Origin: Collinsella sp. TF08-11AT
Lineage (GTDB): Bacteria > Actinomycetota > Coriobacteriia > Coriobacteriales > Coriobacteriaceae
Assembly: GCF_003437035.1 (NCBI RefSeq)
Contig: NZ_QSRL01000002.1
Coordinates: forward strand, 124,001 to 188,000
Direction: 5' to 3'
Length of the DNA stretch: 64,000 bases
The position numbers and the translations under genes are program-made. The notes under the pieces are model-generated. The model did not search any database. It worked only from the letters and a program-made list of their open reading frames with translations, and had not been told where the DNA came from. Of this stretch, positions 1 to 64,000 are shown in pieces; the stretch's first letter is position 1; each line of letters begins with the position of its first letter.

Positions 1-74
1 CGCCCATGACGGCCTGCAGCAACTACGTTCTCTCCAGCGGCGACAACGTGGTCTGGTATTACGTTACAGGCTAG
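1..74 (+). CDS. C-terminal end of a secreted protein, DUF4430-like (partial)
   Basis: An open frame enters from the left edge and stops with TAG at 72-74. The visible 23 residues end in a Gly-Asp-Asn-Val-Val-Trp-Tyr-Tyr pattern, preceded by a Tyr-Val-Leu turn. This matches the last strands of DUF4430 (transcobalamin-like) domains, in which a GD-x-[VI]-x-W-x-Y strand closes the fold. Such domains are common on surface proteins of gut Actinobacteria and Firmicutes. A strong intrinsic terminator follows 22 bases after the stop, which supports this being a true gene end. The domain call rests on a short segment and is tentative. Confidence 0.5.
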   Translation, partial: PMTACSNYVLSSGDNVVWYYVTG

Positions 75-96
75 AGGCCTCGACATAGCGCGCCAG

Positions 97-134
97 ACGG
101 GCGGTTCGGACAAACATCCGGGCCGCCCGTTTTT
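97..134 (+). terminator. Rho-independent terminator of the partial left-edge gene
   Basis: ACGGGCGG (97-104) pairs with CCGCCCGT (123-130), with further pairing inside the loop, followed directly by a T run at 130-134. Confidence 0.85.
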
Positions 135-170
135 CATGCGAATGGGATTGGGTCGCCGGGTCTCTCGGCA

Positions 171-207
171 AACAAAAAACCGGTTGGAATGGGAATTCCA
201 ACCGGTT
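171..207 (-). terminator. Rho-independent terminator of the first GtrA gene
   Basis: A perfect 13-bp stem (178-190 with 195-207, four-base loop) is followed on the minus strand by a T-rich run (177-171). It lies 26 bases after the stop of the minus-strand gene ending at 234. Confidence 0.85.
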
Positions 208-233
208 ATACATTCAAGCAAATAGCGAATCGA

Positions 234-641
234 CTACGACCGTGCGCCCTCGAGGAAGAAGCGGCGGCTGAAGTAGTTGTACCAGGTGACGAGGAACGTG
301 GCGATGGCCTTCATGGCTTGGTAGCCGATGCTCAAAAACGTGACGCCCACAAACATGTATAGGTCGTTGAGGCCCAGGCCGATCACCGACAGGATGGTGA
401 AGATCGTGAACTCGCGCTTGCGGCTCATGCCCTCGCGGTGGTCGAACACGTACTTCATGCTGAGCCAGTAGTTGACCACAACGGAGGTGGTAAACGAGAC
501 CGTGGTGCTCATCAAAAAGTCGAGGTGAAACAGCTCGACGAGCGCAATGAGCATACCCCAGTCGATGCCAAAGGAGACAAGACCCACGACAGCGAACTTG
601 AGGAACTGCTTGGTATGAGGTTGTGCCAGTGCCTTGCGCAC
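234..641 (-). CDS. GtrA family membrane protein
   Basis: A 135-residue protein with four hydrophobic segments (about residues 13-33, 40-60, 77-97 and 103-123) in the GtrA/DPMS pattern. It opens with a short charged N-terminus and has an FAVVGLVSFGIDWG-like first helix and an NYWLSMKYVF signature after helix 2. GtrA proteins act in the membrane with polyprenyl-linked sugars, usually for decoration of cell-wall glycans, or accompany glycosyltransferases. The start is GTG (641-639) with only a weak GGAT upstream, so it is less certain than the rest. The next gene on the same strand is a second GtrA protein of similar size, so this is a tandem pair. No glycosyltransferase partner lies next to it here. 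Confidence 0.85.
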   Translation of the reverse strand: MRKALAQPHTKQFLKFAVVGLVSFGIDWGMLIALVELFHLDFLMSTTVSFTTSVVVNYWLSMKYVFDHREGMSRKREFTIFTILSVIGLGLNDLYMFVGVTFLSIGYQAMKAIATFLVTWYNYFSRRFFLEGARS

Positions 642-789
642 GTAATCACATCCAATGCGTTGATGAATCGAGCAGAGGATACTTTAGAGCTTTTGCAAGG
701 GAAACGTAAGGTCCTTGCCAAGAACTATACGAACTCGCCAAATTTTCAAGAGCTAATCCGCAAACGTTGAAAATTTGCCCGTAAACGAG

Positions 790-839
790 CAATGCCCGCG
801 AACAACACGGCGCTCGACGCGCGTCATCCGTGGGCATTG
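790..839 (-). repeat. Inverted repeat between the two GtrA genes
   Basis: CAATGCCC at 790-797 pairs with GGGCATTG at 832-839 across a 34-base loop. It lies 20 bases after the stop of the second GtrA gene and could end its transcript, although no T run follows on the minus strand. Confidence 0.4.
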
Positions 840-859
840 TAAAGCTGTAAGGTTGCGAG

Positions 860-1255
860 TTACTTGGTCTCGTCGCCTTCCAGGAAGATCTTTCGGGTCA
901 CAAAGTTGTAGACCATGACAAGCGCGGTGGCGCAGATCTTGGCGATATTGGCCTCGAGTCCCAGGCCGGCGTTGAGTGCCAGCACGATACCGTCGTTGAG
1001 CACCAAACCGATCACGGACAGCACGACAAAGATGATGAACTCGCGGCGGCGGCTTATGCCTTCCTTGTGCGCAAACACGTATTTCATGCTGGCGAGGTAG
1101 TTAAAGATGAGTGAGATGATAAAGCCGCTGGTGTTGGCGATTAGGATGTTGAGGCCCAGACCGTAGTGGAGCAGATTCATAATGCCAAAGTCGATGACCG
1201 TGGCAATGACGCCGACGACGCCAAACTTCATGATCTGCGCAAGGAGCTTTTGCAT
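860..1255 (-). CDS. GtrA family membrane protein (second copy)
   Basis: A 131-residue, four-helix GtrA/DPMS-type protein. It shares with the neighbouring GtrA protein the IDFG end of helix 1, the NYLASMKYVFAH segment after helix 2, the SRRREF basic loop and the RKIFLEG C-terminus, so the two are diverged paralogues. I chose the ATG at 1255-1253 because an AAGGCAGG ribosome-binding site sits just upstream; longer versions of the frame would overlap the end of fbp. It is likely involved in moving or presenting lipid-linked sugars at the membrane; the actual substrate cannot be read from the sequence. It lies 79 bases downstream of fbp on the same strand and could be read through from it. Confidence 0.88.
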   Translation of the reverse strand: MQKLLAQIMKFGVVGVIATVIDFGIMNLLHYGLGLNILIANTSGFIISLIFNYLASMKYVFAHKEGISRRREFIIFVVLSVIGLVLNDGIVLALNAGLGLEANIAKICATALVMVYNFVTRKIFLEGDETK

Positions 1256-1334
1256 TGTACCTGCCTTAAGCTGGCGCCGAAGCGCCGCGGGGATGACAAA
1301 CTTGGCACAGTTTAGCCAATCCCCGCGGGTGGGG

Positions 1335-3251
1335 CTAGGCGCGCTCCTCGATAGCACCGTTTCTATATGCATCGAGCAGCTGGCGCAGATCCTGGATCTG
1401 GCTGCGAATCTTGGCGCCAGTATCGGTGTCGCTCACCATGCGGCGACGGTCTGCTTGGTCAAAACGGTTGGTCTCGCTTTCGATGTCCACGTTGCGCGTG
1501 AGTGCCTCGGCAACCGTCGTAAAGGCCCGGTGCGACTTGAGGCGGCAGCCGCGCGAGCTCGAGATGAGCGTATAGCCGGCGATACCCGTCTTGGGATGGT
1601 AAGCGCGGCAGAAGCCGCCATCGATGACCAGCAGTTTGCCCTCGGCGCGGATGGGCTGCTCACCCTTGGTGGTTTTAACGGGCGTGTGGCCGTTGATGAT
1701 GTGGCCGGTCGGTGAACATGCCATGGGCACGACGCCAAACTCGCGCATGATGTCATCGCAGACCGAGGGCGACTTGGTAAGCGTAAAGTACGGGTCCATC
1801 GGCTCGACCCAGGTGCTCTTATCGGCGATATAGGCGCGCTCAAAGGTACGCACCAGGCGTCCGCTGGCGGGTGAGTTAAAGCCAATCCACAGGTACCACA
1901 TCCAGTCGAGGGCGTCGCGGTCGCCCACGCGCCAGGCGCGGCGGGCGATGTGGTCGCAAAAATCGAGATAATCGCGGCCAGCGTGCCAGGTGCCCAGGCA
2001 GTTCATGCTGCTAAAGGTGCCGTCTTCGTTGAGCGGCACGCAGCCATGGAACAGCAGGTTGCCGTTGGCGACCTTGTACATCGAGCCGTGGGAATAGAGG
2101 AAATCGATATGGCGATGCAGGTGATCGGCGGTGATAAACTCGGACACGAGCTTGTCGATGATGTGCTGCTCCTGAGACGTGAGCGTATAGGGGTCCGTCG
2201 GGTCGACGGTGGGGAAGTCGTTGGTCGTGAGCGGCCACACGCTGCCGTCGGCGAGCGTGACCGTGCCGGCGTCGTGGTCGATCTTGTCGAGTAGCAGGCG
2301 GTCGGTCATGTCGAACTCGGGGTGGCGCTGGATAATCTGACCCTCGAGCTTAAAGAGCAGCACGTTGATGGCCTTGATCAGCGGGGTGATGGACTCACCG
2401 GCGGTGTAGGTGGCATCGGCAAAGGCGACAAGCTCACGCAGCGAGATGCCGTAGTCGTTCTCCAGGATCTCGTAGTTGTCGTAGCGTAGGTTGTTGCGCA
2501 GCACCGTGGCGATGCAGGCGGGCTCACCGGCCGCAGCGCCCATCCACAGCAGGTCGTGGTTGCCCCACTGGATGTCGAGTGAATGGTAGGTGAGCAGGCG
2601 GTCCATAATCTTGGCCGCGCCGCCACCGCGGTCGAAGATGTCGCCCACCAGGTGCAGGTGGTCGACGGCCAGGCGCTTGATGAGCGAGGCAAGCGACTCG
2701 ATAAAGTCGTCGGCGCTTGCGGTCTCCAGGATGGACTCCACGATGCGCTCGTGATAGCGCACGCGATAGTTGTTCTCGTCCGGGTGTGTGTGCAACAACT
2801 CGTCGATGATATAGGCGTAATCGCGCGGGATGGCCTTACGCACCTTGGAGCGCGTATAGCGGCTCGAAAGCGACCGGGCAACCATGATGAGCTGGTCAAG
2901 TATCGTCTTGTACCAGGTGGGCGAGTCCTCGCGCTGGCTGCGGACCAGCTCGATCTTCTCGTGCGGGTAGTAGATGAGCGTGCACAGCTCGCCCTTCTCG
3001 TCAAAGGTGAGCGTGTCGCCAAAAATCTCGTCGACATGCTCGCGCACGACGCCCGAGCAGTTGTTGAGGATGTGCATAAAGGCTTCGTACTCGCCATGCA
3101 CGTCGCTCATAAAATGCTCAGTGCCTTTGGGCAGGTTGAGGATGGCCGAGAGATTGATGATCTCGGTAAACGCGGATTGCTCGGTGGGAAATTGTTTCGA
3201 CAGCAGACGCAGATACTTGAAGTCTTGCGGATTGCGATCGAATGCGACCAT
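1335..3251 (-). CDS. fbp: Fructose-1,6-bisphosphatase class III
   Basis: A 638-residue protein of the Firmicutes-type (class III) FBPase family, close to the usual 640-670 residues. It hydrolyses fructose-1,6-bisphosphate to fructose-6-phosphate, the committed step of gluconeogenesis in the cytoplasm. Metallophosphatase motifs are visible: SDVHGEY (residues 49-55), GDIFDRGGG (about 203-211) and QWGNHDLLW (about 228-236). The start chosen is ATG 3251-3249, with GGAAGG seven bases upstream; a longer frame begins 15 codons earlier without a site. A 9-bp inverted repeat lies 29-56 bases upstream and may be an operator. Its partner in gluconeogenesis, pckA, is also in this window (54.6 kb). Confidence 0.95.
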   Translation of the reverse strand: MVAFDRNPQDFKYLRLLSKQFPTEQSAFTEIINLSAILNLPKGTEHFMSDVHGEYEAFMHILNNCSGVVREHVDEIFGDTLTFDEKGELCTLIYYPHEKIELVRSQREDSPTWYKTILDQLIMVARSLSSRYTRSKVRKAIPRDYAYIIDELLHTHPDENNYRVRYHERIVESILETASADDFIESLASLIKRLAVDHLHLVGDIFDRGGGAAKIMDRLLTYHSLDIQWGNHDLLWMGAAAGEPACIATVLRNNLRYDNYEILENDYGISLRELVAFADATYTAGESITPLIKAINVLLFKLEGQIIQRHPEFDMTDRLLLDKIDHDAGTVTLADGSVWPLTTNDFPTVDPTDPYTLTSQEQHIIDKLVSEFITADHLHRHIDFLYSHGSMYKVANGNLLFHGCVPLNEDGTFSSMNCLGTWHAGRDYLDFCDHIARRAWRVGDRDALDWMWYLWIGFNSPASGRLVRTFERAYIADKSTWVEPMDPYFTLTKSPSVCDDIMREFGVVPMACSPTGHIINGHTPVKTTKGEQPIRAEGKLLVIDGGFCRAYHPKTGIAGYTLISSSRGCRLKSHRAFTTVAEALTRNVDIESETNRFDQADRRRMVSDTDTGAKIRSQIQDLRQLLDAYRNGAIEERA

Positions 3252-3279
3252 GAAACACCTTCCGATGGGGTTGGTAAAA

Positions 3280-3307
3280 CTGATAAACAGCGTCAAACGT
3301 TTATCAG
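3280..3307 (-). promoter_or_regulatory. Inverted repeat upstream of fbp, operator candidate
   Basis: CTGATAAAC (3280-3288) and GTTTATCAG (3299-3307) form perfect 9-bp arms with a 10-base spacer, 29 bases upstream of the fbp start. Position and symmetry suit a dimeric regulator; the regulator is unknown. Confidence 0.5.
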
Positions 3308-3571
3308 TATGCGCCGCTTTTGTTTCGATTTTGCGCCAGCGGCTGAATTGTCGGCTGAACGGTTTGGTAAATCGATTTAGTTGAGGTAGATATGGCGGTT
3401 GAGTGGAGACGACAGAAGGTGTTTTCTCAGATATTTATGCGTGGGGCCGGTGGAGACGATGGTGGTAAAGATGTTCGCTATTTTTGGTTCGATTTGGTAA
3501 ATAGTGGACATATGTACCGTATGTAGGCTCACTGTGCGATAATTTGCGCAGCAATGAGTAAGGAGCCTCAT
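3308..3571. other. Intergenic region between divergent fbp and degV
   Basis: This AT-richer stretch must hold the degV promoter. A GATAAT hexamer at about 3536-3541 is the best -10 candidate for degV; I see no convincing -35. No small gene or terminator is evident. Confidence 0.4.
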
Positions 3572-4462
3572 ATGAGTGATTTTGTCCTGACCTGTGAATC
3601 CGCCGCCGACCGAACCCGTGAGTTCTTTGCGTCGCGCAATATCCCTGTCGTGTGTTTTCATTACGAGATCGACGATGTTGTCTATACGGACGATCTGTAT
3701 CAGTCGATTACGCCGGACGAGTTTTTTGCCCAGATTGCCGCAGGCGCCATGCCCAAGACGTCTCAGGTGAGCGTGGGCGAGTACGAGGAGTTTTGGGAGC
3801 CGTTTGTTGCCGAGGGTAAAGACGTGCTGCACCTGACGTTGTCGTCGGGTATTTCGGGCACGTATGGATCGGCCTGCGTTGCGGCGCAGATGCTCGCGGA
3901 TCGCTATCCCCAGGGCGGCAAGGTGCGCGTCATCGATTCGCTGGCAGCGTCTTCGGGCTTTGGCCTGCTGGCGGAATGTGCCGCCGACGTGCGCGATAGC
4001 GGGGCTTCACTCGACGAGACGGCCGCCTGGATCGAGGAGCACAAACTCAACCTGCACCACTGGTTCTTCTCGACCGATCTGTCGAGCTACCTGCGCGGCG
4101 GTCGCATTTCGGCTGCGAGCGCAATCATCGGCACGGCGCTTAAGATTTGCCCACTTATGACGGTCGATTGCGAAGGTAAGCTGTCGCCACGTGAGAAGAT
4201 TCGCACTAAGAAGCGCGCGATTTCCGAGATGGCTAAGACCATGATGGCACACGTGCAGGACGGTGCGGATTATTCGGGTAAGTGCATCATGTCGCACTCG
4301 GCGTGCCGCGAGGATGCCGAGGCAGTTGCGGCGCTGATTGAGGAACAGGTTCCGCAGCTTAAAGGCAAGATTGAGATTAATAACATCGGTACTCTGATTG
4401 GCTCGCATACCGGACCTGGTACGGTGGCGCTCTTCTTTATGGGCGACAAGCGCGTGGATTAA
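3572..4462 (+). CDS. DegV family fatty-acid-binding protein
   Basis: A 296-residue DegV protein, a two-domain fold that binds a fatty acid between the domains; related FakB proteins present fatty acids to the FakA kinase for phospholipid synthesis. Features seen: an N-terminal LTCESAAD strand-loop replacing the usual TDSxxD, the KTSQVS motif (about 66), the LSSGISGTYGSA segment (about 95) and SSYLRGGRIS with a C-terminal SHTGPGTVA. The first motif has Cys-Glu where most members have Thr-Asp, so ligand or partner may differ. The start is the second ATG, preceded by AAGGAG. Two other DegV genes lie at 22.3 and 58.0 kb, which suggests separate fatty-acid specificities. Confidence 0.9.
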   Translation: MSDFVLTCESAADRTREFFASRNIPVVCFHYEIDDVVYTDDLYQSITPDEFFAQIAAGAMPKTSQVSVGEYEEFWEPFVAEGKDVLHLTLSSGISGTYGSACVAAQMLADRYPQGGKVRVIDSLAASSGFGLLAECAADVRDSGASLDETAAWIEEHKLNLHHWFFSTDLSSYLRGGRISAASAIIGTALKICPLMTVDCEGKLSPREKIRTKKRAISEMAKTMMAHVQDGADYSGKCIMSHSACREDAEAVAALIEEQVPQLKGKIEINNIGTLIGSHTGPGTVALFFMGDKRVD

Positions 4463-4496
4463 TTTGCCCCATCACATCGCCGCATGATTGCTCAAA

Positions 4497-4531
4497 CGAA
4501 AACGGCCCGCCTCACGTTTGTGGGGCGGGCC
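4497..4531 (-). terminator. Terminator between convergent degV and the TIM-barrel gene
   Basis: GGCCCGCC (4504-4511) pairs with GGCGGGCC (4524-4531). On the minus strand the hairpin is followed by GTTTTCGTTT, so it best fits the minus-strand gene, but it may serve both. Confidence 0.8.
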
Positions 4532-4542
4532 AGGATGTTTTG

Positions 4543-5634
4543 CTAGCGTTTCTTTCCGCGGAAGAAGAAGCCGTGCAGCGAGGGCTTGAGTCCACGGTTG
4601 GCGCGACGCTCCTCGATATGATCGTGGATCGAAGCAACGCGCTCGATGACTTCGTCGGGAATCGGCACGTCGGGATTCATGTTCTCGACCTGACTGACCT
4701 CGGCGGCGGAGACCTGGTCGATAATGGGCACATCGTCGTGCGAGATGACAGGTGTGGCGTCTTCCTTCATCTTGCGGTAGCGCTGCATCATGTCGGTCTG
4801 CAGCTGCTGGGCCGAAGGCGGCGTCCAAATGATGGCGTTGGCACCGGCGGCGATGGTTTCACGAATGCTCTCGGGCGTCTTGCCGCCCGGTGCGATGAGC
4901 GGCAGGTTGGGATAGTGCTCGCGCAGCTCGCGCAGGACCTGTGGCGTGTTCTTGCCGGCCGCGATGTTAAGAATCTTGGCGCCCGCGCGCACCTTTGCGT
5001 GAGCATCGTCGTCGCAACGTACGACCGTGGCGATGACGGGGATGTCGGCGATGTTGGTGATGTGCTCGACCATCTCGGCGGTGGCGGGGGAGTTGACCAC
5101 ACAGCCCGCCGCGCCCTGCATCTCGGAGACGGCTGCCATCTGAACGGAGCGCTTACCGGTCGTAGTTCCGCCGCCCACGCCTACAAAGACCGGGCACTCG
5201 GCGACGGTCAGCAGCGCCTGCGTAATGGCCGGCTGCGGCGTAAAGGGGTAGACCGCAAACACGGCGTCGGCATTGGAGTTGCGGATGACCGCCACGTCGG
5301 TGGTGTAGATGAGCGATTTGATGCGGCGGCCAAAGAGCGTAAAGCCGCTGGCCTCCTCAATCTCGTCAGGCATGCGAAGGGCCGCCTTGCGCAGGCGCCC
5401 GTCGATGGGCAGCGGCTCCATAGGGAGCAGGCCGTTGGGCGTGACGGCTACCTGGGGCTCGGTGAACTCGTCTGCGAGCTCGACCTCGGAGAAATCGACC
5501 GAGGCGACGATGTCTTCGTGAACCTCGGCGGGCACATCGATGGGAGCTTGGTCGTTTGCCGCGGCAGGCGTGTCGAAGGAGCTGGTGCCGACGAAGGCGT
5601 CGACGCGCTCATTTAGATCGTTGAGGGTATCCAT
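4543..5634 (-). CDS. TIM-barrel phosphate-binding-type protein, unknown function
   Basis: A 363-residue protein. The first ~75 residues are acidic and low complexity. The middle (about 75-290) looks like a (beta/alpha)8 barrel with GVGGGTTTGKRS, PVIATVVRCDD, KILNIAAGKNT and IAPGGKT loops; the last strands resemble the standard phosphate-binding region of such barrels. The C-terminus is a charged tail ending in a cluster of Lys and Arg. I recognise it as a conserved hypothetical family of gut Firmicutes and Actinobacteria, sometimes labelled hydrolase, without a known reaction. No good ribosome-binding site precedes the ATG at 5634, so the start is uncertain. It converges with degV and shares the terminator. 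Confidence 0.7.
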   Translation of the reverse strand: MDTLNDLNERVDAFVGTSSFDTPAAANDQAPIDVPAEVHEDIVASVDFSEVELADEFTEPQVAVTPNGLLPMEPLPIDGRLRKAALRMPDEIEEASGFTLFGRRIKSLIYTTDVAVIRNSNADAVFAVYPFTPQPAITQALLTVAECPVFVGVGGGTTTGKRSVQMAAVSEMQGAAGCVVNSPATAEMVEHITNIADIPVIATVVRCDDDAHAKVRAGAKILNIAAGKNTPQVLRELREHYPNLPLIAPGGKTPESIRETIAAGANAIIWTPPSAQQLQTDMMQRYRKMKEDATPVISHDDVPIIDQVSAAEVSQVENMNPDVPIPDEVIERVASIHDHIEERRANRGLKPSLHGFFFRGKKR

Positions 5635-5824
5635 GGAGGCTCGATTCTATGTGATGACGGCCGGCAGGGTGCCGGCAGCGTTGTGCTTGCTAAATCGTTT
5701 GACGAGTTGATTTTTCCCCGCCGCGTCCTCCGTTAGACCGAAGGGCGGCGAACGTGAAGGAGCTGTGGTGGCGGGGATCGAGGTGCTATCTTGAAAGTCC
5801 CGTTTAAAAGAGAGGTGACGCGGT

Positions 5825-5995
5825 ATGGAATTTTCGGCAATGTTGGGCTCGATTGGCCTATGCGTGGGCGCAATCGTTGCCGCCGCGGTCATCTACTTTG
5901 TGGTCACGGCCATTAAGGGCAAAAGGGCCGAACGCAAGGAGCGCGCGATGCTTAAACAGCATCGCGACCAGCAGGACAAACGCGCACGGAGATAG
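5825..5995 (+). CDS. Small single-pass membrane protein, 56 residues
   Basis: A short frame starting ATG at 5825 with GAGAGGTGA just upstream. Residues 7-30 form one hydrophobic helix (Leu-Gly-Ser-Ile-Gly-Leu then a Val/Ala-rich run); residues 31-56 are strongly basic and helical, rich in Lys, Arg and Gln. This layout is typical of small type I or III membrane proteins that interact with larger complexes. It stands alone between two minus-strand genes, so it is its own transcription unit. I do not recognise a family. Good Shine-Dalgarno spacing and a membrane-compatible composition are the case for it being real. Confidence 0.65.
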   Translation: MEFSAMLGSIGLCVGAIVAAAVIYFVVTAIKGKRAERKERAMLKQHRDQQDKRARR

Positions 5996-6019
5996 CTTGT
6001 TGAGTTTTGGATCCGTACG

Positions 6020-7123
6020 CTAGCTGCGTTTTCGGATCAGGGCAATGTAGAAGCCCTCAAATTCGCGGCTGGGCGGAATGGTGAGCGTGCCGGGCAGGCC
6101 GTTGGCGATGGCCGATACCTGACCCGCGGCAATGGCCTCGGTCAGGGCGTTGGACTCGATGCGCGGCTTCTCGCCAGCTTCCTGGGCGCGGCGTGCCTCA
6201 CTTTCGCTTGGCGTGCCGTCGAGGGGGATGAGCTCGCAGTCCATATGCTTGTCGAGGGCCTCTTGCAGGGCGTCCTCGTTTTCCTGCGGCAAGATCGAAC
6301 AAGTCGAATAGACGAGCGTGCCGCCCGGTTTGAGGGCTCCCATGGCGCGGTCCAGAAGTGCTCGCTGCGAGCGGGCGCACTTGCTCAGCAACTGCTCGGT
6401 GAGGCCGCGCAGGCTCTTCTCGTTGCCGCTGACGACGGTGCCCGTGCCGGTGCAGGGAGCGTCGAGCAGGATACAGTCAAAGCGGAAGAACTCGTCGAGC
6501 TCGCGTGCGTCGATGCGCATGACGGGCACGTTTTTTGCGCCTTGGCGGTGGAGGTTGGCTTCGAGCTTCTCGGCGCGGGGAATGCTCATCTCGCAGGCGG
6601 TAAGGTGCGCCTGCCCCTGCGTGAGGGCGGCGATCTGCGTCGTCTTGCCGCCGGGGGCCGCGCACATGTCCAGGATGTCCTCGCCGGCCTGGGCGCCCAA
6701 GACCAACGGCGGCATCATGGACGACAGACTTTGCAAGTAGATCTTGCCGTCGCGGTAGATGTCGAGGTCCCACAGGTCGGAAACCTGGGCGTCGGGCAGG
6801 ATGAAGGCATCTGGGTACCAAGCGACGGTTTGGTGGGCGATGCCGGCTGCGTCGAGCGCGGCGGCGATGTCCTCGGCGGTCGCCTTGAGCGTGTTGGTGC
6901 GCAGCGTGACCGGGCGTGTGGCCGCGGCGCCGAAGCCCCCGATCATGAGCTCGGCATCGGCAGGCGTATAGGCGCCGGCAACCGTGTCGACCATAAAGCG
7001 CGGCAGGTCGGCAGCGCAGGGGAGGGCGGCAAGCTGGTCGGAAAGCTCGGTGGCGGCAAACTGCCTGAGCTTGAGCTCGGCCTTGACCTGCTTTTTCTGC
7101 TTACGACGACGCGGCTTGGACAT
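6020..7123 (-). CDS. rRNA cytosine-C5 methyltransferase (RsmB/RsmF family)
   Basis: A 367-residue SAM-dependent RNA m5C methyltransferase. The SAM-binding loop ILDMCAAPGGKTTQIA, motif IV LDAPCTGTGTV (catalytic PC) and motif VI YSTCSILPQENE (second catalytic Cys) are all intact, so it should be active. The lysine- and arginine-rich N-terminus probably contacts rRNA. The usual N-terminal NusB-like domain of RsmB is absent and the protein lacks a long C-terminal PUA extension, so it is closer to the RsmF/NSUN-like group. It lies downstream of metG, separated by a large palindrome that likely ends the metG transcript. Confidence 0.9.
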   Translation of the reverse strand: MSKPRRRKQKKQVKAELKLRQFAATELSDQLAALPCAADLPRFMVDTVAGAYTPADAELMIGGFGAAATRPVTLRTNTLKATAEDIAAALDAAGIAHQTVAWYPDAFILPDAQVSDLWDLDIYRDGKIYLQSLSSMMPPLVLGAQAGEDILDMCAAPGGKTTQIAALTQGQAHLTACEMSIPRAEKLEANLHRQGAKNVPVMRIDARELDEFFRFDCILLDAPCTGTGTVVSGNEKSLRGLTEQLLSKCARSQRALLDRAMGALKPGGTLVYSTCSILPQENEDALQEALDKHMDCELIPLDGTPSESEARRAQEAGEKPRIESNALTEAIAAGQVSAIANGLPGTLTIPPSREFEGFYIALIRKRS

Positions 7124-7142
7124 CCGTCTTTCCTTCCACCTA

Positions 7143-7260
7143 AATGATTATTCTGGGACGGGGATTAAAAAATCATTTAATGATCCCCGTCCCAAAAAGA
7201 CTACTTTGCGTCGCCCGGGAATGATTTTTTAATCCCCGTCCCAGAATAATCATTCCCGGG
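7143..7260. repeat. Palindromic element with perfect 35-bp inverted arms
   Basis: Bases 7143-7177 and 7220-7254 are perfect reverse complements (35 bp). Each arm contains a GGGACGGGGATT core, and a third, shorter copy (GATCCCCGTCCCAAAAAGACT) lies in the loop. The right arm is itself flanked by CCCGGG on both sides (7214-7219 and 7255-7260). A related element with the same core and the same CGTCCCAAAAAGACT end lies at 63463-63550. It separates rsmF-like from metG and could terminate metG transcripts. Confidence 0.85.
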
Positions 7261-7274
7261 CGCGTTGCTGTTGC

Positions 7275-9425
7275 CTAGTACTGGCTCTCGTGCTTGCTGA
7301 AGAAGTCGAAGCGCGGGGGTAGCGGCTTCACGCGGTGCTCGCCGGGCTTCTCGCCCAGGCTCTCCACAAACTCATCCGTGGAGGCGAAGATGTTATCCCA
7401 GCTAAAGAAGGCGACCGGGTCAACGTCGAAGTACTCGCAGATGAGCTCGCAGCCGGCAGGGACGATGCCGTGCATGAGCACGGTCGCCACGCGCAGCTCG
7501 GTAAAGGCGTCGACGAGGGCCTGCGTCATTGCGGCGTTTGCCGGCTCGCCCTCGAGCTTGTTGGCGGCCTTAGAGGCGTCGCTCCAGCGCTTGTTGGCGG
7601 CACGCAGGTAGTCGTCGCACACGGCGAGCGCGCGGTGCGTCTCGAACTTGTACATGGCTTGCTCAAAGGCGAGAGCTGCCTGCTCGGCGGCTTCGACCAC
7701 AGTGGCGGAGGCGGCGCCGGCGGGGATGCAGCCGTTGCGATAGGGGCTCTCGTCGCTCTCCTTGATGGCGACGCCGTAGAAGCAGCTGCGGGCCAGGCGG
7801 TTGAAGACGCCGGTCAAAAGGGCGCTCTCCTTAAGGGCCGGATCGATAACGCGCTTGTCGTCGCAGGCACGCACCTCGTTGCCGTCCTTGTCCTTGCCGG
7901 TCACACGCGTGTCGTATGCCTTGGGGCTAAAGCTCACCGGCTTCTCGGATAGGCCGAGCGACAGCCAGTGCGCGCGCATCTGCTCGCAGGTGTAGTGGTT
8001 GAGCAGGTCGTCTGCCGGCGGGGGAGGGGTCTGCGAGGACGAGCTCGCCTTTTTGCCCATGTAGAGCAGGTGATAGCAGGCGCTGACGGTGCTCTGCGTA
8101 AGGTCCCAACCCAGGGCCTCCCACATGGCGGTTTGCGCGATGCAGTAGAAATAGATGTTGTCCTGACCGATGAACTGGTAAATCTGAGCGTCGTCAGAGC
8201 ACCACCAGTCGCGCCAGTCGAGCGAGCTGTGCTGGTAGGTGGGTGCGGGCACCTGCGTGGAGTCGGCGGCGGGCTCGCCCATGAGGGCGGCATCCTGGGC
8301 GGCGACGCCCTCGGTCACGCCGGCGGCCTTGGCATCGCGCGCGAGCACGGTACGCGTATAGCTGATGGGCGCCCACAGGCTCTCGGGCCAGCACCAGCAG
8401 GTGACGTCGGAGACGCCATCGACCTCGGGCACCGGAACGCCCCAGTCGATGTTGCCGGTGATGCGGAAGGGCACGAGTGCCTTGCCGCTGCGGAAGCGCA
8501 CGCCACCGTTGGCGAGCACCGCGTGGGCGTCGTCGCGCTCCTTCCAGCTGGGGAAGGTGACGGTAAAGCTGCTCTTGTTGCCCTCGGGCTCCAGCACGGT
8601 GTGCTCGGGGAGCTGGTCCTCGACGGCATCGAAGGCCTCGCGGAACTTGTTCTGGATGTAGAGCTGAGCCGGCAGCAGCCACTCCTCCATGGTCTTGGAG
8701 ACCACGGAGCGAACCTGCGGGTTCTGGGCGAGCTTGGCGGTGTAGGTCTTCATAAAGTCGAGGTAGGCCGGCAGGTCAAAGTAGAGATTGTCGACCGGGC
8801 GCAGCTCGGGCACCTCGCCGGTGAGCTGGCTCTTGGGCGCGATGAGCTCCTCGGGCTCAAACTGGTGACCCAGGTCGCACTCGTCGGCGTACGCCTTCTC
8901 GGACTTGCAGCCCTGGATGGGGCAGCGGCCGATCACCTGACGGCCGTTGAGGAACGTGCCGGCCTTGGCGTCGTAGAACTGCAGCGTGGAGCGCTTGGAG
9001 ATGGTGCCCTGCTCGTGCAGGCGCTTGATAATCTCGGCGGTCACCTCGTTGTGAATCTGCGCAGCCGGCTCAAGGCCCGAGCCGCCGTAGATGTCGCAGC
9101 TGATGTTGTAGTTGTTGAGGGTCGCGGCCTGGCGGGAGTGATTGGACTCGACATACTCGCCGATGGACTTGTCGTAGCCCTCGTTCTCCTTGAGCTTGCG
9201 GTAGCTCTCCATGATGGGCGAACCGTAGCAGTCGGTGCCCGAGGTGAAGATGACGTTTTCGCGGCCCAGGCGGTCGCGCAGGAAGCGGGCGAAGAAGTCG
9301 GCCGGGACAAAGACGCCGCCGACGTGGCCAAAGTGCAGACCCTTGTTGCCGTAGGGCTCGCCGGCGGTAACGATGGCGCGGCGCGGCCAGCTGGGACGGT
9401 CGTTCATGGAGTATTTGGATGCCAT
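7275..9425 (-). CDS. metG: Methionyl-tRNA synthetase, variant with degenerate KMSKS loop
   Basis: A 716-residue class I aminoacyl-tRNA synthetase. The HIGH signature is HFGH (residues 31-34), a Cys-rich zinc-type insertion occupies about 168-186, and the Trp-rich methionine pocket segment follows. The expected KMSKS loop reads MGKKASSSS (456-464), so the second lysine is missing. The ATG at 9425 has GAAGGAG five bases upstream; a longer frame starts 28 codons earlier. It charges tRNA-Met with methionine in the cytoplasm and is the only MetRS in the window. I believe this Ser-rich variant occurs in other gut bacteria, but whether it is the main MetRS cannot be told here. Confidence 0.85.
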   Translation of the reverse strand: MASKYSMNDRPSWPRRAIVTAGEPYGNKGLHFGHVGGVFVPADFFARFLRDRLGRENVIFTSGTDCYGSPIMESYRKLKENEGYDKSIGEYVESNHSRQAATLNNYNISCDIYGGSGLEPAAQIHNEVTAEIIKRLHEQGTISKRSTLQFYDAKAGTFLNGRQVIGRCPIQGCKSEKAYADECDLGHQFEPEELIAPKSQLTGEVPELRPVDNLYFDLPAYLDFMKTYTAKLAQNPQVRSVVSKTMEEWLLPAQLYIQNKFREAFDAVEDQLPEHTVLEPEGNKSSFTVTFPSWKERDDAHAVLANGGVRFRSGKALVPFRITGNIDWGVPVPEVDGVSDVTCWCWPESLWAPISYTRTVLARDAKAAGVTEGVAAQDAALMGEPAADSTQVPAPTYQHSSLDWRDWWCSDDAQIYQFIGQDNIYFYCIAQTAMWEALGWDLTQSTVSACYHLLYMGKKASSSSQTPPPPADDLLNHYTCEQMRAHWLSLGLSEKPVSFSPKAYDTRVTGKDKDGNEVRACDDKRVIDPALKESALLTGVFNRLARSCFYGVAIKESDESPYRNGCIPAGAASATVVEAAEQAALAFEQAMYKFETHRALAVCDDYLRAANKRWSDASKAANKLEGEPANAAMTQALVDAFTELRVATVLMHGIVPAGCELICEYFDVDPVAFFSWDNIFASTDEFVESLGEKPGEHRVKPLPPRFDFFSKHESQY

Positions 9426-9558
9426 GGGACTCCTTCGCATATAGGTAAGAGCGCGGCCGGGCACGGGGTTCGGCGGCGCGGTGGTCAATTCGTGCATATC
9501 GTTCGACATTATCGCACATGCGGGCGGGTGCGTGGCAGGGGCGCTATCCTAAGATGCT

Positions 9559-10125
9559 ATGAATGAGATTTCCAACATACATGCGTTTGAGGACGAGGAT
9601 TTTCTACACGCTTGCTTCGTGTGGGGGATGGCCGTGATCGCGGTGTTTGCCGTGTGCCTGGTGCCGGTGTTTATGCTGCTGGGCGGGCCTGCGGACTTGG
9701 ACGCGGCTGAGGCGGGCGGCTGGACCACCGTCGTGGGCTGGATGGTCGGTGTGGCTGCGGTTTCTGCAGCGTCGTTTGCCGTGCACGAGCTGGTGCATGC
9801 GGTGTTTTTTAAGCTGCTGGCGCCTGCGGGCGCGCATGTGACCTTTGGCGCGAATCGTGAGACGGCGATGATCTATGCCTGCGCCGAGGGCGTTGTGTAT
9901 TCGCGTCGGCGGTACATGGCCATTTGCCTGGCGCCCACGGTTGTTTTGACGGTGGCGTTTGCCCTGGGCTTTGCGCTCTCGGGCTATCCGCTGCTGTGTT
10001 ACCTGGCGGCTGGCTTGCATTTGTCGGGCTGTGTGGGCGACTGGTATTACGTGCGGACCATCCTGCGCGACCGCCGCATTGTCGCCTGCGAGGATACGTC
10101 CTTTGGCGTGCGCTTTTTTGGGTGA
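9559..10125 (+). CDS. DUF3267 putative zincin membrane peptidase
   Basis: A 188-residue membrane protein with about four hydrophobic helices (near 20-42, 56-75, 115-140 and 142-160). The zinc-protease signature HELVH (residues 76-80) lies at the end of the second helix, as in DUF3267 proteins, which are predicted intramembrane or membrane-associated zinc peptidases. A third ligand is probably supplied by the later Asp/His segment, but I cannot assign it. The protein is divergent from metG and 10 bases upstream of queH, so it probably shares a transcript with queH. Substrate unknown. Confidence 0.75.
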   Translation: MNEISNIHAFEDEDFLHACFVWGMAVIAVFAVCLVPVFMLLGGPADLDAAEAGGWTTVVGWMVGVAAVSAASFAVHELVHAVFFKLLAPAGAHVTFGANRETAMIYACAEGVVYSRRRYMAICLAPTVVLTVAFALGFALSGYPLLCYLAAGLHLSGCVGDWYYVRTILRDRRIVACEDTSFGVRFFG

Positions 10126-10135
10126 GGAGATGTCG

Positions 10136-10711
10136 ATGAAGTCGTTGTTGCTGCATGCGTGCTGTGCACCATGCTCGCTTGAGCCGGTTCGCCTGCTGCG
10201 CGAGGAGGGGTTTGAACCCACGATCTGCTGGACCAACCCCAATATTCAGCCGCACAATGAATGGCAGCGTCGCCTGGACGAGCTGCGCCGGTGGTGTGCC
10301 GACGGCGACATCGAGCTCATCGAGGCCGAGGAGGATCGCGAGCGCTGGGAGGCCGGCGTGGCACCGCTGGGTGCCGATCGGCCCCGTCGCTGTCGCGCGT
10401 GCTATGCCTTGCGCTTGGCCGAGGCGTGCCGCGTGGCCCAGGAGCGCGGGTTTGAATATGTGGGCACGACGCTCGCCGTCTCGCCGTATCAGCTGTTCGA
10501 CACCTGCAATGACGTGCTGGAACGTCTGGCTGCCGCCCGCGGGCTTACGCCGGTCATTCGCGATTTTCGCCCGTATTATCCCGAGGCCACGCGTCGTTCG
10601 CGCGAGCTTGGCATGTATCGGCAGAATTACTGCGGCTGCCGGTTCTCGGCCGTCGAGGCGGCCATGGACCGCGCCCGCATCCGCGACGAGCGCAAAGCCG
10701 CCAAAAAGTAG
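10136..10711 (+). CDS. queH: Epoxyqueuosine reductase QueH
   Basis: A 191-residue QueH (DUF208) protein, the non-B12 enzyme that reduces epoxyqueuosine to queuosine in tRNA, the last step of the pathway. Signatures: HACCAPC near the N-terminus, a CRACY motif in the middle, and YCGC near the end, which together supply iron-sulfur and adjacent metal ligands. The ATG at 10136 has GAGGAG at proper spacing; an ATG six bases earlier would sit directly on that site. It lies 65 bases before queA, which makes epoxyqueuosine, so substrate producer and consumer are adjacent. Confidence 0.93.
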   Translation: MKSLLLHACCAPCSLEPVRLLREEGFEPTICWTNPNIQPHNEWQRRLDELRRWCADGDIELIEAEEDRERWEAGVAPLGADRPRRCRACYALRLAEACRVAQERGFEYVGTTLAVSPYQLFDTCNDVLERLAAARGLTPVIRDFRPYYPEATRRSRELGMYRQNYCGCRFSAVEAAMDRARIRDERKAAKK

Positions 10712-10775
10712 TTCATTTGGGACGTCAGCCTGCTAGGATGTAGAGCGGACTTTAGCTATATAAGGAGAATCCGAC

Positions 10776-11993
10776 GTGTCTATGCGTACCGATGATTTTG
10801 ACTATAACCTTCCTGAGGAACTAATTGCCCAGGCGCCTGCCGAGCCGCGTGACTCCTGTCGCCTGCTGGTGGTGGATCGCAAGGGCTCCCAGGCGGGTAC
10901 GCCGCTGGAGCATGGCGGCACCGTTGAGCACCGCATCTTCCGCGACATCATCGACTATATCGAGCCGGGCGACGTGCTCGTCATCAACCAGACGCGCGTG
11001 ATGCCGGCCCGTCTGATCGGTCGCAAGACGGGCTCGGGCGGCGTGGTCGAGACGTTGCTGCTCAAGCGCCGCGAGGATGTTGACCCGCTGGGTCACGTTT
11101 GGGAGTGCCTGGTCAAGCCGGGCAAGCGTCTGAAGCCCGGGGCTCGGATTGAGTACCGTGCCGGTGGCGCCCATGCGCCCGAGGGAGCTCCCGTGGTGCT
11201 GACGGCCGAGGTCGTCGACTTTGTCACCGATAGTCGCGGCGGCCGCCTGGTGCGTTTTGAGCCGGTGGGTTGCAATGCCGCCGGCGAGCCGCGCACGCTC
11301 GACGAGGCCATTCATGCTGCCGGTCACGTTCCGCTGCCGCCCTACATTACCGATTACGAGGGCGATCCCGAGAAGTATCAGACCGTCTACGCTATGAAGG
11401 AGGAGCACTCGGCTGCCGCTCCTACGGCGGGCCTCCACTTTACGCCCGAGCTCATGGCCGCTATCGAGGCCAAGGGCGCGAAGTTTGCCGCCGTTGAGCT
11501 CGAGGTGGGTATCGATACCTTCCGCCTGGTGGAGGAGGACGACCCCACGCAGCATGTGATGCATACCGAGCGCTACCACGTATCGCAGGAGGTGGTCGAT
11601 GCCGTGCATAAGGCGAAGGCCGAGGGCCATCGCGTGATCGCCGTCGGCACCACCGCGGTGCGCTCGCTCGAGAGCGCGTTCGACAAGGATGCTCCGGTGT
11701 CTGATCCGGCTGTGACGGCGCGCTATTTTGAGGGTCGTGAGGACGGGGCCGATACGCTCGGCCGCGGTGACATCGTGGTGCGCGAGAACGCCACGACGCA
11801 GCTCTACCTCATGCCCGGCTCGACCTATCACGTGGTCGACGCGCTGATCACGAACTTCCATGTGCCGCGCTCCACGCTCATGATGCTCGTGAGCGCACTT
11901 GCTACCCGCGACCAGATCATGGATGCCTACGCCGCCGCCATCGAGGAGCGTTACCGCTTCTTCAGCTTTGGCGACGCGATGCTCATTCAGTAG
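10776..11993 (+). CDS. queA: S-adenosylmethionine:tRNA ribosyltransferase-isomerase
   Basis: A 405-residue QueA. It transfers and isomerises the ribosyl part of SAM onto 7-aminomethyl-7-deazaguanine in tRNA, forming epoxyqueuosine. Family landmarks include FDYNLPEELIAQ, the NQTRVMPARL segment, PLPPYI, the APTAGLHFT motif and the final ITNFHVPRSTLMML region. It is longer than the ~345-residue norm because of insertions around residues 125-185 and 305-330. The start is GTG at 10776, eight bases after AAGGAG; an ATG two codons later is too far from the site. The tgt gene, encoding the first dedicated tRNA step, lies 3.7 kb downstream. A structured RNA begins at the stop codon. Confidence 0.95.
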   Translation: MSMRTDDFDYNLPEELIAQAPAEPRDSCRLLVVDRKGSQAGTPLEHGGTVEHRIFRDIIDYIEPGDVLVINQTRVMPARLIGRKTGSGGVVETLLLKRREDVDPLGHVWECLVKPGKRLKPGARIEYRAGGAHAPEGAPVVLTAEVVDFVTDSRGGRLVRFEPVGCNAAGEPRTLDEAIHAAGHVPLPPYITDYEGDPEKYQTVYAMKEEHSAAAPTAGLHFTPELMAAIEAKGAKFAAVELEVGIDTFRLVEEDDPTQHVMHTERYHVSQEVVDAVHKAKAEGHRVIAVGTTAVRSLESAFDKDAPVSDPAVTARYFEGREDGADTLGRGDIVVRENATTQLYLMPGSTYHVVDALITNFHVPRSTLMMLVSALATRDQIMDAYAAAIEERYRFFSFGDAMLIQ

Positions 11994-12166
11994 GTTACGG
12001 CGTTTTCCAAACGCCGTAACCGGCCGACGCTGCAAACCCGCCAGAGCGGCAATCTGACGTTCAATCGTCGGGCATGACCAGAAGGTCAATGCCCTCCTCT
12101 TTCACGTCATCTTGCTCGCTCTGGCGGGTTTTCGCTGACTTTGCCAGAACATCGGTGTTGCCGTGG
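11993..12166 (+). ncRNA. Structured RNA element, copy A (covarying with copy B)
   Basis: Starting at the queA stop codon, a 13-bp hairpin (11993-12005 with 12009-12021) is followed by a multi-helix domain. A 15-bp stem (12034-12048 with 12117-12131) encloses a TGACGT/ACGTCA helix (12055-12060 with 12104-12109) and a hairpin with a GACC-AGAA-GGTC tip and a bulged A (12070-12094). A weaker closing helix joins the conserved 5' CCGGCCGACGCTGC with the 3' GTGTTGCC. The copy at 15265 has the same unpaired bases but different, still complementary, stems. Strand is assigned from its place after the stop and from G-U pairs in the closing helix. One pair in copy B would favour the other strand, so it is not settled. 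It may be the published Collinsella-1 motif, which I cannot confirm. Confidence 0.75.
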
Positions 12167-12169
12167 TTC

Positions 12170-12221
12170 AACCTGCCAAAAAGGGACAGGTTTATTTTGG
12201 CAGGTTTTATCTGGGCAAACG
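12170..12221 (+). repeat. REP-like palindrome with GGGACAGG core
   Basis: AACCTGCCAA and its complement flank an AGGGACAGGTTTA core, followed by a TTATCTGGGCAAAC tail. A nearly identical copy lies inverted at 22283-22334. Confidence 0.8.
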
Positions 12222-12230
12222 TTGTTGGCG

Positions 12231-12292
12231 CAATGGGGACTGGTTTATATGCACCAAGTTGGTGCAAAGTAGCCTGACCCCTTTGCACCAAA
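12231..12292. repeat. REP-like palindrome with GGGGTCAGG core
   Basis: TTGGTGCAAAG (12259-12269) pairs with CTTTGCACCAA (12281-12291). Read on the minus strand the loop gives AAAGGGGTCAGGCTAC, a variant of the AAAGGGGACAGGCACC core found in five other elements of this window with unrelated arms. Confidence 0.75.
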
Positions 12293-12293
12293 A

Positions 12294-12360
12294 AGTTGCG
12301 GTGAGATAGTGCTTGAATTGGCCTTTTTGAGGGCTAAACAGGAACTATCTCACCGCAACT
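12294..12360. repeat. Palindromic element with 17-bp arms
   Basis: Bases 12294-12310 and 12344-12360 are exact reverse complements (AGTTGCGGTGAGATAGT arm). The element at 25514-25582 shares most of the arm and the same loop layout with a GGCC inner pairing. It lies between the end of the queA transcript and the end of a convergent gene. Confidence 0.75.
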
Positions 12361-12386
12361 GCGTTGGGGCGTTTTTGGCAACTGGT

Positions 12387-14174
12387 TTACTTGCTCATGA
12401 ACAGCCAGATTGCGATGATCACCAGGATTGCGGCGATGATGCAGACGATGGCTCCGGTGAATTTGACGCGTGAGTCGCGGGTTCGCTTGCGCACGTCGTC
12501 TTCGGCGGCCTCGAGTTGGGCAACTTCGCGCTCGGTCTCGGTATGCTCGGCCTTGTCGCGTGCCAAGGACCCGGCGAGCGATTCGGTGATTTCGGGATGG
12601 TCATGCACCTCGGTCGCCTGCTCGATAATCGACTGCGCATGCGCGGCATCTGCCCGGGCGTTTGCGATGGCCTGCTCTTGCTCGCGGCGTGCCTTGTCCT
12701 GCGCGGTGATCTTTTCGCGCAGCTCGCGCTGACGCGTCGCGGCGGCAGTTTTTGCGGACTGCAGCTCGTCGCGCGCGGCATCTGCCTCGGCCGTTACGGC
12801 CTGGTGCGCGCGTTTAGCGTCGGCGATGGGAGCCTGTGCCTGTTCGACGGCCTGCTCGGCGGCGGCAAGTGAATGCTCAAGATCGGCGGTCACGCGCGGA
12901 ATGTCTTCCTCGGCCTTGCGGAGGGCGTCGGCAGCGTCGGAGATTTGCATAGACAGCTCGCTGGTGCGCACGGTGTAATTGGCGGGATTTGCCGAAGGGT
13001 TGCGCTGCAGCTCGGCATACTCGCGACGCAAGGTCTCGAGCTGTGCGCGCGTAGCATCGGCAGTTTGTCGTGCGGCGGCGACACCGGTATCGCGCTCAGC
13101 CTTCACTTTGTCGCGGATGCGCTTGGAATCTTCGAGTCGACGAACCAGGCGGTTGCCGGTCTCGCGTGAACTCGCCTCGCGGGCTTCCGCGGCGTCGAGT
13201 GCAGCCTTCAGGCGGAGTTCGGTCGCATCGTCCTCTGCTTTCATTTGCTCGAGCTGGCCCTTGAGCTCCGTCGCTTTGGCGGCATGGGCATCACGGTTAA
13301 TTTCAGCTGCCGCAGCGGTCTTTTGTGCCGTGGCGATTGCCTGGCGCTGGTCGGCGATGATCTGATCGTAGCGGCCTGCGATGTCCTGGCGCGTCTCGAG
13401 CTCCTCTGCCTGGTCGGCGATGCGCTGCTCAAGCTCGGACAGGTGGGCGCGGGCATCGGCGAGTGCCTTCTTTGCGGCGTTCATCTCGCGCATGGCCGAC
13501 GCGCCCTGGGCGATAAAAGTGCCCACGGCGTTAGCGGTGTTTGAGACGGCGCTCCCCAGGTCGCGGCTCGTGGCGGGGGCATGCGAGGTGGTCGGGTGCG
13601 CGGCCTCGGCGGCATTCGTATCGGCAGTCTGCGGCGCGGCGATATTGCCGGTGCCGCCTTCGATCACGGAAAAGCCCGCTGCATGCGGGTCGACGGCGTC
13701 CGCGCCAATCGTGGGATGCTCGAGCTGCAGAAACGAGGGCATAGTGCTGCCCTGATCGGCAACGGGGGTCTCGCCGGGTACAAAGGTCGAGGCGGCCTCG
13801 GCAGCCTCTTCCTCTTCGGCGTCAACGTCGGCATCGGCGACAGCGTCCTTCATCGCTTTGACGGCATCCATCATGGAGTCCATGACGGCGTCGAGCTCTT
13901 CTTCCGAAGACACCTCGATGGGGCCCGCTGCTTGCGGAGCGTTCTCAGCCTTGGGCTCAGTATCGCTCGGGTCCGGCTGCTCTAGCTGCTCTTCTTTGTC
14001 TTGCTCTGCGGCGACATTTGCGTCTGCGGCCTCGTCTACGGCGGCAGGAGCCTCCTCGACAGCGGCATCAATGCCGCCATCGCTTCTGGTGGAAGTATCG
14101 CAGTCGTCAATGGTGTCTGCGGAATTATCAATATGCTGTTGAGTCTGGGGGTCCAGCTCGTCTGTCATAGGCAT
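12387..14174 (-). CDS. Tail-anchored coiled-coil protein, unknown function
   Basis: A 595-residue protein. Residues 1-200 are acidic, Ala-, Glu- and Asp-rich and probably disordered. About 215-560 is a nearly continuous coiled coil with Ala/Glu/Arg/Gln heptads, broken near a Pro-Ser-Ala-Asn-Pro segment. Residues about 572-592 form one hydrophobic helix followed by four residues, so the protein is anchored by its C-terminus with the coil in the cytoplasm. The ATG at 14174 has GAGGAG five bases upstream; a longer frame exists but is unlikely. Such proteins resemble scaffold or cell-envelope organising proteins, but I recognise no specific family. It converges with queA and diverges from the SDR gene. 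Confidence 0.75.
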   Translation of the reverse strand: MPMTDELDPQTQQHIDNSADTIDDCDTSTRSDGGIDAAVEEAPAAVDEAADANVAAEQDKEEQLEQPDPSDTEPKAENAPQAAGPIEVSSEEELDAVMDSMMDAVKAMKDAVADADVDAEEEEAAEAASTFVPGETPVADQGSTMPSFLQLEHPTIGADAVDPHAAGFSVIEGGTGNIAAPQTADTNAAEAAHPTTSHAPATSRDLGSAVSNTANAVGTFIAQGASAMREMNAAKKALADARAHLSELEQRIADQAEELETRQDIAGRYDQIIADQRQAIATAQKTAAAAEINRDAHAAKATELKGQLEQMKAEDDATELRLKAALDAAEAREASSRETGNRLVRRLEDSKRIRDKVKAERDTGVAAARQTADATRAQLETLRREYAELQRNPSANPANYTVRTSELSMQISDAADALRKAEEDIPRVTADLEHSLAAAEQAVEQAQAPIADAKRAHQAVTAEADAARDELQSAKTAAATRQRELREKITAQDKARREQEQAIANARADAAHAQSIIEQATEVHDHPEITESLAGSLARDKAEHTETEREVAQLEAAEDDVRKRTRDSRVKFTGAIVCIIAAILVIIAIWLFMSK

Positions 14175-14462
14175 GTGCTCCTCATCGTTGTTCGTCACCC
14201 TATGATAAAGTCTCGCGCCGACATCCCGCGCCCCGCAGCAAAGTTTCAAAACGTGTTCGATGACTCGTTGCGTTAACAAAAACTCGGTCGCTCTATCCAA
14301 TTTTTACTTGACATTCCCTTCGCCGAAAGACGTTGCACCGTTCGCCTGCCATGGGCTTTATTTTTCACTTGAACCCGCTAAAGTTGCATGTCAGCTTTTG
14401 GCGCGTGAAGTTGGATGCGCGCAGTCGACGGGCGGGCCCGTCGCGATTTGAAAGGACTTTGT

Positions 14463-15263
14463 ATGGGACTTTTCACTGGTAAGACCGTGATCGTCACCGG
14501 CGGCGGCAAGGCCACGCTCAAGGACGGCTCCGCTGGCTCCATCGGTTACGGCATCGATATCGCTTTTGCCAAGGAGGGCGCGAACCTCGTCATCACTGGC
14601 CGCAACGTCGCCAAGCTCGAGGCCGCCAAGGAGTCTCTCGAGGCTGAGTACGGCGTCAAGGTTCTTCCTGTTCAGGCCGATGTCTCCGCCGGCCAGGACA
14701 ACGAGGCCGTCGTGCAGAACGTTATCGACAAGGCGATTGAGGAGTTCGGTCGTATCGACGCCGTCGTCAACAACGCTCAGGCCAGCGCCTCGGGTGTGAC
14801 CATCGCCGACCACACCATGGATCAGTTTAACCTGGCCATTTATTCCGGTCTGTATGCCACCTATCTGTACATGCAGAAGGCCTATCCGCACCTGAAGGAG
14901 ACCAAGGGCTCCGTGGTCAACTTTGCTTCGGGCGCCGGCCTGTTTGGCAACTACGGCCAGTGCAGCTATGCTGCCGCCAAGGAGGGCATCCGCGGCCTGA
15001 CTCGCGTCGCCGCCAACGAGTGGGGCAAGGACGGCATCAACGTCAATATCGTTTGCCCGCTTGCTTGGACCGCTGCGCTCGAGAACTTCCAGGATGCCTA
15101 TCCCGAGGCGTTCAAGGCCAACGTCCACATGCCGCCGGCGGGCCACTACGGCGACGTCGAGAAGGAGATCGGCCGCGTGGTCGTTCAGCTCTGCGGCCCC
15201 GACTTTAAGTATATGAACGGCGAGACCGTCACCCTCGAGGGCGGCATGGGCCAGCGTCCTTAG
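14463..15263 (+). CDS. SDR oxidoreductase, probable 12-alpha-hydroxysteroid dehydrogenase
   Basis: A 266-residue classical short-chain dehydrogenase. Seen: a Gly-rich cofactor loop with an insertion (VTGGGKATLKDGSAGSIGYG, 11-30), GRN after strand 2 (which favours NADP), NNAQAS (103-108), catalytic Ser156, Tyr169 and Lys173 in CSYAAAKEG, and a C-terminal LEGGMGQRP. From memory this protein matches the Clostridium scindens-type NADP-dependent 12-alpha-HSDH over nearly its whole length, including LYATFYY-like and FASGAGLFGN segments. That enzyme oxidises the 12-alpha-hydroxyl of cholic and deoxycholic acid, a known trait of related gut Coriobacteriia. AAAGGA lies seven bases before the ATG. Alternative: another SDR of the same subgroup with a non-steroid substrate. 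Confidence 0.75.
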   Translation: MGLFTGKTVIVTGGGKATLKDGSAGSIGYGIDIAFAKEGANLVITGRNVAKLEAAKESLEAEYGVKVLPVQADVSAGQDNEAVVQNVIDKAIEEFGRIDAVVNNAQASASGVTIADHTMDQFNLAIYSGLYATYLYMQKAYPHLKETKGSVVNFASGAGLFGNYGQCSYAAAKEGIRGLTRVAANEWGKDGINVNIVCPLAWTAALENFQDAYPEAFKANVHMPPAGHYGDVEKEIGRVVVQLCGPDFKYMNGETVTLEGGMGQRP

Positions 15264-15264
15264 G

Positions 15265-15439
15265 GGTTCCGCCGTTCTACCGAACGGCGGACCGGCCGAC
15301 GCTGCGCGGGCCGCATTTGGACAATCTGCCGTTCAATTTCAAGGGCGCGACCAGAAGGTCAGCGCCCTTTCATTTCACGGCACCTTGTCTCAAATGCGAC
15401 CCGCTCGCTGACGTTGCCAAAATATCGGCGTTGCCGTGG
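15265..15439 (+). ncRNA. Structured RNA element, copy B (covarying with copy A)
   Basis: It begins right after the SDR stop codon. A 5' hairpin (15268-15277 with 15282-15291) is followed by CCGGCCGACGCTGC. A 14-bp stem (15306-15319 with 15391-15404, one C-A mismatch) then encloses TGCCGT/ACGGCA (15327-15332 with 15377-15382) and a hairpin at 15343-15367 with the same GACC-AGAA-GGTC tip and bulged A as copy A. The outer stem differs from copy A at most positions yet still pairs. The inner stems show A-U to G-C type compensations, and the unpaired CAATC, TCAAT and CTTG are conserved. This pattern is strong evidence for selection on RNA structure. It lies about 260 bases upstream of tgt. Confidence 0.75.
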
Positions 15440-15453
15440 CTGGTAAATAGCTC

Positions 15454-15597
15454 CACTCATCGGGGACGTACTTAAATGAGTGCCCGCAGAATGAAAGTGG
15501 ATAATCTCCCGTTTTTGGGCTGTGCTTTGGGCAAAAGTGGGAGATTATCCACGCTCATCCGGTAAGCGTCCAAAAATCCACGCTCATTTGCCGTGTC
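15454..15597. repeat. Nested palindromic element with GGGGACGTAC core
   Basis: An inner 14-bp perfect stem (15497-15510 with 15539-15552) is surrounded by CACTCAT...ATGAGTG with a GGGGACGTACTT core on the left and a related CTCATTTGCCGTGTCCC on the right. Confidence 0.75.
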
Positions 15598-15632
15598 CCT
15601 GCCGTATCCTCCTCGCGCCAGTTTCTGTCGAG

Positions 15633-15662
15633 TCGGTGCTTCTTGCGGGTTGCCCGTATAAT
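15633..15662 (+). promoter_or_regulatory. Promoter of tgt
   Basis: A perfect TATAAT (15657-15662) lies 37 bases before the tgt start codon. The -35 region at proper spacing (around CGGTGC) is poor. Confidence 0.5.
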
Positions 15663-15699
15663 GGTTTGCGTATGAACCGCAACCAAGGAGTTCCAGTTT

Positions 15700-16839
15700 A
15701 TGGACCAGAGCCTTTTTAAATTCGACCTGATCGCCGAGGACCCGACCACGCACGCGCGTGCCGGCGTGCTGCATACCCCGCACGGCGATATCGAGACGCC
15801 GATCTTTATGCCCGTGGGCACCAAGGCAAACGTCAAGGGCATTCCCACCGAGACCGTCAAACAGCTCGGCGCGCAGATCGTGCTCGCCAATACCTACCAC
15901 CTGTCCATGCGCCCCGGCGAGGACACCATCGCCGAGCTGGGCGGACTGCACAAGTTCATGAACTGGCACGGCCCCATCCTCACCGACTCGGGCGGCTTCC
16001 AGGTGTTTAGCCATAACGACGCCGTCAAGCTCACTGACGAGGGCGTGCGCTTTATCGTCAATGACTACGACGGCCGCCACGTGTTCTGGACGCCCGAGGA
16101 CAACATGGCAATCGCCATGAAGCTCGGCTCCGACATCTGCATGCAGCTCGATCAGTGCCCCGGCTATCCCGCCACGCGCGCCTACGTCGAGCGCGCCGTG
16201 GAGCTGTCGAGCATGTGGGCCGAGCGCTGCTACAAGGCTCACACCCGCGATGACCAGGCACTCTTTGGCATCGTCCAGGGTGGCATGCATCTGGATCTGC
16301 GCCTGCGATCGCTGCGCCACCTGGAGGAGTGCGGCGACTTCCCCGGTTACGGCATCGGCGGCTACTCGGTGGGCGAGGACCACGAGACCATGTTCGAGAC
16401 GCTGGCGCCGCTGGTTTCCGAGTACATGCCTAAGCACAAGCCGCGCTACCTCATGGGCGTCGGCAACCCTACCACGCTCGTGCGCGGCGTTGGCGTGGGC
16501 ATCGACATGTTCGACTGCGTGCTGCCGACGCGCACCGGCCGCATGGGCACGGCATTCTCCAGCGAGGGTCGCCTCAACTTCCGCAACGCCCGCTTTGCGC
16601 ACGACGACGGCCCCATCGACCCCACCTGCACCTGCCCGGTGTGCACGGGCGGCTACAGCCGCGCGCTCATCCGCCACATGGTCACGCAGAAGGAGATGCT
16701 CGGCGGCATTCTGCTTTCGATGCACAACATCTACTACCTGCTCAACCTTATGCAGCGCGCCCGCCAGGCCATTATCGAGGGCCGCTACGGCGCGTTTGTG
16801 AGCGACTGGATGAACAGCCCTGCGGCGGTGGACTACTAA
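15700..16839 (+). CDS. tgt: Queuine tRNA-ribosyltransferase (tRNA-guanine transglycosylase)
   Basis: A 379-residue Tgt, the normal length. It exchanges guanine 34 of GUN anticodons for preQ1 in the cytoplasm, upstream of QueA and QueH in queuosine synthesis. Motifs: ANTYHLSMRPG, LTDSGGFQVF (general-base Asp), GGYSVGE, the nucleophile region GIDMFDCVLPTR, and the zinc site CTCPVC followed by a distal His. AAGGAG precedes the ATG. It has its own TATAAT promoter and is followed by a structured region and a strong terminator. No preQ1-synthesis genes (queCDEF) are in the window, so the base may be made elsewhere or salvaged. Confidence 0.96.
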   Translation: MDQSLFKFDLIAEDPTTHARAGVLHTPHGDIETPIFMPVGTKANVKGIPTETVKQLGAQIVLANTYHLSMRPGEDTIAELGGLHKFMNWHGPILTDSGGFQVFSHNDAVKLTDEGVRFIVNDYDGRHVFWTPEDNMAIAMKLGSDICMQLDQCPGYPATRAYVERAVELSSMWAERCYKAHTRDDQALFGIVQGGMHLDLRLRSLRHLEECGDFPGYGIGGYSVGEDHETMFETLAPLVSEYMPKHKPRYLMGVGNPTTLVRGVGVGIDMFDCVLPTRTGRMGTAFSSEGRLNFRNARFAHDDGPIDPTCTCPVCTGGYSRALIRHMVTQKEMLGGILLSMHNIYYLLNLMQRARQAIIEGRYGAFVSDWMNSPAAVDY

Positions 16840-16847
16840 GAGCGGCG

Positions 16848-16955
16848 CGGGCGCTTGCAAAGCGCGGGCAACGGCAAGGGACGAGCGCCGGCCGGTCATC
16901 ACGTTCGCTAACACCGTCTGCGCGACCGATGACCGATAGCTTGCAAGCACTTGAT
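16848..16955 (+). other. Self-complementary region downstream of tgt
   Basis: Several pairings lie in one 108-base stretch: GCGCTT-GCA-AAGCGC, CGGTCATC with GATGACCG across about 28 bases, and GCTTGCAA with TTGCAAGC closing most of the region. It may be the 3' UTR of tgt or a small RNA; no homologous copy is seen in the window. Confidence 0.4.
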
Positions 16956-16988
16956 GCATCGTGGGTACCATACCGAATAGTTGATGTT

Positions 16989-17033
16989 CGGGCGGGTGTT
17001 TGGCGCATGGCGTCGACCCCGCCCGTTTTTTTT
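16989..17033 (+). terminator. Strong intrinsic terminator in front of the LOG-family gene
   Basis: CGGGCGGG (16989-16996) pairs with CCCGCCCG (17018-17025), followed by eight T (17026-17033). It would end tgt transcripts, but it lies only 17 bases before the next start codon. The next gene's promoter must therefore either lie inside the hairpin region or be read through. Confidence 0.85.
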
Positions 17034-17049
17034 CTCGATAGGAGTACCC

Positions 17050-17808
17050 ATGATTAAGAATGAAAACGTCGAGGGCGAGCCTGCCTACGACGAGACGTAC
17101 CGCCGCGGCCCCGTGGTCATGCGCGGCCCCATGATTCCTAAGGACAACACCTATGCCAACTTGCTGGCGCCCGAGGAGTCGACCGACTGGCTGCATGCCG
17201 ATCCGTGGCGCGTGCTGCGCATTCAGGCAGAGTTTGTCGATGGTTTTGGCGCGCTTGCCGAGCTTGGTCCTGCAGTGACCATCTTCGGCAGCGCCCGCAC
17301 GCCCAAGACCGATCCGCTCTACAAGGCGGCGCGCACGGTCGGTCGCAAGATCGCCCAGCGCGGCGTGGCGGTTATCACCGGCGGCGGTCCCGGCGTCATG
17401 GAGGCGGCCAACAGGGGAGCGGCGAGTGTCAACGGCAAGTCGGTCGGCTTGGGTATCGAGCTTCCGCACGAGCACGGGCTCAACAAATACGTGAACCTTG
17501 GCATGGACTTCCGTTACTTCTTTGTGCGCAAGACTATGTTCGTCAAATACAGCTCGGGCGCTATTGTGTTTCCCGGCGGGTTTGGCACGCTCGACGAGAT
17601 GTTCGAGGTGCTCACGCTGGTGCAGACGCACAAGGTAAAGCGCATGCCGCTCGTGCTGGTGGGCACCGAGTACTGGCAGGGTCTGTTCGACTGGCTCAAC
17701 GGCCCGGTGATGGACGCCGATATGATTAGCCCGCTCGATCCGGAGCTTGTGCACATCACCGACGACCTCAACGAGGCCGCCGACATTGCCCTGAGCGGGC
17801 TGATGTAG
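17050..17808 (+). CDS. LOG family protein (TIGR00730), nucleoside-monophosphate phosphoribohydrolase type
   Basis: A 252-residue Rossmann-fold lysine-decarboxylase-like protein of the LOG family. GSARTP, the GGGPGVMEAANRGA segment and the PGGFGTLDEMFE motif that forms the nucleotide-binding and catalytic loop are intact. Family members release free base (cytokinin-type in plants) from nucleoside 5'-monophosphates, or bind ppGpp or nucleotides; the bacterial substrate is generally unknown. The ATG at 17050 follows ATAGGAG. The 5' leader is interrupted by a strong terminator hairpin, so expression may depend on antitermination or on a promoter within it. Confidence 0.88.
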   Translation: MIKNENVEGEPAYDETYRRGPVVMRGPMIPKDNTYANLLAPEESTDWLHADPWRVLRIQAEFVDGFGALAELGPAVTIFGSARTPKTDPLYKAARTVGRKIAQRGVAVITGGGPGVMEAANRGAASVNGKSVGLGIELPHEHGLNKYVNLGMDFRYFFVRKTMFVKYSSGAIVFPGGFGTLDEMFEVLTLVQTHKVKRMPLVLVGTEYWQGLFDWLNGPVMDADMISPLDPELVHITDDLNEAADIALSGLM

Positions 17809-17840
17809 GGTGCTGTGACTGTTGTTATAGTAATGTGAAC

Positions 17841-17895
17841 GGCATACTGATGCTATTTAACATCAGTATGCCATCTAAACTGGGTATACTGATGC
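17841..17895 (+). promoter_or_regulatory. Operator region of the RelB/YafQ module
   Basis: GGCATACTGATG (17841-17852) and its exact complement (17861-17872) form an inverted repeat, and a third copy GTATACTGATGC lies at 17884-17895. TATACT (17885-17890) may be the -10 box. Clustered inverted repeats just before the antitoxin are the usual autoregulation sites of RelB-type repressors. Confidence 0.65.
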
Positions 17896-17920
17896 AAAAG
17901 ACGAGGCGAGGAGGTCGCGT

Positions 17921-18220
17921 ATGTCTACTGCAACGGTTAAGCCTACGACGGTTCGCATCGAAGAGGGGCTCAAGGAACAGGCGACTGAGTTTTTGGATAC
18001 GGTTGGTCTGAGTCTCAATTCGTATCTCAACCTTGCTGTTCGGCAGCTGGTAAATCAACGAAAGATTCCTTTTGAGATCGTAGGAAGGGCGGAGGTGCCC
18101 AACGAGGCAACGAGGCGTGCCATGGTGATCGCCGAAGCTCATGAGTTGGGGATTCTGCCGGACGACAGCCCGTCATTCAATAACGCTGATGAGCTTATAT
18201 CATTCCTCGATGAGGACTAG
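17921..18220 (+). CDS. RelB/DinJ family antitoxin
   Basis: A 99-residue type II antitoxin. The N-terminus (TVRIEEGLKEQATEFLDTVG then LSLNSYLNLAVRQLV) is a ribbon-helix-helix DNA-binding domain; the C-terminal half is acidic and would wrap the toxin. It neutralises the YafQ-like toxin encoded three bases downstream and, with it, should repress the operator repeats just upstream. It is preceded by AGGAGG. The gene pair stands next to the TOTE-type helicase and a MITE-like element, so the block looks like an accessory island. Confidence 0.9.
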   Translation: MSTATVKPTTVRIEEGLKEQATEFLDTVGLSLNSYLNLAVRQLVNQRKIPFEIVGRAEVPNEATRRAMVIAEAHELGILPDDSPSFNNADELISFLDED

Positions 18221-18222
18221 CG

Positions 18223-18531
18223 ATGTTTGAGATTAAGGTCGAGGCTCAGTTTAAGGCGGATTACAAACGGGCGATGCGCATCCATCCGCAGCTAAAAACC
18301 GAGTTTAAGGCGGCGGTCGCAGAGCTTGCGGCTCACGGCTCGCTTCCCGCGGAATATGGTGCCCACGAGCTTTCAAACCCGGGCGGCAACTACAACGGCC
18401 ACATCGATTTCCATCTATCCGATGGCATGGTCGATGTGGTCGTTCTCTATCTGCCGCATAAGACTAATCCGGTGATCCGGCTGGTGAGAATGGGCTCGCA
18501 TGAGGAGCTGTTTCAGGGTCCGCAGGGCTGA
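18223..18531 (+). CDS. YafQ family mRNA interferase toxin
   Basis: A 102-residue toxin of the RelE/YafQ superfamily. YafQ cleaves mRNA in the ribosome at in-frame Lys codons. Candidate catalytic residues in the family pattern are His48, His60 or His64, Asp67, His93 and Phe97 (GSHEELF near the end). The N-terminal VEAQFKADYKRAMR helix is the standard family start. It is separated from the antitoxin gene by three bases, so the two are translationally linked. The key residues are present, so it should be active. Confidence 0.9.
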   Translation: MFEIKVEAQFKADYKRAMRIHPQLKTEFKAAVAELAAHGSLPAEYGAHELSNPGGNYNGHIDFHLSDGMVDVVVLYLPHKTNPVIRLVRMGSHEELFQGPQG

Positions 18532-18551
18532 TTGCTCGCCTATGATTCGCG

Positions 18552-18603
18552 GGGGAATAGGGATTGATTCGCGGCCGATTGGCCAAAACAGCCCCTATTC
18601 CTC
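18552..18603. repeat. Palindromic element overlapping the end of the TOTE gene
   Basis: GGAATAGGG (18554-18562) pairs with CCCTATTCC (18593-18601); the loop contains an inner GGCC-GATT-GGCC hairpin. The right arm includes the TAG stop codon of the minus-strand gene (18597-18595). Confidence 0.7.
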
Positions 18604-21600
18604 CGTAGCTGTTGGAGACGTCCCGTTCGTGGCTGCGACCTCTGGCTCTCCTCTTTGCTGGATTTCGCTTAAAAGCTCGGCTGCAACTTCGCTGCTTTTG
18701 AAACGGATGCTGCAGTCCTCTTTCTTAGGAAAGGCCAGTAACGGAATAGTTCCGTACCAGACGGTTTCCTCGTCAATTACTGACGCGCACAGGCGTCCTT
18801 CGGCTTTGATGGAATAGTCGACGTTCATCTCGGTTAAAATCGTTTTCACGTCATTGTGTGGAGTCGAGGCAATTGAAATCTCAAGGGCAATCCCACGGGC
18901 GGTGGCGCCTGTGAGTACGGCAGCGAGCTTTGCGAGGCATGCAGCGGATGCGTAGGGCGCGGCAATAAAAATGCTTTTCGTTGCGCGCGCGATGTCATCT
19001 GCTAAGGCCTCCACGGCCCTTGCCGGCCTAACGAGGATGTTTTGATCGGCCCGTTTGTTGTCATTTGCTGCAAAGACTTCATACCCCAGCTTGGCGTAGG
19101 TCTTGAGCCTCTTTTGGTACATGCGTGCGAGCATGGGTATCGACAAATCAACATAGTCGAATATCTCAACCCGCTGCTTGCCCTCGTGACTTCTATGTAG
19201 CCTGCCTGCCTGCTGCGTTATGCTGCCGTCCCAAGATATCGGTGTGGCAATGAGCAGAGTGTCAAGGTAAGACAGGTCGAAACCCTCGCCCAGAAGGCCT
19301 TCGGTTGCGATGATAATTCGATGCTCATGCTCGAAGCCGGGAAGGCTGTTCAGTATTGCCTTTCTTTCTTTGGCGTCGATTTCTCCGGTTAAGAGTATAG
19401 GTTCGTGTCCGCGGCTTTGAAGCAGCCTACATAGCTCTTCGGCATGTTTTTTCCTTTTGGATAGCACAAGCGGATGTCGACCGTTTGACGCGGTCTCGAG
19501 GGCATCGTCGACAATTGCTTCGTTTCTCGCTGTGTGCGCACACAGGAGATCGAGAATTTGGTTAAAGGATGCTCCTGGTTCGTAGGTGGGTAATCGAATT
19601 CCGGTGAAACGCGGTCTAACAATGCGCTGAATCCCCTGTTGGATTGCTTGCGTTTTTGGATCAATGACATGGCGAAGCGGGCCGCAGAGCATTGAGAGCG
19701 CTCGCGTGAGTCCGTCCGAGCGTTCAGGCGTCGCGGAAAGGCCGTATACATATTTGGCTGGAGCGGACTTGAGGACAAGCTCAAGCTGTGGTGCGGCTGC
19801 GTGGTGACATTCATCACAGATAATGAGGCCGTAATCACGAACGAACTCCTTGGCTATTGGTTCTCCGGTCTGGGAGTCCTTGCTGGACAGAGACTGGAAT
19901 GAAGCAATGTCGATGAGATGGCTTATGGCGGTTTTGCCTCCTCCGATTTGGCCAATGAGCGGAGGCTGCCTTTTACTGATTCGTCCTTTTGGGGTTCGGA
20001 CTGGCTTTCTGTTATCAGTAATGTCGATAAACCGTTCGAGCTGGGTTTTCCATTGGGCAATGAGCGCGGTCTTGGGAACGATGACGAGCGTTGGAAGACC
20101 GATGGTAGCAATAAGATAGGCTCCGATGACGGTTTTGCCGAAACCCGTCGGTGCAGACATGATTCCGTCTTCATAGCCGAGTATCTGTTCGGCGGCAATT
20201 TGCTGTTCAGGGCGAAGAGTCCCTTTAAATGCCATCACAATTGGATTGCCAGACTTGCGCCTGTCTGAATAGTGGGCAGCAACGCCGGCTTCTTGAAACA
20301 GCCGCTCAAGCTGAGCCTTGCAGCCTCTGGGAATCGCGACGCAACTGTCTCTAAGTTCGCTGAGGTCTATGTACCGCGGTTTGCCGAATACCGATTGATG
20401 CATAGATTGCGCGCGGAAGAATTCTGGGTTGGCAAATGTTGCAAGCCTGCGAACTTCCATTTGAGCTGCGGGACTCAGAGATTTTTCGGGGATATAGAGC
20501 ATATCGGCCTGCGTGACGGACAGCGATGACGGGAAGTCCTGCGGCGTGAGCGGAAGCCGCTTTCGCGGCCTCTGAGAATGTGGCGCGGCGGTGTTTCCCG
20601 CCACTGCAGCTGATATTCCATGCGGTTTATTGTCGATGCTTTCGATCAGATTTTGCACCGTTGCATGTGGAATCAGCTGAATTTGCGAAAGGTAAAGCCA
20701 TTGATCGGGAAAGGGCTCAAATTGCTCGTCAACAAATACACTGTTCCCTTTTCGCTGCGCTTTTCCTTGAAAAGGCAGTGCTATGAGATTTCCGAAGCCG
20801 CCCTCAGGAATGGTGGACTGTGCGGGCAGCATCCGGTCAAAAGCTTCAAAGGTGATTGTCTTGTTGAGCGCCGCCGCTTCGGTGATAAGGCTACTTCCAA
20901 ATTCTCGTGCGATCTTTGCGCTGGTGAGCTCTAGGAAGAAAAACCAGACATGTGTGCCGTTACCTGATCTCGATCGCTCGACTGCAGCATCGATTCCATG
21001 GTTTTTTGCGACAAGCCGAATGGCGTTTGTCGCTTCTTTCCAATCGGCTCCGTCAAAGTCGATGACCAAGACTTTTGTGTTGCTGTCATTATCGAGAACA
21101 TATTGACCTATGACGTCTCGGAGTCTGTCGTCACTGCCCTTGAAATGGGAGATGATCGCGGCATCGCTCAACTCGGGGAAGACGCGGTTGCCGCATTCAG
21201 CGCATTTGGTTTTCTGACGATTTGCTTTGGGACAAATGCCTGACTTCCACTCGTTTGCGCAGGCGGGCGTATAGCCGATCCCCCCGTCTTTTCTGCGGTA
21301 CCCATGGGCGTAAACATCTTTGCGGCCAGTAAAGAGATTGCGAAAGAGCTCGAGTTTGTCGCGCGCTGGACTCGCGCTGGTGACGATACCCTCGAGCTGC
21401 GCCCGTCTATCGAAAGATGTGCCTGCTTTCTCCCATTCTTCGAGCGTTGCGTAACGGATGTCTGGGCCATTGCTGCAGATGACGATTTGGCCGTGCAGCT
21501 CAGATACATGAACGACTGCTTCCTTGAATTGGAATACCGTGTCCCCGATGAGGGCGTATTGATGCGTAACGGTGCTCATGTAAATGCCGTTCTTGTTGGG

Positions 21601-21606
21601 GTTCAT
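18595..21606 (-). CDS. TOTE-type primase-helicase with C-terminal PLD-like domain
   Basis: A 1003-residue multidomain protein. Residues ~80-320 match the archaeo-eukaryotic-type primase domain of TOTE conflict systems: FTGRKDVYAHGY, a four-Cys cluster (116, 125, 135, 138), catalytic DFDG (183-186), SRSGNGTHVW with His219, and GGFGNLIALPFQ. Residues ~460-840 are an SF2 helicase: APTGFGKT (485-492), DECHH (598-602), SAT (624-626), QQAGRLHR (798-805). Residues ~860-975 resemble a phospholipase-D domain, but its HxKxxxxD motif reads RxCxxxxD, so nuclease activity is doubtful. Such proteins are predicted to act against invading nucleic acid. The gene is visibly AT-richer than its neighbours. No good ribosome-binding site precedes 21606; an ATG at 21579 is an alternative. 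The stop lies in a palindromic repeat. Confidence 0.88.
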   Translation of the reverse strand: MNPNKNGIYMSTVTHQYALIGDTVFQFKEAVVHVSELHGQIVICSNGPDIRYATLEEWEKAGTSFDRRAQLEGIVTSASPARDKLELFRNLFTGRKDVYAHGYRRKDGGIGYTPACANEWKSGICPKANRQKTKCAECGNRVFPELSDAAIISHFKGSDDRLRDVIGQYVLDNDSNTKVLVIDFDGADWKEATNAIRLVAKNHGIDAAVERSRSGNGTHVWFFFLELTSAKIAREFGSSLITEAAALNKTITFEAFDRMLPAQSTIPEGGFGNLIALPFQGKAQRKGNSVFVDEQFEPFPDQWLYLSQIQLIPHATVQNLIESIDNKPHGISAAVAGNTAAPHSQRPRKRLPLTPQDFPSSLSVTQADMLYIPEKSLSPAAQMEVRRLATFANPEFFRAQSMHQSVFGKPRYIDLSELRDSCVAIPRGCKAQLERLFQEAGVAAHYSDRRKSGNPIVMAFKGTLRPEQQIAAEQILGYEDGIMSAPTGFGKTVIGAYLIATIGLPTLVIVPKTALIAQWKTQLERFIDITDNRKPVRTPKGRISKRQPPLIGQIGGGKTAISHLIDIASFQSLSSKDSQTGEPIAKEFVRDYGLIICDECHHAAAPQLELVLKSAPAKYVYGLSATPERSDGLTRALSMLCGPLRHVIDPKTQAIQQGIQRIVRPRFTGIRLPTYEPGASFNQILDLLCAHTARNEAIVDDALETASNGRHPLVLSKRKKHAEELCRLLQSRGHEPILLTGEIDAKERKAILNSLPGFEHEHRIIIATEGLLGEGFDLSYLDTLLIATPISWDGSITQQAGRLHRSHEGKQRVEIFDYVDLSIPMLARMYQKRLKTYAKLGYEVFAANDNKRADQNILVRPARAVEALADDIARATKSIFIAAPYASAACLAKLAAVLTGATARGIALEISIASTPHNDVKTILTEMNVDYSIKAEGRLCASVIDEETVWYGTIPLLAFPKKEDCSIRFKSSEVAAELLSEIQQRGEPEVAATNGTSPTATEE

Positions 21607-21796
21607 TAAAATGAGAGTACGTTATTTTGTTTTTTTGGGCATCCGATTCTGATTTTGGTTCGGTGATAGTGGAGTGCGGCTCCGTGAGTGGTGTTTGGCT
21701 AGTGCCAAAATGTGTGGTAGCTGTTATTGAATGGGTTTGAGTGGCTATGAGACGGGCTGGAGATCCTGGGAACTACCTCCGAATAGACCCGGTGGA

Positions 21797-22008
21797 CAAA
21801 AAATGGCAAATATGAGTACTGTTGTTGTGGTGGTATCATATCATCTGGAAAGTATTTAAGACCAATCGAGTGAAATCGAATATAACCAACCCCCCCTAAC
21901 CACGGCGATTCGGGACTTTACGGCGCTCAAAATCGGCAGAAGAAAGCAAATTCAGCCAGATTTCGCTGCGACTAAATTGGTAACAGTACTCATATTTGCC
22001 ATTTTTTG
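21797..22008. mobile_element. MITE-like element with 27-bp terminal inverted repeats
   Basis: Bases 21797-21823 and 21982-22008 are exact reverse complements (27 bp), with one mismatched and then two more matching bases beyond. The 158 bases between them hold no gene and include a run of C at about 21891. No transposase is present, so the element would be moved in trans. It lies in the 715-base gap between the TOTE gene and a degV gene. Confidence 0.65.
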
Positions 22009-22282
22009 ACCAAGGGGTATCGCAAGGGGGCTGGATAAAGCGTCGATGGCCTTCGAAATCTCGATTAGGTAGTTGAGCGGCAATGAAGTTGCGGCGTAAT
22101 GGGAAGCGGTTCGCAGCTTTTCGGCCATAACGGCCCCTTTACCGCCGCCATTCCTAAAGAGATGCCGGCGCGCCTTGAGTTGGAGCACGCCGGCGTGATG
22201 GCTTTGCTGTGGCTGGGCGCACCTCGGTCGTTCGACTGACCGGCATGTCCGGTCTTGCCAAACGGGCTTTTGTTAGCGCTTA
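22009..22282. other. Non-coding stretch between MITE and degV
   Basis: No credible gene. It holds a GCCGGCG/CGCCGGC hairpin (22164-22194) and a GACCGG/CCGGTC hairpin near 22239, either of which could help end the minus-strand degV transcript. Confidence 0.4.
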
Positions 22283-22334
22283 ATGTTTGCCCAGATAAAA
22301 CCTGCCAAAATAAACCTGTCCCTAATTGGCAGGT
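22283..22334 (-). repeat. REP-like palindrome with GGGACAGG core (second copy)
   Basis: This is almost the same sequence as 12170-12221 in the opposite orientation: CCTGCCAA arms around AGGGACAGGTTTA, then TTATCTGGGCAAAC. Its arm and core contain the last codons and TAG stop of the degV gene. Confidence 0.8.
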
Positions 22335-23182
22335 TGGTAGCGGGGGCAGTAGCTGATGGCGATGGCGTCGACGCCTACGTGGGTGGCGATGGTGCAGCCG
22401 ATGGGACCGGTGCCGGCGTCTACGAAGTTCTGGCCTGCGAGCGCTTGGTTGACGAGCTCCTGCTCCTCGGCAGCGCCGGTCGTGAGCACACGCACGCTTG
22501 AGCCCGGGTGCTCGTCCAAAAACGCGAGGCAATCGGCCATGGTGTTGGCAACGATGCGCTTGGCGCCGCGGCCCTTTTTGATGGCCTTGATCTCGCCCGA
22601 TTTCCACTCCGGCGAAACGGCCAGGCGAATGTTGAGCATCTGCGTGAGCTGGCCGGCGAGCTTGGGCGCACGGCCGTTCTTGACCAGGTTCTCGAGCGTG
22701 CGGGGAATCAGCAACAGGTGGGCGTCGGGCAGCGTCGCGCGGATCTGCGCCTCGGTCTCGTCCAAGCTGCGGCCGTCCTCGCGCATGGCAAGTGCGTACT
22801 CCACCAGCAGGCCCTCGGCGCCCGAGCCGGTGCGCGAATCGATGCAGCGCACGTCGAGCTCGTGGGTCTCGGCGACCAGACATGCGTTGGAATAGCAGGC
22901 GGACCACTCGCTGCACAGCGAGATAAAGATCGCGCTGTCGTGGCCATCGGCGCGTACGCGGTCAAACAGCGCCTTGAACTCGCCGGCGCTCGGCTGCGAG
23001 GTGTGCGGCAGCTGCTCGGAGCCGGCCATGCGGGCGACGTACTCCTCGGCGGTAATCTGCACCTGGTCGAGCAGGTCCTCGCCCTCGATAATCACATGCA
23101 GCGGAATCACGTAAATGCCGAGCTCTTGGGCGCGGGCGGGGGAGATGTCCGACGTGGAGTCGGTTATGATGGCAAAAGACAT
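22322..23182 (-). CDS. DegV family fatty-acid-binding protein (second copy)
   Basis: A 286-residue DegV protein. It starts FAIITDSTSDISP, the canonical N-terminal motif, and continues with LPHTSQPS (about 66), ISLCSEWSACYSNA and a C-terminal IGCTIATHVG segment. The first domain binds the carboxylate of a fatty acid. I chose the ATG at 23182 because AAAGGTG lies six bases upstream. The last residues Gln-Pro-Ala-Asn and the stop fall inside a REP-like palindrome, although a similar Gln-Pro-Val-Asn ends the third DegV of the window, so the end may be native. It diverges from the HAD phosphatase gene. Confidence 0.9.
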   Translation of the reverse strand: MSFAIITDSTSDISPARAQELGIYVIPLHVIIEGEDLLDQVQITAEEYVARMAGSEQLPHTSQPSAGEFKALFDRVRADGHDSAIFISLCSEWSACYSNACLVAETHELDVRCIDSRTGSGAEGLLVEYALAMREDGRSLDETEAQIRATLPDAHLLLIPRTLENLVKNGRAPKLAGQLTQMLNIRLAVSPEWKSGEIKAIKKGRGAKRIVANTMADCLAFLDEHPGSSVRVLTTGAAEEQELVNQALAGQNFVDAGTGPIGCTIATHVGVDAIAISYCPRYQPAN

Positions 23183-23338
23183 AATTGCACCTTTCGTTGG
23201 GGCGCGGCAGCGCCGCCTTCTGAAAGCAAAGTGCGACAAGTATAGTGGAGTTGCTCTACATTGCTAGGTTCAATTGTTGAATAGTCAACAGTTTGAAGCG
23301 GTGGTGTGGAAATCATCAACTGGGGAAGAAGGGTGCCG

Positions 23339-24001
23339 ATGGCGGCATTGCAACTTTGCGAGCGGCCGGTTGTGCTGTTCGATTTTGACGGCACGGTGGC
23401 CGATACGGGTCGGGCAGTGATGACCTCGACGCGCAAGACGCTGGCTGCGCGCGGGTTTTCGGAGACGCAGATGGGTGATCTGCGCCGCATGATCGGGCCG
23501 CCCCTGTGGAAGAGCTTTCACGACTTTTACGGCTTTTCCCGCGAGGAGTCGCTTGTGGTGGCCGATGAGTACCGCGCCTTTTTTGATGAACTGGGACCGG
23601 AAGAGTATCCCGTGTTCGATGGAATCCCCGCGCTGCTCGACGGCCTTGCCGCGCAGGGGCATCGCATGGCGGTGGCGACGTCGCGCATGGAGGCGAAGTG
23701 CATCGATATGGTGCATGAGCTGGGGCTTTGCCAGTTCGAAGCCGTGGTCGGCATGAATCCGCCGCAGGGGCGCGAGACCAAGGCGGATTCGGTCCGCGAT
23801 GCCCTGGCGGCGCTCGGCGCGACGGCCGACGATGCCGTGATGATCGGCGATCGCTTTAACGATGTGGAGGGCGCGCACGCAATGGGCGTGCCGTGCATTG
23901 GCATTTATTCGGGTGCGGCGGCGCCGGGTGAGCACGAGGCGGCGGGTGCCGACGCGGTGGTGCACTCGGTGGCAGAGCTTGCTAAACTTTTCGCTATCTA
24001 A
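23339..24001 (+). CDS. HAD superfamily phosphatase (Gph/PpaX-like)
   Basis: A 220-residue HAD hydrolase with a helical cap. Motif I is FDFDGTVAD (Asp nucleophile), motif II is ATSR, and motif IV is MIGDRFNDVEGA. It most resembles phosphoglycolate phosphatase-type or 5'-nucleotidase-type members; the exact substrate cannot be read. I chose the ATG at 23339, with GAAGAAGGG before it, rather than a GTG 33 bases earlier. The dipeptidase gene follows 54 bases later on the same strand. Confidence 0.85.
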   Translation: MAALQLCERPVVLFDFDGTVADTGRAVMTSTRKTLAARGFSETQMGDLRRMIGPPLWKSFHDFYGFSREESLVVADEYRAFFDELGPEEYPVFDGIPALLDGLAAQGHRMAVATSRMEAKCIDMVHELGLCQFEAVVGMNPPQGRETKADSVRDALAALGATADDAVMIGDRFNDVEGAHAMGVPCIGIYSGAAAPGEHEAAGADAVVHSVAELAKLFAI

Positions 24002-24055
24002 TGACGTAATGTGAGGGGCGGGCGTGCCCGTCGCTCATTGCTAAGGAGGTCGTCC

Positions 24056-25492
24056 ATGAATCAGGTGGAGCAGAGCGTTGCCGAGTATGTCGACGAGGTC
24101 TGGGAAGATGTCGTCGCCGATATCGAGCAGCTGGTGGGCTATCCGTCCGTGGCAGTTTCTGCCGATGCGGAGCCCGGTGCGCCGTTTGGTCGCCCGGTCC
24201 GTGATGCGCTCGATTGCGCGCTCGGCATTGCGCAAAAGCTCGGCTATCAGACGAGCGACGACGAGGGCTATGTGGGCATCGCCGATATCCCGGGCCGTGG
24301 CGATAAGCAGCTCGCGACCATTTGCCATGTGGACGTGGTACCCGCTGGCCCCGGTTGGAACACCGACCCGTTTGCGATGGAGCGTCGCGAGGGCTGGCTG
24401 CTCGGCCGCGGCGTGATCGATGACAAGGGCCCGGCGGTGCTGTCGCTCTACGCCGGCGCCTATCTGCTCAAGCACGGCATTACCCCGCGCTATACCTTCC
24501 GCGCGCTGCTGGGCTGCGATGAGGAAGTGGGCATGTCCGACGTTCACCATTATCTGGAGAACCACGCGAACCCCGACTTTCTGTTTACGCCCGATGCCGA
24601 GTTTCCGGTCTGTAATGCCGAGAAGGGTCAGTTTGGGGCGACATTTGTGAGCTCCAAGATCGACGGCGGGCGCATTGTGTCCTGGAGCGGTGCCGAGGCG
24701 AGCAACGCCATTCCGTCGCAGTCTATCTGCGAGCTTGCGATTGCCGCCGATGAGCTGCCGGCGCCGGTCGAGAACGGCGACCGCCTGGAGATCACGGCGC
24801 TCGATAACGGGCATGCGCAGATTTTCGCCCACGGCATTGGCGGTCATGCCTCGATGCCAGAGGGAACGATCAATGCCGTCGGGCTGATCGTGGCGTATCT
24901 GCGCGAGGCCGAGGACGCGTTTGGTGCACGCGACGAGCGCCTGCTGACGCCTGCCGAGCACGAGTTCGTCAAGTTCCTGGCCTTTGTGCATGCGGACGCC
25001 TATGGCCGCGGCCTGGGTATCGATGCGACGAGTCCGGCGTTTGGCCCGCTTACCTGCAACGCTGGCGTCATCCGCGTGGCGGATGGCCATATTGAGCAGG
25101 TCATCGACGTGCGCTTCCCCGACAGCACCAGTGCCGATACCATCCGCGAGCAGCTTGATCCGCTCGTGGGCCGTTTTGGCGTGACGTGCCGTGTGGGTCG
25201 TGCGAAGGTGCCGTTCTCGGTCTCTGCCGACGATCCGGCCGTGAAGGCGCTTATTGATACCTATAACGAGTTTACGGGCAAGCATGCTGAGCCCTTTGCC
25301 ATGGGCGGCGGCACGTACGCGCGCAACTTTGCCCGCGCCGTGTCGTTTGGCCCCGAGGAGACCGGCCTGGAGCTGCCCGCGTGGGGCGGCCAGATGCACG
25401 GTCCCAACGAGTGCGCCAACGAGGAACAGCTCAAGCAGGCGCTCAAGATCTATATCGTGGCAATCCTTCGTCTAAACGAACTCGAGCTTTAA
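24056..25492 (+). CDS. M20 family dipeptidase, PepV-like
   Basis: A 478-residue metallopeptidase with the length and layout of PepV (Xaa-His dipeptidase). Zinc ligands are visible in the family order: His in ICHVDVV, the bridging Asp in GVIDDKGP, the catalytic Glu pair in CDEEVGM, Asp in TPDAEFP and His in QMHGPNE near the end. It hydrolyses small peptides in the cytoplasm, which fits a peptide-using gut organism. An excellent AAGGAGG precedes the ATG at 24056. A palindrome followed by a T-rich run terminates the transcript. Confidence 0.92.
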   Translation: MNQVEQSVAEYVDEVWEDVVADIEQLVGYPSVAVSADAEPGAPFGRPVRDALDCALGIAQKLGYQTSDDEGYVGIADIPGRGDKQLATICHVDVVPAGPGWNTDPFAMERREGWLLGRGVIDDKGPAVLSLYAGAYLLKHGITPRYTFRALLGCDEEVGMSDVHHYLENHANPDFLFTPDAEFPVCNAEKGQFGATFVSSKIDGGRIVSWSGAEASNAIPSQSICELAIAADELPAPVENGDRLEITALDNGHAQIFAHGIGGHASMPEGTINAVGLIVAYLREAEDAFGARDERLLTPAEHEFVKFLAFVHADAYGRGLGIDATSPAFGPLTCNAGVIRVADGHIEQVIDVRFPDSTSADTIREQLDPLVGRFGVTCRVGRAKVPFSVSADDPAVKALIDTYNEFTGKHAEPFAMGGGTYARNFARAVSFGPEETGLELPAWGGQMHGPNECANEEQLKQALKIYIVAILRLNELEL

Positions 25493-25513
25493 GGTTGCGC
25501 GGTTTCCCAATCT

Positions 25514-25590
25514 AAGTTGCGGTGGAATAGTTCCTAAAATGGGCCATTTGATGGCCAAGCAGGAACTATTTCACCGCAACTTTGTTTTTA
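25514..25590 (+). terminator. Palindrome acting as terminator of the PepV gene
   Basis: Arms of 21 bases (25514-25534 with 25562-25582) pair with one mismatch and are followed by TGTTTTTA. It belongs to the same repeat group as 12294-12360. Confidence 0.75.
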
Positions 25591-25786
25591 TTGGTGTAAA
25601 AGGCGTGCCATGCTTGGCGGCGGGATTGTTATTCGTTTGTAAAGGCTGGGCCGCGCTTGCGGTAAGGGTCTATCAAATGCCCGTAAGAAACAGCAGTTGG
25701 CGCGGGCGCTGCCCGATCGGGGACGTATCTTTCCAAACAGCAAAGCGGGCAGGGTGTCCGCGAGTCGCATGTATGAAAGGAAGATC

Positions 25787-26725
25787 ATGCTCGATCAGGC
25801 TTATTCTCGTCGTCAGTTCCTCGGCCTCGCTGGTGGTCTTGCCAGCATCGTCGGTCTCGGTCTCGTTGGTTGCGGCGGCTCCGGCGAATCCGACGCCGCC
25901 GACAAGGGTAGCGCCGCTGCTGCCGAGTCCGTTTCCGGCGAGGTGACCTACGACGGCGCCTCCTCGTTCCAGGCTCTCGTCGAGGCCGCTGCCGAGAAGT
26001 TCATGGACGCCAACCCGGACGTCTCCGTCTCCGGCTCGGGTAACGGTTCGGGCAAGGGCCTGACCGCCGTTGCCGCCGGCACCGTCACCATCGGTAACTC
26101 CGACGTCTTTGCCGAGACCAAGCTCGAGGCCGACCAGGTCAAGAATCTCGTCGACCACGAGGTCGCCGTTGTGGGCATGGGTCCCGTCGTTTCCAAGAAC
26201 GTCACGGTCGACGACCTGTCCCTCGAGCAGCTCAAGGGCATCTTCTCCGGCCAGATCACCAACTGGAAGGAGGTCGGCGGCGACGACGCTACCATCGTCG
26301 TCCTCAACCGCAAGGCAGGCTCCGGTACCCGCGCCACCTTCGAGGCCGCCGTCTTTGGCGACGAGGCCGTCGACTTTAAGGGCGACGCCGAGCTCGACAA
26401 GTCCGGCGATGTCCAGACTCAGATGGGCAGCACCGACAACGCCATCTCCTACCTTGACTTCTCGCACTTCGATGACTCCAAGTTCAACGCCATCATGGTC
26501 GAGGGCGTCGAGCCCAAGAGCACAAACGTCACCGACGACTCCTTCAAGATCTGGGCGACCGAGCACATGTACTGTGCTAAGGACGCCGACGAGGCCACCA
26601 AGGCCTTCCTGGAGTTCATGCTTTCCGACGACGTCCAGGGCAAGCTCGTCGAGGAGCAGGGCTTTATTCCCGTTTCTGCCATGAAGGTCGTCAAGGACGC
26701 CAGTGGCAAGGTCTCCGCTAAATAA
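25787..26725 (+). CDS. pstS: Phosphate ABC transporter substrate-binding lipoprotein
   Basis: A 312-residue PstS. The N-terminus carries YSRRQFLGL, a twin-arginine-type motif, then a hydrophobic stretch and the lipobox LVGC (Cys about 32), so it is probably exported by Tat and lipid-anchored. A Ser/Ala linker follows. Phosphate-binding features include SGSGNGSGKGL, the IGNSDVFAE strand and AGSGTRATFE. It captures phosphate outside and hands it to PstCA. AAAGGA lies before the ATG at 25787. It is first of the pstSCAB operon; half of a palindromic repeat (GGGGACGTATC, about 25720) lies upstream, and I see no clear Pho box. Confidence 0.95.
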   Translation: MLDQAYSRRQFLGLAGGLASIVGLGLVGCGGSGESDAADKGSAAAAESVSGEVTYDGASSFQALVEAAAEKFMDANPDVSVSGSGNGSGKGLTAVAAGTVTIGNSDVFAETKLEADQVKNLVDHEVAVVGMGPVVSKNVTVDDLSLEQLKGIFSGQITNWKEVGGDDATIVVLNRKAGSGTRATFEAAVFGDEAVDFKGDAELDKSGDVQTQMGSTDNAISYLDFSHFDDSKFNAIMVEGVEPKSTNVTDDSFKIWATEHMYCAKDADEATKAFLEFMLSDDVQGKLVEEQGFIPVSAMKVVKDASGKVSAK

Positions 26726-26750
26726 GTAATCGCCCCCGGAAAGGTTTGCA

Positions 26751-27659
26751 ATGGCAAAACAGCTGCCAAAGCGCGAGCTTGAGAACGTGGGCCTGGGCGT
26801 CACGGGTGCGTGCGTAGCGCTCGTGACGCTTGTCGTTGCCGCGCTCATCTTTATGGCCGCCCAAAAGGGCCTCTCGGCTTTTTTCAAGGACGGCGTCTCG
26901 ATCATCGAGTTTTTTATCGGTACCAAGTGGGACCTGGCCAACACGGCCGAAAACGGCCTGCCCTACACTGGCGCCCTGCCCCTGATCGTCACCTCGTTTG
27001 CGGTCATGGTGTTCTCCACGCTCATCGCACTGCCCATCGCCATCGGCTCTGCCATCTTTGCGGTCGAGATTCAGCCTAAGTTTGGCTCCAAGGTTTTTCA
27101 GCCGCTCATTGAGCTTTTGACCGGTATTCCCTCGGTCGTCTTTGGCCTGATCGGTTTTCACGTGGTCGTCGGCCTTATGAAGAGCGTTTTCCACGTGAGC
27201 ACGGGTCTGGGTATCTTGCCCGGCGCTATCGTGCTGGCCGTCATGATTCTGCCGACGATGACCACGCTTTCGGTCGATGGCCTGCGCGCCGTGCCCGATA
27301 GCTACCGCCAGGGTTCGCTCGCGCTGGGCTACACCCGCTGGCAGACCATCTGGCACGTGGTGCTCAAGTCCGCCATGCCCTCGCTCATGACCGCAGTCAT
27401 CCTTGGCATGACCCGCGCCTTTGGCGAAACGCTCGCCGTGCGCATGGTCATTGGCGGCATCGAGGCCATGCCGACGTCGCTGCTGTCGCCGGCGTCTACC
27501 ATCACCACCACGCTCACCACGTCCATGGCGGTCTATGCCGAGGGCTCGGCCCAGGACGACATCCTGTGGGCGCTCGGTCTTCTGCTGATGGGCATGAGCC
27601 TCATCTTTATCCTGATCATCCATCTCATTGGCCGCAAGGGGGCGAAGGCTCGTGGCTAG
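26751..27659 (+). CDS. pstC: Phosphate ABC transporter permease PstC
   Basis: A 302-residue inner-membrane permease with about six helices. The EAA-type loop that contacts PstB is seen around LRAVPDSYRQGSLALGYTRW, and the TRAFGETLAVRMVIGG segment is typical of PstC. It forms the translocation pore with PstA. It starts 25 bases after pstS and its stop overlaps the pstA start by 8 bases. Confidence 0.95.
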   Translation: MAKQLPKRELENVGLGVTGACVALVTLVVAALIFMAAQKGLSAFFKDGVSIIEFFIGTKWDLANTAENGLPYTGALPLIVTSFAVMVFSTLIALPIAIGSAIFAVEIQPKFGSKVFQPLIELLTGIPSVVFGLIGFHVVVGLMKSVFHVSTGLGILPGAIVLAVMILPTMTTLSVDGLRAVPDSYRQGSLALGYTRWQTIWHVVLKSAMPSLMTAVILGMTRAFGETLAVRMVIGGIEAMPTSLLSPASTITTTLTTSMAVYAEGSAQDDILWALGLLLMGMSLIFILIIHLIGRKGAKARG

Positions 27660-28578
27660 CACGCGCATCCATATCGACGAGGCGAGACTCGGGCGTGTCC
27701 AAAGGCAAGACCGTATCGCCACGGGCGTGCTGACGGCGATTGTCGCCATCGTCATGCTTATCGTCGTCTCCATGGTGGCCTACATCCTGTTCGAGGGTAT
27801 CTCGACGCTGTTCCAGCCGGGCTTTCTCACGCAGCCCGCACGCGCCAACGGAACGCAGGGCGGCGTGCTCTACCAGCTGTTCGACTCGTTCTATCTGCTG
27901 CTGATTACCCTGATCATCTCGGTGCCCATCAGCCTGGGCGGCGCGGTCTTCCTAGTTGAATACGCGCCCGACGGCCCCATTCGCGACATCGCCTCGACCG
28001 CCATCGAGACGTTGTCTTCGCTGCCCTCCATCGTCGTCGGCATGTTCGGCTTTCTGGTGTTCTCGGTGCAGCTGGGCTGGAAGTACTCCATCATCTCCGG
28101 CGCCGTCGCGCTCACCATGTTCAACATCCCCATCCTGGTGCGCGTGATTCAGCAGGCGCTCGAGGACGTGCCGCAGGCCCAGCGCGATGCGTGCCTGGCC
28201 ATGGGCCTCACTCGCTGGGAGGCCACACTGCACATCCTGATTCCCGAGGCCATGCCCGCCATCGTGACCGGCATCGTGCTTTCGGCCGGCCGCGTGTTTG
28301 GCGAGGCCGCGGCGCTGCTCTTTACCTCGGGCATGAGCTCGCCGGTCCGCCTCAACTTCTTGAGCTTTAACCTGTCGAGCCCCACCTGCGCCTGGAACGT
28401 GTTCCGTCCCGGCGAGTCGCTGGCCGTGCACATCTACAAGATCTATGGCGAGGGCAGCCCCGAGGCCCAGCAGATCGTCTGGGGCACCGCGGCACTGCTG
28501 ATGATCTGCGTGCTGCTGTTTAACGTAATCGCCCGTATCGTGGGCAAGCAACTGGCAAGGAAGATGACGGCCGAATGA
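27652..28578 (+). CDS. pstA: Phosphate ABC transporter permease PstA
   Basis: A 308-residue permease paired with PstC. It has about six helices, a long periplasmic loop with the GLYQLF-like region, and an EAA loop around LEDVPQAQRDACLAMGLTRW. I chose the GTG at 27652, preceded by GGGGGCGAAGG; it overlaps the pstC stop by 8 bases, as is common for translationally coupled subunits. Its last four bases overlap the pstB start (ATGA). Confidence 0.93.
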   Translation: MASTRIHIDEARLGRVQRQDRIATGVLTAIVAIVMLIVVSMVAYILFEGISTLFQPGFLTQPARANGTQGGVLYQLFDSFYLLLITLIISVPISLGGAVFLVEYAPDGPIRDIASTAIETLSSLPSIVVGMFGFLVFSVQLGWKYSIISGAVALTMFNIPILVRVIQQALEDVPQAQRDACLAMGLTRWEATLHILIPEAMPAIVTGIVLSAGRVFGEAAALLFTSGMSSPVRLNFLSFNLSSPTCAWNVFRPGESLAVHIYKIYGEGSPEAQQIVWGTAALLMICVLLFNVIARIVGKQLARKMTAE

Positions 28579-29447
28579 GCGAGATGAATGCAACGCCCGC
28601 AACCGAGGCGGCCACGTCCGAGACCCAGGACTTTCTGTCGAGCGTGGGGGAGAGCGAGAGGCGCGTGCGCGTGAGCGGCAAGGCCGTGAGCGACGAGGTC
28701 GTGCTCTCCGCCAAGGACGTCAACGTGTACTATGGCGACCACCATGCGCTGCACAATACGTCGCTCGACTTCCACAAGGGTGAGATCACGGCGCTCATCG
28801 GGCCTTCGGGCTGCGGCAAGTCGACCTTCTTGCGTAGCCTCAACCTGATGAATCGCGAGATTCGCCGCTGTCGCGTGGAGGGCGAGATCAACTACCGCGG
28901 GCGCAACGTGAACACCAAGACCGAGAACACGTACGAGCTGCGTCGCTCCATCGGCATGGTGTTCCAGCAGCCCAACCCCTTCCGCAAGTCCATTCGCGAC
29001 AACATCACCTTTGCGCCCAAGCGCCACGGCATCACCGACCGTGACGAGCTCGACCGCATGGTCGAGGAAAGTCTGCGCGGTGCCGCGCTGTGGGACGAGG
29101 TCAAAGACAAGCTCGACAAGAGCGCCTACGCGCTTTCGGGCGGTCAGCAGCAGCGTCTGTGCATTGCGCGCACGCTGGCGCTCAACCCCGACGTGATCCT
29201 GTTCGACGAGCCCTGCTCGGCGCTCGACCCCATCTCGACGTTGGCGATCGAGGACCTGATGTCGTCGATCGTTGCCGACCGTGCCATCGTCATCGTGACG
29301 CACAACATGGAGCAGGCGTCGCGCGTGTCCAACCGCACGGCGTTCTTCTACATGGGCGATATGGTCGAGTACGACGAGACCGACGAGATTTTCCAACGGC
29401 CCAAGGATAAGCGGCTGAATGATTACCTCACCGGTATGTTCTCCTAG
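28575..29447 (+). CDS. pstB: Phosphate ABC transporter ATPase PstB
   Basis: A 290-residue ATPase. Walker A GPSGCGKST, Q-loop FQQPNPF, signature LSGGQQQR, Walker B VILFDEPCSALDP and the switch His in VTHNM are all intact. The first ~40 residues are a low-complexity extension missing from most PstB proteins. It drives phosphate uptake at the membrane. The operon ends here: no phoU or phoPR follows, and a terminator comes soon after. Confidence 0.96.
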   Translation: MSEMNATPATEAATSETQDFLSSVGESERRVRVSGKAVSDEVVLSAKDVNVYYGDHHALHNTSLDFHKGEITALIGPSGCGKSTFLRSLNLMNREIRRCRVEGEINYRGRNVNTKTENTYELRRSIGMVFQQPNPFRKSIRDNITFAPKRHGITDRDELDRMVEESLRGAALWDEVKDKLDKSAYALSGGQQQRLCIARTLALNPDVILFDEPCSALDPISTLAIEDLMSSIVADRAIVIVTHNMEQASRVSNRTAFFYMGDMVEYDETDEIFQRPKDKRLNDYLTGMFS

Positions 29448-29502
29448 TCCGGGACATGCTTGAGGCCCGCGGCGGCCACGGTTGCCGCGGGACTGATTGG
29501 AG

Positions 29503-29540
29503 AGGCGGGTCATCTCTTGCGGGAGATGGCCCGCCTTTTT
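29503..29540 (+). terminator. Terminator of the pst operon
   Basis: AGGCGGG and CATCTC pair with GAGATG and CCCGCCT around a short loop, followed by a T5 run. A second hairpin, CCCGCGGC/GCCGCGGG (29466-29491), lies just before. Confidence 0.85.
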
Positions 29541-29610
29541 GTGTCGTGTGCGGCCCGCCTTTTCGCTGCTATCATGGACAACGTTGAATTTCTACGAAGG
29601 AGCAGGGCAT

Positions 29611-31470
29611 ATGGCGATTCTTTTGGGATGCGATTCCGTCAGCCTAGAGTTTCCCACCAAGCATATTTTCGATAACGTGACGCTCGGCGTGGGCGAGGGC
29701 GACCGCATTGGTATCGTCGGTAAAAACGGCGACGGCAAGTCGACGCTGCTGAGTGTACTCGCCGGCACGCTGGAACCCGACGACGGCCGCGTGACGCACC
29801 GCCGCGGCACGACGATCGGATTGCTCGGCCAAAAGGACCAGCTTGTCGACACCGATACCGTGCATCATGCCGTTGTGGGCGACACGCCTGAGTACGAGTG
29901 GGCGTCGAGCCCGCGTACGCGCCAGATTCTGGCCGGTCTTATTAGCGATGTGCCCTGGGGGGGCATGGTGGGCGAGCTCTCGGGCGGTCAGCGCCGTCGC
30001 GTGGACCTCGCGCGCCTGCTGATTGGCGACTACGATGTGCTCATGCTCGACGAGCCCACCAACCACCTGGACATGCGCACCATCAACTGGCTTGCGCGTC
30101 ACTTAAAGGCCCGCTGGCAGCGCGGCCAGGGCGCCATGCTCGTGGTCACGCACGACCGCTGGTTCTTGGACGAGGTCTGCACCAGCATGTGGGAGGTCCA
30201 CGACGGCCAGGTAGATCCCTTCGAGGGCGGCTACTCGGCATATATCCTGCAGCGCGTGGAGCGCGACCGCATGGCCGCCGTTACCGAGGAGCGCCGTCGC
30301 AACATGGCGCGCAAGGAGCTCGCGTGGCTAAGCCGCGGCGCCCAGGCGCGTTCCACCAAGCCCAAGTTTCGCGTTGAGGCTGCTCGCGAGCTGATCGCCG
30401 ACGTACCGCCCGTGCGTGACGAGCTGGAGCTCAAGCGCCTTGCCGTGAGCCGCCTAGGCAAGCAGGTTATCGACGTGGTCGACGTGGACGCCGGCTATGC
30501 GGATACCGACGGCGCGCCCAAGCAGGTGCTCTCCGACGTGACCTGGCTCATCGGTGCGGGCGACCGCTATGGTCTTTTGGGCGAGAACGGCGCCGGCAAG
30601 TCCACACTGCTTGACGTGATTCAGGGCAAGATCGCGCCCCTGCGCGGCCGCGTGAAGATCGGCCAGACGGTGCGCTTTGGCGTGCTGTCGCAGCAGCTCG
30701 AGGAGCTCGAGCCCTACATGGGCGACACGATCCGCGAGGTGCTCAGCAACTATAAGAAGTACTACGTCATCGACGGCAAGGAGACTTCGCCTGAGAAGCT
30801 TTGCGAGCGCCTGGGCTTTACGACGCAGCAGCTCTGGAGCCGCATCGGCGATCTTTCGGGCGGCCAGCGCCGTCGCCTGTCGCTGCTGCTGACGATCCTG
30901 GACGAGCCCAACGTGCTTATCCTGGACGAGCCGGGCAACGACTTGGATACCGACATGCTGGCGATTGTCGAGGACCTGCTCGACGGCTGGCCGGGCACGC
31001 TGATCCTGGTGACGCACGACCGCTTCTTGATGGAGCGCGTGACCGACCAGCAGTGGGCGCTGCTTGACGGTCATCTGACGCATATGCCCGGCGGCGTGGA
31101 CCAGTACCTGCGCCTGTGCAACGCCACCGCCGAGGTCGAGCCCGTGGGCGCGCCGAGTGCCAAGACCGGCACGTTCGATACCGGTGCCGCGGCGGCTGCG
31201 GCCGAAAAGCCCAAGACGAGCGGTCAGCCCAATGGCCTTTCCAACGCCGAACGCCAGAAGCTCCGCCGCGAGGTGAGCTCGCTCGAGCGCAAAATGGAGA
31301 CGCAGCGCGCCCGCGTGGAGGAGGCCGAGGCCGCGATGGCCCAGGTCGATCCCACCAACTACACGGCGCTCGGCGAGCAGCAGGCAAAGATCGACGAGGC
31401 CCATGCCGCCATGGACGAGCTGGAGATGGCGTGGCTCGAGGCGAGCGAAAAGCTCGAGGGCGAGGAGTAA
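29611..31470 (+). CDS. ABC-F family ATPase, Uup-like
   Basis: A 619-residue soluble protein with two ABC domains in tandem and no membrane part. Walker A motifs are GKNGDGKST (about 37-45) and GENGAGKST; signatures LSGGQRRR occur in both halves, with Walker B MLDEPTNHLD and ILDEPGNDLD. The linker between the domains is short. The C-terminal ~75 residues form a charged coiled coil like that of Uup, which binds DNA or branched nucleic acid and supports ribosome assembly. GAAGGAG precedes the ATG at 29611. A Cof-type phosphatase follows six bases later, so they share a transcript. An antibiotic-resistance role (ARE type) is less likely given the linker. Confidence 0.88.
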   Translation: MAILLGCDSVSLEFPTKHIFDNVTLGVGEGDRIGIVGKNGDGKSTLLSVLAGTLEPDDGRVTHRRGTTIGLLGQKDQLVDTDTVHHAVVGDTPEYEWASSPRTRQILAGLISDVPWGGMVGELSGGQRRRVDLARLLIGDYDVLMLDEPTNHLDMRTINWLARHLKARWQRGQGAMLVVTHDRWFLDEVCTSMWEVHDGQVDPFEGGYSAYILQRVERDRMAAVTEERRRNMARKELAWLSRGAQARSTKPKFRVEAARELIADVPPVRDELELKRLAVSRLGKQVIDVVDVDAGYADTDGAPKQVLSDVTWLIGAGDRYGLLGENGAGKSTLLDVIQGKIAPLRGRVKIGQTVRFGVLSQQLEELEPYMGDTIREVLSNYKKYYVIDGKETSPEKLCERLGFTTQQLWSRIGDLSGGQRRRLSLLLTILDEPNVLILDEPGNDLDTDMLAIVEDLLDGWPGTLILVTHDRFLMERVTDQQWALLDGHLTHMPGGVDQYLRLCNATAEVEPVGAPSAKTGTFDTGAAAAAAEKPKTSGQPNGLSNAERQKLRREVSSLERKMETQRARVEEAEAAMAQVDPTNYTALGEQQAKIDEAHAAMDELEMAWLEASEKLEGEE

Positions 31471-31476
31471 ACGAGG

Positions 31477-32247
31477 ATGATCAAAGCCGCGTTTTTCGAT
31501 ATCGACGGCACGCTGCTGAGCTTTAAAACGCATCGGATTCCGGCGTCGGCGCAGCAGGTGCTCGACAGCTTTCATGAGCAGGGGATCGCGTGCGTGATCG
31601 CCACGGGCCGTCCGACCTACCAGATGCCGGACTGGCTGTTCGACTTGGGCTGGGATGCGTACATTACGCTCTCGGGCCAGCACTGTTTTGATGCCGAGGG
31701 CGTCTACCGTAGCTGCCCGATTGACCCGGACGACGTTGCGGTGATTGTGGACCAGGTGGCCGAGGGGTGCTACGACTCGCTGTGCATGCAGGGCGAGAAC
31801 TCCTTTGTGAACTGCCTGTCCGAGCGCGTGGTGACGGCCGGCAGCAACGCGGGAATCGTCTACCACAAGGAGCCGTTTGAGCACGCTTTTGACGCGCCGG
31901 TTTACCAGTTCTGCGCCTTTGTGGACCCGGTCGACGAGCATATCGTGACCGATGCCGTGTCGCATTCGCTCACTACGCGCTGGTGCGATCTGTTCTGCGA
32001 TATTATCCCTGCCAACGGCGGTAAGGACTTGGGCGTGGCGGCGACGCTGGAGCGCCTGGGTGTCGACGCGAGCGAGGCGATCGCCTTTGGCGACGGCGAG
32101 AACGACCTGTCGATGTTTTCTGCCGTGGGCACGAGTGTGGCCATGGGCAACGCACAGGACACGGTGAAGGCTGCAGCGACCTATGTGACGACAGCCGTGG
32201 ACGACGATGGCATCTACAACGCCGCGAAGCACTTTGGGCTTGTTTAG
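31477..32247 (+). CDS. Cof-type HAD phosphatase
   Basis: A 256-residue HAD-IIB protein. Motif I FFDIDGTLLS, motif II ATGRP, the conserved Lys in GGKDLGV, and motif IV AFGDGENDLSMF are intact, with a C2-type alpha/beta cap between motifs II and III. Members dephosphorylate sugar phosphates, nucleotides or flavin intermediates; the substrate is not determined. It starts six bases after the ABC-F gene and ends its unit. Confidence 0.9.
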   Translation: MIKAAFFDIDGTLLSFKTHRIPASAQQVLDSFHEQGIACVIATGRPTYQMPDWLFDLGWDAYITLSGQHCFDAEGVYRSCPIDPDDVAVIVDQVAEGCYDSLCMQGENSFVNCLSERVVTAGSNAGIVYHKEPFEHAFDAPVYQFCAFVDPVDEHIVTDAVSHSLTTRWCDLFCDIIPANGGKDLGVAATLERLGVDASEAIAFGDGENDLSMFSAVGTSVAMGNAQDTVKAAATYVTTAVDDDGIYNAAKHFGLV

Positions 32248-32255
32248 CTGCGGAT

Positions 32256-32320
32256 TCGGCACTCGGGGACGTTCCTTTTCTGCCGGCAGTTGGGGACACT
32301 CCTTGCGAGCGTGTCATCGC
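32256..32320. repeat. REP-like element with two GGGGAC cores
   Basis: Two direct copies of a GGGGAC-x-x-TCCTT pattern (GGGGACGTTCCTT and GGGGACACTCCTT) are separated by a TGCCGGCA palindrome. The same GGGGACGTTCCTT plus TGCCGGCA combination recurs at 54388-54440. Confidence 0.65.
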
Positions 32321-32388
32321 TCCGCTTCTGTGCTGCGCATTTTGTGAAACGCGGTTAACTTTTTAAACAACGTAGTAAGACATGGGCA

Positions 32389-32419
32389 ACTTTTGAGGTA
32401 AAGTAAATCAGGCAAAAGT
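32389..32419 (+). promoter_or_regulatory. Inverted repeat upstream of the MntR-like gene
   Basis: ACTTTTG (32389-32395) and CAAAAGT (32413-32419) are exact complements about 40 bases before the start codon, spanning a possible TAAAGT -10 box. It may be an autoregulatory site. Confidence 0.45.
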
Positions 32420-32458
32420 ATCCAAAGGCTAACTAGAAGCCATCGCGAAAGGCGGCCC

Positions 32459-32848
32459 ATGGCCCTACGTGAATCTGGAGAAGACTATCTCGAATCGATC
32501 TACGTTCTGTCGCAGCGCCAAGGCACGGTGCGCTCAATCGACGTCTCTGAATACCTGGGTGTGACCAAGGCGAGCGTCTCTAAAGCCATGGCGACGCTGG
32601 AGAACAACGGCTATGTCGAAATGGGTAAACGCGACGTTCATCTGACGGAGCGTGGCCTGGAGGTCGCTCGCCAAATGTGGGAGCGCCATTGCTTTTTTGT
32701 TGGGCTGCTCGAGGACGCAGGCGTTTCGGAAGAGGTTGCCTCACAAGAGGGGTGTCACATGGAGCACTGCCTGAGCGAGGAAAGCTTTGAGAAGCTAAGG
32801 GCAATGCTGGGCCGGGACGGCACATCGGCCCCAACAATGACCGACTAA
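32459..32848 (+). CDS. DtxR/MntR family metal-dependent transcriptional regulator
   Basis: A 129-residue regulator. Residues 5-65 form the winged helix of the family (GEDYLESIYVL, VTKASVSKAMATLENNGYV). The following helix carries the metal and dimer motif with ERHCFFVGLLEDAG and EGCHMEHCLSEESF, which supplies Cys, His and Glu ligands as in MntR. There is no SH3-like third domain, so it is of the short MntR type and probably senses Mn(II) or Fe(II). No transporter gene is adjacent. An inverted repeat in its promoter suggests autoregulation. Confidence 0.88.
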   Translation: MALRESGEDYLESIYVLSQRQGTVRSIDVSEYLGVTKASVSKAMATLENNGYVEMGKRDVHLTERGLEVARQMWERHCFFVGLLEDAGVSEEVASQEGCHMEHCLSEESFEKLRAMLGRDGTSAPTMTD

Positions 32849-32983
32849 CGTTCCCCCAGTAGCGCGCCGTTCGCGCAAAGCGCGAACCAGCGACCGGGAC
32901 AGGAGGCCCTACCAACCAAGTCTAACTCAGCCAAGGAACCCCGCCAGCAAGCGATGCCCAAGAACCACCAGCAACGTCATCGC

Positions 32984-33113
32984 AGGCCGGGACCGGGCTT
33001 GGTTTTGAAAACACTCCGCAGCGCGAGGCCCGCCTTTCCGTTGCTCCGCAGGAGCAGGAAAGACGGGCCTCATGCGCGAGGACGTTTTCAAAACCAAGCC
33101 CGGCCCCGGCCGG
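32984..33113. repeat. Long inverted repeat (about 130 bp) between convergent genes
   Basis: Bases 32989-33012 pair almost perfectly with 33084-33107 (GGGCTTGGTTTTGAAAAC arm), and pairing extends outward. Inside is a second palindrome, GAGGCCCG/CGGGCCTC, with a GCTCCGCAGGAGC tip. It separates the MntR-like gene from the convergent P-type ATPase gene and may act as a two-way terminator, although no T run closes it. Confidence 0.75.
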
Positions 33114-33127
33114 AGGGACCACAGGCG

Positions 33128-35080
33128 CTACAGGTTCTTGACACCCATCGCGCGCATGGCGTTCAGGATAGCGATGATCGCCACGCCTACGTCGCCAAAG
33201 ACGGCAAGCCACATATTGGCGATACCCAGCGCTGCCAGCACAAGGATCAGCAGCTTAATGCCCAGCGCAAAGATTATGTTCTGCCAAACAATCGACATGG
33301 TCTTGCGCGCCACGCGGATCGCGCGGGAAATGTTGGACGGCTTGTCGTCCATCAGCACCACGTCGGCGGCCTCGATCGCGGCGTCGGAGCCCATGGCGCC
33401 CATGGCAATGCCCACATCGGCGCGCGTAAGCACAGGCGCGTCGTTGATACCGTCGCCGACAAAGGCGAGCTTGCCCTTGCCACTTTCGGCCGCGAGTAGT
33501 GCCTCAACGCGCTCGACCTTGTCGCCCGGCAGGAGCTGCGCGTGGAACTCGTCGAGACCGAGTTGCTTGGCCACAGACGCTGCAACCTCCTCGCGGTCGC
33601 CCGTGAGCATGACGGTGCGGTTGATACCGGCGGCATGCAGGTCGCGAATCGTTTGCTCCGCATCGGCCTTAACGGTGTCTGCAATCACGATGTGGCCGGC
33701 GTACACGCCGTCGACGAGCACGTGGAGGATCGTGCCGACAACCTCGCAGTCCGGTGCTTCAACGCCGGCCGCGGCGAGCATCTTGGCGTTGCCAACGACG
33801 ACGTGCTTGCCGTCGATGGTTGCCGTCACGCCGTGGCCCGCGTCGTTGGCGGAGTCGCTCACGCGCTTGGGGTCGACCTCGCCCTGGTAGGCGTCGCGCA
33901 CGGACTGCGCGATGGGGTGATCGGAGAACGACTCAGCAAGGGCTACGACTTCGAGCAGCGACTGCTCGGTATAGCCAGCCTCGGGGTGCACCGCGACGAC
34001 TGAGAACGTGCCGTTGGTGAGGGTGCCCGTTTTGTCGAAGACGATGGTGTCCACGTCGGCGAGCGTCTCGAGGTAGTTGGAGCCCTTGATGAGAACGCCC
34101 AGCTTGGACGCGCCGCCGATGCCGCCAAAGAAACTCAACGGTACGCTGATCACGAGGGCGCACGGGCAGCTGACGACCAGGAAGGTCAGGCCGCGCAGGA
34201 TCCAATCGGACCAAGCGCCAGTCACCAGGCCGCCGCCAAGCGCGAGCACCGCGGCAGCGCCAGTGACGGCGGGGGTGTAGACGCGGGCAAAGCGCGTGAT
34301 GAAGTTCTCGGTGCGCGCCTTCTTTTCGCTGGCATTCTCCACGAGCTCCAGAACACGCGCGACGGTTGACTCGCCAAAGGGCTTGGTGGTGCGCACGTGG
34401 ATGAGGCCCGTCATGTTGATGCAACCGCTGATGATATCGTCGCCGGTCTTGGCCGGGCGGGGGACCGACTCGCCCGTGAGTGCGGCGGTGTCGAGCTGGG
34501 TTTCGCCCTCGACGATGACGCCGTCGATGGGCACGCGCTCGCCGGGCTTGACCACGATCACGGTGCCGACGGCGATGTCATCGGGAAAGACCTGTTCGAG
34601 TGTGCCGTCGGCTTGCTCGACGTTAGCGTAGTCGGGCGCGATGTCCATCATGGCACTGATCGACTTGCGGCTCTTGCCTACGGCGTATGCCTGGAACAAC
34701 TCGCCGACCTGGTAGAACAGCATGACAGCGGCACCTTCGGCCATGTGCGGGTCGGTGTCGGGGAAGAGCACCATGGCAAACGCGCCGATGGTCGCGACGG
34801 CCATGAGGAAGCTCTCGTCGAAGGCCTTGCCGCGGCGGATGTTATTGAATGCCTTTTGCAGTACGTCGTAGCCGGCAATCAAAAACGGCACGAGGAACAG
34901 CACAAAGCTGGCGTAGATGTTGCCGGGCTCCCCAAATGCGATAGCGAGGGCGCCGAGCTCGTCGAGGGCATAAACAACGGCAAAAATGCCCAGTGCTACC
35001 AGGATGCGGTTGCGCTTGTGCTCAAGGGACTCTTTCTTCTTGCGCTTCTTCTTTTTCTTTTTGGAATCGGCGGCCGCCAT
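33128..35080 (-). CDS. Heavy-metal P1B-type ATPase (Zn/Cd/Co efflux)
   Basis: A 650-residue cation pump. It starts with a Lys-rich cytoplasmic tail instead of a metal-binding domain, then has about eight membrane helices. Motifs: TGES (actuator domain), SCPCALV in the transport helix, the phosphorylated Asp in DKTGTLT, the SDHPIA locus, and GDGINDAPVL. SCPC plus the regulator context points to Zn(II), Cd(II) or Co(II) export from the cytoplasm. GGGAGG lies eight bases before the ATG. It has its own operator copy upstream (35103-35124), behind a terminator-like hairpin, so it can be induced separately from the HMA gene. The missing N-terminal HMA domain is encoded as a separate protein next door. 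Confidence 0.93.
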   Translation of the reverse strand: MAAADSKKKKKKRKKKESLEHKRNRILVALGIFAVVYALDELGALAIAFGEPGNIYASFVLFLVPFLIAGYDVLQKAFNNIRRGKAFDESFLMAVATIGAFAMVLFPDTDPHMAEGAAVMLFYQVGELFQAYAVGKSRKSISAMMDIAPDYANVEQADGTLEQVFPDDIAVGTVIVVKPGERVPIDGVIVEGETQLDTAALTGESVPRPAKTGDDIISGCINMTGLIHVRTTKPFGESTVARVLELVENASEKKARTENFITRFARVYTPAVTGAAAVLALGGGLVTGAWSDWILRGLTFLVVSCPCALVISVPLSFFGGIGGASKLGVLIKGSNYLETLADVDTIVFDKTGTLTNGTFSVVAVHPEAGYTEQSLLEVVALAESFSDHPIAQSVRDAYQGEVDPKRVSDSANDAGHGVTATIDGKHVVVGNAKMLAAAGVEAPDCEVVGTILHVLVDGVYAGHIVIADTVKADAEQTIRDLHAAGINRTVMLTGDREEVAASVAKQLGLDEFHAQLLPGDKVERVEALLAAESGKGKLAFVGDGINDAPVLTRADVGIAMGAMGSDAAIEAADVVLMDDKPSNISRAIRVARKTMSIVWQNIIFALGIKLLILVLAALGIANMWLAVFGDVGVAIIAILNAMRAMGVKNL

Positions 35081-35102
35081 GATTCAAACCTCCCATTTGA
35101 GT

Positions 35103-35124
35103 GTATGAACACTTGCTCATATAA
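35103..35124 (-). promoter_or_regulatory. ArsR/SmtB-type operator of the metal ATPase
   Basis: GTATGAACACTTGCTCATAT closely matches the two sites at 35841-35897 and keeps the ATGA...TCATAT symmetry of ArsR-family operators. It lies 23 bases before the ATPase start. Confidence 0.75.
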
Positions 35125-35135
35125 TTTCGCGAGCA

Positions 35136-35158
35136 AAGGCCGCGGCAAGCGCGGCCTT
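35136..35158 (-). terminator. Hairpin after the HMA gene
   Basis: AAGGCCGC pairs with GCGGCCTT; on the minus strand it follows the HMA stop by about 20 bases and is trailed by TTGC. Probably a partial terminator before the ATPase promoter. Confidence 0.55.
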
Positions 35159-35179
35159 ACAGGTCAACGTATGCGCGGG

Positions 35180-35398
35180 TTAGAGAATGATCTCGCAGTC
35201 CGGCTCGGCATCGGCGGTGAACTCAACGACGCGGTCCAGGACCTCGTCGAACTCGGCGTCGTCGGCCTCGAGCGTCAGCTTCTGGGTCATAAAGTTGACC
35301 GAAACGGACTTGACGCCATCGAGCTTAGCCAGCTCGTCCTGAAGTTCACGCGCGCAGTTGGCGCAATCGATCTCGTCGAGCTTAAACTGCTTTTTCAT
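35180..35398 (-). CDS. Heavy-metal-associated (HMA) domain protein, metallochaperone
   Basis: A 72-residue ferredoxin-like HMA domain. The metal-binding motif is DCANCARE (residues 11-18), with the two cysteines in the CxxC arrangement; the rest follows the beta-alpha-beta-beta-alpha-beta pattern. It ends in Pro-Asp-Cys-Glu, an extra Cys/Asp that may tune binding. It probably delivers metal to the neighbouring ATPase, which lacks its own N-terminal HMA domain. It lies between the ArsR gene and the ATPase on the same strand. Confidence 0.9.
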   Translation of the reverse strand: MKKQFKLDEIDCANCARELQDELAKLDGVKSVSVNFMTQKLTLEADDAEFDEVLDRVVEFTADAEPDCEIIL

Positions 35399-35461
35399 GG
35401 TGGGTTCCTTTCCCTGTGTTAGCGGTCTGGGTGCCGGCCGCGCTGATACCGTGGTTGATTG

Positions 35462-35827
35462 CTATTCGCAGATATGGCTCATGCCCTGGTTGAGCATGGT
35501 GTAGACATGATCGTCGGCGAGCGAGTAGAGAATGTTGCGGCCGTCGCGGCGGAACTTGACCAGGTGCGACTGCTTAAGCGTGCGCAGCTGGTGCGACACC
35601 GCAGACTGCGAGGTCGCGGTCGCTTCGGCGATGTCAGCCACGCAGAGCTCGCGACCCATGAGGGCATAGAGAATCTTGATGCGTGTGGTGTCGCTGAAGA
35701 CCTTGAACAGGTCGGCCAGGTCGTACAACAGCTCCTCGTCGGGAAGGTCCTCGGGCGAGCAGCTGGTGGGAATCACGGGCTCGGTGGCCTCGATGTCGGG
35801 TTTCGTTTCATCAACGCGGATGCTCAT
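35462..35827 (-). CDS. ArsR/SmtB family metal-sensing repressor
   Basis: A 121-residue winged-helix repressor. DNA-binding helix: TATSQSAVSHQLRTLK. The C-terminal helix has the alpha5 zinc/cobalt site in the correct spacing: Asp-x-His, then His eleven residues later and Glu three after that (from DDHV to SHICE). The alpha3 motif ELCVADI keeps only one of the two cysteines used by CadC for Cd/Pb. So Zn(II) or Co(II) sensing, as in SmtB and CzrA, is the better guess. It should repress itself and the HMA gene through the paired sites upstream, and the ATPase through a third site. Confidence 0.93.
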   Translation of the reverse strand: MSIRVDETKPDIEATEPVIPTSCSPEDLPDEELLYDLADLFKVFSDTTRIKILYALMGRELCVADIAEATATSQSAVSHQLRTLKQSHLVKFRRDGRNILYSLADDHVYTMLNQGMSHICE

Positions 35828-35840
35828 TGCAATATCCTTT

Positions 35841-35897
35841 CATATGAACATGCGCTCATATAACTTACTTCCGATTATATGAGCGCATGTTCATATG
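35841..35897. promoter_or_regulatory. Paired ArsR-type operators upstream of arsR
   Basis: Two 23-bp sequences (35841-35863 and 35875-35897) are exact reverse complements, and each contains the ATATGA-N8-TCATAT operator symmetry. They cover the arsR promoter; a third copy sits before the ATPase gene. Confidence 0.85.
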
Positions 35898-35985
35898 TCA
35901 ATGACGTACAGGTAATTCGTCGCATAAAATGATGGGGAATAGTGGACGAGATTCCGGACTGAGCGGTTTTGATAGCCGATGCCGG

Positions 35986-36234
35986 GGTGGGTGCCCCCGC
36001 GCCGTGCAAAAATTGGAGTATTCTGCAACTATAGGGGGTCCGTTAATCTATTCCAGGCCAAATAAAGCCGCTCAAGAGTTATCCAAGGGCGGTAAACAGA
36101 CAAGGTCTTCCTCAAATGTTGCCTAACGTTCCCGTTCGATAGCGTTTTTGTTTTTCATTTGGATTAACTTGTGGGTGCTGGAGGGCCGACCCTGCTGAAT
36201 ACTCGCAATTTTGCACATCGCTAGGGTACCCACC
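35986..36234. repeat. Imperfect 42-base terminal inverted repeats
   Basis: Bases 35986-36027 and the complement of 36193-36234 agree at roughly four of five positions; both contain GTGCAAAA-x-TTG-x-GAGTATTC-x-GCA. The enclosed 165 bases contain no gene. It may be a decayed MITE-like element; it fills the gap between the metal operon and the PD-(D/E)XK-like gene. Confidence 0.55.
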
Positions 36235-36246
36235 TTGTTAGCCGGT

Positions 36247-37437
36247 CTAGCTTCCGGCCCCGAAGATTCTGCCCTCGGGCGCGAGGCTGCTTATTTGGGC
36301 AAATGATGGGCTGTCGGATTCGACAGTCTGCATGTCATCGATTGCCGGAACTTCATTTATTGTCGGGTCATCCAGCGTGATGCCTTCGAGTGTTACTTTT
36401 TCGAGGTCGATTCGTTGACGATCTTCGGAATCCTGGCGAAGCTGCTTCTGAATTCGCTTTTTCTCTTCTATAAACCTTCTGAGCACAAACTGTCTCAGGT
36501 TCTCTTGCATGATTTGAAAGTCTTTTGGCAGACGCGAGGGACGTATGCCCTCTTTCCGTTGGATCGCCTCCATGACCCTAACGAAAGCGCTGGCATGCAT
36601 AAAGGAATAACGACTGACGGTGATGATTCCGTATCCCATGGACGCAAGCGCATTCTTGCGCTCCTCATCGATGGCGCGGTCTTCTTCCGCGTCATGATAA
36701 AACCCGTTGTATTCAATGTCTGTGCGAGATTTCTTTAGATACGCATCCATAAAGAACTTTTTGCGTCTCGTGAGATTCTTTGCGGCAGCGGTGACCTGCA
36801 CCTCGTAATCGGTCTCAATTCCCTTAATACCAAGCCCTCCTTCGCTTTTAGGCAGCGTTAGCATCATGACAAAGGCCGTTTCCATAGGAGACCGGCATCC
36901 GTCGCGCACACATTGGATCGCCTTTCGGGCAAGGGCCAGACCGTCGCATCTGGTAATGGAATTAAAGAACTGTTTTAACCTTTCGGTCGAGGTGAGCGCG
37001 AAACGCTCGTTATACGAGGTGGAAGAGTCGGTTCCAAGGGAGTAAGCGCCGCACAATTCAAAGTAGTACTCCACCAGTTCGCGAAAAGGGAGATAGGTGG
37101 CGGCCTGAAGTGCGCAAAGCTCAACGCCAACAATGAAGATGCCATCTTTGAGCTCTATAAAGCGTGAGTTCGAGAATCGTTTTGACGAAACGTGGCATTG
37201 ACAGTTCGTTGCATAGCGCGCATTCTTGCGATCAAACACCATTACCTCGAGGCAATCATTTGCGTCGAGGGAAACATCGTGTTTGGTGAGCCATTCTGCG
37301 GCTGCGTCAAGGAGCGTTCCGGTGGGACATGATCCGTAAATCGCGGCAGGGTTACAGGGCTCGGTGTCTTTCGCAGAAGCCGAATGCGCGGCCTGGTAGA
37401 CCGCTTTTGCAGTGGTATGTGACAATACGATACTCAT
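36247..37437 (-). CDS. PD-(D/E)XK-like family protein (member A), unknown function
   Basis: A 396-residue protein. The N-terminal part has scattered Cys. About residues 165-285 look like a small endonuclease-type alpha/beta domain: SPMET (Glu186), GGLGIKG, TDIEYNG (Asp240, Glu242) and an ALASMGYGIITV strand. This fits the PD-(D/E)XK order Glu-Asp-Glu, but the usual Lys is Asn. The C-terminal ~100 residues are charged. The same pattern occurs in the protein at 45645-46694. Base composition is more AT-rich than in neighbours, which suggests transfer. It may be a solitary nuclease-like or abortive-infection-type protein; I cannot name a family. Confidence 0.65.
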   Translation of the reverse strand: MSIVLSHTTAKAVYQAAHSASAKDTEPCNPAAIYGSCPTGTLLDAAAEWLTKHDVSLDANDCLEVMVFDRKNARYATNCQCHVSSKRFSNSRFIELKDGIFIVGVELCALQAATYLPFRELVEYYFELCGAYSLGTDSSTSYNERFALTSTERLKQFFNSITRCDGLALARKAIQCVRDGCRSPMETAFVMMLTLPKSEGGLGIKGIETDYEVQVTAAAKNLTRRKKFFMDAYLKKSRTDIEYNGFYHDAEEDRAIDEERKNALASMGYGIITVSRYSFMHASAFVRVMEAIQRKEGIRPSRLPKDFQIMQENLRQFVLRRFIEEKKRIQKQLRQDSEDRQRIDLEKVTLEGITLDDPTINEVPAIDDMQTVESDSPSFAQISSLAPEGRIFGAGS

Positions 37438-37786
37438 GGTATATATCGTGTCAGCTAATGCCGTGTTGATGGCGCTGAGTGGGAAAGCCGTTTTAGGGGC
37501 CTAACCAAATGCTGTCCAAAAGCTTGACGCGATTATGGGCTGGCACGCCTAAAATCAATGTTCTCGCAGCTTAGCTATAGCATATAAAAACTCAATTGCT
37601 GCACATTTGATATCGATGCATCACCATCCGACAACGAATTACGTGTCGGGAATTGGCCGAAATCGTTCAAAATGAGGGTTCAGAATTTGTGATGGCAGAT
37701 CTATCTGTGGAACGTAGGGCGGCCCCGCTGCGGTGTTTCCCGCTGCGAGGCCGCTCGTGAGCAAGCAGTGTTTGTCTCAGACGTTG
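37438..37786. other. Intergenic region, 349 bases
   Basis: It holds the promoter side of the PD-(D/E)XK-like gene and the 3' side of the exonuclease gene. A GCGGCC...GGCCGC hairpin (about 37721-37753) may end the exonuclease transcript; otherwise it is AT-rich with no evident gene. Confidence 0.4.
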
Positions 37787-38755
37787 CTATTTCGCAAACA
37801 GGTTCTTGAGGTTGAACTCGGCCTGTACCGTGCGAAGCATGAGGTCGGTGTCGTCGAGGCCCAGGTGCTGCTCGTTGGCGTCGGCGGCGAGGGTTCCACG
37901 GCGGCGCGCCCAGTTCTCGAGCGCGGCTGGGGCGGACTCGCGGGGGAGCGAGCGCACGTCGGCGTCCAGGCTGCGGCAGATCTGGCGCGAGTCGATGACG
38001 ATGATCTTGCCGGCGCGGCGTGCCTCGGCGTAGCCGTCCAGGTGGATCTTGAACCAGCTGTCCTCAAAGGCGGCGTTGTGTGCCATGTACGGGTACTTCT
38101 TCATAAGCTTGAGCAGCTGCTTTTGCAGCTCTTTGTTCTCGCGGAACGGCTTTTTGCCGTCGATGTCGTCCCAGGTGATGTGGTGGATATTCGACAACGG
38201 CACATCCTCGCCGCGGTAGATGTCGGGCAGGCCGCAGTAGTGTGCCTCGGCGTCATGCGGGACGGCGTCGCTGGTGAGCTCCATGATCTCCCAGCCCACG
38301 TTGATGATATAGCCGCGCTCGGGTGCACGGCCGGTGGTCTCGATGTCGATACCGAGCACGGTGCCCTGGATGGGCTTGCGGGCGTAGGCCACGCCGAGCG
38401 CGTCGCGGTCGCCGCGGATTTCGCGCATAACGGACGCGGCGGTGCGCTTTTGCATCTTGCCGATGGCGGCGCAGGTGTCGGTATCGGACAGGCCGCGCGA
38501 GAGCGTCGCGGGCGTCACGTTGCGCAGACGCGCCTCGCCAATCTGGTCGCACAGGTCGCGGTTGCGGTCGGCCAGGTCGCGCACGGTGGCAAAGTCGAAG
38601 CCGGGGTCGCCCTCGGCGGTAAAGTACTCGGTCTCGAGCACCTTGAGGGCCTCCTCGCCCTTCTGGCGCTCGGACTCCATGGCGCCGTGGTCGCCGTAGA
38701 TAAACATGGGGATAAACGGCTGGCGCTCGTATTCGAGTGCTTGCGATACGTTCAT
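37787..38755 (-). CDS. DEDD-family 3'-5' exonuclease (DnaQ-like)
   Basis: A 322-residue protein. The C-terminal part (about 130-322) has the DnaQ-like exonuclease motifs: GIDIETTG (Exo I Asp-x-Glu), AHNAAFEDSW (Exo II) and HLGLDDTDLM (Exo III, His and Asp), so it should remove nucleotides from 3' ends of DNA or RNA using two metal ions. The N-terminal 125 residues are helical and not assigned; they might bind nucleic acid or a partner. It stands alone, with a divergent metal-exporter gene upstream. Confidence 0.85.
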   Translation of the reverse strand: MNVSQALEYERQPFIPMFIYGDHGAMESERQKGEEALKVLETEYFTAEGDPGFDFATVRDLADRNRDLCDQIGEARLRNVTPATLSRGLSDTDTCAAIGKMQKRTAASVMREIRGDRDALGVAYARKPIQGTVLGIDIETTGRAPERGYIINVGWEIMELTSDAVPHDAEAHYCGLPDIYRGEDVPLSNIHHITWDDIDGKKPFRENKELQKQLLKLMKKYPYMAHNAAFEDSWFKIHLDGYAEARRAGKIIVIDSRQICRSLDADVRSLPRESAPAALENWARRRGTLAADANEQHLGLDDTDLMLRTVQAEFNLKNLFAK

Positions 38756-38926
38756 ATGCTACTCCTTGGACGGGCCGCGTTGTGCGGCTCGAGGCTACTG
38801 AGTTATGGCGAGATGATAGTTTACCATAGGCAACTATTGGCACCGCGCCCGGGACAACTACAATACCCTAGTTGACCGCTAGGACTTTTACAATGCTGCC
38901 GAAAGACACGAAAGGTTCCATCCGTC

Positions 38927-40015
38927 ATGGATTTACTGATTGATATTCTGCTCGACGCCGGCAAGGACACGCTGTCGCTGGTGCCGTTTTTGTTGGTGAC
39001 GTATCTTGCTCTCGAGACACTTGAGCACGTTGCGGGCGACCGCGTCAACGGCGCTATCAAGCGCGCCGGCGCTGCGGGTCCCGTGGTTGGCTCGCTGCTG
39101 GGCATGGTGCCGCAGTGCGGCTTTTCGGCCATGGCGGCCACGCTGTACGCCGGCCGTGTCGTGACCTTGGGCACGTTGGTGGCGGTGTTCCTTTCGACCT
39201 CCGACGAGATGCTGCCGCTGCTACTTGCCGAGCAGGTTCCCGTGCAGACTATGGCGATGCTTTTGGCTTCGAAAGCGCTGATCGCACTGGTCACGGGTTT
39301 TATCGTGGACGCTGCCATTCGCGGCCTGCGCCGTAACGCCCGCGCGCACGCGGCGATTCGCCGTACCGTGCTGGGAACCGCGGCCAACCCGGCCCACGTG
39401 AACTGCGCGCACGACGACCACAGCGGCGGTGACATCATCGACGAGGTGGCCGAGGCAGGCGTGAGCGCCGACCACATCCACGAGCTGTGCGAGCGCGACC
39501 ATTGCGGTTGTGATGAAGACGAGGACGAGCACGAACACGGACATGGCCACGATCACGGTCATGAGGGCGAACATGAACACCATGATGGTCACGGTCACTC
39601 CCACTCCCACGAAGGGACGCCTGTCCTGTCGATCATCCGCAGTGCGATCTCGCACACCGTGCAGGTCTCGGTATTCATTTTTCTGGTGACGCTGATTCTG
39701 GTCGCCGTGCTCGAGACGTTCGGCGAGTCCGCGATCGAGCAGTTCCTGCGCGGCAACGAGACACTCGCTGTCCTGGGTTCGGCGCTTGTCGGGCTGATTC
39801 CCAATTGCTCGGCGAGCGTGGTCATTACACAGCTGTATCTGGAAGGCGCGCTGCAACTGGCGCCGATGCTCGCCGGCACGCTCATTTCCGCCGGCGTGGG
39901 TTATCTGGTGCTGTTCCGCACCAACCGCAGCGCCCGCGAAAATGTCGTGTTCCTGATCATGATGTACGTCATCGGCGCTGGCTGGGGCCTTATCCTTTCC
40001 GCCTTTGGGTTCTAA
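38927..40015 (+). CDS. Putative heavy-metal exporter with His-rich loop (ArsP_2 family)
   Basis: A 362-residue membrane protein with about ten helices in two repeats separated by a hydrophilic loop (about 150-230). Each repeat carries a similar signature: LLGMVPQCGFSAMAATLY in the first half and LVGLIPNCSASVVITQLY in the second, typical of the 10TM heavy-metal exporter or putative manganese transporter family. The central loop is extremely rich in His, Asp and Glu (residues about 195-230), a likely metal sponge. The metal is unknown; Mn, Zn or arsenic compounds have been suggested for relatives. It lies 3.8 kb from the ArsR-ATPase group. Confidence 0.82.
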   Translation: MDLLIDILLDAGKDTLSLVPFLLVTYLALETLEHVAGDRVNGAIKRAGAAGPVVGSLLGMVPQCGFSAMAATLYAGRVVTLGTLVAVFLSTSDEMLPLLLAEQVPVQTMAMLLASKALIALVTGFIVDAAIRGLRRNARAHAAIRRTVLGTAANPAHVNCAHDDHSGGDIIDEVAEAGVSADHIHELCERDHCGCDEDEDEHEHGHGHDHGHEGEHEHHDGHGHSHSHEGTPVLSIIRSAISHTVQVSVFIFLVTLILVAVLETFGESAIEQFLRGNETLAVLGSALVGLIPNCSASVVITQLYLEGALQLAPMLAGTLISAGVGYLVLFRTNRSARENVVFLIMMYVIGAGWGLILSAFGF

Positions 40016-40025
40016 GTGGATGTTT

Positions 40026-40144
40026 GGGGCATGCCGTAAAACTAGGACATGCCATAAATTCCACCGCCATGACCTGGGCGTTGGATGCGCGTCAATCGGC
40101 AAAACAAAAAGGTAGATTATTAGGCATGTCCCAAAAACCTACCT
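40026..40144. repeat. Palindromic element with GGCATGTCC core
   Basis: GGACATGCC near 40050 and GGCATGTCC near 40131 face each other, and AAGGTAG/CTACCTT forms the right-hand hairpin. It separates two convergent genes. Confidence 0.55.
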
Positions 40145-40147
40145 TGG

Positions 40148-40630
40148 TTAGTGCAGCAACTCGGTGAGGTTGCGTTTAAAGCGGGCGCGGTCTTCGCTGG
40201 TAAATGCTGCCGGACCGCGAGTGCGTCCGCCGGCGCGGCGTACCTTCTTTTCCTCGTGGCGAATAAACAGCTGCATATCGATAGTCGCCTTGTCGTACAC
40301 GCGCCCGCGCACACCGATGGCGGCGGCATCGCGCCCGAGCACCATGCTCGCCAAGCCAATGTCCTGCGTCACGACCACGTCGCCCGCCTGCAGGCGTTCG
40401 ACAATGGCAAAGTCGGCGCTGTCGGCGCCCACGCTCACGTCGCGCGTCGTGACCCAAAAGCCGCGACGCGCGTGCTCGGCATCGCGCGGGTCGTCGCGGC
40501 GAATGTGCCGTTCCAGGTTTTGCGTGCTGTTGCCGGCGATAACAACGGCGACGCCCGCCCGCCGCGCGCAGTCAATCGACTCGCGCGTGACCGGGCAGGC
40601 GTCGGCATCAATAAAGAGCGTTCGCGGCAT
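40148..40630 (-). CDS. UPF0178 family protein (YaiI/YqxD, DUF188)
   Basis: A 160-residue PIN-like protein. The IDADACPV start, ENSTQN-like loop (GNSTQN) and VVTQDIGLA segment with conserved Asp residues define the YaiI/YqxD family. The fold resembles PIN nucleases, but activity has not been shown. The C-terminus is basic. Its start codon directly follows the 3' end of the DUF308 gene in reverse order (the two genes abut at 40630/40631), so they share a transcript with the membrane gene first. Confidence 0.9.
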   Translation of the reverse strand: MPRTLFIDADACPVTRESIDCARRAGVAVVIAGNSTQNLERHIRRDDPRDAEHARRGFWVTTRDVSVGADSADFAIVERLQAGDVVVTQDIGLASMVLGRDAAAIGVRGRVYDKATIDMQLFIRHEEKKVRRAGGRTRGPAAFTSEDRARFKRNLTELLH

Positions 40631-41233
40631 CTAGTGCACCAGTTTGCCAAATTGAATAGCGCGAACAATCAGCGTTACGCCAAACACCAGCAGCGCGGCG
40701 CCGCTAAAGATGACGAGCATCTTGGCCGACCACAGCGGATAGATAAACACGAACATGCCGGCGATGATGGAAAGTGCGCCGCTCAGGATAGCGAGGGCGC
40801 GGTTGGACGAAAGCTCGGACTCCAGAATGGACATGACACCTTCGACAATCCAGCCAAAGCCGGCCACGATAACCACCATCGTGGTGAGCGTCGCGGTCGA
40901 GAAGGCCTGGTTGCGCAGGATTATGACGCCGCCCAGGATAATGAGTAGGTTGGAGATGATGCTCGTGACGCGCCAGCCGGTGGGCAGCAGCGGCTCAAAA
41001 ATGGCAGTGAACAGCCTGATGGCTGCCGTAATCACAAAGTAGAAGCCCAGGACGGTCGTCAAAAAGACGAGGGACTTGGCGGGTGCAAAAAGCAGCGCGA
41101 TACCAGCAATGAGCGCCACGACGCCCGTGATGGCGTAGATCCAGCGCACGGCCTTGACGGCTTTGCCTGCCATGCTTTTCTCGTCAAATCCAAACTGGCT
41201 CGATTTTTGGTCATCGTTCTTAAAGATGCCCAT
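40631..41233 (-). CDS. HdeD/DUF308 family membrane protein
   Basis: A 200-residue protein with six predicted helices in three hairpin pairs after a polar N-terminus of about 30 residues. The LLFAPAKSLVFLTTVLGFYFVITAA and WIVEGVMSI segments are typical of HdeD/DUF308 proteins, linked to acid resistance in enteric bacteria but mostly uncharacterised. It is the first gene of a two-gene unit with the UPF0178 gene. Confidence 0.85.
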   Translation of the reverse strand: MGIFKNDDQKSSQFGFDEKSMAGKAVKAVRWIYAITGVVALIAGIALLFAPAKSLVFLTTVLGFYFVITAAIRLFTAIFEPLLPTGWRVTSIISNLLIILGGVIILRNQAFSTATLTTMVVIVAGFGWIVEGVMSILESELSSNRALAILSGALSIIAGMFVFIYPLWSAKMLVIFSGAALLVFGVTLIVRAIQFGKLVH

Positions 41234-41468
41234 AATGTCTCCTTTCCGTGCGGCATAAGCCTTGATCGTTACAACCAGTATCCCCTAAGGGCGCTGACGT
41301 ATGGGTCGGGGAGGGCGAAACGTAACCCAAAGGCCCCGAATTGTTTCCGTTGTTCCCCACGTCGCGATTTTCTATTCAACAGGTGTAGAACATTGCAGCC
41401 CTGTTCGTTATTGCCTACGTTTTAGGTTAGATTTTCCTAAGGACAATTGGCTTGTATTGGGGGTCCCT

Positions 41469-42140
41469 ATGAACGAAGCAGTTCCCGAGGCACCGTCGAG
41501 TGTCGAATCGATGGCAAAGCAGGGTTGCGAAAAGCTTGGCCTGGACACGTTTGACGCGCTGGTCCGCCGCGCCCGCACGTGCCGCCGATTTGACGAGTCC
41601 ATGCGCGTGCCGCGCGAGTTTTTGCTCGAGCTGGCGGAGCTGGCGCACCTGGCTCCCTGTGGCGCCAATGCTCAGCGTCTGCGTTTTCATGTGGTGAGCG
41701 GTGCCGAGGACTGCGCGCGTGTATTTGATGAGCTCGCGTGGGCCGGTGCGCTCAAGGACTGGCCGGGTCCCGATGAGGGCGAGCGCCCGACCGGCTACAT
41801 CGCGATTCTTGCCGAGCGCACTGTTCCGGGTAAGCCCGCCGCTCCCATCACCGAGGTCGACACCGGCATTGCCGCCCAGACGATGATGCTCGCCGCGCGC
41901 AGCGCCACGCCCGAGGTGGCGGCCTGCATGTTCAAGGCCTTTACGCCCCGCGCGATCGATACGATGGGGCTCGATGGCGACAAGTATGAGCTCAAGCTGA
42001 TCATGGCTTTTGGCGTGCCAGTCGAGACGCAGGTGATCGACGCGATCGACTCCAACCCGGATGGCTCTATCAATTACTGGCGCGATGAGGCTCAGGTGCA
42101 TCACGTGCCCAAGCGTTCGCTTGCCGACGTGCTGCTGTAG
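41469..42140 (+). CDS. Nitroreductase family flavoprotein
   Basis: A 223-residue FMN-dependent nitroreductase-like protein. ARTCRRFDESMRVP near residue 38 and LAPCGANAQRLRF near 65 are the phosphate- and flavin-binding segments. The C-terminal GVPVETQVID region matches the end of the fold, with a terminal HHVPKRSLADVL typical of short gut nitroreductases. It would reduce nitro-compounds, quinones or flavins with NAD(P)H in the cytoplasm. I use the ATG at 41469; a GGGGG run is the only ribosome-binding hint, so an internal ATG at 41511 is possible. Confidence 0.85.
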   Translation: MNEAVPEAPSSVESMAKQGCEKLGLDTFDALVRRARTCRRFDESMRVPREFLLELAELAHLAPCGANAQRLRFHVVSGAEDCARVFDELAWAGALKDWPGPDEGERPTGYIAILAERTVPGKPAAPITEVDTGIAAQTMMLAARSATPEVAACMFKAFTPRAIDTMGLDGDKYELKLIMAFGVPVETQVIDAIDSNPDGSINYWRDEAQVHHVPKRSLADVLL

Positions 42141-42173
42141 TTGCGCGTCGTTGCGGTGCGATCCGGCGGCAAA

Positions 42174-42208
42174 ACCACCACAAAGGTGCCTGTCCCCTTT
42201 GTGGTGGT
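42174..42208. repeat. REP-like palindrome, GGGGACAGG core (ACCACCACAAAG arms)
   Basis: ACCACCACAAAGG pairs with CCTTTGTGGTGGT around a TGCCTGTCC centre. The same element occurs at 56318, 57277, 58857 and 59263. Confidence 0.9.
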
Positions 42209-42223
42209 GCGAGGGGAGGACGT

Positions 42224-42766
42224 GTGGCCGATCTGTATTTGGTGCGGCATGGGCAGACCGAGCTCAATGTGAAGAACATTTTGCAGGGTTGGCACGATTC
42301 GCCGCTCACGGCGCGCGGGCGCGAGCAGGCGCTGGCGACGCGCGCGGCGTTCGAGGACCGCGGCATGACCTTTGACCATGTGTATTCGTCGCCGCTGGGG
42401 CGGGCGCTCCACACGGCAAAGATTATCGTTGGCGAGGGTCGTTCCATAGAGCTGGTCGATGAACTGCGCGAGTGGCATTTGGGTTCGTTGGAGGGCACAT
42501 TAAACCGCGAGATGCCGGCGCAACCCTGGGGCGATTATCCGGTTGCCTTTGGTGGCGAGTCGGAAAGTGAGCTTCGCGCACGTATGGTCGCGGCGCTGTC
42601 CCGCATCATGGCCAGGCCGCAGCACGACTGCGTGCTGGCGGTTTCCCACGGCTCAGCCTGCCAGGAGTTTCTTGAGTATGTGACTGGCGGGGGAGAGCTG
42701 CCCGACAACGGTGCCGTGCTTCATTTTGGCTATTGCGATGGGGCGTTTTCGCTCTTGGGTTGGTAA
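42224..42766 (+). CDS. Histidine phosphatase family protein (phosphoglycerate-mutase-like), first of pair
   Basis: A 180-residue protein of the RHG branch: YLVRHGQTELN holds the phospho-accepting His, followed by HVYSSPLGRALHTA and AVSHGSACQEF with the second His. The GWHDSPLTARG segment is typical of cobalamin phosphatase or phosphoglycerate-mutase-like phosphatases. The start is GTG at 42224 after GGGGAGGA. A paralogue follows 17 bases downstream. Substrates are unknown; the high similarity of layout suggests duplication followed by specialisation. Confidence 0.88.
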   Translation: MADLYLVRHGQTELNVKNILQGWHDSPLTARGREQALATRAAFEDRGMTFDHVYSSPLGRALHTAKIIVGEGRSIELVDELREWHLGSLEGTLNREMPAQPWGDYPVAFGGESESELRARMVAALSRIMARPQHDCVLAVSHGSACQEFLEYVTGGGELPDNGAVLHFGYCDGAFSLLGW

Positions 42767-42783
42767 CGAACGAAAGGACCCCT

Positions 42784-43419
42784 ATGAATAAAGATCTGTA
42801 TCTGGTCCGTCATGGACAGACGATATTCAACCTTAAGCGTATCATTCAGGGGTGGAGTGACTCGCCGCTCACACAGCTGGGCTGCGATCAGGCGGCGCGT
42901 GCCGGCATGTTCTTGCGTGCGCGCGGCATTGAGCCCGACCACGCCTACACCTCTACGCTGCACCGCACCGAACAGACCATCGCCAACCTGTGGTCGGGCA
43001 TGACGTACGAGCGCCTGGACGGTCTGCGCGAGTGGTTCTTTGGCGACTTTGAGGCCGAGCGCGTGATGCTTATGCCCGAGCGCCCGTGGCGCGATTTCTA
43101 TCGCCAGTTTGGCGGTGAGGGCCAGATGCAGGTGCGCGAGCGCATGGTGACGACGCTGACCGATCTTATGCGACGCCCGGACCATTCGTGCGTGCTCGCG
43201 GTGAGCCACGGGTCGGCCATCAAGGAGTTTTTGGATCACGTGAAGGGCACGGAGGCCGACGAGCGCGAGCGCGTGCCGGGCAATTGCTCGGTGCTGCATT
43301 TTGCGTTTGGCGATGCGACTGACACGTTTGAACTGGTCGAAGTCTTTACGCAGGAAGATTATGCGCGCGAGTTGGGTCTTGAGCCGCTGGTGGCGGTAGC
43401 GGGTCCGCAGCGCGGATAA
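42784..43419 (+). CDS. Histidine phosphatase family protein, second of pair
   Basis: A 211-residue paralogue of the previous gene. YLVRHGQTIFN carries the catalytic His, with YTSTLHRTEQTI and AVSHGSAIKEF completing the site. It has an extra C-terminal segment (about 185-211) compared with its neighbour, and a slightly longer loop before the second His. AAAGGA precedes the ATG at 42784. The pair ends in a strong terminator hairpin shared with the convergent gene. Confidence 0.88.
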   Translation: MNKDLYLVRHGQTIFNLKRIIQGWSDSPLTQLGCDQAARAGMFLRARGIEPDHAYTSTLHRTEQTIANLWSGMTYERLDGLREWFFGDFEAERVMLMPERPWRDFYRQFGGEGQMQVRERMVTTLTDLMRRPDHSCVLAVSHGSAIKEFLDHVKGTEADERERVPGNCSVLHFAFGDATDTFELVEVFTQEDYARELGLEPLVAVAGPQRG

Positions 43420-43460
43420 CGCGAGCGCGGCGGCACGGGTCGTCGGCTAACTTCTCGACG

Positions 43461-43505
43461 CAAAAGGGGCGGAGATGCATGTACCTGCTGCATCTCCGCC
43501 CCTGT
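43461..43505. terminator. Two-way terminator
   Basis: A perfect 15-bp stem (43465-43479 with 43489-43503) lies between convergent genes. TTTT follows it on the minus strand and GTTTGTT on the plus strand. Confidence 0.85.
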
Positions 43506-43546
43506 TTGTTGAGCTGCCGATTTTTGTGCTGGGCGGTCTGGTCTTG

Positions 43547-44230
43547 CTAGAACCGCGCGACCTGGTGCGTGAGCAGGCCCGTCGGAACCTGCGGCGCGGC
43601 GCCGCTGACCTGCGCGGCGGGGAAGAGCACGGCAACGGTAAAGTTGAACGGCTCCTTGCCGGTGTACGTTCCGGCGGCATGGGCCTCATCGGCCAGCAGC
43701 TGCGACGCCCCGGTCAGAGCGGCGGCGTAGGCGGGGTCGTCGGCCAGTGCCGGCTCCGGTGCTTGGTCGAGCATAGCGCGGATGGCCCCGACGGCGTCCT
43801 CGCGCTTGACCTCCCACGCGCGGTGCGTAATGCCCGCGGGGTCGGTGACGGCGTAGAGCGACGCGCCCTCTTTGGCGGCGCCCAGGATGATATCCATGAC
43901 GGGCGAGGCCTCGTAGGCGAGCGACACGGGGCGCGGCTGCACCTTGAGCTCGGCGATCGCGCGCGCGGCGGCGGCCACGTCGGCGCTGGCATCGCCCTTG
44001 CCGTCCGCAAGTACACTCGTCGGGCAGATCGCCACGACACCCGTCACGCGTCCCGGCTCGCCCGAGCATTCGTACACGTAATACGCCGCGCCTGGATCCT
44101 TGAGCATTAGGCCGTCAGCAATGGCGCCGCGCAGGGCGTCGTTGCCGCTCAGGATACCGCCCATCGCAGGCAGCGCCTCGAGCACACGGTCCTGAGCCGG
44201 GCGGATGCAGGGAAACGGAAGTGCTTTCAT
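43547..44230 (-). CDS. Short DUF1015-like protein
   Basis: A 227-residue protein whose start (LPFPCIRPAQDRV) and the DPAGITHRAWEV segment, with a following Asp/Glu-rich acid patch, recall DUF1015 proteins, which are usually about 400 residues long. The middle and C-terminal halves of the usual family are shortened. DUF1015 members occur beside serine-synthesis genes in many gut bacteria, and serC-serA lie only 3-5 kb away here, but with the M20 and PD-(D/E)XK-like genes between. Function unknown; the family call is tentative. Confidence 0.5.
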   Translation of the reverse strand: MKALPFPCIRPAQDRVLEALPAMGGILSGNDALRGAIADGLMLKDPGAAYYVYECSGEPGRVTGVVAICPTSVLADGKGDASADVAAAARAIAELKVQPRPVSLAYEASPVMDIILGAAKEGASLYAVTDPAGITHRAWEVKREDAVGAIRAMLDQAPEPALADDPAYAAALTGASQLLADEAHAAGTYTGKEPFNFTVAVLFPAAQVSGAAPQVPTGLLTHQVARF

Positions 44231-44269
44231 GGGCGGTCCTAACGCGCGAGTCGGTTTGTTCGCGGCTTA

Positions 44270-45490
44270 TTATGCCCCAACTTGGCCGTTCGCGTCCCAG
44301 AGCACGTTATCGGCGAGCGCGATTAGCACCTGCTGACAACGATTGATATCGGCGTGGGGCACATACTCGTTGGGCTTGTGCGCGAGCGCGAGCGATCCGG
44401 GGCCGTAGCTCATACAGTTGCGGTTGCCCGTCTTGCCGGCAATGACGGCGGTATCGGTGTAGCCGGTAAAGAAGCCGACGGTCGTGTCCGCGCTTGTCAC
44501 ATCGTCTGCTGCGCGCTTGAGTGCAGCTAGAAGGGGAGAGGCTGGATCGCGCTCGATGGCGGGGCGGTCGCCTGTCACGGTATAGCTTCCATGGCAGCCG
44601 GGGACCGCGGCTTCGGCAGCGACAATGGCCTGCTGTACCATGCGCGTCGCGGCGGCCGTATCAGTCGGCGGGGTCAGGCGCATATCGACCCAGACCTTAG
44701 CGTGGTCGGGCACGACATAGGGACGGTAGCCACCCTCGATCTGTCCAAACGTGATGGTCGATGGCCCCAGCTCCTCATGTAAAGGTAGCGCCGCAAACGC
44801 GCGACGAAGCGAACACACGACCTCGGCCATGGCGGCGACGGCATCCGCGCCCTTCCAAGGCTGGCTCGCATGCGCCGTCACGCCAGCCATTTCAATCTCG
44901 AACCACGTGCGACCCTTGTGCGCCACCTGGATCTGCCCGTCGGTGGGCTCGGTGTCCAGCACCCATTCGCGCGAGCCGACCCAACCAGCATCGATCGCGG
45001 CCTCTGAGCCGCGCATAAAGTCTTCCTCGTCGACCGAGCAGATGAGCGAAAAGCCGCGGCGGGGCAACGCGCCATCCGCCGCCACGCGCTCGAGCGTATG
45101 GATCAGTGCGGCAATAGCGCAGGCCAGGCCACCCTTCATATCGCAGGCACCGCGGCCATAGAGTTTATCGTCGCGCACAACCGCCCCAAGCGGTGCGATG
45201 TCTGCGTCCCAGCCATCGCCCAAGGTGACGGTATCCATGTGGCAGATATAGATCAGCCGCGGCTCGTCGCTTTGGCCCGGCACGGTGACTTTAAGGTTGC
45301 GGCGCCCGGGCAGCACTTCGAGCTCCTCAATCTGCACGGCATCGAGCGCAGAACTATCAAGTTGTGCCAGCTGCTGCTCAATGAGCCTCTTAATGAAGCG
45401 CTCGATCTCGTCCTCATACGCGCCCGGGTCTGAGCTTTCGATCCGCACAAGCTCCTGCGCAAGCCGCCAGGCAAAGTCCTCATCAACCAT
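44270..45490 (-). CDS. M20 family metallopeptidase (ArgE/DapE-like)
   Basis: A 406-residue zinc hydrolase. Ligands in order: ICHMDTV (His), GRGACDMKGG (bridging Asp), CSVDEEDFMRG (Glu pair), a DTEPTDG (Asp/Glu) segment, and the C-terminal EYVPHADI (His). The mid-protein dimerisation domain contains HKGRTWFEIEMAGVTAHAS, as in ArgE, DapE and succinyl-diaminopimelate desuccinylases. The specific acyl-amino-acid substrate is not clear. The ATG at 45490 with GAGG upstream is preferred to one ten codons earlier. It diverges from a PD-(D/E)XK-like gene. Confidence 0.88.
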   Translation of the reverse strand: MVDEDFAWRLAQELVRIESSDPGAYEDEIERFIKRLIEQQLAQLDSSALDAVQIEELEVLPGRRNLKVTVPGQSDEPRLIYICHMDTVTLGDGWDADIAPLGAVVRDDKLYGRGACDMKGGLACAIAALIHTLERVAADGALPRRGFSLICSVDEEDFMRGSEAAIDAGWVGSREWVLDTEPTDGQIQVAHKGRTWFEIEMAGVTAHASQPWKGADAVAAMAEVVCSLRRAFAALPLHEELGPSTITFGQIEGGYRPYVVPDHAKVWVDMRLTPPTDTAAATRMVQQAIVAAEAAVPGCHGSYTVTGDRPAIERDPASPLLAALKRAADDVTSADTTVGFFTGYTDTAVIAGKTGNRNCMSYGPGSLALAHKPNEYVPHADINRCQQVLIALADNVLWDANGQVGA

Positions 45491-45644
45491 ATGCAACCTC
45501 ACAATCAGTTTGCTTTCCAAACCGATTGTAAGCCTCCTGAGAGATCCGCGACGTGGGCGTGGCAGTATTTACCGTTCGCAGGCCGAGCCAGCGCGTTTGC
45601 CGTCCGAGCGGGTTCACAAGCGACGCAGCGGGTACGTACCCTTC

Positions 45645-46694
45645 ATGGACGACATGCTGTGCGACATATCTGCCTTTCGGTATCACCGGATACCTCCACA
45701 GGTCTTGGCAATAATGCCGGACCTGCCCGATTCTGCGGACGATCCGCGCAGGGAGCACCTATGTGAGCATCCGCTCGTCACGCATTTCCTGGGCACCCCG
45801 TTACACGTGTTGGCGCAGGGCAGCTGCGGACGTAAGGGCGATCGCATTGTCAGGCATGTTTGGAACGGGGAGAGGCCGTTTGATTCCGTGCGGCAGACGG
45901 AGTTTGGCCTCGATGTTGCGTCCCCACTCTTTACCCTGCTGACTCTGGCTTCCTCGGTCTCAAACGAGCGTCTAATCATGTGCATGTATGAGATGTGCGG
46001 CACCTTTGCCGTGTGCAAGATTGCGCCTCAGGTAAAGTCGGCACTTGAGCAGGCATATGGGAGCCGATGGAGTGACGCACGGTCGGGCTGGGAAAACGTA
46101 AAGGATGTCTCGGGGAATCCAACGGACTTGTGGAAACGACCTCCCTTGATCGAGCTCTCTGAGCTTACCGAGTACGTCGATAAGATCCCGGGGCTCCGCG
46201 GCGCTAAATCGTTCACGCGTGCCGCGAAATGCATTACGGGGGTGGCGGCATCGCCGCTCGAGGTCCAGGCTTCGATGCTGTTTGGCCTTACGAGGTTGCG
46301 CGGCGGCGAAGGGCTGAGCCTTACCAATAACGTTGAGATTCGTATGACGCGCAGCGCCCGCCTGATTTCGGGGCTTGATAGGCGCTATGCCGATATCCTG
46401 CTGGCAAATAAGGACGGCAGTCGAGAGTGTCTGGTTGAATGCCAAGGTAAAGCCATTCACGGATCCATTGAATCCAAGATCTCGGACTCCGATCGAACGA
46501 CGGCCTTGCAAGCGATGGGATATCCCGTCGTTCTGATGACCTATGGTCAGCTGGCCGACTTCGATGCCTTCCGCGTGGTGATGGAGCTCATCATGTCCTA
46601 TCTCGATGTGCCGCTGAAAGACAAGACGCCGCGACAGCAGGAGCTCGAACGGCGGCTTCGTGAGGAGATTTTTATCGATTGGGCGGGAATGTAG
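45645..46694 (+). CDS. PD-(D/E)XK-like family protein (member B), unknown function
   Basis: A 349-residue protein that aligns by eye with the one at 36247-37437. Shared features: a hydrophobic helix then MCGTFAVC (ELCGAYSL in A), a KCITGVAASPLEV helix (Glu206), a GGEGL turn, YADIL (Asp250), ECQGK (Glu265), an ALQAMGYPVVLMT strand and a FRVVMELI helix. Glu-Asp-Glu fits PD-(D/E)XK nucleases; Gln replaces Lys. The start CDISAFRYHRIPP resembles N-termini I recall from Coriobacteriia-specific hypothetical proteins, possibly related to AbiEi-type antitoxins. The frame is open further upstream, but those parts overlap the M20 gene, so the ATG at 45645 is chosen. Confidence 0.65.
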   Translation: MDDMLCDISAFRYHRIPPQVLAIMPDLPDSADDPRREHLCEHPLVTHFLGTPLHVLAQGSCGRKGDRIVRHVWNGERPFDSVRQTEFGLDVASPLFTLLTLASSVSNERLIMCMYEMCGTFAVCKIAPQVKSALEQAYGSRWSDARSGWENVKDVSGNPTDLWKRPPLIELSELTEYVDKIPGLRGAKSFTRAAKCITGVAASPLEVQASMLFGLTRLRGGEGLSLTNNVEIRMTRSARLISGLDRRYADILLANKDGSRECLVECQGKAIHGSIESKISDSDRTTALQAMGYPVVLMTYGQLADFDAFRVVMELIMSYLDVPLKDKTPRQQELERRLREEIFIDWAGM

Positions 46695-46965
46695 TCGCGC
46701 GGTGGGTAAACGGTAGCGCGAGCTAGAGTTCTGGTCGCAAAAAGGCTTCAATTTTGCCTTGGAGGGACCCTAAAAATGCTATCTAGAATAAGTTGTTTCG
46801 GAAAATAGACAGTCAACTTACATTCGGCACATAGAGACCGATTTTTACCTACTAAAGTCCCTGATAAAGCTGTTTATCAAAGCGGGCGTGCTTAGCGACT
46901 GGAGCCTCACTATCGATTATCTGAAAAAACTTGTTCTGGGTATCATTTTAAAGACGTCCGGAGCA
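46695..46965. other. AT-rich intergenic region
   Basis: No gene is evident. Small inverted repeats include GGTC...GACC with AAAAGGC/GCCTT around 46730-46770 and GATAAA...TTTATC near 46862. Nothing I can name. Confidence 0.4.
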
Positions 46966-47000
46966 ACAAAATCGCCCCCCGTTTCGTGAAAACGGGGGCC
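46966..47000 (-). terminator. Terminator of serC-serA
   Basis: GCCCCCCGTTT (46974 onward) pairs with AAAACGGGGGCC (to 47000), and GATTTTGTTG follows on the minus strand, 42 bases after the serA stop. Confidence 0.85.
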
Positions 47001-47041
47001 GAATGGGCTTCGTGGTCTGTCTGGCAGGATTGGCGCCGGCG

Positions 47042-48205
47042 CTATTTAATCACGCGCACACGATACATCGACGGAATTTGCTTAAGTGCCTCGATCGTGC
47101 TGCCGTCCAGGTGCTCATCGGTGTCGAACATGGTGTAGGCGTTCTCGCCAGCGGACTCGTTGGTCATGCGCTGCACGTTGGCGTTGTCCTTGGCGAGAAT
47201 GGCCGTGATCTGGCCGATCATGTTGGGCACGTTGGCATGCAGGCAGGCAATGCGGCTTGCGGCGCGCGCCTTGCCCATGCTGCAGGCGGGGTAGTTGACG
47301 CTGTGCGCGATGTTGCCGTTTTCCAGGTAATCCTTGAGCTCGCTGATGGCCATGTCGGCGCAGTTGGCCTCGGCCTCGCCGGTGCCGGCGCCCGAATGCG
47401 TGGTGATAAACGTGTTGGGCATCTTGACGGTCTTGGGCGTGGCAAAGTCGCAGCTAAACCAGCTGAGCTTGCCCGCGCGCAGGGCGGCGTCGACGGCGTC
47501 CTCGTCAATGATGGTCTCGCGCGCGTAGTTGATGAGCACGGCGTCCGGGGCCAGCAGGTCGATCTGCTCGGTGCTGATCATGCCGATGGTATCGGCCTTG
47601 CTGGGCACGTGCACGGTGAGGTAGTCGCAGCCGCGGCACAGATCCTCGAGCGTGCCCACGCGCTGCACCTCGCGGCTCAGCACCCACGCGTGCTCGACGG
47701 AAATGAACGGATCGTAGCCGTAAACGTCCATGCCCAGGTCGACACAGGCGTTGGCGACCTTGGAGCCTACGTTGCCCAGGCCGATGACGCCGATGCGCTT
47801 GCCCTTGAGCTCGCGGCCCACAAAGGCCTTCTTGGCCTTCTCGGCATCGACCTGGATCTCGGGGTCGTCGGCGTTGTTGCGCACCCAGTTCATCGACTGC
47901 ACGACGCCGCGGCTCGAAAGCACCAGCATGCCCAGGACGAGCTCCTTGACGGCGTTGCTGTTGGCACCGGGGGAGTTAAAGACGACGACGCCCTTTCTGG
48001 CGTACTCCTCGACGGGGATGTTGTTGACGCCGGCGCCGCAGCGGGCGATGGCGCGGATGCCCTCGGGCAGCTCGTAGCCGTGCAGGTCGGTGGAGCGCAT
48101 CAGGATAGCGTCGGCCTCCTCGGCGGTGCCCACAAACTCGTAGCCCTCGCCAAACTCGACTTTGCCGTCTTTGGTGATGTCGTCGATGGTCTTAATCTTA
48201 CGCAT
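47042..48205 (-). CDS. serA: D-3-phosphoglycerate dehydrogenase
   Basis: A 387-residue 2-hydroxyacid dehydrogenase, the first enzyme of serine synthesis from 3-phosphoglycerate. The Rossmann motif GVIGLGNVGSKVA, the FNSPGANSNAV active-site approach, NYARETIIDEDA (Arg) and the THSGAGTGEAE segment, where a Ser-Gly pair takes the place of the usual His-Leu-Gly, are visible. A C-terminal ACT domain (about 315-387) can bind serine for feedback control. The unusual TTHSGAGTGEAE variant with His one position away is seen in several gut Firmicutes. It lies 72 bases downstream of serC in one operon; serB is not nearby. Confidence 0.94.
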   Translation of the reverse strand: MRKIKTIDDITKDGKVEFGEGYEFVGTAEEADAILMRSTDLHGYELPEGIRAIARCGAGVNNIPVEEYARKGVVVFNSPGANSNAVKELVLGMLVLSSRGVVQSMNWVRNNADDPEIQVDAEKAKKAFVGRELKGKRIGVIGLGNVGSKVANACVDLGMDVYGYDPFISVEHAWVLSREVQRVGTLEDLCRGCDYLTVHVPSKADTIGMISTEQIDLLAPDAVLINYARETIIDEDAVDAALRAGKLSWFSCDFATPKTVKMPNTFITTHSGAGTGEAEANCADMAISELKDYLENGNIAHSVNYPACSMGKARAASRIACLHANVPNMIGQITAILAKDNANVQRMTNESAGENAYTMFDTDEHLDGSTIEALKQIPSMYRVRVIK

Positions 48206-48277
48206 GGAAAAACTCCTTAGCAGGTTTTGATCTAAACAGGGTGGTTTGAGATGGCTGGTCGGCCCGCGCGTTGCGGG

Positions 48278-49402
48278 CTAGTTAGATCGCGGACTCAAAC
48301 TATGCTGCGCTTCGAAGTCCTTCATGTACGAGGCAAGTGCCTGCACGTCTTCCATGGTTACGGCGTTGTAGACGCTGGCGCGCATGCCGCCCACCAGACG
48401 ATGGCCCTTGACGTTTTGAATCTGGTGCTCGGCCGCGCCTGTGACAAAGGCCGTGTCGAGTTCGGCGTCGCCGGTGCGGAAGGTGACGTTGGCGATGGAG
48501 CGGCTGCCGGCCTGCGTGGTGCCATGGAACAGCTCGCTGTGCTCGAGCAGGTCGTAGAGCAGGTTGGCCTTGGCCCAGTTGCGCTCGGCCATGGCGGTAA
48601 GTCCGCCGGTCTCCTCGACCCAGCGGAATACCTTGCCGCATACGTAGATGCCAAAGGTGTTAGGCGTGTTGAGCATGGAGCCCTTGGCGGCCTGGGTCTT
48701 GAGGTCCAGGTACTGCGGCGTCTGCGCAAAGGCGGGGCCTTCGGCGATGAGGTCGTCGCGAACGATGACCACGGTCACGCCCGCGGCACCGGCGTTTTTC
48801 TGCGCGCCGGAGTAGATGAGCCCGTAGCGCTCAACGTCGAGCGGCTGCGACAGAAAACAGCTCGAGACATCGGCGACCAGCGGCACATCGCCGCAAGCGG
48901 GCAGCTCGTGGTACATGGTGCCAAAGATGGTGTTGTTCTGGCAGATGTAGACGTAGTCGAGGCCTTCGCCCGCGGCCTCGGCGGCAATGCGTGCGTTGAC
49001 GTCGGCCATGTAGGGAATGCGGTCGAAGTTGGTGTCCTCGGAGCTCGCGAGCAGCACGGCCTCACCGTACTTGGCGGCCTCCTTGTACGCCTTGTTGGCA
49101 AAGTTGCCGGTCACGACGTAGCCGGCGCGGCCGCGGCGCATGAGGTTCATGGGGATGCCCGCAAACTGCAGCGTGGCGCCGCCCTGCAAAAACAGGACGC
49201 GGTAGTTGTCGGGGATGCTCAGCAGACGGCGCAGGGTTGCCTCGGCGTCGTTGATAATCTGCTGGTACATGCTAGATCGATGGCTCATCTCGAGCACGGA
49301 CATGCCGCAACCGCGGTAGTCCATCATCTCGTCGGCGATCTCGGCGAGCACGCTTGTAGGCAGCGCGGCCGGGCCAGCTGAGAAGTTGTGCACACGTGCC
49401 AT
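48278..49402 (-). CDS. serC: Phosphoserine aminotransferase
   Basis: A 374-residue PLP-dependent class V aminotransferase that converts 3-phosphohydroxypyruvate to phosphoserine. Family start HNFSAGPAALP, substrate loop MSHRS, phosphate and PLP contacts GGATLQFAGIPMNL, and the Schiff-base Lys in YSGAQKNAG are present. It belongs to the serC-serA operon as the first gene. The 226 bases upstream would hold the promoter; I do not see a clear -10/-35 pair there. Confidence 0.95.
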   Translation of the reverse strand: MARVHNFSAGPAALPTSVLAEIADEMMDYRGCGMSVLEMSHRSSMYQQIINDAEATLRRLLSIPDNYRVLFLQGGATLQFAGIPMNLMRRGRAGYVVTGNFANKAYKEAAKYGEAVLLASSEDTNFDRIPYMADVNARIAAEAAGEGLDYVYICQNNTIFGTMYHELPACGDVPLVADVSSCFLSQPLDVERYGLIYSGAQKNAGAAGVTVVIVRDDLIAEGPAFAQTPQYLDLKTQAAKGSMLNTPNTFGIYVCGKVFRWVEETGGLTAMAERNWAKANLLYDLLEHSELFHGTTQAGSRSIANVTFRTGDAELDTAFVTGAAEHQIQNVKGHRLVGGMRASVYNAVTMEDVQALASYMKDFEAQHSLSPRSN

Positions 49403-49628
49403 CTTCTAGTTCCCCTCGTAGTCGTTTGAACGTTCGGGATACTTTAGCACAGTGGAGCGCCAGGCGCGACCGCATCACGGTAAAACTCGACTGCGCTGCT
49501 ATGATTTACAGGATGGTTACATGGGGGAGGGGTGCTTTACTCCTCGGGCAAATCCAAATCTGCGAGCGAAGGCATGAGGTTCTCTAGGCGCTTGATTTCT
49601 TCGTCGCAAATTAGCTAACCCCTGGCCG

Positions 49629-51230
49629 CTACGACGCGAGCGTGGCGATGACGGCTTCGTCGCCGGCGTATATGAGGGTGTCGCCGTCGGGGATGATCGT
49701 TTGGCCTTCGCGCTTGAGCATCACCACGATAAACGGGTGCTTGCCCTGCGGCACGTCGCGCAGGCGCTGACCGGCCAGGCGACCGTGGGGCGTCACGGTG
49801 ATCTCGCGCAGCGTAACCTCGGCACGCTCTTCGAACGTTGGGGCTGCCATCACCAGAAGGTCGCCTTCCTCGATGACGGTATCGCCGTTGGGCAGTACCG
49901 GGTGCGCCCCGTCGCGCAGCACCAAGACCACGAGCATGTCCGTCGCGCTGCCAATATCGGCGAGCGAGCGCCCGGCAAACGGATGGCCAGCGCCCACCTT
50001 GAGCTTTACAAACGACATGCCGTCCTCGTCGCGGTAGTCGTTAAAGGTGCGGCGCACGTCGCCGGCCGCATCGATCATATCGAGTTTCTTCGCCACCGCC
50101 GGCAGTAGCGAACCCTGCACCACAATGCTCGATACGGCAATCACAAACACCAGGTCAAATAGGTCGTGTCCGCCGGGAACGCCGGCCACCACAGCAAAGA
50201 GGCTAAAGACGACCGAAGCCGCGCCGCGCAAGCCCGCCCAGCTTACGAGCGCAACCTGGCGAGGGCTCGTCTTAAAGGGCGCCAGCAGCAGACCGACGGC
50301 GATGGGGCGGATCGCAAAGAGCATAAACGCCATGAGCGCCAGGCCGGGTAGCAGCATTTGCGGCAGGCGCGCGGGCGTGACGAGCAGGCCGAGCAAGAAG
50401 AAGATCGTCATCTCGGCCATCTCGGTAAGGGTGTCAAAGAAGTGCGCCATCTCGACCTTGCCGGTGATGTCGCTCGCGCCCAGCACAATGCCTGCCAGGT
50501 ATACGGCCAAAAAGCCGTTGCCGCCCAGGTAGCTCGGCAGTGCGTAGGCGACGATCGCCACGGCGAACAAGAAGATGGTCTGCGCGCCTTCGGCCGTTGC
50601 GTGTGCGCGCTCAATCAGACGGCTGGATGTCCAGCCGATGGCAAGGCCCAACCCCACGCCCAGGATGATCTGCTTGGTCAGCAGCACGGGAATGTCGATG
50701 TTGCCACCCGCCGCGAGGGTGGCGAGTACCGCGGTGAGCATGTAGGCGACGGGGTCGTTGGAGCCCGATTCGACCTCGAGCAGCGAGTCGGTGCCGCCCT
50801 TTAGCGACAGGTTGTGCTCGCGCAGCACGCTAAAGACGCTCGCCGCGTCGGTCGACGCCACGACCGAGCCCAGCAGCAGGCCGCCAATCCAGTCGAAGCC
50901 CAGTGCGAAGTGTGCGAACACGCCAGTGATGCCGGCGGTGGTGATAACGCCGAGCGTGCTCAGCAGCACAGCGGGCGCGGCGACGGGTTTGGCACGGTCG
51001 ATGTTGGTGTTAAAGCCGCCGTAGAACATGATGAATAGCAGCGCCGTGCTGCAGACGGTTTCGGTGAGCGCGTAGTCGCTAAAGTCGATGTGCGCCGGAC
51101 CGTTGACGCCGAGCAGCATGCCGAGCGCAATAAAGATGAGGAGGGTGGGGAAGGGGAGTTTTTTGCCGACGGGTTTGATGGTCAGGCACAAAATGATGAC
51201 GAGGCCGATAAAGAGAAGTATCTGGTTCAT
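49629..51230 (-). CDS. CPA1-type monovalent cation/proton antiporter with TrkA-C domains (NhaP2/CvrA-like)
   Basis: A 533-residue protein. Residues 1-375 form about 12-13 helices with the ion-binding ASTDAASVFS and ESGSNDPVAY (Asn-Asp) motifs of CPA1 antiporters. Residues ~400-465 and ~470-533 are two RCK-C/TrkA-C domains that bind ligand and gate transport. The layout matches NhaP2-type potassium/proton antiporters, which protect against high internal K+ and help control volume and pH. It is a single-gene unit; the region between it and serC contains no visible regulator. Confidence 0.92.
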   Translation of the reverse strand: MNQILLFIGLVIILCLTIKPVGKKLPFPTLLIFIALGMLLGVNGPAHIDFSDYALTETVCSTALLFIMFYGGFNTNIDRAKPVAAPAVLLSTLGVITTAGITGVFAHFALGFDWIGGLLLGSVVASTDAASVFSVLREHNLSLKGGTDSLLEVESGSNDPVAYMLTAVLATLAAGGNIDIPVLLTKQIILGVGLGLAIGWTSSRLIERAHATAEGAQTIFLFAVAIVAYALPSYLGGNGFLAVYLAGIVLGASDITGKVEMAHFFDTLTEMAEMTIFFLLGLLVTPARLPQMLLPGLALMAFMLFAIRPIAVGLLLAPFKTSPRQVALVSWAGLRGAASVVFSLFAVVAGVPGGHDLFDLVFVIAVSSIVVQGSLLPAVAKKLDMIDAAGDVRRTFNDYRDEDGMSFVKLKVGAGHPFAGRSLADIGSATDMLVVLVLRDGAHPVLPNGDTVIEEGDLLVMAAPTFEERAEVTLREITVTPHGRLAGQRLRDVPQGKHPFIVVMLKREGQTIIPDGDTLIYAGDEAVIATLAS

Positions 51231-51379
51231 GGATAGTGTCCGCTCCTGGGTGGTTGGCGTGGCACGGTCAGTTGTCTGCGGTTATTTGTACCCAAAGGTG
51301 GTGGGTTTATGGGGGCGGATTACGGGCGTGCGCGATATCGTCATAGACGGCTGCCGTCTTTGCCTCTGCTCGGAAACCC

Positions 51380-51408
51380 TTTCCAGCTTTATTGCAACGG
51401 AGTACAAT
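51380..51408 (+). promoter_or_regulatory. Possible promoter of the PPP phosphatase gene
   Basis: TTTCCA (51380-51385) and TACAAT (51403-51408) are separated by 17 bases, about 75 bases before the start codon. Confidence 0.4.
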
Positions 51409-51483
51409 GGGTAACGTTTAAGTTCAACTTGAAGTTTTAGTTGCGGCGCCGGGCTTAGACCGCAATGCAAGGAGAGGCGTACC

Positions 51484-52323
51484 ATGGCGATCTATGTGAC
51501 ATCTGATGCTCACGGGCACGTGCGTGCGCTTGACGAGGCCCTGTCTAAGATCTCGTTGACGTCCGACGACACGCTGTACGTGCTGGGCGACATGATCGAT
51601 CGCGGGCCCGATCCGGTCGGCGTTATTAAGCTCGTGCGCTCGCTGCCCAACGCCCGTGTGCTCAAGGGCAATCACGAGCAGATCATGCTCGATGCCATCA
51701 TTGGCCAGGATCCGCTCGATGCCGAGACCTGGGATATCAACGGTGGCTGGACGACGCGCGAGCAGCTCAACGACATGGAATTTGAGGCATACGAGGAGCT
51801 CGTGCGATGGATGGCCGCGCTGCCGCTCTACGCGGTGGCCGAGACCGAGGAGCGCCCGTATCTGCTGGTACATGCTGGAATCGAGATGAAGGCGGCGCGC
51901 GCGTTTTTACTTGAGCATGGCGTCGATTGTGCCGATGGCGTCGGAGCGGTGGGTGCCGATCGCGAGCTGCTGCAGCAGATGCTCGCGGTGCAGTCGTCCG
52001 ATGACTTGCTGTGGATTCGTCACGGCTATTGGGATGCGCCGACGGGGCTGCTTTCTGCCGAGGGCAAGGGTCCGGTCGTGGTGAGCGGCCACACGCCAAC
52101 GGTGTCGCTCGGGCGTTATTGCGAGGTAGGCGGCCTGGCGGGGCTCGATGAGGAGTCGGGCCGTGGGCAGATTGTGCGCCTGGGCGGCGAGGATACCGCC
52201 GGCGTGCCCGATCGCATCGACATCGACTGCGCCGCCGCCACTGGCTCCGAGTTCGGCCGCGTCGGCATCCTGCGCCTGGATGATGGTGCGGAGTTCTACG
52301 CAAATATCAAGCCTGGAGAATGA
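51484..52323 (+). CDS. PPP-family metallophosphoesterase (PrpA/Ser-Thr phosphatase-like)
   Basis: A 279-residue phosphatase. SDAHGHV, LGDMIDRGPDP, KGNHEQIM, VHAGIE and SGHTP give the complete two-metal site of the PPP family, in the order used by bacteriophage lambda PP and PrpA/PrpB. It may act on phosphoproteins or nucleotides such as Ap4A. The first motif has Ala in place of the usual Ile/Val. The ATG follows AAGGAGAGG. The C-terminal ~50 residues extend beyond the core fold. Confidence 0.88.
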   Translation: MAIYVTSDAHGHVRALDEALSKISLTSDDTLYVLGDMIDRGPDPVGVIKLVRSLPNARVLKGNHEQIMLDAIIGQDPLDAETWDINGGWTTREQLNDMEFEAYEELVRWMAALPLYAVAETEERPYLLVHAGIEMKAARAFLLEHGVDCADGVGAVGADRELLQQMLAVQSSDDLLWIRHGYWDAPTGLLSAEGKGPVVVSGHTPTVSLGRYCEVGGLAGLDEESGRGQIVRLGGEDTAGVPDRIDIDCAAATGSEFGRVGILRLDDGAEFYANIKPGE

Positions 52324-52449
52324 TGGCGCAAGGGGTCGCTAATTTGGGACGGGCTTTTTTGACTGCTTTCGGAGAGTAGCGCCTTCTTGCTCGGTAAGTG
52401 CTGGAAACGAGGAACGTCTGCGTCCTCGGCAGCGCGAAATTGCTCGAAA

Positions 52450-52493
52450 AACCGTCGCAACGGAGTCAAACGACGTCGCGACGGTTCTTTTTT
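52450..52493 (+). terminator. Intrinsic terminator
   Basis: AACCGTCGC (52450-52458) pairs with GCGACGGTT (52478-52486), followed by CTTTTTT. It lies 127 bases after the phosphatase stop, so it may instead end a separate small RNA that begins in the gap; a CGAGGA/TCCTCG hairpin lies just before it. Confidence 0.8.
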
Positions 52494-52506
52494 GGCTGCC
52501 CGCTGG

Positions 52507-52629
52507 CTAAGTGAGTAGACTTTTTTGGAAATGTCGAGCAGCCGGCAAATTTGTTTCAACAAAGCCGCAGGTCACTGACTTGTGTTTTGCCGGTGTGGTC
52601 AGGGATTCGGCAAAAGTCTACTCACTTAG
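52507..52629. repeat. Palindromic element with 18-bp perfect arms
   Basis: Bases 52507-52524 and 52612-52629 are exact complements (CTAAGTGAGTAGACTTTT arm), with a nested GCCGGCAAA/TTTGCCGG pair inside. It lies between convergent genes. Confidence 0.8.
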
Positions 52630-52710
52630 TTTTGCGTGTCGCAAATCGTCCGCAACGAGACCCCAGCCGGGGTGATTCCATCGTTAATTCCGGTGACCGG
52701 GGGCAGCTAA

Positions 52711-54279
52711 TTAGGCGCCGTATGGGTTACGGTCGCGTTCGATGCGTTGGCGGATGTGGGCGTACTCGATTATCAGCAACACCAGCAGTAGGGCCATGAC
52801 CGCCAGGTAGCTCACCACGGCGCCCATCAGACCCAGCAGCTTAATCAGGATCACCGGCAGCACCACGCTTACGGCGAAGCAGATCAGGTAGATCTTGGTG
52901 ACATCGCCGGCGTGGCGCAACACCGTGATGATGGCGTAGATAAAGTCGATTGCCGCGGTGACTCCGCCGGCGACAACCATTAGCAGTGCCAATGTGCGGT
53001 AGCGCCCAAAGTTGAGGCCGTACATAAAGCTCATGAGGGGAATGCCGGGGCCTGCCATAAATGCGGCGCACGCTCCGGTAATGACCACGATCAGTGCCAT
53101 AACGGCAACAATAATCAGGTCAAAGCGGCGACGCTTGCGCGGATTCGCCCAAATGCTCGACAGACGCAAAAGCTGCGGTTTATAGATAAATCCGATGCTC
53201 AGCAAAATAGCCTGCGCCGGAAAGAACAGTGCATTAAAGTACAGCTGATATTTGTAGGCCAGCGTGCCTTCCATCACGAACTTGGGCATGCTCTCGATTA
53301 GGTTGAACAGGAACAGCGCACCAAAGAGCGGGGCGCACTGGATAAACAGGTGGCCAGCCTCGCGCAGGCTCACGCGGCGCGATTTTTCGGTTTCGAGCAG
53401 GGCGAGCGGGGCGGTGACCAGCACGAGCGAGGCAATCGCGGTAACACCCATGGCCATAGCCGCGATGGGCATGCTGCGCGTGAGGAACAGCGCCACGCTA
53501 AAGACTGCGATGACGCCGGCGGAACGCAGCGTTTGGCTCATGCCGGCCAAATAGAGCTTGTCGGCCTGCTGCAGGCGGCCCTCGTACACGTCTGCCACGC
53601 CGTCGATCACCTTATAGAGGTAGACGCCCAGGCCGATCGTGGCCATCTGCGCATCGTAGCCGCGGGCGCTGCTGTATACCAGGCCGCATGCCAGCGCGAG
53701 CGCTCCGCAGAGCCAGCGGTTGAGCTGGTAGGAGGCGAAGGAGGTTTTTTCGTCGATATCCGAGACCTGGAAATTGCGCACGCCGTAGTTGCACGCGATC
53801 ATGATGAGCGTGCCGGTGACAAAGGCGATGGAGAACTTACCGGCTTCCTCGGCGCCGACAAGCTGCGTGGACACAATGGTGAGCAGCGGAAACGCCATGC
53901 CCCATACGGCGGTGCCCAGGGTATTCCAAAGGTAGTCGCGACGGGTGGCGTGATCTTCGTACTCGGCTTCTTGCGTGGAGAAGCCGCCGCCGTAGACGGC
54001 TCCGAGCAGGCGGTTCCACCAGGCATTGACCATGCGGCGGATGGGGCCGGGTTGGCGATCGCGGCGACGGCGTGTGGTCTGGCTGCTGTCGGGACCGCCG
54101 GCGTTACGCTGGCTTAGCTCTTGGATTCGTGCGAGCTCCTCGGCGGTGTGCGATGCGGGGAACAGGCCGTTCTCGATGCGTCCGCCCTGCCCGTGCGCCC
54201 CGTCCGATACGGTGGGGTCGGCGACGCCATTGCGGCGGGCGATGGCGCGGCGAATGCTATCGATGGGCGTGATGCTCAA
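52711..54279 (-). CDS. Polytopic membrane protein, oligosaccharide flippase-like
   Basis: A 522-residue protein. The N-terminal ~105 residues are polar and basic, with an Arg-rich stretch (about 75-95). The rest contains about twelve hydrophobic helices in the MOP/Wzx flippase pattern: an FPLLTIVSTQLVGAEEAG first helix pair, and amphipathic helix 7 after a basic loop. It may flip a lipid-linked glycan for cell-surface polysaccharide, in line with the GtrA and WecA-like proteins of this window. The start is TTG (54279-54277), nine bases after AAAGGA; longer open frames run through a repeat and are unlikely. Confidence 0.72.
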   Translation of the reverse strand: MSITPIDSIRRAIARRNGVADPTVSDGAHGQGGRIENGLFPASHTAEELARIQELSQRNAGGPDSSQTTRRRRDRQPGPIRRMVNAWWNRLLGAVYGGGFSTQEAEYEDHATRRDYLWNTLGTAVWGMAFPLLTIVSTQLVGAEEAGKFSIAFVTGTLIMIACNYGVRNFQVSDIDEKTSFASYQLNRWLCGALALACGLVYSSARGYDAQMATIGLGVYLYKVIDGVADVYEGRLQQADKLYLAGMSQTLRSAGVIAVFSVALFLTRSMPIAAMAMGVTAIASLVLVTAPLALLETEKSRRVSLREAGHLFIQCAPLFGALFLFNLIESMPKFVMEGTLAYKYQLYFNALFFPAQAILLSIGFIYKPQLLRLSSIWANPRKRRRFDLIIVAVMALIVVITGACAAFMAGPGIPLMSFMYGLNFGRYRTLALLMVVAGGVTAAIDFIYAIITVLRHAGDVTKIYLICFAVSVVLPVILIKLLGLMGAVVSYLAVMALLLVLLIIEYAHIRQRIERDRNPYGA

Positions 54280-54382
54280 AGCGGAGTCCTTTCTATTGCT
54301 GCGCTCTAGTATAGACGCGACGGTGTTCGTTCGTGTTTTTGAACAGGTTGTTCGATAATTTCGGCGGCGCCATTCAGTAGAC

Positions 54383-54450
54383 GGCATTTGGGGACGTTCC
54401 TTATGTGCCGGCACTTTGGGAACGTCCCTAAGTGCCGGCATCCGGGGTCG
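54383..54450. repeat. REP-like palindrome with GGGGACGTTCC core
   Basis: TGCCGGCACTT (54406-54416) pairs exactly with 54430-54440; the loop and left flank carry inverted copies of GGGACGTTCC. It shares cores with 32256-32320. Confidence 0.8.
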
Positions 54451-54541
54451 CTCCTTGGTTGTTGCCTGTTCAAGAGTGTCCCTAACGACTAGGCCGCTTG
54501 CGTGCGATTTTTGACCGTTGGGCGGGCGCTTCGCCGTTGCC

Positions 54542-54590
54542 GCAAAAACGTTTTTGCATATCGGGTACAACGGGCTTTACGTGAGTAAAG
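54542..54590 (+). promoter_or_regulatory. Palindromic operator candidates upstream of pckA
   Basis: GCAAAAACGTTTTTGC (54542-54557) is a perfect 16-bp palindrome with a central CG, the form of LacI/CcpA-type sites. CTTTAC-GTGA-GTAAAG (54575-54590) follows. Both lie within 90 bases of the pckA start. Confidence 0.55.
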
Positions 54591-54631
54591 TGCGCGCCTC
54601 GTCCACGTGTCGCGCTTTTAAAGGAGGCCCC

Positions 54632-56302
54632 ATGCCAGGTATTACCCCTGCAGAAGTTCTGTCCAACTTTGGCATTACGCTGGTCGAAGATCCTGCCGAG
54701 AACCAGCCCCGCCTGCTGGTCGACCTGCCGGCAGCCGAGCTCGTCGAGCACGCCATCCGTCGCAACGAAGGTCGTATGGCCTCCAACGGCGCGCTGGTGA
54801 TCGAGACGGGGGAGCGCACTGGCCGCTCGCCTAATGACCGCTTTATCGTTGACACCCCCGATGTTCACGACAAGATTGCCTGGGGTGCCGTCAACCGCCC
54901 GCTGTCTGTCGAGAGCTACGAGGCCATCAAGGCCGGCATCGTCGACTATCTCAACGAGCGCGACGTGTTCGTCACTCGCGGTATGGCCGGTGCCGACCGC
55001 AACCATACGCGTCGTCTGCTTGTCGCCTGCGAGCGTGCCAGCCAGGCGCTCTTTATTAAGCAGATGCTCGCCCGCCCGCTTGCCCGTGAAATCGCACGCA
55101 CCGGCGAGCCGGACTTCTGTGTGCTCGCCGCGCCGGGCTACCAGTGCGATCCCGCCATCAAGGGCCTCAACTCCAGCGCCGCCGTGGTCATTAACTTCCA
55201 GGAGCGCGTGATTCTGGTCGCCGGCACCGGCTACTCCGGCGAGATCAAAAAGTCCATTTTCAGCGTCATGAATTACCTGCTGCCCGTCGAGGACGACGTG
55301 CTGCCCATGCACTGCTCGGCCAGTATGGATCCCGTCACGCACGAGACCGCCGTGTTCTTTGGCCTGTCCGGCACCGGCAAGACCACGCTTTCGGCCAATC
55401 CCACGCGCCTGCTGATCGGCGACGACGAGCACGGCTGGTCTGACATGGGCATCTTTAACATCGAGGGTGGCTGCTACGCCAAATGCGAGGGCCTGGACGC
55501 CTTCCACGAGCCCGAGATCTTCAACGCTGTCCGCTTTGGCGCGATCTGCGAAAACGTGGTGCTCGACGAGAACCGCAAGCCCAACTACGACGACATCTCG
55601 ATCACGCACAACACGCGCGTGGCATACCCTGTGGAGCACATTCCCAACGCGTGGACCAAGGGCATGGGCACCACTCCAAGCGTCGTGCTGTTCCTGACCT
55701 GCGATGCCTTTGGCGTGCTGCCGCCCATCTCACGCCTGACGGCCGATGCCGCCATGTACCACTTCGTGACGGGCTTTACGGCCAAGATCCCCGGCACCGA
55801 GGTCGGCGTCACCGAGCCCACGCCCACGTTCTCTTCGCTGTTTGGCGAGCCGTTTATGCCGCTCGACCCCATGGTCTATGCCAAGATGCTCGGTGAGCGC
55901 ATCGCCGACGGCCGCACGCGTGTGTACCTGGTCAACACCGGCTGGATCGGCGGCGGCTACGGCGTGGGCCATCGCATCGAGCTTGCCTACACGCGCGCCC
56001 TGGTGGCCCGCGCCCTCGACGGTACCATCGAGGACAGCGAATTCGTGCATGACGATATCTTTAACGTCGACATTCCCACCACGTGCCACGGCGTGCCCGA
56101 CGGCATCCTGGTGCCGCGCCAGTACTGGCAGAGCACCGCGCGCTACGACGAGGCGGCGCACAACTTGGCCGTGATGTTCGAGGAGAACTTCGAGAAGAAG
56201 TACTCGCACCTGCCCGAGTCCGTAAAGGCCGCCGGTCCGCACGCTCAGGTGCACGCCGACGCCCGTCATCGCGGCCGCGGCCTGCTGGGACTCCGACACT
56301 AG
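54632..56302 (+). CDS. pckA: Phosphoenolpyruvate carboxykinase (ATP)
   Basis: A 556-residue ATP-dependent PEPCK. GRSPNDRFIV, the oxaloacetate-binding GTGYSGEIKKS segment (198-208), the P-loop GLSGTGKTT (244-252), the GDDEHGW metal-binding motif (263-269) and the NTGWIGGGYGVG region are all present. It interconverts oxaloacetate and PEP with ATP/ADP in the cytoplasm. In fermenting gut bacteria it often runs in the PEP-carboxylating direction to make ATP and succinate, as well as serving gluconeogenesis. AAGGAGG sits before the ATG at 54632. Two palindromes upstream are operator candidates. Confidence 0.96.
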   Translation: MPGITPAEVLSNFGITLVEDPAENQPRLLVDLPAAELVEHAIRRNEGRMASNGALVIETGERTGRSPNDRFIVDTPDVHDKIAWGAVNRPLSVESYEAIKAGIVDYLNERDVFVTRGMAGADRNHTRRLLVACERASQALFIKQMLARPLAREIARTGEPDFCVLAAPGYQCDPAIKGLNSSAAVVINFQERVILVAGTGYSGEIKKSIFSVMNYLLPVEDDVLPMHCSASMDPVTHETAVFFGLSGTGKTTLSANPTRLLIGDDEHGWSDMGIFNIEGGCYAKCEGLDAFHEPEIFNAVRFGAICENVVLDENRKPNYDDISITHNTRVAYPVEHIPNAWTKGMGTTPSVVLFLTCDAFGVLPPISRLTADAAMYHFVTGFTAKIPGTEVGVTEPTPTFSSLFGEPFMPLDPMVYAKMLGERIADGRTRVYLVNTGWIGGGYGVGHRIELAYTRALVARALDGTIEDSEFVHDDIFNVDIPTTCHGVPDGILVPRQYWQSTARYDEAAHNLAVMFEENFEKKYSHLPESVKAAGPHAQVHADARHRGRGLLGLRH

Positions 56303-56317
56303 CGTTGCTTCAGACCC

Positions 56318-56357
56318 AAAACCACCATAAAGGGGACAGGCACCTTTGTGGTGGTTT
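56318..56357. repeat. REP-like palindrome, GGGGACAGG core
   Basis: ACCACCATAAAGGGGACAGG with the complementary arm CCTTTGTGGTGGT, then TTTT. It follows the pckA stop and may terminate it. It is in the opposite orientation to the copy at 42174. Confidence 0.9.
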
Positions 56358-56379
56358 TACTCGCGCGGATGACTCGGGT

Positions 56380-56529
56380 TACAATACGCCTGACATATTG
56401 CCCCCTTCTCCGGATGGGGGCAGCGTAAGCGCTCTTGTGGCGGCACCGTAGGACTTTGAAGGTGGCCGTCGTAAGGGCGCTTTTTGTTTAGGCGCCCTCG
56501 CTCGGGCGCGCACGATGAAGGGAGAGCGC
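56380..56529 (+). promoter_or_regulatory. Promoter and structured leader of the B3/B4-domain gene
   Basis: TACAAT (56380-56385) is a likely -10 box, which would give a leader of about 135 bases. The leader folds into TGCCCCC/GGGGGCA, AAGCGC/GCGCTT across ~50 bases, and AGGGCGC-tttttgttta-GGCGCCCT near its 3' end. The last two share GCGCTT/GGGCGC and so are mutually exclusive, as in attenuators. I do not recognise a known riboswitch class. Confidence 0.45.
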
Positions 56530-57249
56530 ATGAAGAGCTTTATTGCCGAGGATTCGTTTTGGGAGCTATTTCCGCAGGCGGCTGTCGGTGTTGTGGTCGT
56601 AAAGGGCATGAAGCCCGCGGCTCAGATTCCTCAAGAGGACGTGGATGCGATTGCGGCGTTGCTCGACCGCGCCAATATCGACGCGGAGCGTCATCTGACC
56701 AGCGATACTATCAGCGAGAACGCACCGGTCAAGGCATGGCGCGAGGCTTATCGGCTGTTCAAGACCAAAAAGGGCGCGCGTTGCTCAATTGAGAACCTGC
56801 TCAAGCGCGTGCTCAAGGGCAAGCCGGTGGGCCACATTACGCCCGCGGTGGACATCTACAACACGGTGTCGCTGACCTACGCGCTGCCCGTTGGCGGCGA
56901 GGACCTGCATACGATTGAGGGGGATCTTCGCTTGAAGGTGACTGACGGCGGCGATGCGTTCCTGCCACTTGGCGAGGAAACGGATGACCCGACGCTGCCC
57001 GGCGAGCTCGCCTACATCGATGATGCGGGCGCCGTATGCCGCTGCTGGAACTGGCGCGATGGCGTTCGCACGGCGCTGTCCGACGATTCGGCCGATGCAT
57101 TCCTGGCGATTGAGTGCGTGGAGCCCGAGCGGATGGGGGATTGCCAGGCTGCCGTTGATCGTCTCGCCGAGTTGCTCGAGCGCTATCTGGGAGCGACGGT
57201 TGTCGTTAAGACGCTTGTGACCCGCGACAATCCCTGCGTGGAACTGTAG
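56530..57249 (+). CDS. B3/B4 tRNA-binding domain protein
   Basis: A 239-residue protein consisting mainly of the B3/B4 domain found in the beta subunit of phenylalanyl-tRNA synthetase. Seen are ENAPVKAWREAYRLFKTKKG, NLLKRVLKGKPVGHITPAVDIYN and SLTYALPVGGEDLHTIEGD, which form the editing-type pocket. Free-standing members may hydrolyse mischarged aminoacyl-tRNAs or act on D-amino acids; function is not proven. The ATG at 56530 follows AAGGGAGAG. A structured leader precedes it, which could couple its expression to amino-acid or tRNA supply. Confidence 0.88.
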   Translation: MKSFIAEDSFWELFPQAAVGVVVVKGMKPAAQIPQEDVDAIAALLDRANIDAERHLTSDTISENAPVKAWREAYRLFKTKKGARCSIENLLKRVLKGKPVGHITPAVDIYNTVSLTYALPVGGEDLHTIEGDLRLKVTDGGDAFLPLGEETDDPTLPGELAYIDDAGAVCRCWNWRDGVRTALSDDSADAFLAIECVEPERMGDCQAAVDRLAELLERYLGATVVVKTLVTRDNPCVEL

Positions 57250-57276
57250 CGACGCCTGCGGATCATGTTCGCCGGT

Positions 57277-57318
57277 CAAAACCACTACAAAGGTGCCTGT
57301 CCCCTTTGTGGTGGTTTT
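57277..57318. repeat. REP-like palindrome, GGGGACAGG core
   Basis: AAAACCACTACAAAGG pairs with CCTTTGTGGTGGTTTTT around a TGCCTGTCC centre, just after the B3/B4 gene. The T run suits termination. Confidence 0.9.
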
Positions 57319-57422
57319 TATGTTGATGGGTTAACAAATGGGATATTTGGGTATGGGTGTTGCCTCGTGCGGCTAAGATGTTTACCCGTTAGCATCATGT
57401 AAGCGAAAGGCGGTCGTCTCCC

Positions 57423-57872
57423 ATGCAGCAGAACGACGAGACACGTTTCGAGGACTTTGTCGGACTGATCAGCGGGCTCTACAAGGAGATCCAGCGCATT
57501 AAGACATCCGAGGGCGCAAGGCTGGGCCTCAAGGGCTCCGACGTTATGTGCCTGTACTATCTTGAGCGCAGCAAGGACGGCCTGACTGGCGCTGACCTGG
57601 CTCGCATGGCAGGCGTGACCCGTGCCGCCGTCTCGCGCACGCTCGCGCATCTGGAGGAGGGCGGCTACGTCGAGGTCGACGACTCGGGTGATGCGGCCGT
57701 TAAGTATCGTGCCCCGGTGCGCCTGACCGCTCTGGGCGGCGAGAGCATGAGCGAGGCGGACCGCATCATTCGCGAGGTGCTCGACACCACCGGTAAGGCT
57801 ATGGGTGTGGAGCAGCGCGAGCAGATGTATGCATCGCTGCGCACGATCCTCAACACCCTGCGCGAGATCTAG
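57423..57872 (+). CDS. MarR family transcriptional regulator
   Basis: A 149-residue winged-helix protein. LTGADLARMAGVTRAAVSRTLAHLEEGGYV (about 53-82) is the DNA-recognition region, and the first and last helices form the dimer interface. Its target is unknown; the degV gene 119 bases downstream on the same strand is a natural candidate, and fatty acids are common ligands of MarR-type proteins. The nearest AAAGGCGG is 13 bases from the ATG, a rather long spacing. Confidence 0.88.
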   Translation: MQQNDETRFEDFVGLISGLYKEIQRIKTSEGARLGLKGSDVMCLYYLERSKDGLTGADLARMAGVTRAAVSRTLAHLEEGGYVEVDDSGDAAVKYRAPVRLTALGGESMSEADRIIREVLDTTGKAMGVEQREQMYASLRTILNTLREI

Positions 57873-57991
57873 AGCCGCGCTGGCGCTAGCTTTCAGCCAA
57901 GAGCTGCATCGTCCCGTTTGAGCGCGTACGCCGTGCCGGGACATTGCTGTCAAAATTCCCTGCGCGAGACCTGCGCAAGAAAGGATTCGCT

Positions 57992-58846
57992 ATGTCCGTC
58001 CGCATTATTACCGATTCCGCCAGCGATATGTCGCCGGCGGAGCACCCGGCGCTGTCCGTCTTGCCGCTGTCCGTTACCTTTGGCACCGATGTGTATATGG
58101 ATGGCGTCGACATCGATCACCAGCGCTTTTACGAGATGCTCGTGGAGCGCGACGAGCTGCCCAAGACCGGTCAGGTCAACCCGTACGCCTTTTCGCAGGC
58201 GATTGCCGAAGCACGTGAGGCCGGCGACGAGGCGGTGATTATTACCGTGGGTGCCAAACTTTCGGGGACCAATCAGAGCGCCCGTACCGCACTTGCCGAG
58301 GCGCCGGGCGGCGACGTGTATGTGGTTGATAGCAATAACGTTACCCTGGGTGAGCGCGTGCTGGTCGAGTATGCCCTGCGCCTAGTGGACGAGGGCCAGG
58401 GCGCGGCCCAGATCGCGGCGGCTGTCGAGGCCGTCCGTGACCGCGTGGTGGTTATTGGTCTGCTCGAGACGCTGGAGTACCTGGTGCGCGGCGGTCGCCT
58501 GTCTGCTGCTGCCGGTGCCGTGGGTACGCTGCTCAACGTAAAGCCCGTGGTGGCTGCCGAGGACGGTCTGATCGTGCAGCTGGGCAAGGCGCGCGGTTCC
58601 AAGAACGGACGTAACCTGCTCAACCAGAAGGTCGAAAAGGCGGGCGGCATCGACTTTTCCATGCCGCTGGCGCTCGGCTATACGGGCCTTTCGGATGCGG
58701 TGCTCAAGAAGTATATCGAGGACAGCGCGGCACTGTGGGCTGGCCACACCGAGGGCGAACTGCCCGTTCACACCATCGGCGCCACCATCGGCACCCATGT
58801 AGGCCCCGGCGCCGTAGCCGTAGCCTTCTTCCAGCCCGTTAACTAG
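57992..58846 (+). CDS. DegV family fatty-acid-binding protein (third copy)
   Basis: A 284-residue DegV protein with canonical VRIITDSASDMSP at the N-terminus, a KTGQVNPYAF motif (about 60), SGTNQSA and RGGRLSAAAGAVGTLLNVKP in the second half, and IGTHVGPGAVAVAF at the end. It should bind a fatty acid in the cleft and could feed FakA; no fakA gene is in the window. AAAGGA lies before the ATG at 57992. The MarR-type gene upstream may regulate it. Confidence 0.92.
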   Translation: MSVRIITDSASDMSPAEHPALSVLPLSVTFGTDVYMDGVDIDHQRFYEMLVERDELPKTGQVNPYAFSQAIAEAREAGDEAVIITVGAKLSGTNQSARTALAEAPGGDVYVVDSNNVTLGERVLVEYALRLVDEGQGAAQIAAAVEAVRDRVVVIGLLETLEYLVRGGRLSAAAGAVGTLLNVKPVVAAEDGLIVQLGKARGSKNGRNLLNQKVEKAGGIDFSMPLALGYTGLSDAVLKKYIEDSAALWAGHTEGELPVHTIGATIGTHVGPGAVAVAFFQPVN

Positions 58847-58856
58847 CCCACCTGCC

Positions 58857-58897
58857 AAAACCACCACAAAGGGGACAGGCACCTTTGTGGTGGTTTA
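58857..58897. repeat. REP-like palindrome, GGGGACAGG core
   Basis: AAAACCACCACAAAGGGGACAGG with arm CCTTTGTGGTGGTTT, in the same orientation as 56318. Confidence 0.9.
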
Positions 58898-58925
58898 TGC
58901 TATTCCGGGTGGAAGGGAGCGAGCA

Positions 58926-59246
58926 ATGGCGTCTGAGGGCTTTTTTGAGCGGGTGTACGAGGTGGTCGAGCAGATTCCCGAGGGGATGGTCGCCACGTAT
59001 GGTCAGGTGGCGCTGCTTGCTGGACGTCCACGAAGTGCGCGGTACGTGGGGTATGCCCTGCATGGCAATCCGCGCCCCGGCGAGATTCCCTGTCACCGCG
59101 TGGTGTTTGCCGATGGCCGCATATGCGATGGTTTTGCTTTTGGCGGTCCCGATGCTCAACGTGAGCTTTTGCTAGGGGAGGGTGTGGCGTTTAAGGACGA
59201 CATGCACGTCGACTTGGCCGCCTGTCGCTGGCCTGCAGGGCTCTAG
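58926..59246 (+). CDS. MGMT/Ada C-terminal family DNA-binding protein
   Basis: A 106-residue protein equal to the C-terminal DNA-binding domain of O6-alkylguanine-DNA alkyltransferases. It contains GMVATYGQVALLAG (helix-turn-helix) and PCHRVV with the alkyl-accepting Cys intact. The N-terminal domain of full-length MGMT (about 70 residues) is missing, as in alkyltransferase-like proteins. Those usually have Trp or Ala instead of Cys, so this could be an active short methyltransferase. Start at ATG 58926 with GGGAG upstream; the longer frame would begin in the preceding repeat. REP-like palindromes of the same type flank it on both sides. Confidence 0.88.
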   Translation: MASEGFFERVYEVVEQIPEGMVATYGQVALLAGRPRSARYVGYALHGNPRPGEIPCHRVVFADGRICDGFAFGGPDAQRELLLGEGVAFKDDMHVDLAACRWPAGL

Positions 59247-59262
59247 CGGCTCTGCCGTGGCT

Positions 59263-59303
59263 TAAACCACCACAAAGGTGCCTATCCCCTTTGTGGTGGT
59301 TTT
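59263..59303. repeat. REP-like palindrome, GGGGATAGG core
   Basis: AAACCACCACAAAGG pairs with CCTTTGTGGTGGTTT around TGCCTATCC. It directly follows the MGMT-family gene and mirrors the element before it. Confidence 0.9.
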
Positions 59304-59483
59304 GGCAGGTTTACCGAGGTTAACTTATGGAGAAGGTGTGGCGGCGCGGTTTGTCGCAGCAAAGTAAACCACGGTGAACTATATTGTTTTCAGCAACGGA
59401 GCAGGCAATAGGCGATGAAAAAGCCTGCCCTGTTGAGTTTGATTCGCATTCCTCCCCTCTGTGCGATTCAACGGTGTACTTCG
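59304..59483. other. Gap between the MGMT-family gene and trpS, possible small RNA
   Basis: No protein gene is convincing. GCAGGC...GCCTGC (about 59411-59444) and a TTGATTCGCA/TGCGATTCAA pair lead into the strong hairpin at 59484. A TATATT box near 59377 could drive a plus-strand small RNA of about 150 bases. Confidence 0.35.
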
Positions 59484-59532
59484 GGAACAGGCCCGCTGGC
59501 AACTATCTGCCAGCGGGCCTGTTCCTGTTTCG
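59484..59532. terminator. Strong 18-bp hairpin downstream of trpS
   Basis: Bases 59484-59501 and 59508-59525 are exact complements with a six-base loop. TGTTT follows on the plus strand; it lies 52 bases past the trpS stop on the minus strand. Confidence 0.7.
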
Positions 59533-59577
59533 GTGAGGATTTAGCCTCACCGTCTATGTTGTGCGAAGGCGCTTTGC

Positions 59578-60627
59578 CTAGTACACCATGCCCATGGCGT
59601 CCTGAACCTCGGCCAGGGTCTGCTCGGCAATCTCGTTGGCGCGACGGTTGCCCTCGTGCAGCACGTCCTTCACATAGTCCAGATCGTTCTCATAGCGCTG
59701 GCGACGCTCGCGGATCGGCGCGAAGTACTCGTTGACGGCCTCGGTCACGTACTTCTTGAGCTGGCCGGAGCCGCCCATGCCAATCTCCTCGGCAATCTCG
59801 ACTTCGGAACGGCCGGTGCAGATGGCGGCCGTCGAAAGCAGACCGGACACGCCGGGGCGGTTCTCGGGATCGAACGTGATCATGCGCTCAGAATCGGTCT
59901 GGCTCTTCTTGATGCGCTTGGCCGTCTCCTCGGCGGTCATCGAGATGTTGATGGCGTTGCCGTAGCTCTTGCTCATCTTGCGACCGTCCAGGCCGGGCAG
60001 CAGCGGGGTCTCGGACAGCAGCGCGTCGACCTCGGGGAACACCTTGCCGTAGCGGTTGTTAAAGCGGCGGGCGATGGTGCGGGTGAGCTCGATGTGCGGC
60101 AGCTGGTCGCGACCGACGGGCACCACATTGCCCTTGCAGAACAGGATGTCGCAGGCCTGGTGCACCGGGTAGGTGAGCAGAAGGCCGGTGAGCTCGTGGC
60201 CCGAGGCCTCCATCTCGGCCTTGACCGTGGGGTTGCGCGCCAGCTCGGCCTCGGAGACCAGCGACAGGAACGGCAGCATGAGCTGGTTGGCGGCGGGCAC
60301 GGCGGAGTGCGCGTAGATCATGGTCTTGTCGGGGTCGATGCCACAGGCAAGGTAGTCCATGACCATGTTGTACACGTTGTCCTGGATGTGCTCGGTCGTG
60401 TCGCGGTCAGTGATGACCTGGTAGTCGGCGATGAGCACGTTGGTCTTGGCGCCCATGTTCTGCAGCTCAACACGGCCCTTAAGGGTGCCAAAGTAGTGAC
60501 CCAGATGCAGACGGCCGGTGGGGCGGTCGCCGGTGAGCATGGTGAACTTGTCGGGCGTCTTGGCCAGGCCCTCGCGAATGGCGTTGCTCTTTTGCAGCGC
60601 GACTTCGTAGCTGTTCTCGTTTGGCAT
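59578..60627 (-). CDS. trpS: Tryptophanyl-tRNA synthetase
   Basis: A 349-residue class Ic synthetase. GDRPTGRLHLGHYFG holds the HIGH-type signature, DYQVITDR and GRDQLPH follow, and KMSKS is intact in GRKMSKSYGN. It joins tryptophan to tRNA-Trp. The ATG at 60627 has TAGGAG just upstream. The gene is downstream of the WecA/TagO-like gene on the same strand with a 161-base gap; no T-box leader is visible in that gap. Confidence 0.95.
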   Translation of the reverse strand: MPNENSYEVALQKSNAIREGLAKTPDKFTMLTGDRPTGRLHLGHYFGTLKGRVELQNMGAKTNVLIADYQVITDRDTTEHIQDNVYNMVMDYLACGIDPDKTMIYAHSAVPAANQLMLPFLSLVSEAELARNPTVKAEMEASGHELTGLLLTYPVHQACDILFCKGNVVPVGRDQLPHIELTRTIARRFNNRYGKVFPEVDALLSETPLLPGLDGRKMSKSYGNAINISMTAEETAKRIKKSQTDSERMITFDPENRPGVSGLLSTAAICTGRSEVEIAEEIGMGGSGQLKKYVTEAVNEYFAPIRERRQRYENDLDYVKDVLHEGNRRANEIAEQTLAEVQDAMGMVY

Positions 60628-60788
60628 GATTGCTCCTAACGTATGTTCATGGGTCAAGATGATAACGCGTTTATTGGAGGGGCGGGTCGTAAGTAGGCGA
60701 GGGGCGGGAGAGCGGCGGCATGTGCGATGGGCGCGGCGTGGCTGCGCGTTTGGCCGGCGGCGCCTGGGCGCATCCTCGGCAGCTTACC

Positions 60789-61988
60789 CTAGCGCCTGTG
60801 GTGGCGCTCTTCCTTACGTTCCTCGGCTGCCTGCTCCTCCTGCTTAAAGGCGGGGTCGTCGGGGGTGACGAGCTCATCCTCGTGCGTGCGCTTGTTGTAA
60901 TGGTGGCGCAGCACGGGCTCAAACAGATGTAGATGCTTGGCAAAGGCCGCCGAGCCAATGGCGAGCACGGTAAAGATGAGCACGCGCATGGGCACCTCGA
61001 CCTGGTTGATCGCGGCGGCGCCGGCCGAAAGCATAATGCACCAGGCATAGATGAGCAGCACAGCCTGCTTTTGGTTGTAGCCCTCTTGGATCAGGCGGTG
61101 GTGGATGTGGCCCTTGTCGGCCTGCCCGATGCTAATGTGGGCGCGCTTGCGGCGCACGATGGCGCTAAACGTGTCGATGATGGGCACGCCGGCAACGATG
61201 AGCGGGATGATAAGCGAGGTGAGCGCGGCGGTGCGGCTCACGTTGAGTAGCGAGATGGAGCCCAGCGCAAAGCCCAGAAGCAGCGACCCCGAGTCGCCCA
61301 AGAAGATGCTTGCGGGGTTGAAGTTGTAGCGCAAAAAGGCCAGACAGGCGCCAAAGAGCGCAATGGAGAGCGCGGCGGCGTCGATGCGGCCCGAGAGAAC
61401 GGCCATCGAAAACATGGTGAACGACGCGATGCCGCAGATGCCCGTGGCTAAGCCGTCGAGGCCGTCGATGAGGTTAATGATGTTGGTGAATGCCACTAGG
61501 TAGATCACGGTGATGGGGTAGGCGAGCCATCCGAGCATGATCTCGCCGGGGGCAAACGGGTTGACGATGACGCCGATGCGCAGGCCGCCCACGCAGGCGA
61601 TGAGCGCGGCGAGGACCTGTCCGGCTAGCTTTTGCTTGGGCTTGAGCTGGAAGACGTCGTCGATAGCGCCGGTCGCAAAGATGACGGTAAAAGAAAGCGC
61701 AAGTATGGGGTAGCTGATGTGCAGACGGGGGTGGGGCACCAAAACGGGCGGCCAACCCAGGTACCAGGTGCCTAGGATTTGCACAATACAGGCAACGACC
61801 AGGCCCAAAAACACCGCCGTTCCGCCCAAACGCGGGATGGGCTTGGTGTTGATGCGGCGCTTAGAAGGATAGTCGACGGCGTCGAGCTTAATTGCCAGGC
61901 GCTTGACCAGGGGCACCGTGAGGAAGGTCGTGATAAAGGCCGCCGCTGCCACGCATAGATACGGTATGTAGCTCGGGGATGAAGCCAT
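60789..61988 (-). CDS. Undecaprenyl-phosphate sugar-phosphate transferase (WecA/TagO-like)
   Basis: About 399 residues with some eleven helices. Catalytic segments: TGAIDDVFQLKPKQKL (Asp-Asp), NIINLIDGLDGLATG, SIFLGDSGSLLLGF and ADKGHIHHRL with the His pair, all on the cytoplasmic side. Enzymes of this group load GlcNAc-1-P (or a related sugar) on undecaprenyl phosphate to start teichoic acid, arabinogalactan or surface-polysaccharide synthesis. The hydrophilic C-terminus (last ~45 residues) is rich in Glu, Lys, Arg and His. The ATG at 61988 is the most family-like start, but ribosome-binding sites are poor there and at an ATG at 62060. Confidence 0.9.
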   Translation of the reverse strand: MASSPSYIPYLCVAAAAFITTFLTVPLVKRLAIKLDAVDYPSKRRINTKPIPRLGGTAVFLGLVVACIVQILGTWYLGWPPVLVPHPRLHISYPILALSFTVIFATGAIDDVFQLKPKQKLAGQVLAALIACVGGLRIGVIVNPFAPGEIMLGWLAYPITVIYLVAFTNIINLIDGLDGLATGICGIASFTMFSMAVLSGRIDAAALSIALFGACLAFLRYNFNPASIFLGDSGSLLLGFALGSISLLNVSRTAALTSLIIPLIVAGVPIIDTFSAIVRRKRAHISIGQADKGHIHHRLIQEGYNQKQAVLLIYAWCIMLSAGAAAINQVEVPMRVLIFTVLAIGSAAFAKHLHLFEPVLRHHYNKRTHEDELVTPDDPAFKQEEQAAEERKEERHHRR

Positions 61989-62191
61989 GAATCTAAAAAC
62001 CGCCAAGCGTCGAAGGAAAAGGTCAAAGGTTGCTAAGCGCAAAGGGCATAGCTGAACCATGATACTCGACCACGGGGGGTGCATGGAATTGCATGCAGCG
62101 ATAATCACGCGCTTACCAGATATTGGGATGTTGTCGATGGCTTGTCGGGATACCGGCGGGGATCCATATGGGCTGTAATGGTGGTTTTCGG

Positions 62192-62363
62192 CAAATGAAA
62201 ACCACCCCCCACGTTACGAAAATGAACCCACCTAAAACAGGTGGGTGCCCTCATCGACTGTTCCAGCGTCCTTAACAACGAAGGATACCTGTACTAGGTA
62301 CGACTGTGTGGGCTCCCTAAATAAACGCGACGGTTCACCCAGTTGCTCCGCGGGGGGCGGAAT
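62192..62363 (-). ncRNA. ssrS: Probable 6S RNA
   Basis: On the minus strand a TATGAT box (62375-62370) precedes a ~172-base unit. Its ends pair: CCGCCCCCCGCG near the start with CGTGGGGGGTGG near the end, 12 bp including two G-U pairs that exist only on this strand. After the latter comes TTTTCATTT. The 3' side of the interior holds a self-hairpin ACCCACCT-gtttt-AGGTGGGT, as on the 3' side of the central bubble of 6S RNA. The apical part contains small hairpins. Length, end-to-end closing stem, bubble with 3' hairpin and position alone as a transcription unit fit 6S RNA, which binds the housekeeping RNA polymerase. No covariance search was possible, so the name is provisional. Confidence 0.55.
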
Positions 62364-62400
62364 ACCTACATCATAAAGCGGCACTTTGTGGATTCCAGTC

Positions 62401-62429
62401 TTGACATTACAAAAATCGTGTCGGACGAT
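62401..62429 (+). promoter_or_regulatory. Promoter of the PflX-like gene
   Basis: A perfect TTGACA (62401-62406) followed after 17 bases by GACGAT (62424-62429), about 85 bases before the start codon. Confidence 0.5.
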
Positions 62430-62513
62430 TACGGCGCCTTAGGGACGGAGTCGTCTACGCGGCCTGGCCCTTTACGTTTGAGCTGCTGAATCGTTGTTTT
62501 GGAGCATGTTTTT

Positions 62514-63452
62514 ATGCCGACGCCGTTGACCGAACTTTTTTCGCCCGCCTGCCATTTGTGTCCGCGCCGTTGCGGTGCGGTGCGCGACGAGGGTGCGCAC
62601 GGCGTATGCGGTGCCGATGACACGCTCAAGGTGGCCCGCGCGGCGCTTCATATGTGGGAGGAGCCGCCTATCTCGGGCGAGGCCGGTTCGGGCACGATCT
62701 TCTTTAGCGGCTGCTCGCTCAAATGTATCTATTGCCAGAACCACGAGATCTCGACGGGCAATTTTGGGCTTGAGATTTTGCCCGAGCGTTTGGTCGAGAT
62801 TATGCTGGAGCTGCAGGACCAGGGCGCCAATAACATCAACCTGGTGACGGCGACGCACTATGCGCACCTGTTGCCTGCCGCGATTGCCGCAGCTCGGGAG
62901 CGCGGACTGGTCATTCCAATCGTCTACAACACGAGCGGTTATGAGCGTGCGAGTGCCGTGGCGGCGCTCGGCGATTTGGTCGACGTGTGGCTTACCGACT
63001 TTAAGTATGCCAATGCGGCGCTTGCGCAGTCACTCTCTCGTATTAAGGACTACCCGCGCGTGGCTGTGTCGGGTCTGGCCCAGATGGCGCGCGAAATTGA
63101 GCGCCGCGGGGGAGAGCTGGTAGACGGGGACGGGCTCATGAAACGCGGCATAATCGTGCGTCATCTGGTGCTGCCGGGGCATGCGGACGATTCGTGCCGC
63201 GTGTTGGACCTGGTGTGGCAGACGGCGGGCGACGTGCCGATCTCGGTCATGAACCAGTACACGCCCAATGCCCTCATGCGCGAACAAGGCGGCGACCTGG
63301 CGCGCGCCGTGACGCGCGAGGAGTACGAGCAGGTGCTCGACCATGCCGACGACCTGGGCTTTACGACGATGTTTTGGCAAGAAGGCGGAGCGGTAGACGA
63401 GAGCTTCACCCCGGCGTTCGACACCACCGGCGTCCTCACCAGCGCAAAGTAG
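62514..63452 (+). CDS. Radical SAM protein, PflX/AmmeMemoRadiSam-like
   Basis: A 312-residue radical SAM protein. CHLCPRRCGAVR near residue 13 is a Cys-rich N-terminal motif, and GCSLKCIYCQNHEIS (about 66-80) holds the CxxxCxxC cluster that binds the 4Fe-4S centre for SAM cleavage. The rest follows the PflX branch (uncharacterised relatives of pyruvate formate-lyase activase), with NTSGYER, WLTDFKYAN and RHLVLPGH. Its partner glycyl-radical enzyme, if any, is not in the window. I prefer the ATG at 62514; an in-frame TTG lies five codons earlier nearer to GGAG. Confidence 0.88.
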   Translation: MPTPLTELFSPACHLCPRRCGAVRDEGAHGVCGADDTLKVARAALHMWEEPPISGEAGSGTIFFSGCSLKCIYCQNHEISTGNFGLEILPERLVEIMLELQDQGANNINLVTATHYAHLLPAAIAAARERGLVIPIVYNTSGYERASAVAALGDLVDVWLTDFKYANAALAQSLSRIKDYPRVAVSGLAQMAREIERRGGELVDGDGLMKRGIIVRHLVLPGHADDSCRVLDLVWQTAGDVPISVMNQYTPNALMREQGGDLARAVTREEYEQVLDHADDLGFTTMFWQEGGAVDESFTPAFDTTGVLTSAK

Positions 63453-63462
63453 TGCGCTCGAC

Positions 63463-63550
63463 GATGATTTTTCTGGGACGGGGATTAAAAAATCATCGAG
63501 AGGATCGCCTGCTCGAAAAGTTGTCAAAATAGCCGCGTCCCAAAAAGACT
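63463..63550. repeat. REP-like palindrome with GGGACGGGG core
   Basis: GATGATTTTT (63463-63472) pairs with AAAAATCATC around CTGGGACGGGGA, and CGTCCCAAAAAGACT ends the element. The core and end are shared with 7143-7260. Confidence 0.8.
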
Positions 63551-63603
63551 GGGTATTGGGCGTTGACAGTTGGCGAGCCGTAGGTAAAATATCAACTTGT
63601 CTT

Positions 63604-63676
63604 GGGGACGTAGCTCAGTTGGGAGAGCGCTGCCGTCGCATGGCAGAGGCCGAGGGTTCGACTCCCTTCGTCTCCA
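63604..63676 (+). tRNA. tRNA-Ala, anticodon CGC
   Basis: A complete 73-base cloverleaf. Acceptor GGGGACG pairs with CGTCTCC and includes the G3-U70 pair that is the alanine identity element. The D arm is GCTC/GAGC, the anticodon stem CTGCC/GGCAG encloses GTCGCAT (anticodon CGC), and the T loop is TTCGACT. CCA is not encoded (ACCC follows). It reads GCG codons, which are frequent in this genome. Confidence 0.97.
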
Positions 63677-63691
63677 CCCTTGGATTTGATA

Positions 63692-63721
63692 AGCCGCTGA
63701 CATTGTGTCGGCGGCTTTTTT
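63692..63721 (+). terminator. Terminator of the tRNA-Ala gene
   Basis: AGCCGC with TGAC pairs with GTCG and GCGGCT around a short loop, followed by TTTTTT, 15 bases past the tRNA. Confidence 0.85.
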
Positions 63722-63872
63722 GTGAGTAAACCTTTTGAAGCTGCTTTATTTGCCTTGGGCCCACGCCTGCTGTCCAATTTGTTGCTCAATATTTAATGAT
63801 CTCACAGCGGTAAACTAGGTGTGTCTGATTTGAAAGAATGACCAGTGGTTTTCCCTGCGGAAAGGTGCGCCC

Positions 63873-64000
63873 GTGAGATCGGAGAATGAACGAGTTCACT
63901 ATAGGACTAGGTTTGAGCTTCGTCCTTGTAAGGAAAACTCACTTGCAATTGTTTCAGCTTATAAATCGGTTTTTTATTGGGTCTTAAGCAAGGAACAGCG
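63873..64000 (+). CDS. Start of an unidentified gene (partial)
   Basis: An open frame from GTG at 63873, preceded by GGAAAGGTG at good spacing, runs off the right edge after 42 codons. The visible part starts Met-Arg-Ser-Glu-Asn-Glu-Arg and contains one Cys and several Tyr and Phe; nothing identifies a family. It is AT-richer than most genes here. An ATG in another frame at about 63888 stops within the window, so this frame is preferred. Confidence 0.5.
   Translation, partial: MRSENERVHYRTRFELRPCKENSLAIVSAYKSVFYWVLSKEQ

Follow-up and report, generated by a model that had tools for sequence, protein, structure and literature searches.

A modular family of dispersed, structured elements behind stop codons in the order Coriobacteriales

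Introduction

REP and BIME elements are dispersed extragenic palindromes of mosaic build that lie at gene ends and between the genes of operons and can protect the 3' ends of mRNAs; REPs are short, have conserved stem letters and occur in over 100 copies. ERIC, BOX, NEMIS and bcr1, from other bacteria, are likewise dispersed; they are imperfect palindromes of 100-170 nt, some of which show compensatory changes, and their stem letters are mostly conserved and their position is not fixed at the stop codon. Integron attC sites lie behind stop codons, combine variable stems with conserved unpaired bases and one better-folding strand, and carry the terminal boxes RYYYAAC ... GTTRRRY. REP and BIME elements have been described in association with REP-associated tyrosine transposases (PMC2817692).

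Here we describe two elements, A and B, in a window of 64,000 nucleotides (the whole stretch of DNA analyzed) from Collinsella sp. TF08-11AT, which are members of an order-wide, unnamed family of dispersed modular elements. Among the open-licence papers in the matches listed, no title or abstract opening mentions an element of this kind from the order. Collinsella and related bacteria are common in the gut, and genetic data on them are scarce. Where genes for the ribosome, RNA polymerase, translation and cell division end in an unannotated element, transcript mapping and expression engineering would be affected.

Results

A preliminary description of this DNA had reported two copies of a structured RNA, and both were recovered where it placed them, with the quoted blocks, stems and tip all present (Table 1). 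Each copy indeed begins at a plus-strand stop codon with a hairpin: the first base of element A is the G of the queA TAG (11991-11993), and element B begins one base past a TAG (15261-15263) that ends a short-chain dehydrogenase gene. The long stems pair in both copies as described, but that of element B comprises about 16 bp with an opposed C/A instead of 14 bp, and the CAA/TTG blocks listed as single-stranded pair in the predicted fold and lengthen the long stem. Fold z-scores are -9.45 for element A and -8.46 for element B, with none of 200 shuffles folding as well.

Table 1. Features of elements A and B and their host genes (window coordinates; R1 and R2 are covariance models built from family copies in this analysis).
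Feature	Position	Strand	Basis or remark
Element A	11993..12163	+	R1 175.5 bits, E 4.3e-45; R2 139.6 bits; directly behind queA stop codon
A, 5' hairpin module, 13 bp, 3-nt loop	11993..12021	+	fold; stem types vary, pairing kept in relatives
A, conserved flank GCCGACGCTGC	12023..12033	+	sequence; GACGCTG invariant in alignment A3
A, long interrupted hairpin	12034..12131	+	arms 12034-12048 / 12117-12131; helix 2 12055-12060 with 12104-12109
A, apical helix	within 12034..12131	+	GGGCAT/ATGCCC and GACC-AGAA-GGTC, bulged A 12088
A, strand TCCTCTTTC behind apical hairpin	12095..12103	+	not scored terminator-like; T tract in many sister copies
A, conserved CGCTGAC and tail TTTGCCAGAACATCGGTGTTGCC	12133..12162	+	sequence; A3 alignment
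Element B	15265..15436	+	R1 184 bits, E 2.1e-47; R2 128.8 bits; upstream of tgt
B, 5' hairpin module, one unpaired T	15265..15293	+	fold
B, conserved flank GCCGACGCTGC	15295..15305	+	sequence
B, long interrupted hairpin	15306..15404	+	arms 15306-15321 / 15388-15404; helix 2 15327-15332 with 15377-15382
B, apical helix	within 15306..15404	+	GGGCGC/GCGCCC and GACC-AGAA-GGTC, bulged A 15361
B, strand TTTCATTTC behind apical hairpin	15368..15376	+	scored terminator-like
B, conserved CGCTGAC and tail GTTGCCAAAATATCGGCGTTG	15406..15433	+	sequence; A3 alignment
queA, host gene of slot A	10776..11993	+	NCBIfam TIGR00113, NF001140 above cut-off
Short-chain dehydrogenase gene, host of slot B	14463..15263	+	207 NCBIfam matches, best SDR-type; top match below its cut-off

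The published motif Collinsella-1 had been raised as a possible identity, and a search of Rfam suggested. At gathering score, Rfam 15 returned only a tRNA in the window and left elements A and B unmatched. At E <=5 the interval 11900-15700 gave only sub-threshold chance matches, RF01700 (Collinsella-1, the accession confirmed by name) being absent and a Scr1601 match (17.3 against 100 bits) overlapping the start of element B; at E <=0.5, 14 further loci gave only tRNA. Conversely, two Collinsella-1 loci (L142, L143) showed no match to R1. With only a shared genus and a similar length in its favor, identity with Collinsella-1 or another known Rfam family is refuted, and we give it essentially no credence.

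The family unit is about 170 nt long and modular, consisting of the 5' hairpin, GACGCTGC, the long interrupted hairpin and CGCTGAC. Further copies in relatives, which the preliminary description had named as a test of its own proposal, proved to number dozens per genome in two families. In the Collinsella aerofaciens clade the covariance models yielded, among the matches listed, 29-41 per genome in 21 genomes, a count that includes fragments and some copies matched on both strands. Three genomes of another family gave 29, 44 and 39 matches (112 in total, 30 loci fetched). In genome G003 there are about 27 full-length copies; the lowest-scoring of its 28 loci (L171) is left out of the 27-copy counts. 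A phylum-wide sample gave matches in 20 of 396 genomes, all from the same order. The family is characterized by numerous copies, a position at stop codons, covarying structure, modules exchanged between slots and, behind prfA, an element where nine of ten loci of other species have an ordinary terminator. Modules are also exchanged within slots, the slot keeping an element while its type changes: mean core identity is 0.79-0.83 inside a slot against 0.77 between slots (prfA values from the 18 of 20 loci with a full core), while the preceding gene is 94-96% identical.

The proposed 3' untranslated or intercistronic position extends across the genome. In G003, 22 of 27 copies start -2 to +6 nt from a same-strand stop codon (22 of 28 loci with L171), against 1.8 expected and at most 8 in 20000 random draws, and in the three genomes of the other family 19 of 30 copies do so (5.2 expected, maximum 13); the expectation is based on 7 positions, and the count restricted to 0 to +6 is 19/27 and 17/30, respectively. 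Gene calls came from our own codon-usage script. At eight loci of other genera the core, lacking the 5' hairpin, likewise stands behind a stop codon (by eye). Host genes assigned by model include queA, prfA, lysS, rplX, rplS, secY, frr, ftsZ, hisB, rpoZ and the end of rpoC. A special preference for TAG was rejected: this codon accounts for 64 of 79 near stops, a count in which the same slot recurs across several genomes, against 212 of 358 called genes, and it is in any case the commonest stop. There is also a hint of replichore polarity as a separate signal, with the leading strand carrying 38 of the 39 copies in genome G123 (against 135 of 179 genes sampled; Fisher p 0.0006) and 23 of 27 in G003 (139 of 185 genes; p 0.18), and with two polar arcs, their borders fitted, holding 41 of 44 copies in G114 and 27 of 29 in G272 (sign-shuffled maxima 36 and 25).

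The compensatory pattern seen between the two window copies extends well beyond them, and the description of a multicopy element with structure under selection holds. Double changes occur at 31 of 54 pairs in a 24-copy alignment and at 48 of 50 pairs among 83 distinct matched sequences from eight genera and two families. In the latter set 89.9% of cells pair, against 62.4% in a shuffled control and 35.3-41.3% when partners are slid by 1-3 columns; judged by these two controls, shuffled and shifted-column, covariation is strong, which agrees with a second test named in the preliminary description. Pairing is nevertheless dispensable at some slots, because the long stem of L164, a chimera in the queA slot of G003, no longer pairs and L001 holds one deleted and one interrupted copy.

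Double changes might instead be mutational, with template switching during replication repeatedly re-making the arms complementary and no selection on shape, and one copy (L157) is a clear template-switch product. Against this, the internal loops are asymmetric and conserved across families, conserved non-complementary loops are kept where stems have changed, and cores 1-2 differences apart show 55 single changes at paired positions against 3 doubles (pairwise comparisons, not independent events), the doubles increasing with distance between cores. The excess of singles rules out template switching as the sole cause, and as a full account we consider it very improbable.

The level at which shape is selected was approached through wobble pairs and strand stability. 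No preference for wobble was found on the gene strand, where G.U is not commoner than A.C: core cells include 99 G.U against 141 A.C (82 without two conserved C.A/A.C positions), and the shortest distances 16 against 22, while the 5' hairpin alone has 28 against 4. The reverse complement is the more stable strand in 76 of 78 cores (the 83 distinct sequences minus five lacking usable flanks), and with DNA parameters the bottom strand is more stable in 74 of 78. In the other family, the opposite strand turns conserved C.A mismatches into G.U (22 vs 98 G.U pairs). An antisense RNA transcribed autonomously from the opposite strand, with its end at the stop codon of the gene it faces, would account for the better fold and for these C.A to G.U conversions, and the long hairpin on that strand would carry tandem G-A pairs and U-rich tetraloops. 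Such an RNA is nonetheless improbable, given conserved tails with no conserved -10-like hexamer visible by eye, a conserved U-rich loop strand on the gene-sense strand, and G.U counts in aerofaciens copies that are equal across strands (39 and 38).

Because G.U is not favored and the opposite strand folds better in nearly all cores, the main rival is a selfish mobile DNA element, non-autonomous, that a putative recombinase or transposase would recognize by its folded single strand, as with attC or REP. Its shape would be kept because the enzyme reads shape, and placement at stop codons would reflect target choice together with purging of harmful insertions. We regard this as a real, if minority, possibility. 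It would accommodate selected pairing without G.U preference and the bottom-strand stability under DNA parameters, as well as swapped modules, nested copies and truncated copies. Slots also turn over between families, the upstream proteins found for 23 of 27 G003 loci and 22 of 29 other-family loci sharing one close homologous pair (65% identity). Additionally, in L157 the 3' half repeats the 5' half as its reverse complement, best read as a DNA strand fold-back during replication. Empty sites among those listed are diverged or rearranged ones, not clean ones, plus the L004/L007 slot, where a core-only copy is missing from between CCCC repeats.

Other observations speak against mobility of this kind. 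None of the 12 Y1 transposase (PF01797) loci fetched, from 31 matches in 17 genomes, has an R1 match within 1500 nt (four loci read), and on these loci a RAYT transposase was rejected as mobilizer. Viral carriage was likewise rejected: an exact pattern scan pointed to 3 contigs, and R2 matched none of them at E <=0.001, which leaves no confirmed viral copy. No target duplication appears among the sites listed, and the prfA slot, filled in 20 of 20 fetched clade loci, looks more like vertical keeping than jumping.

The prfA comparison covers 30 of 62 loci, those fetched. All 20 from the aerofaciens clade carry the element <=3 nt from the stop (17 whole, two cut by a contig end, one interrupted), as opposed to 0 of 10 from other species, in 9 of which an ordinary terminator (-13 to -25 kcal/mol) is present. 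A terminator-like hairpin with a T tract stands at the apex of the element in 13 of the 20 slots. The idea that the ordinary terminator was simply lost behind the prfA element is weakened because 8 of the 17 loci with enough sequence have a weak terminator-like site 242-380 nt past the stop (-8.0 to -11.8 kcal/mol), with none at 172-240 nt. Among aerofaciens copies generally, 15 of 29 have a terminator-like site at position 100-105, and 8 of 29 have one downstream of the element, a share not clearly below the 42 of 100 at other gene ends. The other family has a T tract at the apex in 1 of 29 copies and anywhere in 6 of 29. Its copies between rplX-rplE and hisB-hisH, the latter 15 nt from the next gene, lie inside operons, so the element would not be an efficient terminator there, and a simple terminator everywhere was rejected for that bacterial family. 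In Collinsella the element may have terminator potential.

Discussion

Our tentative preference, held at somewhat under even confidence, is that the elements form an order-wide, modular, dispersed and structure-selected family behind stop codons that would act as portable mRNA 3'-end modules. The element would be transcribed together with the gene in front, and its stop-codon hairpin and long interrupted hairpin could shield the 3' end of the message from exonucleases; in many Collinsella copies the apical hairpin and U-rich strand may also end transcription. Stems would drift and recombine among copies because mainly shape is needed, and copies presumably reach new gene ends by some mobility mechanism.

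The patterns may alternatively point to a new Coriobacteriales mobile element that targets stop codons, is recognized by its shape and not its sequence (probably as a folded bottom strand), swaps modules among dozens of slots and has moved into core-gene 3' ends, among them that of prfA, where relatives have retained ordinary terminators; put in this specific form, we think it rather unlikely. The portable 3'-end module and the folded mobile DNA differ in the level at which shape is selected, and selection at the RNA or the DNA level is directly testable because this is an unusually clean case, in which shape is selected, sequence is free and replacement occurs at fixed sites between strains.

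Comparison with Known Systems

Like the family described here, Collinsella-1 RNA is structured and found in the same genus (196 positions), but it mostly gives a single match per genome where present (24 of 43 genomes). The resemblance to REPs lies in dispersed palindromes at gene ends and inside operons and in the mosaic build; the conserved stem sequence of REPs was not found, the 48 pairs with double changes marking stems that are hypervariable, and the family differs further in its length of ~170 nt, in having tens of copies and in the lack of any copy beside the 12 transposase loci. With attC sites the family shares the position at the stop codon, variable stems combined with conserved unpaired bases, and one better-folding strand. 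Its members are, in contrast, scattered single copies behind core genes, with no cassette arrays in the loci seen, and in place of attC boxes the cores run GACGCTGC ... CGCTGAC and the 5' hairpin GTT...AAC (by eye). The apical hairpin, which a T tract follows in roughly half of the aerofaciens copies, and the position at gene ends recall Rho-independent terminators, yet the family is much larger, has conserved internal loops and flanks and is tolerated in operons of the other family. Finally, its hypervariable stems and its placement at the stop codon set it apart from ERIC, BOX, NEMIS and bcr1.

Structure and distribution of the elements

Re-reading of the sequence placed elements A and B, behind the stop codons of queA and of a short-chain dehydrogenase gene upstream of tgt, where the preliminary description had located them, and both fold far more stably than shuffled versions of themselves (z-scores of -9.45 and -8.46, respectively). 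The tgt protein of the window shares 99-100% identity with its counterpart in named C. aerofaciens records, and judged by sequence the window is Collinsella aerofaciens-like. Neither element has a match at gathering score in Rfam 15, and searches of that release at E up to 5 returned sub-threshold chance matches only.

The element runs from a 12-13 bp hairpin through GCCGACGCTGC or a near variant to a long hairpin, CGCTGAC and a tail. The long hairpin is broken by two conserved internal loops; its apical hairpin has a loop of usually 4 nt, mostly with AA at its end, and a pyrimidine-rich strand comes after this hairpin. Alignment of 24 copies, which served to build covariance model R1, has a double change at 31 of 54 consensus pairs; a second model, R2, was built on matching sequences of further species and genera.

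R1 matched 37 of 43 Collinsella genomes and 48 of 65 genomes of the family; among the matches listed, 21 aerofaciens-clade genomes have 29-41 each, one genome that is 72% complete has 12 and the rest of the genus has 0-15, numbers that include some palindromes counted on both strands. For G003, an aerofaciens-clade genome in one contig of 2.3 Mb, they reduce to ~27 full-length copies. Across the order, R2 matched 136 of 297 genomes, spanning 38 of 107 genera; three genomes from a second family, probably Eggerthellaceae, gave 29, 44 and 39 matches. An even sample of the phylum, doubling as specificity control, yielded matches in 20 of 396 genomes, every one within the same order.

Position at stop codons and relation to termination

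In G003, 22 of 27 copies begin -2 to +6 nt from a same-strand stop codon, where uniform placement within the same spacers predicts 1.8; similarly, 19 of 30 loci in the second family start at a same-strand stop codon (5.2 expected). At eight loci from other Coriobacteriaceae genera, inspected by eye, the 5' hairpin is absent and the core itself lies behind the stop codon. Host genes identified by model include queA, prfA, lysS, rplX, rplS, secY, frr, ftsZ, hisB, rpoZ and the end of rpoC. Among 358 called genes in aerofaciens-rich loci, TAG is the commonest stop codon (212), followed by TAA (134), and TGA is rare (12). At two loci (L234 and L239, around position 1501), the stop codon lies inside the hairpin loop and the 5' hairpin arm codes the last residues of the upstream gene, presumably purC.

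The element's history is clearest at the end of prfA (the prfA slot), for which 30 of 62 loci were compared. Of these, all 20 loci of the aerofaciens clade carry an element at most 3 nt from the stop (17 whole, L307 and L318 truncated by the contig end, L317 interrupted). None of the 10 loci of other species does, and nine of them have an ordinary terminator (-13 to -25 kcal/mol). A terminator-like hairpin and T tract occur at the apex in 13 of the 20 elements. Among 17 scanned element loci, eight have a weak terminator-like site (-8.0 to -11.8) 242-380 nt past the prfA stop; the interval of 172-240 nt is free of such sites in all 17. In the prfA spacers (L302-L331), the next called gene is 590-723 nt away with the element and 124-311 nt away without it.

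The element may be a portable mRNA 3'-end module to which termination would have been added as an extra trait in Collinsella, a reading we put somewhat short of even. We prefer it because copies keep a set distance from the point where the coding sequence ends, and because the element occupies the terminator site of other species; the weak sites past the prfA stop slightly lower our confidence. In the second family, strong termination by the element is ruled out by copies between rplX and rplE and between hisB and hisH, the latter with the next gene 15 nt away.

Turnover, covariation and strand

The prfA slot holds several types of 5' hairpin, core and tail, variously combined. Mean core identity is 0.79-0.83 within a slot, hardly above the 0.77 between slots, despite 94-96% identity of the upstream genes, and 27 of 513 core pairs across slots reach at least 95% identity. 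Comparison of the two families by upstream proteins (23 versus 22) gave one close homologous slot pair, and in C. stercoris the slot behind the dehydrogenase gene retains a homologue that has diverged (R2, 38.6 bits). One locus (L007, 12101-12200) has a core-only copy that lacks both the 5' hairpin and the flanks and has an ordinary terminator after it; this copy is absent from the same slot in L004. Another element (L001, 1685-1853) is broken near the apex by an inserted gene, which we take to be an IS200-type transposase.

The compensatory changes first noticed between A and B are borne out by 83 distinct matching sequences drawn from the two families, in which 89.9% of 4062 cells are paired (62.4% after shuffling, 35.3-41.3% with partners slid) and double changes occur at 48 of 50 pairs. 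Aerofaciens cores with only one or two differences show 55 single changes against three doubles at paired positions, and doubles rise with distance between cores, which together indicate ordinary compensatory evolution and not template switching alone. One G003 locus (L157, 1501-1673), its 3' half reverse-complementary to the 5' half and its apex inverted, nevertheless reads as a clear hairpin template-switch product, and the queA slot of that genome (L164, 1501-1670) holds a chimera with long-stem arms from two types and pairing lost.

The initial assumption of an RNA on the gene strand is not favoured: folding energy is better for the reverse complement in 76 of 78 cores under RNA parameters and in 74 of 78 under DNA parameters, G.U pairs do not outnumber A.C in the core as a rule (99 versus 141, or versus 82 leaving out two conserved mismatch positions), and short-distance intermediates show no strand preference. 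The 5' hairpin alone has 28 G.U versus 4 A.C. The energy difference is not decisive, since the pyrimidine-rich loop strand, located on the gene strand, alone destabilizes gene-strand loops; inspection of the opposite strand by eye showed no conserved promoter. The main rival, a mobile element of folded DNA, appears to us possible at around one chance in three, and is compatible with the 3'-end module if such an element was put to use.

Neighboring repeats and comparison with known systems

Both kinds of long inverted repeat near the elements also lie behind other genes in relatives, some with a terminal T tract, and the stem of the GTTGCGGTGAGATAG kind changes among relatives. The short palindromic repeats, presumably REP-like, occupy spacers and vary between strains.

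Features of the window and the basis of their assignment
Feature	Positions	Strand	Basis
Element A	11993-12163	+	
Element B	15265-15436	+	
Long inverted repeats, GTTGCGGTGAGATAG and GTGGATAATCTCCC kinds	12296-12360 and 15496-15559		sequence
Short palindromic repeats, GGGGACGTTCTTAAATGA and GGGACAGGTTTATTTTGGCAGG kind	12160-12300 and 15440-15480		sequence
Gene pair, RelB/DinJ-type antitoxin (below cut-off) and RelE-type toxin	17921-18531		family models

In location and mosaic organization the element is like REP/BIME and other dispersed palindromes, and in apparently being read by shape it is like attC sites, but it lacks the defining features tested for REP/BIME-type palindromes and attC sites. 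The family has no name and, given its constant position at the stop codon and its free stems, is a new variety of dispersed palindrome.
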